Shown: piece by piece, positions 1 to 22,638 of the stretch
Layout of the letters: every line of letters starts with the position of its first letter
How positions within the stretch are numbered: the stretch's first letter is position 1
IMG/VR virus record: IMGVR_UViG_3300037726_000027
Location: 1-22,638 of that record
Source of the DNA: a virus
Reading direction: 5' to 3' (one strand)
DNA length: 22,638 nt
Program-made: the position numbers and the translations under genes
Notes under the pieces: model-generated
What the model was told of the DNA's origin: nothing
Databases searched by the model: none
What the model saw: the letters and a program-made list of their open reading frames with translations, nothing else

Positions 1-153
1 ACCGATTTGACTGGAGCGGGGTTCCCGTTCACGGCGGCGCAACTCGGCAACCTGGTGACGTTCGCAGAGCAATTGAATAACTTAATGGAGGGTCAGGCGA
101 CGACACCGGCAGATTACAGCGCGACGTTGAATGTTGTTCGAAGTGTGGTATAA
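1..153 (+). CDS. C-terminal fragment of an unknown protein (partial at left edge)
   Basis: Frame 1 is open from the first base to a TAA at 151-153 and gives the last 50 residues of a protein whose start lies outside the window. The visible end contains AAQLGNLVTFAEQLNNLMEG, which looks like an amphipathic helix, and closes with SATLNVVRSVV. No family is recognisable. It is the only rightward gene in the left 11 kb and faces the leftward genes head-on. It would fit the tail end of a rightward (perhaps structural) phage module, but that is inference from position. A promoter-like sequence overlaps its last codons. Confidence 0.6.
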   Translation, partial: TDLTGAGFPFTAAQLGNLVTFAEQLNNLMEGQATTPADYSATLNVVRSVV

Positions 154-154
154 T
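127..154 (+). promoter_or_regulatory. Sigma70-like promoter overlapping the end of the left-edge gene
   Basis: TTGAAT at 127-132 is followed after 16 bases by TATAAT at 149-154, and the -10 is preceded by TG one base upstream (TGGTATAAT, extended -10). It overlaps the stop codon of the left-edge gene. No open frame with a ribosome site follows, so the transcript would be the hairpin-rich stretch up to about 320. Confidence 0.5.
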
Positions 155-319
155 AGCCCTGTGGATGATACTTCCTTGATGCTACCTTCACGCGAGACGC
201 CGCCCTTCTCTCCAGGGGTGGCGTTTCGTGGTATAATGGGGCTGCACCATCGGATATGGTGCAATGCATGTAGGAAGCGAGGCGCGGCGGGAGCATACCC
301 TCGCCGCGCTTTGTGTTGT
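155..319 (+). ncRNA. Candidate small RNA or structured 3' region with three hairpins
   Basis: No convincing gene lies between the left-edge gene and the leftward genes. The stretch holds three inverted repeats in a row: 197-207 with 214-224 (11 pairs, two of them G-T), 243-250 with 256-263 (TGCACCAT/ATGGTGCA, perfect, 5-base loop) and 282-289 with 302-309 (GCGCGGCG/CGCCGCGC). The last is followed by TTTGTGTTGT. A second extended -10 (TGGTATAAT, 229-237) lies between the first and second hairpins. Either this is a small RNA of about 160 nt made from the promoter at 127-154, or it is only the structured 3' end of the upstream transcript. Confidence 0.3.
282..319 (+). terminator. Rho-independent terminator-like hairpin
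   Basis: GCGCGGCG (282-289) pairs with CGCCGCGC (302-309) and is followed by a T-rich tail TTTGTGTTGT at 310-319. It would end rightward transcription before it runs into the convergent gene at 320-724. In the leftward direction the flank is not T-rich, so it is better as a rightward terminator. Confidence 0.5.
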
Positions 320-724
320 CTACTCCACCGCCTCTGCCGCCTGCTCTCGCACCGTCTGTGCCCATTCGATCAGGCTCCGCTCCTCATCCGTCGCAACCTC
401 TTTCCAGTAATCGAGCCGACACAAATCGTAGTCAATGAGTTCGTGCCGATATGGGCGGAGTTTTGGCGAGTTGCTCACTCGTTCACGGGCGAGACATTCG
501 TACGCCTCTATGTCACCATTCTCTAGATAGTCGGCCTTGCGCACCTTTGGATGACGGGCGCGCAATGCTTCTCGAAAACCCGGCTCGCTCAACATTGTCG
601 GGCCATCCTCTACCCATGCATCTCGCAGAGCGCGGCGCGTGAACTGCAAAACACGTCCAATCAAATCGCCATCCTGATCTATCATCCCTGAACCGTAACG
701 GTGTTCGATTGCGTAAAATGCCAT
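320..724 (-). CDS. Hypothetical protein, 134 aa
   Basis: Leftward gene starting at an ATG (722-724) with an ideal TAGGAGG five bases upstream. The product is soluble, mixed charge and Trp-rich at its ends (WVEDG, YWKEVATDEERSLIEWAQTV), with no membrane segment and no motif I can assign. Its leader, from the start codon to 764, is a 42-bp sequence repeated almost perfectly in front of the gene at 4676-4999, including a hairpin just before the Shine-Dalgarno. The two genes may therefore share post-transcriptional control although their proteins are not obviously alike. It is the last leftward gene and converges on the left-edge gene. Confidence 0.7.
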   Translation of the reverse strand: MAFYAIEHRYGSGMIDQDGDLIGRVLQFTRRALRDAWVEDGPTMLSEPGFREALRARHPKVRKADYLENGDIEAYECLARERVSNSPKLRPYRHELIDYDLCRLDYWKEVATDEERSLIEWAQTVREQAAEAVE

Positions 725-764
725 TTTATCCTCCTAGCCGGATACAATGCCTCCGGCGGGGCTG
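723..764 (-). repeat. 42-bp leader repeat, copy 1 (hairpin plus Shine-Dalgarno)
   Basis: This 42-bp segment recurs at 5019-5060 with one difference. Read leftward it contains GCCGGA-N9-TCCGGC, a six-pair hairpin, followed at once by TAGGAGG and the start region ATAAAAT. The single change between copies falls in the hairpin loop, which leaves the stem intact. In this copy the next base makes the start codon ATG. The conserved hairpin beside the ribosome site suggests a shared translational control element or mRNA leader. Confidence 0.75.
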
Positions 765-780
765 TTATGGGTTGTTCTGC

Positions 781-1275
781 CTATATCCACTGTGCCCGCT
801 CGGTGTCGGCCTTGCGTTCTGCGTCGATGACTTCCTTGACCTCAGAGTGTTTACTGTCAAAAACTTCGAGCGCCGCAATGGCCGCTAAAAGTTCGGGCGG
901 GTCGTCTGCCATTGCGCCGTTGATGTCTTCGGCGTCCCAGGCAGCAGCACTGCGAGCATCGGCGTCAGCTGCAATCGCGTTAATCTCACGTACCAGGCGC
1001 TCGCGCTGGCTGCGTAGCGCGTTGGGATCAACGACCGTGGCATCGTTGTATGCCCGCATCTCTTCGGCCAGCAATGGCACCGGCCCGAGTATGTGCGTGT
1101 ACTGTGCCGGGATATTGTTGTGCTTGCGGGCGGAATTGGTGATCGTGCCAGGGTTACCAGTTTCGCGCTGCAGCTTGCCGTCGACTTTGAGTACCAGCGA
1201 CTTCATACCGCTAAAAACCACATAACCGTCTAGTTGCTTGCCGTTGCTCAGTGTGCGAGTAAAAATGTGCTGCAT
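781..1275 (-). CDS. Hypothetical protein, 164 aa
   Basis: An upstream in-frame start exists, but the ATG at 1273-1275 is preferred. It is preceded by AAGGAGACAGGACA, and the longer form would begin in the promoter and terminator region. The protein starts MQHIFTRTLSNGKQLDGYVV, with a beta-rich N-terminal half (GYVVFSGMKSLVLKVDGKLQ) and a highly helical, charged C-terminal half (RSQRERLVREINAIAADADA). The N-terminal half contains TNSARKHNNIPAQYTHILG. I recognise no family. Fifty-six bases separate it from the next leftward gene; the leader repeat of that gene lies in the gap. Confidence 0.65.
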   Translation of the reverse strand: MQHIFTRTLSNGKQLDGYVVFSGMKSLVLKVDGKLQRETGNPGTITNSARKHNNIPAQYTHILGPVPLLAEEMRAYNDATVVDPNALRSQRERLVREINAIAADADARSAAAWDAEDINGAMADDPPELLAAIAALEVFDSKHSEVKEVIDAERKADTERAQWI

Positions 1276-1314
1276 TGTCCTGTCTCCTTGTGTGTGTTCG
1301 TTGTCTCTCAACTG

Positions 1315-1395
1315 ACTCCAGTATACTCCAGATGCGTTACCAGTTCTATGATAAATACCTGATAAATACCTGATAAAATACAAGAGACAGGGCAA
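1315..1395 (-). promoter_or_regulatory. Intergenic control region with 11-bp tandem repeats
   Basis: Between a terminator and the gene at 781-1275 lie three tandem 11-bp units: TGATAAATACC at 1349-1359 and 1360-1370, then TGATAAAATAC at 1371-1381. Further downstream for leftward transcription is TATACT (about 1319-1324) within the direct repeat CTCCAG-TATA-CTCCAG, a possible -10 element. No clear -35 is visible at the right distance. The arrangement suggests a regulated promoter with iterated binding sites just upstream. Confidence 0.45.
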
Positions 1396-1396
1396 C

Positions 1397-1421
1397 AAAA
1401 AAGCCCGCCGGAGTGGCGGGC
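1397..1421 (-). terminator. Rho-independent terminator of the parM-membrane protein unit
   Basis: Read leftward, GCCCGCC (1421-1415) pairs with GGCGGGC (1409-1403) across a five-base loop and is followed by TTTTTT at 1402-1397. A second GGCGGGC-type arm at 1425-1431 offers an alternative longer pairing. It lies just downstream of the gene ending at 1464 and closes the leftward unit that begins near 4580. Confidence 0.85.
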
Positions 1422-1463
1422 GGTGGCGGGCTACGTCCTGTCTCCATATATACCCCTCTCTCC

Positions 1464-2321
1464 TTACTGCTTCTCAGCCAGCATGCATACCTCTGACTCA
1501 ACGTTCTGGCGTGCTATGCTGTAGCCATCTGGCACAGCGCCGCTAAAGCATCGGCACGCATCAGCATTGCATGCAATCGTCCAGCCGACCGAGATTGCCG
1601 TCGCTGCTACCTCAACCTCAACGCCTGCCGTTGTTCGCACGGTGTCGGGCGGCAGTATGGGCGCGGCGGTAGCGGTTGGTGCGGGTGCCTGCACAGGCGG
1701 TGCAGGTGGTGCGGGCTGCTCTACGACAATGATGTGCGGCGTCTGTGTTGGTGCTGGCGTTGGCTCTGTGAGATCGGGCGCCTCTATCCAGAGATGGCCG
1801 TCAATCTGGACGTAACGCCCGTATGTGCCGGTCACACGTCCGCCGATGGGGATATCCTGTGCGTACTCCCCACCTGGCGCGTAGTAGGCAGCAACCATCG
1901 GCGCATTTGTCGGGGTAGCGGTGGGCTCCGTTGTAGGTGTCGGCTGTATGGCTACAGGCTCATTCTGTCGAGTGAGCGCCGCGAACGACGCCACAGCAGC
2001 TACCACGAGCGCACACGCAATGCCTACTGCAATCCAGGGCATAGGGGTGCGATGCGTGCGTTGTGTGTGCGCGCTCGCGGGCGCGGACGCGTGCATCTGT
2101 CCGTCTGTCTGTGCTGTTCTGGACACGGGTTCCTCGGCTGCCCACGCGCATACCTGCGTGGTGCCAGAGTATTGCACGACGATATATCCTGCAATTTCCC
2201 ATTCCCGAATTAATTGGCCCGCTTTCGTCTGTTTTATGTTAAGCACACGCTGCAAATCTGCGCGGCGCCATTCTCCATACAACTCGCGGCGGGCGATGGC
2301 TAGTCGCTGATCGTCTGTCAT
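1464..2321 (-). CDS. Winged-helix protein with one membrane segment and Pro/Thr-rich exterior, 285 aa
   Basis: Residues 1-50 look like a winged helix: LQRVLNIKQTKAGQLIREWE followed by AGYIVV resembles the FtsK gamma-type wHTH pattern. A single hydrophobic segment follows at about 94-116. The rest would be extracytoplasmic: a Pro/Thr linker (PTPTTEPTATPTNAP), an SH3-like stretch at about 143-180 (GRVTGTYGRYVQIDGHLWIE), a second Pro-rich linker and a C-terminal part with at least four Cys. Topology puts the DNA-binding domain inside the cell. The start ATG overlaps the stop of the preceding membrane-protein gene, so the two are probably co-translated. Shared operon with parM/parR suggests membrane tethering or sensing, which is inference. 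The C-terminal region matches nothing I know. Confidence 0.7.
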   Translation of the reverse strand: MTDDQRLAIARRELYGEWRRADLQRVLNIKQTKAGQLIREWEIAGYIVVQYSGTTQVCAWAAEEPVSRTAQTDGQMHASAPASAHTQRTHRTPMPWIAVGIACALVVAAVASFAALTRQNEPVAIQPTPTTEPTATPTNAPMVAAYYAPGGEYAQDIPIGGRVTGTYGRYVQIDGHLWIEAPDLTEPTPAPTQTPHIIVVEQPAPPAPPVQAPAPTATAAPILPPDTVRTTAGVEVEVAATAISVGWTIACNADACRCFSGAVPDGYSIARQNVESEVCMLAEKQ

Positions 2322-2989
2322 CGGAGCACCCTCGGCATTGTTAAATTCAAAAATTCCTCCAGCGTTTGCGGTTGCAGGCGGCGCGTACTGCGCTCGCCAT
2401 TGCCTGAGAGCAGGCGGGCACCCTCCAGTCGGGCTGCAATTTGCTGGGCGTGTTCTTTCGTCGGCACCTGTCCGAGGTGGATTTGTGCCGTCCCAAATAC
2501 GCGGCGATCAACGCTCAGGTATTGCGGCCCTTCCAGACTACGCACAGACCATGGTGTCGGGTGTTCGTTCCGTCGCTGCCAGAGTGAAAACAGGAGTAGC
2601 AGTAGCCGGGCCGGATCATCTGCGGTGATCGTTGTTTCGCTGGCGGTGATTGTCGTGGTGACGCCTTGTTTTTCCTCGTATGCATCAAGCATCAGGGCGC
2701 GGCGGTCAGCCTCGTAGTCCAGATCGGAGCGCCATTTTTTATAGGTAAAATACGGGATCAGGAACGCCAGAAACGACAACACGCACAGCCCGAACCCGAG
2801 CGGATACCATTGCCACGCGCCCGCAGGGATTGCGGCAGAGAGCACGAAAAGCCCTAGTGTGCCCTGGAATGCAAGCACGGTAGATGCGCCCGCCGTGAGC
2901 ACGGTTTGTTTCGCGTCAATATGCAGCCGTTCAGCTGCGAGTTCCTGCACGGCCTGCGTTGCGGTGGCCTCTTTGTGCTGTAGGTGCAT
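2318..2989 (-). CDS. Two-helix membrane protein with cytoplasmic domain, 223 aa
   Basis: The protein has a short soluble N-terminus and two hydrophobic segments at roughly residues 33-55 and 63-82 (GFGLCVLSFLAFLIPYFTYK). These are followed by KKWRSDLDYEADRRALMLDA, so the long C-terminal domain should be cytoplasmic. That domain contains QIHLGQVPTKEHAQQIAARL and ends EEFLNLTMPRVLR, and has no catalytic motif I can name. The start has GGGAGGGGACT directly upstream, a 16-bp sequence repeated exactly before the gene at 3005-3280. The stop overlaps the start of the winged-helix membrane protein, so these two probably act as a pair at the membrane. Function unknown. Confidence 0.65.
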   Translation of the reverse strand: MHLQHKEATATQAVQELAAERLHIDAKQTVLTAGASTVLAFQGTLGLFVLSAAIPAGAWQWYPLGFGLCVLSFLAFLIPYFTYKKWRSDLDYEADRRALMLDAYEEKQGVTTTITASETTITADDPARLLLLLFSLWQRRNEHPTPWSVRSLEGPQYLSVDRRVFGTAQIHLGQVPTKEHAQQIAARLEGARLLSGNGERSTRRLQPQTLEEFLNLTMPRVLR

Positions 2990-3002
2990 AGTCCCCTCCC
3001 GC
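2987..3002 (-). repeat. 16-bp ribosome-site repeat, copy 1
   Basis: GCGGGAGGGGACTATG (read leftward) covers the Shine-Dalgarno and start codon of the gene at 2318-2989. An identical copy lies at 3278-3293 at the next gene upstream. It is probably a duplicated translation-initiation segment. Confidence 0.6.
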
Positions 3003-3004
3003 CT

Positions 3005-3280
3005 CTAGTTGTCGTCTCGTTCGCAGGCCACTAGATACCCATCGCACCAGAATTTGACATCTTGTAGTGTTATGGAAGGTACAAGGGCGCCAGGATCTGA
3101 GGGTTTGTCCCTATCCATTGCAATGACAGAAAATGCAGTATCTTCATAAAGTTCAGCGACCACAAACCTAAACCCCCTCCAATTAGCGCGCCCAAATTGC
3201 GTTGAAAGTACGAACCTCAGTTTATTTGCCGTCTCTTTGTCTAACTTGGTGGCTACAATAGCACTTTGAAATACTTCCAT
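3005..3280 (-). CDS. Hypothetical protein, 91 aa
   Basis: Small soluble protein beginning MEVFQSAIVATKLDKETANK and ending VKFWCDGYLVACERDDN. It has a strong GGGAGGGGACT site just before its ATG. The predicted fold looks beta-rich in the middle (RGFRFVVAELYEDTAFSVIA). The base composition is visibly more AT-rich than the neighbouring parM and membrane genes, so it may be a later insertion carrying a copied ribosome site. It lies between the parR-like gene (12 bases upstream) and the two-helix membrane protein gene. No family recognised. Confidence 0.6.
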   Translation of the reverse strand: MEVFQSAIVATKLDKETANKLRFVLSTQFGRANWRGFRFVVAELYEDTAFSVIAMDRDKPSDPGALVPSITLQDVKFWCDGYLVACERDDN

Positions 3281-3293
3281 AGTCCCCTCCCGC
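3278..3293 (-). repeat. 16-bp ribosome-site repeat, copy 2
   Basis: Exact copy of 2987-3002. It includes the Shine-Dalgarno and ATG of the 91-aa gene and touches the end of the upstream parR-like gene. Confidence 0.6.
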
Positions 3294-3592
3294 TAGTATC
3301 GCATCCCCACATCGGTGGGAAAATCATCATCATCGTCGTGCTGTTCGGGCGCTGCCTGTGGCGCTGTATAACGTTGCGGAGCGCTCAGAATGCGCGTCAG
3401 TTCAGCCCGTGTGGCGTCGTCTAGCGGCTCTTTCAATGCGTGTGCCGCTTCTCTGCCAAGCCCCTGGATAGGTTGCCCAGCGTGATGCGCACCAATAACC
3501 ACGAGCGCCCGCAATCCGGCTGCAATATTCCCGCCGCCGATGCGGCGTAACAATGCGCGCATCTCTGGAGAGAGCCGGAATCCCGTTGTCAT
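3293..3592 (-). CDS. parR: ParR-like ribbon-helix-helix partition adaptor, 99 aa
   Basis: The start ATG at 3590-3592 overlaps the parM stop (ATGA); longer in-frame versions would run deep into parM. The N-terminus TTGFRLSPEMRALLRRIGGG followed by NIAAGLRALVVIGAHHAG has the ribbon-helix-helix pattern: a short beta strand, a helix, GG, then a second helix. The C-terminal half is Gln/Pro-rich and ends with an acidic run (DDDDDFPTDVGMRY) that could contact the ParM filament. In type II segregation loci a small RHH protein encoded directly after the actin binds the centromere and links it to filaments. Gene order and fold fit that role. The symbol rests on context, since ParR proteins share little sequence. 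Confidence 0.6.
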   Translation of the reverse strand: MTTGFRLSPEMRALLRRIGGGNIAAGLRALVVIGAHHAGQPIQGLGREAAHALKEPLDDATRAELTRILSAPQRYTAPQAAPEQHDDDDDFPTDVGMRY

Positions 3593-4545
3593 TGCGCCGC
3601 AATCCGGGCCGCGAGCCGCGCATACCCGCGAGCGACCGCCATCTGAGGCTCTGGCACGATGACCGCGTGACTGTACCTCGCCTGGATTGCAGCCGTGAGT
3701 TGCGGCAGTTCTGCGCCGCCGCCACCAATAACAATGGCGTCGTACTTCTTTCCGTTGCCCCATCGCTCTGTGAGGTACGCGACAATAGTATCGGCGTGCC
3801 TGTAGAGCGGCGCATCCCATCCAGACGGGAGTTTCACAAACTGGCCTGCAATCGTGACGCCGCCAGTTCGTATTGCCTGATCGGTCTGATAGAGCGTTAG
3901 CTCGCGGCCTAACACACTCGACAGAAACGAGCGGATGAACTTCAACGGTTGCGCTGTGCCAAGTTCGCGGGCGTCCATGCCCGTGCTCACGGGGCGCATC
4001 TTCTGCACTTCGGACACGTCCAGCGTGAGGTGCCCGATATCGACAACGGCGACGCTGCCCTTGAGTGCTGTATCGCCCGTCATTTTGCCGTGATTATCCA
4101 GGAGTAGGCTATACAGCAACCCAACCGGCTCGGCAATGACCGTGATATCGCCCTCCCATAGCGTACTCGCCTCGCGCAATCGCGCTGCCAGCGCCCGACC
4201 GTGCTCCTCATTCTCTGCCTGGTGCGCTGGTAGGCCCGTCACCAGGGTGCCCGCATCGCTTATTCCCGCCGTCGCGTGCTTGACCATTGCAGGGATAAGC
4301 ACAGGATGCGTCAGACGTGCCTCAGAAAGGTCTGTGAGTGGGTGTGCGGCCATTTCGGCGTCTAACCCTACCCAATACTCAGATCCGTTAATCGTGACGG
4401 TTGTAGCCCGTTCCAGGGCGCCTGCAACCGCACGGGACGCGGGCGCGATCATCGATGGAAACGAGATATTGACGATCTCCTTTCCACCACTCAGGCCGAT
4501 CAGTTTGGTGTACCCATAGCCGCCATTGTATCCATACGCGTGCAT
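3589..4545 (-). CDS. parM: ParM-like actin ATPase for DNA segregation, 318 aa
   Basis: Actin/Hsp70-fold ATPase expected to polymerise and push DNA copies apart. The phosphate-1 loop is NGGYGYTKL (residues 7-15), where Asp is usual at the position of Asn7. Phosphate-2 is VAVVDIGHLTLDV with Asp169, and the adenosine loop is IVIGGGGAEL (274-277 are Gly). The end PQMAVARGYARLA is typical of plasmid and archaeal ParM/Ta0583-type proteins. Length fits the family. It is the first gene of a leftward unit with its own promoter, followed directly by a ParR-like RHH gene. A structural rather than segregation role is possible, since some phages use actins to position DNA, but the RHH partner favours partition. 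Confidence 0.85.
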   Translation of the reverse strand: MHAYGYNGGYGYTKLIGLSGGKEIVNISFPSMIAPASRAVAGALERATTVTINGSEYWVGLDAEMAAHPLTDLSEARLTHPVLIPAMVKHATAGISDAGTLVTGLPAHQAENEEHGRALAARLREASTLWEGDITVIAEPVGLLYSLLLDNHGKMTGDTALKGSVAVVDIGHLTLDVSEVQKMRPVSTGMDARELGTAQPLKFIRSFLSSVLGRELTLYQTDQAIRTGGVTIAGQFVKLPSGWDAPLYRHADTIVAYLTERWGNGKKYDAIVIGGGGAELPQLTAAIQARYSHAVIVPEPQMAVARGYARLAARIAAQ

Positions 4546-4580
4546 ACCCTCTCCTCGTGTCAGTTCGTATCGCTGCTGCT

Positions 4581-4621
4581 ACTATAGCATATGTGCAACG
4601 AACGTGCAACACGTGTAGCAC
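4581..4621 (-). promoter_or_regulatory. parM promoter with palindromic operator or centromere-like site
   Basis: Read leftward: TTGCAC (4609-4604), a 17-base spacer, TATAGT (4586-4581), with TG before the -10. A second TTGCAC sits at 4598-4593, so GTTGCAC is repeated with 11-bp spacing, about one helical turn. The -35 is part of an 18-bp near-palindrome, GTGCTACACGTGTTGCAC (4621-4604), with core ACACGTGT. Repeats and a palindrome at the promoter of a parM-parR unit are what a ParR binding site (parC and autorepression) would look like. Confidence 0.65.
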
Positions 4622-4628
4622 AATCCAG

Positions 4629-4655
4629 ACAAAACGAAACCCCGCCGAAGCGGGG
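4629..4655 (-). terminator. Rho-independent terminator of the XRE-to-dnaN leftward block
   Basis: Read leftward, CCCCGC-TTCG-GCGGGG (4655-4640) has a stable UUCG-type tetraloop and is followed by TTTCGTTTTG. It sits 20 bases after the stop of the gene at 4676 and just upstream of the parM promoter, separating the two leftward units. Confidence 0.85.
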
Positions 4656-4675
4656 CTGCGAGAATGATGCCTCTC

Positions 4676-4999
4676 CTAGCCTAAGAACACCGGAATGCCA
4701 TCATTGAATGCCATGCGGCGCTCGCGCACCACACCGCCTGCCTGATAAACAACGATATATTCATTGCCATTCTTCACGATATATACGCGGTATTGTGGCG
4801 ACGTTGCATGTGTCGCATTCCATGCGACGAGTTTCTTAGGGGCTGTGTAGTGATCCCGCCAGTAGTGGGGGCACTGGAAAACCCAACGCATCTCCTCCCA
4901 CTCGCCTGTTGCCCGCATGTACTCTGCGGCTCCTGCACTGATCTCCAGGCTATGCAACGGGCCGTGTTCCTGCTGTAGCTCATTGGCACGTTCGCGCAT
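4676..4999 (-). CDS. Hypothetical protein, 107 aa (possible ATT start seven codons upstream)
   Basis: Begins MRERANELQQEHGPLHSLEI and has a Trp/Tyr-rich middle (EEMRWVFQCPHYWRDHYTAP). A beta-rich C-terminal half follows (YRVYIVKNGNEYIVVYQAGG). No family is recognised. The ATG at 4997-4999 has AGGAAG seven bases upstream. However, the duplicated leader at 5019-5060 puts its perfect TAGGAGG at an ATT codon (5018-5020) in the same frame, exactly where the other leader copy has ATG. So the protein may start seven codons earlier from a rare ATT, or translation may have moved to the downstream ATG after the start codon was lost. It is followed by a strong terminator. Confidence 0.65.
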   Translation of the reverse strand: MRERANELQQEHGPLHSLEISAGAAEYMRATGEWEEMRWVFQCPHYWRDHYTAPKKLVAWNATHATSPQYRVYIVKNGNEYIVVYQAGGVVRERRMAFNDGIPVFLG

Positions 5000-5018
5000 T
5001 GCGCTTCCTACTGTAGTA

Positions 5019-5060
5019 ATTTTATCCTCCTAGCCGGATACGATGCCTCCGGCGGGGCTG
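5019..5060 (-). repeat. 42-bp leader repeat, copy 2 (start codon changed to ATT)
   Basis: Matches 723-764 at 41 of 42 positions. It has the same GCCGGA/TCCGGC hairpin and the same TAGGAGGATAAAAT, but the base after the repeat is T, not G, so the expected start codon reads ATT. The only internal change is in the hairpin loop. Confidence 0.75.
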
Positions 5061-5157
5061 CTTGGATCAGACTAACTGTTTCGCGAGCGATGATCCCGAA
5101 TTTCCATCTCAACTTCGCCTTCGCAGCGATGCATCAGATGCATTGCGCGTTCGTCTG
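5061..5157. other. Intergenic stretch without a supported gene
   Basis: Between the candidate zinc miniprotein and the duplicated leader I see no frame with both a ribosome site and a start. A leftward ATG frame of about 23 codons exists but lacks a Shine-Dalgarno. No -10/-35 pair was convincing, so the downstream gene is probably read from the dnaN transcript. Confidence 0.4.
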
Positions 5158-5259
5158 TTACGTTCTGTGGATGAGGCAATTTTGACAATCCGGGCACCAA
5201 TTTTTGTGCGGCGCCAGCCCTCTATTTCTCTTTTTGCCGCCTGTACCGTTGCCGCTCAC
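5158..5259 (-). CDS. Possible 33-aa zinc-binding miniprotein
   Basis: A GTG at 5257-5259 is preceded by GGAGGAACTGA, a good ribosome site, and opens a 33-codon frame. The end LAPHKNWCPDCQNCLIHRT carries a compact CPDC-x2-C-x2-H cluster, which suggests metal binding, preceded by a Gly/Lys/Arg-rich start. The frame overlaps another short leftward frame (5222-5317) by 38 bases. With so few residues the case rests on the Shine-Dalgarno and the Cys/His spacing. It lies downstream of dnaN in the same transcript. Confidence 0.4.
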   Translation of the reverse strand: MSGNGTGGKKRNRGLAPHKNWCPDCQNCLIHRT

Positions 5260-5317
5260 TCAGTTCCTCCAGCGGCTTCCGCGTCCGCTGCTTTCGCTCG
5301 GCGGCGTAGCGCTCCAC
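5222..5317 (-). CDS. Possible 31-aa basic miniprotein after dnaN
   Basis: A GTG at 5315-5317, five bases past the dnaN stop, opens a short highly charged frame beginning VERYAAERKQRTRKPLEELS and ending in KEK. There is no strong Shine-Dalgarno, so translation would rely on coupling to dnaN. It resembles in style the Arg-rich 65-aa protein at 9531-9728. After its TAG the same frame stays open for about 49 more codons, so it could also be the front part of a broken gene. Weak call. Confidence 0.3.
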   Translation of the reverse strand: MERYAAERKQRTRKPLEELSERQRYRRQKEK

Positions 5318-5322
5318 AGAAA

Positions 5323-6432
5323 CTACCGCATGGACATCGGCATAATGACGTGTGTGTAGCGATCATCCCCGACAGGACGCAGCATGAGCGGGGCGTGCGG
5401 CCCTATCAACTCTAATGCTACCTGCTGCGTCTCTATCGCCTCTAGCACATCAGCGAGAAATCGCACATTGACGGCAATCTCGTTGTCGGCGCCTTCAATC
5501 ATTGCGGCAATGGTGCCCTGGTTATCGCCAACGTCGGCGGCATTGGCGCTGAGTGTTAGTCCTTCTTTCTCCTGCACCTGAACCTTCAGAATACCCTGGC
5601 TGGCGAGCGCAAAGTGAGACGCGAGCTTGACGGCTTTCGCCAGTTCGCGTGTGTCCACAAGGCAGCGCGTGGCGTGCTCTTCGGGGATGATTTTCTCGAA
5701 GCCTGGGAACTGGCCGTCAATCAGACGCGAGACAAGCGTGGTTGCGCCTGTCTCAAAAACGACCTGATTGTCGCTAGCTGCCATCGTGACGGCACCTTCT
5801 GCATCCCCGATGATGCTAGCCAGTTCGCGCATTGCGCGGGCAGGGATGATCAGATCTGGACGGGGCTGCATACTCTCTGTGCCCAATACGTATTTAGCCA
5901 GGCGAAACCCGTCTGCTGCCGCCAGTTTGACACCTTCCGGGCCAATGCCAACATAGACGCCCGTGAGCACTGGGCGGCTCTCGTCTGTGGCGGCAGCGAA
6001 TGCGGTGCACTCTATCGCGTCGCGCAATGCGAGTGCCGGAAATGAAATACCTTCCTTGGTTATGGTAGGAATGCGCGTAAACTCATCAGCGTCTAGCCCG
6101 GCAATGTTGTTTACGAAACGCCCGCATTCCAGGCGCAGGGACGTGCCATGCATCCGGAGCGTTACCGGCTCATTCGGCAAACCACCGACAACATCCGCCA
6201 GCAGGCGAGCGGGAACGCTGATACTGCCGTACGTCTCGACATTCGCCGAAACGCGGGTGGTGATGCTCATTTCCAGGTTTGTGGCGGCCAGTGCAAGCCT
6301 GTTGGATTCCACTGTCATGAGAATGTGAGTGAGACTAGGGATAGATGATTTACCCGCCACAGCGGGGCGCACAGTGGCTATAGCGCGCCTTAGTTCGGGT
6401 TGCGGTATGGTAACTTGGAGTTCGTTCGTCAT
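5323..6432 (-). CDS. dnaN: DNA polymerase III beta subunit (sliding clamp), 369 aa
   Basis: The protein forms a ring-shaped dimer around DNA and tethers polymerase and other partners. It starts MTNELQVTIPQPELRRAIAT with GAGGATGTA before the ATG at 6430-6432. The first domain shows VAGKSSIPSLTHILMTVESN and LALAATNLEMSITTRV. The last domain ends RPVGDDRYTHVIMPMSMR, the canonical clamp C-terminus. The length is that of a full bacterial clamp with three domains. The start overlaps the dcd stop as TAATG, so the two are translationally coupled. Phage-borne full-length clamps are uncommon. No replicative polymerase is visible in this window, so it may serve the host polymerase or a polymerase encoded elsewhere. 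Alternative in-frame starts lie inside dcd and are rejected. Confidence 0.95.
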   Translation of the reverse strand: MTNELQVTIPQPELRRAIATVRPAVAGKSSIPSLTHILMTVESNRLALAATNLEMSITTRVSANVETYGSISVPARLLADVVGGLPNEPVTLRMHGTSLRLECGRFVNNIAGLDADEFTRIPTITKEGISFPALALRDAIECTAFAAATDESRPVLTGVYVGIGPEGVKLAAADGFRLAKYVLGTESMQPRPDLIIPARAMRELASIIGDAEGAVTMAASDNQVVFETGATTLVSRLIDGQFPGFEKIIPEEHATRCLVDTRELAKAVKLASHFALASQGILKVQVQEKEGLTLSANAADVGDNQGTIAAMIEGADNEIAVNVRFLADVLEAIETQQVALELIGPHAPLMLRPVGDDRYTHVIMPMSMR

Positions 6433-7034
6433 TACATCCTCGCTTCTGTTACGTCGGTTTGCCCCTGGTACTTGCCCTTCTTGTCGGCATACGACACCTC
6501 GCACGTCGCATCGGCTTTCCAGAACTGCACCTGTGCGATGCCCTCCCCAATGTAAATAACCGACGCCATCGGCGCCGTGTTACTGATCTCAATCGTGACA
6601 TGGCCTTCCCATTCGGGTTCGAGCGGTGTCACGTTGACGATGGTGCCATTGCGGGCATACGTACTCTTTCCCAACACCGTGCATGTCACGTTGCGCGGGA
6701 TACGGAACCGCTCTACAGAGCGCCCCAAGACAAACGAATACGGCGGCATAACCAGGCAGACGGGCAGCCGATCTGCCTGGAAAACATACGGATCTATGGC
6801 GTATGGCACGTCCTGATTATGCGTCTGCACGTCAATCCATTGTGCTAATTCGGGCCGTTTCGGGTCGAGCGCCATACCTCGCTGGGGATAGCGAAAGACG
6901 GCGTCAATCCGCATATCGTAGCCATAGGACGTAAGCCCATACGAAACAGCCGGAGCGCCAACCGCCTCGCTGTACGGCGCTATCATGCCGCCGTGAGCGA
7001 GCGCCCGAATTTGATGGTCTGCGAGTGGTGTCAT
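6432..7034 (-). CDS. dcd: dCTP deaminase, 200 aa
   Basis: Converts dCTP to dUTP (or to dUMP in bifunctional members) in thymidylate nucleotide supply. Diagnostic stretches are LTSYGYDMRI near residue 38, GKSTYARNGTIVNVTPLEPE from residue 122, EWEGHVTIEISN with the probable catalytic Glu149, and GEGIAQVQFW. The GKSTYAR...PLEPEWEGHV form is the Gram-positive/archaeal-like branch rather than the E. coli branch. The start at 7032-7034 has GGAGAGGAGAGT upstream; the longer in-frame start has no better site. The TAATG junction couples it to dnaN, placing nucleotide supply and clamp in one translational unit. Whether it also has dUTPase activity cannot be read from sequence alone. Confidence 0.93.
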   Translation of the reverse strand: MTPLADHQIRALAHGGMIAPYSEAVGAPAVSYGLTSYGYDMRIDAVFRYPQRGMALDPKRPELAQWIDVQTHNQDVPYAIDPYVFQADRLPVCLVMPPYSFVLGRSVERFRIPRNVTCTVLGKSTYARNGTIVNVTPLEPEWEGHVTIEISNTAPMASVIYIGEGIAQVQFWKADATCEVSYADKKGKYQGQTDVTEARM

Positions 7035-7060
7035 ACTCTCCTCTCCCTTCTGTAAAAAAC

Positions 7061-7300
7061 CTAGTCCAGCCACGAGCGCGCTATTCGTGCCGCGTGTTCA
7101 CGGTTGTCAAATGGGATGCCATGCCGCCGCATTGCATCCATGAGTTGCTCGTGCAGTGTCACGCGGTGCGCCGCTGTCTCGTGGCGCACATCCGCGTTAG
7201 GTGCCCGCTCGTATGCCTTACAGGTCTGCCAGTAGTCGCGGGCGATATCGATCAGTTCTGTGTTGGGTTTGTTCGCGTTCGGTTGTTCTTCAGTTAGCAC
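7061..7300 (-). CDS. Hypothetical helical protein, 79 aa
   Basis: Predicted to be mostly helical and charged: LIDIARDYWQTCKAYERAPN then HRVTLHEQLMDAMRRHGIPF, ending ARIARSWLD. The start is a GTG at 7298-7300 with only a weak purine-rich site (AAAGAAAGA), so the start is less certain than for the neighbours. It sits between the HTH gene (24 bases upstream) and dcd (26 bases downstream) in the leftward block. No family recognised. Confidence 0.6.
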   Translation of the reverse strand: MLTEEQPNANKPNTELIDIARDYWQTCKAYERAPNADVRHETAAHRVTLHEQLMDAMRRHGIPFDNREHAARIARSWLD

Positions 7301-7324
7301 TTGTTGTCTTTCTTTTGCATAGCT

Positions 7325-7675
7325 TCAATCATCCCAGATGTACCAGACGTTGCCGATTTTCTTACCCACTACTTTGCCATCGACGAGCCAGTCTCGCGCC
7401 GTACACTCTGGTATATCGTGCTGGCGCGCCCACACTGAACACCGCACCCATTCCCCGCGCAATCGTTGTGCATAGACACGTACATCGGCATGGGGTATCT
7501 TTTCGGCGCTCCACCGATGCCAGTGCTCAGGATTGTGCAGGAATTCGATAATGTTATCCGCGCTGATGTATGCAGGCGAACGCTGCTGACACGGTAGCAT
7601 GCCGTGTTGCACCCATCGCTGAACAGTGCGCTCGCCGACGCCTAAAATCTCTGCTACCCTTCGAGTAGTAGTCAC
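7325..7675 (-). CDS. Helix-turn-helix DNA-binding protein, 116 aa
   Basis: The N-terminus TTTRRVAEILGVGERTVQRW followed by VQHGMLPC is the MerR/excisionase-type helix-turn-helix, which often binds DNA as a small regulator or recombination directionality factor. A second region, CSVWARQHDIPECTARDWLV then DGKVVGKKIGNVWYIWDD, repeats the pattern 'helix, turn, WLVDGKV..KKIG..W.I', so the protein probably has two related DNA-binding modules. The chosen start is the GTG at 7673-7675, which overlaps the stop of the membrane peptide gene as GTGA. A longer GTG frame at 7735 would replace that peptide gene and has no ribosome site. Confidence 0.75.
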   Translation of the reverse strand: MTTTRRVAEILGVGERTVQRWVQHGMLPCQQRSPAYISADNIIEFLHNPEHWHRWSAEKIPHADVRVYAQRLRGEWVRCSVWARQHDIPECTARDWLVDGKVVGKKIGNVWYIWDD

Positions 7676-7749
7676 CCGAACACCCCCAGCCCCCACAACG
7701 CGATGTAGGCAAAAAAGCCAGCCAATATCAACCACTTAAGATCGTGCAT
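7672..7749 (-). CDS. 25-aa single-pass membrane peptide
   Basis: An ATG at 7747-7749 with GGGGAG seven bases upstream opens a 25-codon frame. It starts MHDLKW, runs through about 18 hydrophobic residues (LILAGFFAYIALWGLGVF) and stops at a TGA that overlaps the GTG start of the HTH gene. The beginning overlaps the end of the 195-aa gene. The coupling at both ends and the clean membrane helix argue that it is translated. Such peptides in phages may modulate host membrane proteins, act in lysis control or in superinfection exclusion. No specific role can be assigned. Confidence 0.6.
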   Translation of the reverse strand: MHDLKWLILAGFFAYIALWGLGVFG

Positions 7750-8323
7750 TATTCCACTCCCCATCAACTTGTGTACACTGATAAACGCCACAATGACACG
7801 AGCCAGTAATAGCCGCCTTGTCACGACAATGTTGTGCTGATGTTCTCGTCGCCTCTCGCATGTCCGAAATGCGTTCGGGCCACGTATCGTTATTTATGAC
7901 AGCGCACACCATAGCCTCATAACAGTAATCGTCATGTTCAGCAGCATAGTTGAGCCAGGCGTTAACCAGACGATCACTCTGGAGTGCCAGCCAATGCTGC
8001 CGCTTGTCGCCGTAGTTGTATTCTTGCCAACTCCATGCCGAGCGCAGCAGACGACGCCCGGCGTAATACCCTCGCCGCGCCCCCCGTTGGTTTGCACGAT
8101 AGATCCGGATGGCCGCAAACCAGCGCGCCATACCGATGCGATCAATCATCGTTGCGAGTATCCGAGCGTGGGCAAGCTCGCGGCGCTCATGCATCAGATG
8201 TGCGCTAGGCAATTTCACGACACAATAGACACCTCTATACTCCAATATGCCCACTACGCCATGAGATTGCACCTCGAATGTATCACCAGATTGTGTCGTG
8301 ATATGCGTCATATGATCACCCAT
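7736..8323 (-). CDS. Hypothetical protein, 195 aa
   Basis: The ATG at 8321-8323 has GGAGAGGGATA upstream. The N-terminal part is beta-rich (ITTQSGDTFEVQSHGVVGIL), the middle is Arg/Trp/Tyr-rich and helical (GARRGYYAGRRLLRSAWSWQ), and the C-terminus carries GSCHCGVYQC, a Cys-His cluster that may bind metal. The basic middle plus Cys cluster would fit nucleic-acid binding, but no family is recognised. It overlaps the zinc-ribbon gene upstream and the membrane-peptide gene downstream, so all three should be made together. Confidence 0.65.
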   Translation of the reverse strand: MGDHMTHITTQSGDTFEVQSHGVVGILEYRGVYCVVKLPSAHLMHERRELAHARILATMIDRIGMARWFAAIRIYRANQRGARRGYYAGRRLLRSAWSWQEYNYGDKRQHWLALQSDRLVNAWLNYAAEHDDYCYEAMVCAVINNDTWPERISDMREATRTSAQHCRDKAAITGSCHCGVYQCTQVDGEWNNARS

Positions 8324-8465
8324 TATCCCTCTCCTTCCTCAACTCGCGCCGCTCGCGTTGCATTGCCGTTTCGTGGCATCGTTTACAGCGCCACCGCTGG
8401 CTGCGTCGACTGATGATATACACGGTGCCACATGGACACCGTCGGTATTCCTGGTATGGTTTCAT
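8316..8465 (-). CDS. Zinc-ribbon miniprotein, 49 aa
   Basis: The ATG at 8463-8465 overlaps the nuclease stop (ATGA) and has AGGAG at 7-8 bases. The protein carries two Cys pairs, CPC at residues 10-12 and CKRC at 27-30, separated by 14 residues, with Trp25 before the second pair; this is a typical rubredoxin-like zinc ribbon. The C-terminal tail is very basic and helical (MQRERRELRKERDNG). It probably binds nucleic acid or helps its neighbour, the PD-(D/E)XK nuclease, find DNA structures; that role is inferred from adjacency. The stop lies within the start of the next gene. Confidence 0.75.
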   Translation of the reverse strand: MKPYQEYRRCPCGTVYIISRRSQRWRCKRCHETAMQRERRELRKERDNG

Positions 8466-8761
8466 GCAATCGCTCCTATCACCTTCAACGCCTCATCCTC
8501 TGACAATACGACGTGATATGCCACATCGTGCAGAGAAAGCGCGGCCTGTTGCGCTCGCTCTCCCTCTGTCAATTGACGCTCACACGGTGGTTTGCTGCCG
8601 TCCTTAACTTCGATGAAATACACACGCCCACGAAATACCACAAGCAGATCAAACCCCAATTGAGGCGCGACTGCCGTGTCTATGACGTGCGCACCAATTT
8701 GGCGCAGCGTGCGCACAATCCGTCCGTGGTTGGCGTCCTTCCGATTAGCGCGACGTGACAT
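8462..8761 (-). CDS. PD-(D/E)XK nuclease, VRR-NUC/resolvase-like, 99 aa
   Basis: A small nuclease domain with GFDLLVVFRGRVYFIEVKDG (residues 36-55): Asp38, Glu51 and Lys53 form the PD-(D/E)XK active site. After it comes SKPPCERQLTEGERAQQA. This layout is common among phage-encoded VRR-NUC and Holliday-junction-resolvase-like nucleases, which process replication or recombination intermediates. The Shine-Dalgarno TAGGAG is formed by the stop codon of the upstream PP-loop gene. It overlaps the zinc-ribbon gene. A role in recombination fits the RecT-like and ERCC4/HhH proteins in the rightward block. Exact substrate unknown. Confidence 0.8.
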   Translation of the reverse strand: MSRRANRKDANHGRIVRTLRQIGAHVIDTAVAPQLGFDLLVVFRGRVYFIEVKDGSKPPCERQLTEGERAQQAALSLHDVAYHVVLSEDEALKVIGAIA

Positions 8762-8770
8762 TCTGCTCTC

Positions 8771-9538
8771 CTATACAAAACACATCCCCATACCGCACTG
8801 CCGGTTCTCTCCTTTATCGGGTGTGTCGATGTCGGCTTCTGCCAGCGGCACGCGGTCACGGTGCAACCACAAGCGGTCGTCGTCAAGCGTATCCAATGGC
8901 GCGGCGTCTCTCAATTCTTCGTCTAGTTTGATCGCCGCTGCCCAGTCTTCTGGGTAGTTGTCGCGGATGTGGCGCCACTCGCTATTCCTCCGATGCGGAC
9001 ACATCCAGCACGCCGACTTCGGCGGCTCTGGCAAGCCTTCTGCCTGGATAATGTTTAGACAATCCTGTCGGGTCAGGTTGAGTTCGAGCAAGGGATAGCG
9101 GATGCTAATCCACTTCTCACTATCCTGGAGCGTGGCGCGGCGTCGCTCATCCAGGCTGAACCCAATCCACTTGACAGCCTGCTGCACGCCTTGCGCTCGT
9201 AGCCAGCGATTAACCGGTCGCTTTTTCCACTCCACACTGCAATACGTCCGCAGTTGCCCCGTGCTTGTGTGCATCGGCATAAGCACATCACCCTGGTGGC
9301 TGTACAGGTCAACGGTGCTCAGGTCGTGCGGCGCGATGTCCACGTGTAGCCCGTAGCGCTCCAAGAACGGTTGCATCACCTCTGTGAGATAGTCCCATGT
9401 TGACGCAGCCTCGCGCCCGGTGTCGGCGCAGACGATGTAGTCGGGCCGCTCCAGGACGCCGCGTGCTACCAGAACACACATAGCGACGGATTGCACGCCG
9501 CCGCCATAACTCAGGACGTTCGTTCTATAGTCATTCAC
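8771..9538 (-). CDS. PP-loop ATPase of the PAPS reductase-like family, 255 aa
   Basis: The PP-loop SYGGGVQS (residues 10-17) marks an adenylating alpha-hydrolase fold. YIVCADTGREAASTWDYL follows and is typical of phage 'phosphoadenosine phosphosulfate reductase' proteins. Cysteines cluster as C100, CWMC (177-180) and CGMGMC (248-253), enough to hold an iron-sulfur cluster or zinc, as in thiolating PP-loop enzymes. True PAPS reduction is unlikely in a phage lacking the pathway. Sulfur or nucleobase modification of DNA or tRNA is an alternative, unproven. The start is a GTG at 9536-9538 with TAGGAG about nine bases upstream, overlapping the preceding gene by eight bases. The nuclease gene follows immediately. 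Confidence 0.8.
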   Translation of the reverse strand: MNDYRTNVLSYGGGVQSVAMCVLVARGVLERPDYIVCADTGREAASTWDYLTEVMQPFLERYGLHVDIAPHDLSTVDLYSHQGDVLMPMHTSTGQLRTYCSVEWKKRPVNRWLRAQGVQQAVKWIGFSLDERRRATLQDSEKWISIRYPLLELNLTRQDCLNIIQAEGLPEPPKSACWMCPHRRNSEWRHIRDNYPEDWAAAIKLDEELRDAAPLDTLDDDRLWLHRDRVPLAEADIDTPDKGENRQCGMGMCFV

Positions 9539-9728
9539 GCTCGTACACTCCTATCATCTCATTCCACAGCGCAACCTTGCGGCGCGCTCGGTAGTCTTTC
9601 TGCGTCCGTCGCTTATACTCGCGGCTGTATTCGCGGCGCTGTTCGCGGTTGCGCTCTCGCCAGCGACGTTGGGCCTCCTTGACGCGCTCTGGATGGCGCA
9701 CCCGGTATGCGCGGGCGCGGTCACTCAT
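9531..9728 (-). CDS. Arg-rich basic protein, 65 aa
   Basis: Extremely basic and helical: RAYRVRHPERVKEAQRRWRE then RNREQRREYSREYKRRTQKD, ending ALWNEMIGVYERE. The heptad-like Arg/Glu pattern resembles small phage proteins that bind nucleic acid, sometimes related to HNH-endonuclease N-terminal helices, but no catalytic residues are present. The ATG at 9726-9728 overlaps the stop of the upstream gene (ATGA), and the end overlaps the PP-loop gene. Role unknown; nucleic acid binding is inferred from composition. Confidence 0.65.
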   Translation of the reverse strand: MSDRARAYRVRHPERVKEAQRRWRERNREQRREYSREYKRRTQKDYRARRKVALWNEMIGVYERE

Positions 9729-9961
9729 CCTGGGAACCTTTCCACATCATCATAGGCGTATCCCGTCTGTGGCGAGACGGGCGGCATCTTCACCCAATTA
9801 TGCCCGTTCCACTCATAGCCGTGAGCCGTTAGAAACGCGTACAGTTGCTCACGCGGGCCTGTCGCCGCTTCTGCGCCTGCCTGTGTTGCCATATCAAATG
9901 CCAGGTTAGTAGCGCGCATCTCTTTGCGCGTCTCTGCCGGGGGCCGTGGTGGGTTATTCAT
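9725..9961 (-). CDS. Hypothetical protein, 78 aa
   Basis: Small soluble protein starting MNNPPRPPAETRKEMRATNL and containing LYAFLTAHGYEWNGHNWVKM, with PQTGYAYDDVERFPG at the end. The ATG (9959-9961) is inside the last codons of the upstream gene and has GAGGAGGG as ribosome site. That junction is repeated at the next gene upstream (10197-10217). No recognised family. Confidence 0.65.
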   Translation of the reverse strand: MNNPPRPPAETRKEMRATNLAFDMATQAGAEAATGPREQLYAFLTAHGYEWNGHNWVKMPPVSPQTGYAYDDVERFPG

Positions 9962-10202
9962 TAGTGCCCTCCTCTAGCCGCATGTTGACGACCCGCGCTA
10001 GTGCGTTTTTGGTTTCCTCGTGCATCCTGGTGCCGTTGCGTTCGGTGAATAGGTGTGCCGCCTTGCTGTAAAACGCATGGGTGGTCGGGTCCATGTCGAA
10101 TTGTGCTGTCAGGTGCAGCGCCACCAGCTCATCATCTGTCAGGTTACTGCATGCTACGTGAACCGCGCTCGCCATGATTGCCTGCATTTGCTGTTCATTC
10201 AT
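9954..10202 (-). CDS. Hypothetical helical protein, 82 aa
   Basis: Predicted all-helical: QQMQAIMASAVHVACSNLTD, then DELVALHLTAQFDMDPTTHA, ending RLEEGTNE. The last residues EEGTNE are encoded by the ribosome site and start codon of the next gene, and the upstream neighbour ends in the same EEGTNE for the same reason. Good GAGGAGGG upstream of the ATG at 10200-10202. No family recognised; it sits in a run of short overlapping genes typical of phage early regions. Confidence 0.65.
   Translation of the reverse strand: MNEQQMQAIMASAVHVACSNLTDDELVALHLTAQFDMDPTTHAFYSKAAHLFTERNGTRMHEETKNALARVVNMRLEEGTNE
9956..9976 (-). repeat. Gene-junction repeat, copy 1
   Basis: A 21-bp segment matching 10197-10217 except for one base. 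Read leftward it carries TAGAGGAGGGCACTAATGAA, the ribosome site and start of the next gene, and encodes the EEGTNE tail of the current gene. Confidence 0.5.
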
Positions 10203-10536
10203 TGGTGCCCTCCTCTACAATATCCCAGATACGTTCGAGTTGATCGAGCGACAAATCGATATATTCTACTTGGTATAAATTACGTGCCAGCGCGCGCCGC
10301 CTGTGCTCCATAATATCCTCCTCGGTGGCAGGCCGGGCGTGGTAGCAACTCCATATGCCGCCGCGATAGGCGCCGCCGCCGATCTCACTCCCATCACGCC
10401 TGAATTTACGCAATGTCGCGTGCACTTGTGTCCTTGTGACATGCGTGACACGCGAAATGGTAGATGTACGGCCATTGCTGATGTAAATCAGGTCGCCCGT
10501 CTGTATGCCTTCCAGTGTGTTGCACGGTTCACTCAT
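10195..10536 (-). CDS. Hypothetical protein, 113 aa
   Basis: Start ATG at 10534-10536 preceded by AAAGGAGACGACTA; the in-frame start 11 codons upstream lacks such a site. The N-terminal half looks beta-rich (EGIQTGDLIYISNGRTSTIS then RVTHVTRTQVHATLRKF), like a small barrel or KOW/SH3-type fold, and the C-terminus is helical (YIDLSLDQLERIWDIVEEG). It overlaps the upstream gene by eight bases and the downstream gene at the repeated EEGTNE junction. No family recognised. Confidence 0.6.
   Translation of the reverse strand: MSEPCNTLEGIQTGDLIYISNGRTSTISRVTHVTRTQVHATLRKFRRDGSEIGGGAYRGGIWSCYHARPATEEDIMEHRRRALARNLYQVEYIDLSLDQLERIWDIVEEGTNE
10197..10217 (-). repeat. Gene-junction repeat, copy 2
   Basis: A 21-bp segment differing at one base from 9956-9976, again holding the ribosome site and start of the next leftward gene. 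Two adjacent gene boundaries thus share almost the same DNA. Confidence 0.5.
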
Positions 10537-10744
10537 TAGTCGTCTCCTTTGTTGCTCCAAACTGCTCATACCGATCTACAATAGAGCGAGCCTCATGCAT
10601 TGTGCGTGCTGTGCCGATGACCATATCATCGCACCACACGTCTGCTACACCCGTGTCGAGATGTAGCAGTAGCGCCGAATTGTGGTAAAAGTTCGGACAC
10701 AATGACTTGTTTAAAAAGCGCAGCCAGGGCCGTCGGTGGGTCAT
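10529..10744 (-). CDS. Hypothetical protein, 71 aa
   Basis: The ATG at 10742-10744 overlaps the stop of the upstream gene (ATGA). A longer in-frame version would extend 126 bases into that gene. The protein begins MTHRRPWLRFLNKSLCPNFY and contains VADVWCDDMVIGTARTMHEA, suggesting a beta-hairpin followed by helix (EARSIVDRYEQFGA). Some phage 'DUF' proteins of this length share a similar layout, but I cannot name one. It lies in the series of short overlapping genes near the start of the leftward block. Confidence 0.6.
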   Translation of the reverse strand: MTHRRPWLRFLNKSLCPNFYHNSALLLHLDTGVADVWCDDMVIGTARTMHEARSIVDRYEQFGATKETTNE

Positions 10745-11259
10745 GCTACCCAGTCCTTTCGCGCCCGCTCCGTGCATTCGCGGGCTTCCGCTGCCAGCGG
10801 GCCGGTTGCGCGCTCGTGTTCTGCCAGCGCGGCTATGAGCGCCTGCTCGAGCGTCGTGTATGGCGTGCATTCATCGGCAACAACGACGCGCCACTCCGGC
10901 GGTTCATCCTCGTTGCTGAAGAAATCCAGTTCGTGGTGCGCCACACGCCACGTTTTGAAAAACCAGTGGTCGCCGCGCCATTCGGGGCGGGTGCTGATCG
11001 GCGCGGCGCCGTAATCGCTCAGGTCGAACGAGACGATGATATCAAATACGTGTGTTGGCAGCGGGAACGGGATATCGTAATCAGCGCGGTCTGCCATCCC
11101 TTTTGGCAGTTTGTAAAGCCAGGACTCCAGGTCTGCCTGCGCGGCCTGGTGCAGGTCGCACTGGCGGGCGTGTTCTGCGTCGTGCTGTGCCTTCTCGGTA
11201 GCGCGCTGGTATGCCAGGGCCTGGCGGGCGGTGGTGATGGCGTCGTTTAGTGTGGTCAC
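10741..11259 (-). CDS. Hypothetical protein, 172 aa
   Basis: Start is a GTG at 11257-11259, which shares its first base with the TAG stop of the repressor-like gene (TAGTG), with GAGGAG upstream. The protein begins VTTLNDAITTARQALAYQRA, with a long helical start. The middle (HVFDIIVSFDLSDYGAAPIS and GDHWFFKTWRVAHHELDFFS) is rich in aromatic residues and looks beta-structured. It is the second gene of the leftward block and should be made together with the repressor-like protein. No family recognised. Overlap with both neighbours supports it being real. Confidence 0.65.
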   Translation of the reverse strand: MTTLNDAITTARQALAYQRATEKAQHDAEHARQCDLHQAAQADLESWLYKLPKGMADRADYDIPFPLPTHVFDIIVSFDLSDYGAAPISTRPEWRGDHWFFKTWRVAHHELDFFSNEDEPPEWRVVVADECTPYTTLEQALIAALAEHERATGPLAAEARECTERARKDWVA

Positions 11260-11498
11260 TATTCTGTCTCCTCTGTTACAATATGCTCCAATAGATTGCC
11301 GGGTTCGACGTTGTAATATGCGCATAGTTGCGCCATCAAATCGCGCCTTGGTATTCGGTATGGGTTTTGCTCTAAGTCCCATAATCGTTGGCGGTCTACA
11401 CCGATAGCGCGAGCCACGTCCGACACAGTTAGATCCTCACCTGCTTCTGCCGCCCGCCGTAAACGGGCTTCTTTCAACTTGTTCACAATTTTCCCCAT
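11259..11498 (-). CDS. XRE/Cro-C1-type helix-turn-helix regulator, 79 aa
   Basis: Short phage-repressor-like DNA-binding protein: LTVSDVARAIGVDRQRLWDL followed by EQNPYRIPRRDLMAQLCAYY forms the five-helix XRE domain, with VEPGNLLEHIVTEETE at the end. No peptidase or dimerisation domain is present, so it is more like Cro or a short repressor than a LexA-like CI. The start at 11496-11498 has GAGGAGGAGGG upstream; longer starts run into the promoter. It is the first gene of the leftward block and lies beside a symmetric pair of promoters with TGTCAAT operators, so it most likely represses one or both directions. Confidence 0.85.
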   Translation of the reverse strand: MGKIVNKLKEARLRRAAEAGEDLTVSDVARAIGVDRQRLWDLEQNPYRIPRRDLMAQLCAYYNVEPGNLLEHIVTEETE

Positions 11499-11529
11499 TG
11501 CCCTCCTCCTCTCTTGTCTGCACACGTCC

Positions 11530-11558
11530 ATTGTAAAGGAAAACCATAAGCTTGTCAA
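11530..11558 (-). promoter_or_regulatory. Leftward promoter
   Basis: Read leftward: TTGACA (11558-11553), a 17-base spacer, TACAAT (11535-11530). This is near consensus for sigma70. Its -35 box is one copy of the TGTCAAT operator half-site. It drives the XRE gene and the block down to dnaN. Confidence 0.85.
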
Positions 11559-11594
11559 TAGTTTTATGTATTCTGTCAATTATAGATTGACAAG
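11551..11594. promoter_or_regulatory. Symmetric operator between divergent promoters
   Basis: CTTGTCAAT (11551-11559) and ATTGACAAG (11586-11594) are perfect inverted arms 26 bases apart. A third half-site, TGTCAAT (11574-11580), forms an inner palindrome with ATTGACA across TATAG. The outer arms contain the -35 boxes of the two divergent promoters. The likely ligand is the XRE protein encoded next door. The spacing allows two dimers or a switch between inner and outer pairs. Confidence 0.75.
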
Positions 11595-11615
11595 AAGGCG
11601 GGAACATGCTACAAT
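11587..11615 (+). promoter_or_regulatory. Rightward promoter
   Basis: TTGACA (11587-11592), a 17-base spacer, TACAAT (11610-11615), with TG before the -10. It mirrors the leftward promoter in sequence and spacing. It drives the rightward early and replication genes from 11661. Confidence 0.85.
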
Positions 11616-11660
11616 AACAGCACGTCGCAAGGGGCGGCGCCACATCAGAAGGAGCATCAG

Positions 11661-11897
11661 ATGAACCACAAGCACGTTGAGTATGACACGATCACAGGCG
11701 ACTACGCCGCGTATCTGGACGGCGACCTTGTAGGGTACTTCAGCACGCGCCAGGCAGCGCAGGCGACACTGGACGCTATCGTTTACAAGCGGTTGCAGGC
11801 GACGGGGAAAACTGACCGCGAGCGCCGCGAGAGCGCACCGCTGATGCCGCCGGGCCGGATGCGTGTGACAGATGATCTGTTCAAAAAGGAGGATTAG
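11661..11897 (+). CDS. Hypothetical early protein, 78 aa
   Basis: First rightward gene, with AGAAGGAGCATCAG before its ATG and a leader of about 40 bases. The protein starts MNHKHVEYDTITGDYAAYLD. The following GDLVGYFSTRQAAQATLDAI is the usual 'domain boundary' pattern of small proteins with a beta hairpin and helix (GDYAAYLDGDLVGYFSTRQA). The basic tail contains KTDRERRESAPLMPPGRMRV. As first gene under the operator-controlled promoter it might be regulatory, but no motif proves it. Confidence 0.7.
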   Translation: MNHKHVEYDTITGDYAAYLDGDLVGYFSTRQAAQATLDAIVYKRLQATGKTDRERRESAPLMPPGRMRVTDDLFKKED

Positions 11898-11899
11898 TC

Positions 11900-12037
11900 A
11901 TGGCAGACACCACACGAGAAGAAGCCGTTCGCCTGTTGGAGCGGGCAGACGAGATACAGCGGGAACAGGAGTGCAATAGCGGACAGGCGCTTGCACAGGC
12001 GCACCAGGAGCAACAGAAGGATAAGGAGAAGTCATGA
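11900..12037 (+). CDS. Small charged helical protein, 45 aa
   Basis: ATG at 11900 with AAAGGAGG upstream inside the end of the previous gene; the stop overlaps the next start (ATGA). The sequence is nearly all helix: TTREEAVRLLERADEIQREQ, with a Gln/Glu/Lys-rich end. It could be a coiled-coil partner of the following protein, itself coiled-coil. No known family. Confidence 0.65.
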   Translation: MADTTREEAVRLLERADEIQREQECNSGQALAQAHQEQQKDKEKS

Positions 12038-12411
12038 GCGTGGATATTACCCATCTGGAGGAACTGTACGCCCGGCGTGATCTGGAGCAAGCTGATTATC
12101 AGCAGGCACGCGACGCCGTGTTAACTGATGAGCAGCGCGCCGCTATCGCGCAACTGGACAGCGAACACGAAAGCACGATGGAGGAGATCAACGACGCTAT
12201 TAAAGCCGCCGAAGAGCAGGTCAAGGCAGCGGTTGTTGAGGCAGGCAAGACGATCAAAGGTGCGCGCTGGCAGGCAGTCTACTCGAAGCCGCGTGTTAGT
12301 TGGGACGATAAACGCCTTGAGGAATATTTCAAGGCGCACGAGCCAGGCGCGCTAGATCGTATGCGCAAGATTAGCAAGCCGAGCGTAAGTATTCGCAAGG
12401 TGACGGCATGA
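12034..12411 (+). CDS. Coiled-coil protein, 125 aa
   Basis: The start overlaps the previous stop and has AAGGAGAAGTC upstream. Residues 1-75 are a long charged helix with heptads (LEELYARRDLEQADYQQARD, AAIAQLDSEHESTMEEINDA). The C-terminal half contains GARWQAVYSKPRVSWDDKRL and ends KISKPSVSIRKVTA. This arrangement of helix, then 'GARWQAVY..PRVSW', then 'KPSVSIR' is seen in phage recombination operons next to RecT-like genes. A Gam-like role is a possibility, not established. Coupled to both neighbours. Confidence 0.7.
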   Translation: MSVDITHLEELYARRDLEQADYQQARDAVLTDEQRAAIAQLDSEHESTMEEINDAIKAAEEQVKAAVVEAGKTIKGARWQAVYSKPRVSWDDKRLEEYFKAHEPGALDRMRKISKPSVSIRKVTA

Positions 12412-12632
12412 CAACCCGAAAACACCTCCGGGATATTAATCCCGGAGAGATGATGCGAGGGTGGACGTTTGGGCTGATGCTGCGCATAGCGCACCCTGAA
12501 TGGGATGCACTGGCATTCGACCCGCATAACCCAGAAAGAACAACCCTCGTGCAATTGTTCGATGACTGGTACGATGTCATCGAACAGCCAGGGCACGACG
12601 CGCACGTAAACCGTTTCTTTACTTATGAATAG
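12408..12632 (+). CDS. Hypothetical protein, 74 aa
   Basis: ATGA overlap with the coiled-coil gene and AAGGTGACGG upstream. The protein begins MTTRKHLRDINPGEMMRGWT and has a Trp/Asp-rich end (TLVQLFDDWYDVIEQPGHDA). It appears compact and soluble, with no recognisable motif. Part of the rightward run of short early genes. Confidence 0.65.
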   Translation: MTTRKHLRDINPGEMMRGWTFGLMLRIAHPEWDALAFDPHNPERTTLVQLFDDWYDVIEQPGHDAHVNRFFTYE

Positions 12633-12643
12633 GAGGTGCCACT

Positions 12644-12724
12644 ATGATGTACATCGATGAAACTATCCACTACCCGCCCATGCCGCTGCCTGAGCCACAA
12701 CCGCAGCCCAGGCTGAAGCCGTAA
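12644..12724 (+). CDS. Pro-rich 26-aa miniprotein
   Basis: The ATG at 12644 follows TAGGAGGTGCCACT, one of the best ribosome sites in the window, only 11 bases after the previous gene. The product begins MMYIDETIHYPPMPLP and continues with alternating Pro and Gln. It is too short to fold alone and could be a linear motif that binds a partner. The strong site and fit between the flanking genes suggest it is expressed. The next gene starts 25 bases after its stop. Confidence 0.5.
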   Translation: MMYIDETIHYPPMPLPEPQPQPRLKP

Positions 12725-12749
12725 TAATCGCAATACGAAAGGAACCGAC

Positions 12750-13478
12750 ATGAACAACGCAATGGCAAACGCAATGAACGCCACAACGGAGCCGCAATCC
12801 AGGACGAAAGACTATTTTGTCGAGTGCGAGATCGACACACGCGAGGTCGTGTTTCAGCAGGTTGACGGTCGCTGGCAACTGGTAGACTATGATGCCAACA
12901 ATCCGGAGCATAAAAACCCGGATGTTGAGATCACTTTCCACTTCTACGGCACGAGCCGCGATGGGAATACCTACAGCATTGACCGCACGATGCAGGCGCG
13001 CTCGCGCAAGCGGCCCGACTGGACGAAGGTAGTACGCCCATCGTTGACGGTGCTCGGCATTACTGACCCGACGACGCAGGTGCATCGGCATTGGGTGCAT
13101 ATTGAACTCATCAAAGTTGGCGAGTACACGAACAAAGAAGGCGAACAGAAGGATCTCACAACGCCCCGGTTTGTTGAGGTTTTCGAGAGCCGTGAGGCAT
13201 GCGAGGCTGCTGCGGAAGCGTTCTGGAATGAACGTCGCAATGGCGGCGATGCCCCGACAAGGAACGTACCACAGCCGATCATGGAAGAAGAGACAGAGCA
13301 CCCGCAGCGCGCCACACTGGTTACGCTGCTGCCTGCGATGTGGACAGCCGCACAGCAGCAGGCAGACCCCGCAAAGGCATTTCAGCAAATGCTTGAATCC
13401 AACCCGCTGATGAAGGATGAGGGCATCACGATGACATCTAAAGAGGTCATCGATGTGACGGGCATCCTGCCCTACTAG
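12750..13478 (+). CDS. Hypothetical protein in recombination operon, 242 aa (possible ssDNA-binding)
   Basis: ATG with AAAGGAACCGAC upstream. The N-terminal ~110 residues look beta-rich (DYFVECEIDTREVVFQQVDG, VEITFHFYGTSRDGNTYSID), with KRPDWTKVVRPSLTVLGITD following. The C-terminal half is helical and acidic (EACEAAAEAFWNERRNGGDA). It lies directly before an ERCC4/HhH protein and a RecT-like annealing protein, where phages often place a single-strand binding protein. A beta-rich N-terminus and a separate C-terminal helical part would allow that, but no OB-fold signature is clear and the assignment is only a guess. A strong hairpin terminator follows its stop. Confidence 0.7.
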   Translation: MNNAMANAMNATTEPQSRTKDYFVECEIDTREVVFQQVDGRWQLVDYDANNPEHKNPDVEITFHFYGTSRDGNTYSIDRTMQARSRKRPDWTKVVRPSLTVLGITDPTTQVHRHWVHIELIKVGEYTNKEGEQKDLTTPRFVEVFESREACEAAAEAFWNERRNGGDAPTRNVPQPIMEEETEHPQRATLVTLLPAMWTAAQQQADPAKAFQQMLESNPLMKDEGITMTSKEVIDVTGILPY

Positions 13479-13486
13479 CGAGGAGC

Positions 13487-13524
13487 AAAAACGCCTGTGC
13501 AGTTGATCGCTGCGCAGGCGTTTT
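13487..13524 (+). terminator. Bidirectional terminator/attenuator hairpin
   Basis: AAAACGCCTGTGCAG (13488-13502) pairs with CTGCGCAGGCGTTTT (13510-13524) across a 7-base loop, with 15 pairs, one of them G-T. The arms begin with an A-run and end with a T-run, so it can act in both directions. It lies nine bases after the stop of the 242-aa gene and ends 14 bases before the next start, in the middle of the rightward replication operon. Either it attenuates downstream expression or anti-termination is needed. Confidence 0.8.
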
Positions 13525-13538
13525 ATGGAGAAACAATC

Positions 13539-14186
13539 ATGCTGACTAGTATACTCTATAATGGAATGAATATGCAAGCGCAGCCGGAGTGGGGTGTGCC
13601 TGCCATTAGCGCGCCAATTGCGCCAGCATCGTACCTGGCTGTATGCGCCGATGGTGCGCAACTGGCAATCTGCGTAATGGCCACAAATGACTTGCGTCAC
13701 GCATTGTGTGATAAGACGCTCTATGCAGAGATGTTGAAGATACGCGAGTTGTCACCGTGGGCGTACCTCATCACGCTGGAGGGTAAGCGCACGCTTGACG
13801 ATGATCTATCCGGCGCGCTCTTGAGCGTGCAAGAAACTGGCGTCGGAACGCTGCATATTAAGCAGGAAACGCTCGTCGAGACGGTGCAACGCCTGGCTAG
13901 CCGCGACCGTACAACCCGCCGAGTGCGCCCGCCGCGTGATGTGCTCTTTGCCGATCCTGATCTGGATATGCTGCTGGCCTTGCCAGGCATCGGCGAGCAG
14001 AAGGCCGTAGCACTTCTGGAGCACTGTGGCAGCGCAGCATGGGCACTGATGGTGCTCACCGATGATCAGCACGAGTTTCCAGGCATCGGGCCGGAAACCC
14101 GGCGTAAGGTGCGTGAGGCGCTCGGATTGCACGATGATATGGGCTTCCGTGTGAAAGTCCACGAACCGCAGGAGGCAACCACATGA
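13539..14186 (+). CDS. ERCC4-like domain plus tandem helix-hairpin-helix protein, 215 aa
   Basis: Start chosen at the ATG with GGAG eight bases upstream; an in-frame GTG at 13497 lies inside the terminator hairpin and is rejected. The N-terminal ~120 residues align in layout with the XPF/Mus81 ERCC4 domain (DLRHALCDKTLYAEMLKIRE then PWAYLITLEGK). The C-terminus has two HhH motifs, LPGIGEQKAVALLEH (149-152 hairpin) and FPGIGPETRRKVREALGL (181-184 hairpin). The catalytic ERKxxxD signature expected near residues 45-52 reads CVMATNDL instead, so cleavage activity is doubtful. It may bind branched DNA, like inactive XPF-family partners. The stop overlaps the RecT-like gene. Confidence 0.75.
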   Translation: MLTSILYNGMNMQAQPEWGVPAISAPIAPASYLAVCADGAQLAICVMATNDLRHALCDKTLYAEMLKIRELSPWAYLITLEGKRTLDDDLSGALLSVQETGVGTLHIKQETLVETVQRLASRDRTTRRVRPPRDVLFADPDLDMLLALPGIGEQKAVALLEHCGSAAWALMVLTDDQHEFPGIGPETRRKVREALGLHDDMGFRVKVHEPQEATT

Positions 14187-14737
14187 CCACCGAATTGGTA
14201 CCGACCACAACCACCGAACTGGCCCGCCGTGAGGTAACGCCAGAGGCGTGGCATTTGATTACATCGATGGCTGAAACCGTCTATGAATGCCGTCTGGTAG
14301 CAGGCGTGAGCAAGCCAGAGCAGGCCGCGTTTGCGATGCTGAAGGCATACGAGCTTGGGTTTCCGCTTTCCTCGGTGGGCGATAACCTACAGGTCGTCAT
14401 GGGCAAGGTTGCGCTCACCTCGCAGGGAATGCTAGCGAAAATCCAAAGCCGCCCCGACATTGTGCGCCTCCAGATTGACAGCAGCACAGACGACGCCTGC
14501 ACCGTCACGATGATCAGGAGTACCGGGTTTCGTTTCACACTCACGTATAGCATGAAAGATGCCGAGCGGGCCGGTCTGGTCAAACCCGATAGCAACTGGA
14601 AAAAGTACCCGGCGAATATGTGCAGGTGGCGCGCTATCAGTATGTGCGCTCGCATTGTGGTGCCTGATCTGCTAGCCGGTTTGTACCTGGCGAGCGAGTT
14701 GAATGGGGATATTATAGACGCAGAGGTAGCGGAATGA
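14183..14737 (+). CDS. RecT-like single-strand annealing protein, 184 aa
   Basis: Starts with ATGA overlap and GCAGGAGG upstream. Core features are AFAMLKAYELGFPLSSVGDN, VVMGKVALTSQGMLAKIQSR, and FTLTYSMKDAERAGLVKPDS then KKYPANMCRWRAISMCARIV. These match the compact RecT-type recombinases of many phages, in which 'K.GW..YP..M..ARA' is the core. Such proteins anneal complementary single strands during recombination and replication restart. It sits between the HhH protein and a UvrD-like helicase, an expected order for a recombination-dependent replication module. It is shorter than classical RecT (about 270 aa) because the N-terminal extension is small. Confidence 0.7.
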   Translation: MTTELVPTTTTELARREVTPEAWHLITSMAETVYECRLVAGVSKPEQAAFAMLKAYELGFPLSSVGDNLQVVMGKVALTSQGMLAKIQSRPDIVRLQIDSSTDDACTVTMIRSTGFRFTLTYSMKDAERAGLVKPDSNWKKYPANMCRWRAISMCARIVVPDLLAGLYLASELNGDIIDAEVAE

Positions 14738-16527
14738 ATTTATTACAACAGGCGATGGGGATGGGCGTGATGCCCGAACCATCACAGACAAATGGGTTTG
14801 TACCATCGAAGTACCAGGCGTCCATTTTTGAATGGGCGCAACACGGCACCGGGAATGCATTGGTAGAGGCTGTAGCAGGAAGCGGCAAGAGTACCACACT
14901 GGCAAAGCTCACTGAGCGGTTGAACGGCTCTATCCTGTTTTGTGCCTTCAATAAGCATATCGCAGAGCCGATGCAGAAGAAACTGCAAAATGCGAACGTG
15001 AGCACGATCAATAGCATCGGCCACCGTACCGTAGTGCGCCATCTGGGCCGCGTGTCACTGGATGATCGGAAGTATCGCGCTATTGCGAAAGACCTGACTG
15101 CACCACTAGCGAATGATTATGATGAACGCCGCAAACTGTCAGGCGCGCTCTATGACCTGTGTCGATTTGTGCGTATCACATTAGCCAATCCAGAAGACCA
15201 GACGGCACTGGAATGCCTGATACGACATTATGGCATCGAAGATACAACAACCGAACTATTGCTACTGGTTAAGGTTGCTATCGAACGTGGAAATGATCTG
15301 GCATCAGAGCAAAAAGTAATTGACTTTGCCGATCAGTTATATTTGCCATACCGATGGGCACTGATACCAGATCAGTACGATTGGGTACTCATTGACGAAG
15401 CGCAAGACCTGAACGCAGCACAGCTTAACCTAGTGCTAAAATGCGTCAATCAGACCGGGCGCATTGTGGCAGTAGGGGACGACAGGCAGGCTATTTACGG
15501 CTTTGCGGGCGCGGATGCTGCCAGCTTCCAGAAGATCGCCACGGTAACCGATGCAACCCGGCTGCCGCTATCCATTTGTTATCGTTGCCCGTCTGAGCAT
15601 CTCGATCTGGCCCGTGAGATTGTACCAGAAATTGAAGCCTGTGACAATGCGCCCGATGGAGTTATTGAGCATATTGGCGAGCAAGATCTGCACCGATACC
15701 TCCAGCCGAATGATCTGGTGCTCTGTCGCCTTACAGCGCCGTTGATTGATGCGTGCCTGGAATTGATAGCGCGTGGCACGCCTGCCACTGTTCGCGGGCG
15801 CGATATCGGCAGGCAGTTAACAAAGATCGTTGATCAGGCCACTGATAACGGCGATAAGCCGTGGGAACGCTTTATCTGGCATCTTGACGCCTATCGTGCT
15901 GAGCAGGCCGCGAAGTTGGGTGATGACGATGAGAAACTGCAATCGCTCGAAGACCGGGTAAGTGCTGTGCGGCGCTGCTATCAGGAATGGCAGAGCACCA
16001 GCGCCGATACTTTTAAGGCGCGGCTTGAAAGTTTGTTCAACGACAAGAATAGTATTATTACGCTGTCTACCATCCATCGCGCCAAAGGGCTGGAAGCGGA
16101 GCGGGTATTTATCCTGCGCCCCGACAAACTACCATTACAACTCCGCAATCCGCAGCAGTGGCAAACCGAACAGGAATGGAACTTGCGCTATGTGGCACTC
16201 ACTCGCAGCAAGCACTATCTTTGTTTCGTACATCAGGAGAAGCCGCCAGAAGCTACACAGGAGCCGGTACAGGAGCAACAGGTTTCATGCACCACAGAAC
16301 CAGATGGTGACACGCCTCCGTGTCACTCAGATACACCACAATCGTTGTATGAGCAAGTCAACGACTTGGATTGTGAGTATAGCCGCATCAAGGTAGATCG
16401 CAAGTTAAAGCGCCGGGAACTTGCACAGATAGTGATAGATGCGGGCGGTGAACTGGAAGTCGAAGGTGCGCTCTTGAGGGCGTATGCGAAAGGCGACGAA
16501 TTAGTATTGCAAATCAGGACACGATGA
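14734..16527 (+). CDS. UvrD/Rep-like superfamily 1 helicase, 597 aa
   Basis: ATP-driven 3'-5' DNA helicase. Motif I is AGSGKST (Walker A, residues 48-54), motif Ia FCAFNKHIAEPMQKKL, motif II LIDEAQDL (DEAQ at 221-224), motif III VGDDRQAIYGFAGADAASF, motif V STIHRAKGLEAERVFIL, and motif VI NLRYVALTRSK. This is the short UvrD-like form often found in phages. After about residue 505 there is a Pro/Gln-rich linker and an extra helical and beta C-terminal piece (LKRRELAQIVIDAGGELEVE). The start overlaps the RecT-like stop, so the two are coupled. A role in unwinding during replication or recombination is expected. Confidence 0.92.
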   Translation: MNLLQQAMGMGVMPEPSQTNGFVPSKYQASIFEWAQHGTGNALVEAVAGSGKSTTLAKLTERLNGSILFCAFNKHIAEPMQKKLQNANVSTINSIGHRTVVRHLGRVSLDDRKYRAIAKDLTAPLANDYDERRKLSGALYDLCRFVRITLANPEDQTALECLIRHYGIEDTTTELLLLVKVAIERGNDLASEQKVIDFADQLYLPYRWALIPDQYDWVLIDEAQDLNAAQLNLVLKCVNQTGRIVAVGDDRQAIYGFAGADAASFQKIATVTDATRLPLSICYRCPSEHLDLAREIVPEIEACDNAPDGVIEHIGEQDLHRYLQPNDLVLCRLTAPLIDACLELIARGTPATVRGRDIGRQLTKIVDQATDNGDKPWERFIWHLDAYRAEQAAKLGDDDEKLQSLEDRVSAVRRCYQEWQSTSADTFKARLESLFNDKNSIITLSTIHRAKGLEAERVFILRPDKLPLQLRNPQQWQTEQEWNLRYVALTRSKHYLCFVHQEKPPEATQEPVQEQQVSCTTEPDGDTPPCHSDTPQSLYEQVNDLDCEYSRIKVDRKLKRRELAQIVIDAGGELEVEGALLRAYAKGDELVLQIRTR

Positions 16528-16528
16528 T

Positions 16529-18706
16529 ATGCACGACACAAAAACCGCTATCTTGCAGGCACTCGAACCATACCAGAATACACAGCACGGCGAAGGCCGC
16601 TACAACACACCGTGGCGGCCTGATGCTGATGGGGGCACGCTCGCCGTGTCGGAAAACGATGATGGCTTACTGGTCTGGTATGACCATAAAGACGAGGAAG
16701 GCGGCAGTCAGCGAGAGTTAGCTGAACGCCTGAATATCCAGACACCCAACGACACGCACCCATCGGGCAACATCTGGGAGCGCGCCGGGATTAGTCAGGG
16801 CGCCACATACGCACCGAAACCGGCGTACACCTCGCTCGAAGACTACGCCACAAAGCACGGTGTGAGTAAGCAAGTTTTTAGCCGCGCCGGATGGAAAGAA
16901 ACCCGGCGGCGCGGCCATAAGGCACTGGTTATTGCGACACAGACGGGCATCCGATATCGATATCTGGATGAAGAGAAAGCCGGGCTGAAATACGATCACG
17001 ACAAGGGCTGGAAACCGTGCTGGTACGGACTTGGCGTGGCGATCAGTATGCAACTCGACTGCCTGATCATCTGCAATGGTGAGGCGTCTACCGTGGTGGC
17101 ACACCATTACGGTGTGCCCGCCATTTGTGTGCCAGGTGGTGAGAAAAAGATACCACAGCACCTTATAGAAGAGCTACAGGATCGCTGGCGGGGTCGGGTA
17201 TATGTAGCACTCGACAGCGACGATAAAGGCCGCAGGATTGCACCCCAAATCGCTGAGCAGGTGAAGGGCACAGCGATTGACCTGGGTAATGATTTCGGTT
17301 ATGACCTTGCCGACTTCTGCCGCGACAACCCCGAAGAGACGTTGCAGGCACTCGAAAGATGTGCTCGTGCAGGCACGGTGTATACCCCATCATGGATGCA
17401 AGAGGGTATTACTCTGTTTGCACTGCGTCGCAAAGAGTTTGACGAGTTGCAGTGGATTGTGCCGGGCCTGTTGCCGGAAGGCTGCTGCCTGATGGCTGGG
17501 AAACCGAAGACCAAAAAGAGTTGGCTGGCGCTTGGTCTATCGCTGGCTGTGGCAATGCAGCAGCGGAAGGCGTTTGATAATCTGGACACACGATCCGGCG
17601 AAGTACTCTACCTCGATCTGGAGAGCAATCAACGCCGCATGAAGAGCCGCGTCGGGGCAATGCTTGGGGATGCCCTTGAATGGCCTGATAACTTCCATCT
17701 TTTTACACAATGGGAACGCGGCGAGGCGGGCATTCAGATGCTTGAGGAATGGATGCAACATCATCCGAAAACCGCGCTCATTGTTGTGGACATCCTCCAG
17801 AACATCAGGGCACCACGAGACAAGAACGCCAATCCCTACGATGATGATTATAATGCCGTCAAGCCATTGAACGAGTTTGCAGAGCGCCACCGCATTACGA
17901 TCATTGCTATCCATCACACCCGCAAGGCGAAAGCCGATGATGTGTTCGATGAGATCAGCGGTTCTACCGGTCTGACGGGCGGCGTCGCAACGATGTGGAT
18001 TATCGGACGCGTGCCTGGCTCTGATGACATGGTGCTGCATATCCGAGGGCGCGACGTGGACGATGAGGAACTGGCGCTCTCCTGGGATGATTATGCAACC
18101 GAACATCGTATCGAAGGCGACGCAGCTGCATATGCCATTACGAGCGAGCGCCAGCGCGTTTTAGAGGCAATGCAGGAAGGCGTACAGTACACACCCAAAG
18201 ACATCGCCGCCGAACTCGAAACCACCGTCAATGCCGTCCAGAAGCAACTGCGTCACCTTGCCGACAACTTGCTTGTTCGCAAAGTGGGTTATGGTAAATA
18301 TGAGAAAATTTGCAGGCAGAGTAGGCAGAGTGGGCAGAGTGGGAATAGTAGGCAGAGTAGGCACTCTGCCTATGGAGCCTCAACTCTGCCTAACTCTGCC
18401 TGGGGGGGTGGCAGAGTTGGCGACGCATCAGAAAGCGATAAAACGGCATTTTTTGGCAACTCTGCCTACTCTGCCTGCTATTCTATAGGCGAAAAATCGC
18501 AAAAAGAATACATCGGGGATGTACTCAGTGCACACGAAAGCGGCACACTCCGCATCACAATCAACAATGGGCAGTACTGGTTAACGGATGATCAAAGCCA
18601 TGTCATTTGGCCCGAACCATTTGCAAGTCGGGCGGATGCGAGTAATCAGGTTGCACAATGGCTGCATGAGAGCAGCAGCGGGTATCAATCTCTGGAGGGC
18701 TATTAG
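16529..18706 (+). CDS. TOPRIM primase-like plus RepA-type AAA ATPase (replication protein), 725 aa
   Basis: The N-terminal half has a TOPRIM domain: Glu185 in CNGEASTVVAHHYGVP and the DxD of VALDSDDKGRR (Asp229, Asp231), as in DnaG/phage primases. The C-terminal half is a RepA/RecA-type ATPase: Walker A GKPKTKKS (324-331), Walker B ALIVVDILQN (Asp421), and IAIHHTRKA then a GSTGL loop. The Walker A has Lys where Gly usually precedes the last Lys. A winged helix follows (YTPKDIAAELETTVNAVQKQ), then a low-complexity Ser/Gln/Arg/Gly linker encoded by iteron DNA (18315-18475), then a short C-terminal domain. It likely primes or initiates phage replication. The ribosome site is weak and distant. 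Confidence 0.88.
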   Translation: MHDTKTAILQALEPYQNTQHGEGRYNTPWRPDADGGTLAVSENDDGLLVWYDHKDEEGGSQRELAERLNIQTPNDTHPSGNIWERAGISQGATYAPKPAYTSLEDYATKHGVSKQVFSRAGWKETRRRGHKALVIATQTGIRYRYLDEEKAGLKYDHDKGWKPCWYGLGVAISMQLDCLIICNGEASTVVAHHYGVPAICVPGGEKKIPQHLIEELQDRWRGRVYVALDSDDKGRRIAPQIAEQVKGTAIDLGNDFGYDLADFCRDNPEETLQALERCARAGTVYTPSWMQEGITLFALRRKEFDELQWIVPGLLPEGCCLMAGKPKTKKSWLALGLSLAVAMQQRKAFDNLDTRSGEVLYLDLESNQRRMKSRVGAMLGDALEWPDNFHLFTQWERGEAGIQMLEEWMQHHPKTALIVVDILQNIRAPRDKNANPYDDDYNAVKPLNEFAERHRITIIAIHHTRKAKADDVFDEISGSTGLTGGVATMWIIGRVPGSDDMVLHIRGRDVDDEELALSWDDYATEHRIEGDAAAYAITSERQRVLEAMQEGVQYTPKDIAAELETTVNAVQKQLRHLADNLLVRKVGYGKYEKICRQSRQSGQSGNSRQSRHSAYGASTLPNSAWGGGRVGDASESDKTAFFGNSAYSACYSIGEKSQKEYIGDVLSAHESGTLRITINNGQYWLTDDQSHVIWPEPFASRADASNQVAQWLHESSSGYQSLEGY
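18315..18475. repeat. Iteron cluster, candidate replication origin inside the replication gene
   Basis: Octamer GGCAGAGT occurs exactly at 18315, 18324, 18333, 18351 and 18410. Its inverse ACTCTGCC occurs exactly at 18363, 18383, 18393, 18459 and 18468. A degenerate copy sits at 18342, keeping a strict 9-bp period through the first block. Inverted pairs build a stem-loop with 10 pairs at 18349-18372 and another at 18392-18418. A low-GC run (AAAGCGATAAAACGGCATTTTTTGG, split over 18432-18456) lies between blocks and another follows after 18481. Origin iterons inside the initiator gene are known from lambda O. Confidence 0.75.
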
Positions 18707-18940
18707 ATGGCACGTCGCAAACTTACCACACAACGCCACTCCCCCGACCAGCCCGAACTGGCAGCGCGGGCCGAACAGCGCCGCGCCCTGTACGTTGAAT
18801 TGGAGCGCCTGTCAGACGCGCTCGGCATCGATGTTCCTACGGCGTCATACTGGACGCTAGATCACGACGACGCGCCGCCGTGGTACAGTCTACCGCAAGC
18901 CGTGGAGCGGCTACGCAGGCAAGTGGAGGGAAATGCATGA
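18707..18940 (+). CDS. Hypothetical basic protein, 77 aa
   Basis: Starts immediately after the replication-protein stop (TAGATG) with TCTGGAGGG upstream. It begins MARRKLTTQRHSPDQPELAA and is helical with many Arg residues, then DVPTASYWTLDHDDAPPWYS and a Leu/Arg-rich tail. The pattern ARAEQRRALYVELERLSDAL suggests an amphipathic helix. No family known. Its stop overlaps the next start (ATGA). Confidence 0.65.
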   Translation: MARRKLTTQRHSPDQPELAARAEQRRALYVELERLSDALGIDVPTASYWTLDHDDAPPWYSLPQAVERLRRQVEGNA

Positions 18941-19272
18941 AATTCGAATGGCCTGCTGAGATGAGTTTTCCAGGATTTGCGTTCCCGAATGAAGAACCGA
19001 TCCCGGATGATCTTGAATATTTTCTGCGTTGCTATGTGCTTGATTATGGCTATTTACCAACGGCGATTGTCTGGAGTGAGCCGCAATGCAGCATATCAAA
19101 GACGCCGCTCTATGGAAAATTTGTGCCGTGTATTTATGCATATCTGCCGGAGGTTTACATTATCCCGGTGTACCCTACCAGCGCATACATGCCTATGCGT
19201 TGGCACCTGCTCCAAGACCCGTCTCGACATGTGAGATGGGATGTAAGGCAGCAAGTGGAGGGGATTGAATGA
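18937..19272 (+). CDS. Hypothetical protein, 111 aa
   Basis: Start at 18937 with GGAGGGAAATGC upstream and ATGA overlap; a longer in-frame start at 18880 lies inside the previous gene. Soluble and aromatic-rich: MKFEWPAEMSFPGFAFPNEE, then IPDDLEYFLRCYVLDYGYLP and YLPEVYIIPVYPTSAYMPMR. Its base composition is visibly more AT-rich than its neighbours, suggesting a separate origin. No motif recognised. The stop overlaps the methyltransferase start. Confidence 0.6.
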   Translation: MKFEWPAEMSFPGFAFPNEEPIPDDLEYFLRCYVLDYGYLPTAIVWSEPQCSISKTPLYGKFVPCIYAYLPEVYIIPVYPTSAYMPMRWHLLQDPSRHVRWDVRQQVEGIE

Positions 19273-20213
19273 TGGGTACATTTGCTTCGCTCTTTAGCGG
19301 CGGCGGCGGTGCTGATATCGGCGCGCTACAGGCAGGCTATACGCCGCTGTGGGCAGTCGAGTATGACGCAGCCATAGCCGCATGGCACACGCGCAACCTG
19401 CCTGACACACAGATGATTGTAGCGCCTGTGCAGGATGTGGATTATAGCGCGCTGCCGCGTGTGGCCTGGCTACACGCAAGTCCGCCGTGTCCAAATTTCA
19501 GCGTTGCTAAAGACGATGCCACCGAAACCGAACTCGATATCGAGATGGCACGCGGCACGGTGCGCGCAATCCAGGAACAGCAGCCGCCTGTGTTTAGTCT
19601 GGAGCAGGTCTATGGATATCGCGAAAGTGTGTCGTTTGCGCTGATTGTGCAGGCATTGCGTGCGCTGCGCTATGACGTGCAATGGTGGCATCTGAACGCA
19701 GCCGACTACGGCGTGCCGCAGACGCGCCGCCGTCTCATCCTGGTGGCACGCCGTGACGGGCGCGTGGTGCGGCCTGTTGCAACACATTGCCAGGGCGGGC
19801 GCGATGATATGTTCGGCGGTCTGTGGCCGTGGGTGGGATGGCATGAGGCGATACAGGACATCATAGACACACTGCCGGATAGCGAGTTCGCGCCGTGGCA
19901 ACTGGCGCGCCTGCCTGCGGATGTGCGTGAGAGTGTGCTGCTGGACGGGCAAGCCAACACCAATGGCACAACCTGCACGCGCATAATAGGTCACACGCCT
20001 GCGTTTGCGGTCAAGGCACAGACGGGTGCTCGACACGCGACGCGGGCGGTGTTGGCGCAAGGCCGCGTCGTGAAAATGACGCCGCGTGCGCTGGCGCGTT
20101 TTCAATCGTTCCCTGACTGGTACGAACTGCCGGAGCGCAATGCTCTGGCGTGCAGGATTATCGGTAATGCCGTGCCGCCGCTTTTGATGCAGCGGGTAAT
20201 GGAGGCGCAATGA
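19269..20213 (+). CDS. DNA (cytosine-5) methyltransferase, 314 aa
   Basis: Transfers a methyl group from SAM to C5 of cytosine in DNA. Motif I is FASLFSGGGGADIGALQAGY (Gly run 11-14), motif IV ASPPCPNFS with catalytic Cys74, motif VI FSLEQVYGY with Glu112 (usual ENV reads EQV), motif VIII QTRRRLILVA, and motifs IX-X RFQSFPDWYELP then IGNAVPPLLMQRV. The target recognition part is about 100 residues (roughly 175-270), short, so the target is probably short or degenerate. No restriction endonuclease is adjacent, so it is an orphan enzyme, likely protecting phage DNA from host enzymes. GGAGGGGATTGA precedes the ATGA-coupled start. Confidence 0.93.
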   Translation: MMGTFASLFSGGGGADIGALQAGYTPLWAVEYDAAIAAWHTRNLPDTQMIVAPVQDVDYSALPRVAWLHASPPCPNFSVAKDDATETELDIEMARGTVRAIQEQQPPVFSLEQVYGYRESVSFALIVQALRALRYDVQWWHLNAADYGVPQTRRRLILVARRDGRVVRPVATHCQGGRDDMFGGLWPWVGWHEAIQDIIDTLPDSEFAPWQLARLPADVRESVLLDGQANTNGTTCTRIIGHTPAFAVKAQTGARHATRAVLAQGRVVKMTPRALARFQSFPDWYELPERNALACRIIGNAVPPLLMQRVMEAQ

Positions 20214-20344
20214 TTACACAACTGTACCACGGCGATGCACTGGACGTGCTACGGACGCTAGAGAGCGACAGCATACACGCGCTCGTGTGCGATACCGAGG
20301 AGCAGAACAGGCCGCGACAACTGGATATGTTTGGAGAGGAGTAA
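20210..20344 (+). pseudogene. Probable internally deleted DNA methyltransferase remnant, 44 codons
   Basis: ATG at 20210 overlaps the C5-methyltransferase stop with GGAGGCGCA upstream, so it is translated. The product starts MITQLYHGDALDVLRTLESD and continues SIHALVCD, the classic start of N4-cytosine/N6-adenine methyltransferases, where 'DPPY' comes next. Here VCD is followed at once by TEEQNRPRQLDMFGEE, and 'RPRQLDMF' resembles the C-terminal tail of such enzymes. An in-frame deletion seems to have joined first and last parts, removing the catalytic motif and SAM site. A real 44-aa regulator is an alternative. As it stands it cannot be a methyltransferase. Confidence 0.55.
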
Positions 20345-20347
20345 CCT

Positions 20348-20569
20348 ATGGACACCGCAACCATCGAAACACTGCGCCGTGCTATCGAAACCGACACGGC
20401 ATACATCCGCCGCTACAACCCACACCACACCAGGCAATTGTGGCTGCTCCTCGCTGAGTGTGCCAGCCTCAACGACGCGCACGACTGGCGCGGCGCCCGC
20501 CTTGGATTGCGGGAGGATGTGCGGCGCGTGTTGGAGAGGGATACCAAAAAGGAAGAATATATGTTATAA
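20348..20569 (+). CDS. Hypothetical helical protein, 73 aa
   Basis: Starts after GGAGAGGAGTAACCT. Mostly helical: TATIETLRRAIETDTAYIRR, then RQLWLLLAECASLNDAHDWR, ending KKEEYML. The end of the gene contains an extended -10 element (TGTTATAAT, 20562-20570), so it closes one transcription unit as the lysis unit begins. No family recognised. Confidence 0.6.
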   Translation: MDTATIETLRRAIETDTAYIRRYNPHHTRQLWLLLAECASLNDAHDWRGARLGLREDVRRVLERDTKKEEYML

Positions 20570-20570
20570 T
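20562..20570 (+). promoter_or_regulatory. Extended -10 promoter of the lysis module
   Basis: TGTTATAAT (TG-N-TATAAT) overlaps the last codons of the preceding gene. The hexamer 17 bases upstream is a poor -35, as often seen with extended -10 promoters. It would start transcription about 28 bases before the GTG start of the coiled-coil gene. Confidence 0.5.
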
Positions 20571-20604
20571 CAGACTGACGTATCAGGTTTTTCATCGAGG
20601 GTTT

Positions 20605-21195
20605 GTGTGGCAATTCATCCAGGACAATCCAGCCGAGTTTGTTGCACTGCTCTCGCTGGCCGTTGCTACTATTGGTGGCATGGTCAAGTGGATGCAACGT
20701 CAATCCGAAAAGCGTCTGGACTTTAAAATTAAACTCCTCGCCCAGGATCAGGCCGAACAGTCTGAACGGCTCGAAAATTCGCTCAAGTTGTCGGACATGC
20801 TCTACACGACGATTGAAGAGCAACTGACGCGAGCGCGTGCGATTGAAACCGACTTACGTGATCGCCTCGCTGCCAATGAAAACGAGTTTGCAGCACAAGG
20901 TAAGGCACTGCGAGAGGCGCACCATATGGTGTTGCAGCTCGAATATCAACTGAATGTGTGCAAACAACAGGCTGATGCACACCTCCTGGCACTCGAAGAA
21001 AGCGAGGCCAAGCATGCCGAAACGTTGCATCAATACAGGGCATTGCAAACCGAAGTAGAGAGCCTGAGAAAGAAAGTTCATGCGCACTGGCTGGAAATCC
21101 AGAAACAAAGCACGAGGCACGAGGAAGACCGCAAGCGCCTGGCACGCTATGACGATCAGGAGTTAGGGCCGCCGAATGGAAACGATGCCGACTGA
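20605..21195 (+). CDS. Membrane-anchored coiled-coil protein of the lysis module, 196 aa
   Basis: The preferred start is the GTG at 20605 with GAGGGTTT upstream; earlier in-frame starts run into the previous gene. Residues 1-30 include a membrane helix (PAEFVALLSLAVATIGGMVK). Most of the rest is a long charged coiled coil, KRLDFKIKLLAQDQAEQSER then RLENSLKLSDMLYTTIEEQL, with few Gly/Pro, ending in a charged tail. Such one-pass coiled-coil proteins before a holin and endolysin resemble inner-membrane spanins or tail/lysis scaffolds. The host envelope is unknown, so spanin function is only a possibility. Its end overlaps the holin-like gene. Confidence 0.65.
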   Translation: MWQFIQDNPAEFVALLSLAVATIGGMVKWMQRQSEKRLDFKIKLLAQDQAEQSERLENSLKLSDMLYTTIEEQLTRARAIETDLRDRLAANENEFAAQGKALREAHHMVLQLEYQLNVCKQQADAHLLALEESEAKHAETLHQYRALQTEVESLRKKVHAHWLEIQKQSTRHEEDRKRLARYDDQELGPPNGNDAD

Positions 21196-21544
21196 ACTGA
21201 TATCTGCACTTGCTTATCTTGCCTCGCAGGCCGGAGCGGGCGCGGCGGCGTCTATCCTGTTCGCCAATCTGCGCAACACATTCCCGCCGCCGCCGCAACG
21301 TCCTCGCAGCCGGGTACTCGCCTGGCTCTATGCGCTCCTCCACAAGCCGCGTTATGCGCTCCACACAAGTACGCTCCTCTCGCTCCTCATCGGCGTTGCG
21401 GCAGCGGCATTGCTCGCCTATGCGCAAGGCGATGACTGGATACAGGCGGCGTGGGGATTTGCGGGCGCGCTCGTGTCCCAACTCTGGTACCGGCACGGCA
21501 GAATGGCTACAGGTGTGCCGGGATGGAAGGATTTAGACGCCTGA
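21176..21544 (+). CDS. Holin-like membrane protein, 122 aa
   Basis: Three hydrophobic stretches: LISALAYLASQAGAGAAASI, STLLSLLIGVAAAALLAYAQ and WIQAAWGFAGALVSQLWY, separated by a Pro/Arg loop (PPPPQRPRSRV) and an acidic turn. Short size, few charges in the helices and a position directly before two cell-wall enzymes make a holin the best guess. Holins form lesions in the membrane and release the endolysin at the right time. No holin family can be named. Overlaps upstream and downstream genes. Confidence 0.6.
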   Translation: METMPTELISALAYLASQAGAGAAASILFANLRNTFPPPPQRPRSRVLAWLYALLHKPRYALHTSTLLSLLIGVAAAALLAYAQGDDWIQAAWGFAGALVSQLWYRHGRMATGVPGWKDLDA

Positions 21545-21894
21545 TGCATGGCTCGCCGCGTATTACTCTGGAACGCTTCACAGCCATCCTGGAGATGGCA
21601 CAATCGCCGCTCGCGCCCGACGCCAGCGAGGCATACAAGATCCTCGTGAACTACGGCATTGATCCGGCATGGGCACTCGCCTATTGGAACAGCCTGAACG
21701 AGTATGGCACACGCGGCAACGCCAGAACAACGCGCAATATTGGCCACGTCCCAATGGAGCACGGCGACGGGCATGGGTATTCCTACTATGCGGGTCTTGT
21801 TTCCTATTACAAATGGATTGACGGCGTCCTGGAATGGGCGCAATGGTGGCGCCGTATCGAAAAAGCAGCGGAACAGATGGGGGAAGTAGAGTGA
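21544..21894 (+). CDS. Glucosaminidase/transglycosylase-like protein, 116 aa
   Basis: ATG at 21544 overlaps the holin-like stop (TGATG); a start seven codons earlier is possible (21523). The protein carries ITLERFTAILEMAQSPLAPD, then AYKILVNYGIDPAWALAYWN, SLNEYGTRGNARTTRNIGHV, which has the layout of small lytic glucosaminidase-like domains: a helix, 'YGIDPA', then '..YGT.G.A..T.N.GN'. The usual catalytic Glu in 'HES.FGT' is not visible at its place, so activity is uncertain. It lies before the amidase with GTGA overlap, so the two probably act together on peptidoglycan during lysis. Confidence 0.6.
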   Translation: MHGSPRITLERFTAILEMAQSPLAPDASEAYKILVNYGIDPAWALAYWNSLNEYGTRGNARTTRNIGHVPMEHGDGHGYSYYAGLVSYYKWIDGVLEWAQWWRRIEKAAEQMGEVE

Positions 21895-22622
21895 CATACC
21901 TCATTCATCGCGTGGAAATGACGCAGCCGCACTACTACATCGGCGGCAACTCCCGCCGTATGGTCGTGATGCACGCTACCGCCGGAAGCCATCCCAGCGA
22001 TTATGAGTGGCTGCGGCACGGCGGCGATCCTGCCGCGCCCGTCTCTACGCACTACTACATCTCTCCAGATGGGAGGATCACGCAGTTCGTGCACGACATA
22101 GATCGCGCATGGCACGCTGGCGCCTCCTCCTGGATTGTAGACGGCGTGCAGATGAGCAACCTCAACGACCATAGCATCGGAATTGAACTCTCGCACCCCA
22201 ACACCTCGACGCCGTACGATGTGCGTCAGCTTGACGCTGCTGTGTGGCTCGTGCGTCAACTCGTCAGCGAGTACAACATCCCACAATCCCAACTCGTACG
22301 CCATAGCCAGATTGCCCCCGGCCGCAAGAGCGACCCGCAGGGGCTCGACTGGGATGCATTCGTCAGTGCTGTCTATGGGTTGCCGCCTGAGCGACGTGCA
22401 CCGCATTGGTACGTCGTGCCTGATGGTATCACAGCCTATGTGCGGTACGCGCCTGAGGTGCCAGAGCCGTCGTCCGCGAACGTTGCGCAGATCCTCATGC
22501 CCGGCAGCAGCTTGCATATCGCAGAGTGGTGCGACTGGACTGATGAGGCATACGGTGGGCAGTGGGGCCGTCTGTCAGGGAGTACGAACTACATCCATAG
22601 CAGCGGAGTGGTAGCGGAGTGA
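21891..22622 (+). CDS. N-acetylmuramoyl-L-alanine amidase (Amidase_2) endolysin, 243 aa
   Basis: Zinc amidase cleaving the bond between MurNAc and L-Ala in peptidoglycan. Zinc ligands are probably His28 (VVMHATAGSHPSD), His138 and Asp148 (LVRHSQIAPGRKSDPQGLDW), with Lys146 nearby. Other fold signatures are STHYYISPDGRITQFVHDID, RAWHAG and HSIGIELSHP. A C-terminal part (about 175-243) resembles an SH3-like wall-binding domain: WYVVPDGITAYVRYAPEVPE, then AEWCDWTDEAYGGQWGRLSG. The start is a GTG at 21891 overlapping the previous stop (GTGA) with GGGGGAAG upstream. No signal peptide, so it needs a holin, which fits the holin-like gene two positions before it. Confidence 0.92.
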   Translation: MTYLIHRVEMTQPHYYIGGNSRRMVVMHATAGSHPSDYEWLRHGGDPAAPVSTHYYISPDGRITQFVHDIDRAWHAGASSWIVDGVQMSNLNDHSIGIELSHPNTSTPYDVRQLDAAVWLVRQLVSEYNIPQSQLVRHSQIAPGRKSDPQGLDWDAFVSAVYGLPPERRAPHWYVVPDGITAYVRYAPEVPEPSSANVAQILMPGSSLHIAEWCDWTDEAYGGQWGRLSGSTNYIHSSGVVAE

Positions 22623-22635
22623 AGAGGGGATAACT

Positions 22636-22638
22636 ATG
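22636..22638 (+). CDS. Start codon of a following gene (cut by window edge)
   Basis: After the amidase stop the sequence reads GAAGAGGGGATAACTATG: GAGGGG then ATG at the usual spacing. Only the start codon is in the window, so nothing can be said of the product. Confidence 0.4.

Follow-up and report, generated by a model that had tools for sequence, protein, structure and literature searches.

The ParM-ParR gene pair and its upstream boxes

The window analyzed in this study, a viral record of 22,638 bp and a linear fragment, carries on its minus strand a gene for a ParM-type actin-like ATPase of 318 aa (3589-4545), followed by a gene for a ParR-like adaptor of 99 aa (3293-3592) and preceded by three short boxes. 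The product of the larger gene matched the Pfam families ALP_N (9e-10) and MreB-like_C (9e-9) as well as the partition protein family PHROG_691 (7e-34). A single-sequence search of PDB sequences with the window ParM reached the ParM of pSK41 at 1e-3, and a profile built from the window ParM and its phage relatives reached those of pCBH, pSK41 and R1 at 1e-31 to 2e-7. The protein carries GYNGGYGYTK as phosphate loop 1 (with Asn7), DIGHLTLD as phosphate loop 2, following the DxGxxTxD pattern, and IGGGGAE as the adenosine motif with its GGG. The family and profile matches, together with the tree described below, place it in the ParM/Alp group of actin-like ATPases, in agreement with the original prediction, and reading the two genes as a toxin-antitoxin pair is untenable given this homology. 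An AlphaFold model of the window ParM from a four-sequence alignment had a pLDDT of 46 and was set aside. One candidate relative (L010) was dropped, as the string IGGGNIAA had matched by chance inside another protein.

The parM stop codon and the start of the 99-aa open reading frame overlap in ATGA at 3589-3592; this coupling and the acidic tail of the 99-aa protein could be read from the sequence as originally described. The position and coupling of a small adaptor directly downstream of parM are as in type II systems. Among Chloroflexota genomes and other viral contigs, the ATGA-coupled partner likewise occurs as a pair with ParM.

No Pfam, PHROG or NCBIfam family matched the 99-aa protein. 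Its AlphaFold model (pLDDT 65) contains helices at residues 9-19, 23-37, 46-54 and 59-70, then a disordered acidic tail, and the first two helices after a short extended N-terminus give a ribbon-helix-helix (RHH)-like pattern; nevertheless, Foldseek and VIA-align searches with this model returned no RHH or ParR match. In a profile-profile comparison, ten ParRs of the window's clade aligned in register with RHH-type ParRs at a score of 22.6 (P 3e-4), whereas the best of 100 column-shuffled decoys scored 12.0 (0/100 as good) and the reversed control 10.2. The predicted RHH assignment was thus supported by the profile match and had no counterpart in the structure search, and we consider the RHH fold likely solely on the strength of the profile match and the arrangement of helices. 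The missing family and structure matches would also suit an unrelated autoregulator, with ParM using some other adaptor. This explanation appears very unlikely, since homologues of the 99-aa protein lie directly downstream of Chloroflexota parM genes and are immediate neighbors in nearly all relatives and share a recurring C-terminal motif, and the protein aligns with the RHH ParRs and, as shown below, is swapped along with its ParM and box array. The motif in question is D-P-F-x-x-V/L-G-I/F-D/E-V at the very end of the relatives of the window ParR; we propose that it contacts ParM, which would make the C-terminal tail DDDDDFPTDVGMRY (3293-3337, minus strand) a candidate ParM-binding peptide.

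Upstream of parM, on the same strand, lie box 1 (GTGCTAC, inverted GTAGCAC, 4615-4621), box 2 (GTTGCAC, 4604-4610) and box 3 (GTTGCAC, 4593-4599), each 11 bp from the next. Read toward parM, the boxes are separated by ACGT and GTTC and followed by TATAGT and the start codon. Phased repeats in this position are typical of type II systems, and the array is a candidate centromere/operator. With inversion allowed, 0/1000 dinucleotide shuffles reached the score of three boxes at the exact 11-bp phase. Boxes 1 and 2 form the 18-bp near-palindrome GTGCTACACGTGTTGCAC at 4604-4621, and in the relative G002 (L003) the palindrome at this site is perfect. Both the two GTTGCAC repeats and the near-palindrome of the original prediction were therefore found, and the third box, which is the other arm of the palindrome, was added to them. 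The proposed promoter with its -35 under the palindrome fared less well: a consensus sigma-70 scan found 0 promoters, and only by eye can TTGCAC within box 2, which could hold a -35, be read with a spacing of 17 bp to TATAGT at 4581-4586.

Just upstream of the cassette lies an intrinsic terminator hairpin (4638-4657, minus strand), which is also present in sister phages that carry another cassette. All three phages with the window's type of cassette keep the operator region, while their sequences diverge on the far side of the terminator, upstream of it.

A Chloroflexota clade of ParM with Asn in phosphate loop 1

A first scan of genome contigs with ParM gave nothing, and the clade to which the window ParM belongs was found later in a sample of 301 Chloroflexota genomes, 14 of which contained ParM matches at E<=1e-6. 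In the tree, the window ParM is nested within a group of Chloroflexota sequences (14 rows, with support of 95/91), and every member of the group has phosphate loop 1 in the form G-x-N-x-G-[HYF]-G. The canonical Asp is thus replaced by Asn in the window, in its relatives G001 and G002 and throughout the Chloroflexota clade, and two sister sequences (L114/L116) have Ile at this position, whereas distant plasmid and phage ParMs have Asp. The Asn in place of Asp that had been pointed out from the window is accordingly real, and it is clade-wide and no local oddity. Its presence is a departure in the active site and has no bearing on what defines a ParMRC system. A literature search for phosphate-loop-1 Asp mutants yielded nothing usable.

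Five further viral records carry a clade ParM with the Asn motif, and a tyrosine integrase was found in 4/5 of them; an integrase also lies near parMR in two chromosomal or large-contig neighborhoods. The genes downstream of the clade ParMs mostly show the ParR layout. A repeat search upstream of Asn-clade relatives (L120, L121 and L125-L129, the last five being records G311-G315) found no phased boxes, so the box test does not score everywhere. These box-less relatives are mostly in integrase-bearing elements, unlike the integrase-free phage group of the window. Their lack of boxes, and the number of only three boxes in the window, were counted against a partition function.

Exchange of the cassette among related phages

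The related set comprises seven phage contigs. The cassette of the window (type 1) is present in three, namely the window and the IMG/VR contigs G001 (47,348 bp) and G002 (20,760 bp), with a ParM identity of 92-93%; the other four carry a different pair (type 2). One of these, G004 (46,499 bp), was reached by searching with the neighboring dnaN and has in the same slot a different actin (ALP_N 3e-14), with 24% identity to the window ParM and the canonical Asp in phosphate loop 1. Its partner of 67 aa overlaps the actin gene, ends in a DDDDD-type tail and comes near Pfam Plasmid_stab_B, with an E value of 4e-5 that falls just short of the cut-off. The type-2 pair occurs at 95% identity in three further contigs, and both types are found in contigs named for metagenomes 3300037796 and 3300037504.

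The borders of the exchange are sharp on both sides. Upstream, the homology between the window and G004 ends at window position 4619, just past the shared terminator and GGATTGTG; downstream, the homology of L033 to the window restarts at 3290, right after the ParR stop codon. The exchange unit (3293-4619, minus strand), running from ~4619 to ~3290 in the window, is therefore almost confined to boxes, parM and parR, and it was replaced en bloc in four related phages. After the stop codon of its type-2 parR, G004 reads GGAAACGATACTAG, which resembles the final codons of a type-1 parR (in G002: ...GGAAAACGATACTAG), and then shared DNA follows. As this is a scar of type-1 parR, type 1 was replaced there. 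The type-2 operator has three boxes of its own, GTTATAA-n4-CTTATAA-n4-GTTATAA, also at an 11-bp phase, for which 0/1000 shuffles in L035 and 4-5/1000 in L020 reached the score. That the swapped cassette independently shows this box geometry in a different sequence was counted in favor of a partition function. Taken together, homology, gene pairing, boxes and exchange give good support to the originally predicted ParM-ParR-type unit with its own operator.

The integrase-associated relatives described above raise the question of whether the window holds the remnant of a partition operon that came from a Chloroflexota element, integrating or conjugative, with selection lost in this phage. Clade ParMs do have tyrosine integrases as neighbors, both in Chloroflexota chromosomes and in 4/5 other viral records, and G001 has a broken second copy, in which a ParM C-terminus is fused to a neighboring gene. 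However, both genes are intact in the three type-1 phages along with the operator region, and the fact that a second complete cassette took the place of the first suggests that the function is still needed; this origin is therefore the least probable of the explanations considered, and we give it hardly any weight.

The broken copy in G001 (L002:9952-10625) is the remnant of a third ParM allele, consisting of the last ~45 residues at 57% identity, which run in frame into the beginning of a neighboring membrane-protein-like gene, a mosaic junction. An intact second ParR-like gene (38% identity) follows it. The replication module also differs between the collinear relatives (window 14734-18706, plus strand, versus L011:12204-14570): the window has a UvrD-like helicase and a primase/helicase, and G001 a polymerase/primase protein. 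A dispersed direct repeat of 42 bp, 97.6% identical between its copies at window 723-764 and 5019-5060, has similar copies in the related contig L035 (1778-1822) and may represent a common promoter or a site of recombination.

Phage context, proposed function and comparison with known systems

The near-full-length relative G001 contains terminase, portal, head and tape-measure genes, and the window itself has a lysis gene, an amidase at 21834-22622, in line with the predicted lysis module. From the repressor switch that was also predicted, one XRE-type HTH gene (11259-11534, minus strand) is present. The cassette lies near genes for dCTP deaminase and for the DNA polymerase III sliding clamp (dnaN, 5323-6432, minus strand). 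The host is probably a member of the Chloroflexota because the cellular matches of this dnaN, in a pattern-limited scan, are overwhelmingly from that phylum, at about 40-44% identity. A phosphoadenosine-phosphosulfate-reductase-like gene (8771-9538, minus strand; PHROG_424, 3e-38), which has small genes of unknown function next to it, may have a role in sulfur metabolism or in modifying DNA.

Tyrosine recombinase and resolvase domains (PF00589 and PF00239) were not found in any of the seven contigs, which are fragments or near-complete, and PF07508 was not found in the four contigs tested, as would be expected of a phage-plasmid. The two ends of G004 adjoin inside G001 (5971-6209 and 6244-6852); therefore, the map is either circular or permuted in a circular manner, although such permutation could equally result from headful packaging by itself. 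Among the genes identified there was no replication initiator of the plasmid type.

Based on this evidence, we infer, with a probability of about 0.72, that the cassette is a type II (actin-based) partition module of a tailed phage, segregating a circular phage genome. ParR dimers would bind the three phased boxes upstream of parM, which would serve as a centromere and probably also as an autoregulatory operator; the C-terminal tails of ParR would grip a ParM filament at its end, and as the filament grew and turned over it would drive the sister circular genomes away from each other. Such a module would most likely serve to pass on stably a plasmid-like prophage that does not integrate, and maintenance as a phage-plasmid or episome is likely, in keeping with the failure to find an integrase and with the circular or permuted map.

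The main rival to episomal maintenance is the positioning of DNA during lytic growth, in which ParM-ParR would position or transport phage DNA in productive replication, like AlpC-AlpA or the tubulin PhuZ, with no segregation of a resident episome. SPO1 is a virulent phage, and in phages of its group a small gene overlaps one for a ParM-like protein; therefore, a ParM gene alone is no proof of plasmid life. The same has been said of partition genes in general (PMC8026635), AlpC/AlpA serves phage replication (PMC4446434), and the dnaN and dCTP deaminase genes near the cassette would suit a replicative role. Conversely, the cassette has its own terminator and repeat array, the related contigs without integrases and the XRE-type regulator fit a resident state, and the whole-cassette exchange would be better explained by incompatibility of resident replicons. 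We consider lytic positioning unlikely on balance, while taking it more seriously than any other rival. Because of the SPO1 pair and the replicative role of AlpC-AlpA, the episomal reading is favored and not established.

Under episomal maintenance, a swap of site, motor and adaptor as one cassette would give the phage a new partition specificity, and related phage-plasmids could share a cell without incompatibility. That cassette exchange may alter incompatibility is suggested by Clostridium plasmids, for which ParR-parC specificity was shown to lead to incompatibility (PMC9426499). Phage-borne ParMR is already known, and the Asn clade and the cassette exchange are variants beyond the routine. 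It is conceivable, and we suggest it only tentatively, that one branch of ParM in the Chloroflexota functions with Asn or Ile where Asp is otherwise near-universal, that its ATP turnover and the dynamics of its filaments are altered, and that its phage-plasmids switch incompatibility group by exchanging the cassette at fixed borders, which would let related phages co-reside. Whole-cassette replacement between collinear phages offers a clean setting to test ParR-parC-driven incompatibility of phage-plasmids, and the clade-wide loss of Asp, in an actin ATPase that seems to work, would make a basic question of actin-fold catalysis testable in natural proteins. The findings also suggest a maintenance mechanism for Chloroflexota phages, on which a literature search returned nothing on point.

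Compared with known systems, the window resembles the ParMRC plasmids R1, pB171, pSK41 and pCBH in its actin motor, small downstream adaptor and phased upstream repeats, and the 11-bp phase of its boxes is common to R1, whose ParR needs two 11-bp repeats (PMC9426499). It differs in having three short boxes only, against ten iterons in R1, in a ParR unrecognized by Pfam and in the Asn of phosphate loop 1. The Bacillus phage-plasmids IEBH and vB_BtS_B83, which were likened by description, are also tailed phages with ParM and a small adaptor, and some Bacillus phages with ParM and an RHH protein are thought to be plasmid prophages (PMC8026635, PMC6669507); vB_BtS_B83 has Xer recombinases, whereas none were detected in the phage group of the window. 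Comparable pairs of ParM and partner occur in Bacillus, Brevibacillus and Alicyclobacillus phages: SPO1 (gp27.9-gp27.8), vB_BboS-125, Jenst and KKP_3916 combine, as the window does, a phage actin with a neighboring small gene, which in these phages has an RHH-like appearance, although with 20-26% identity and Asp in phosphate loop 1. The AlpC-AlpA-alpS system of the Corynebacterium prophage CGP3 shares a prophage actin, a DNA-binding adaptor and promoter repeats, but its alpAC operon is preceded by 24 repeats, its prophage integrates and its role is in replication. Finally, the type-2 cassette of G004 and its relatives differs from the window in its distant ParM with canonical Asp, its ParR near Plasmid_stab_B and its box sequence, and agrees with it in slot, layout, three boxes at the 11-bp phase and DDDDD tail.
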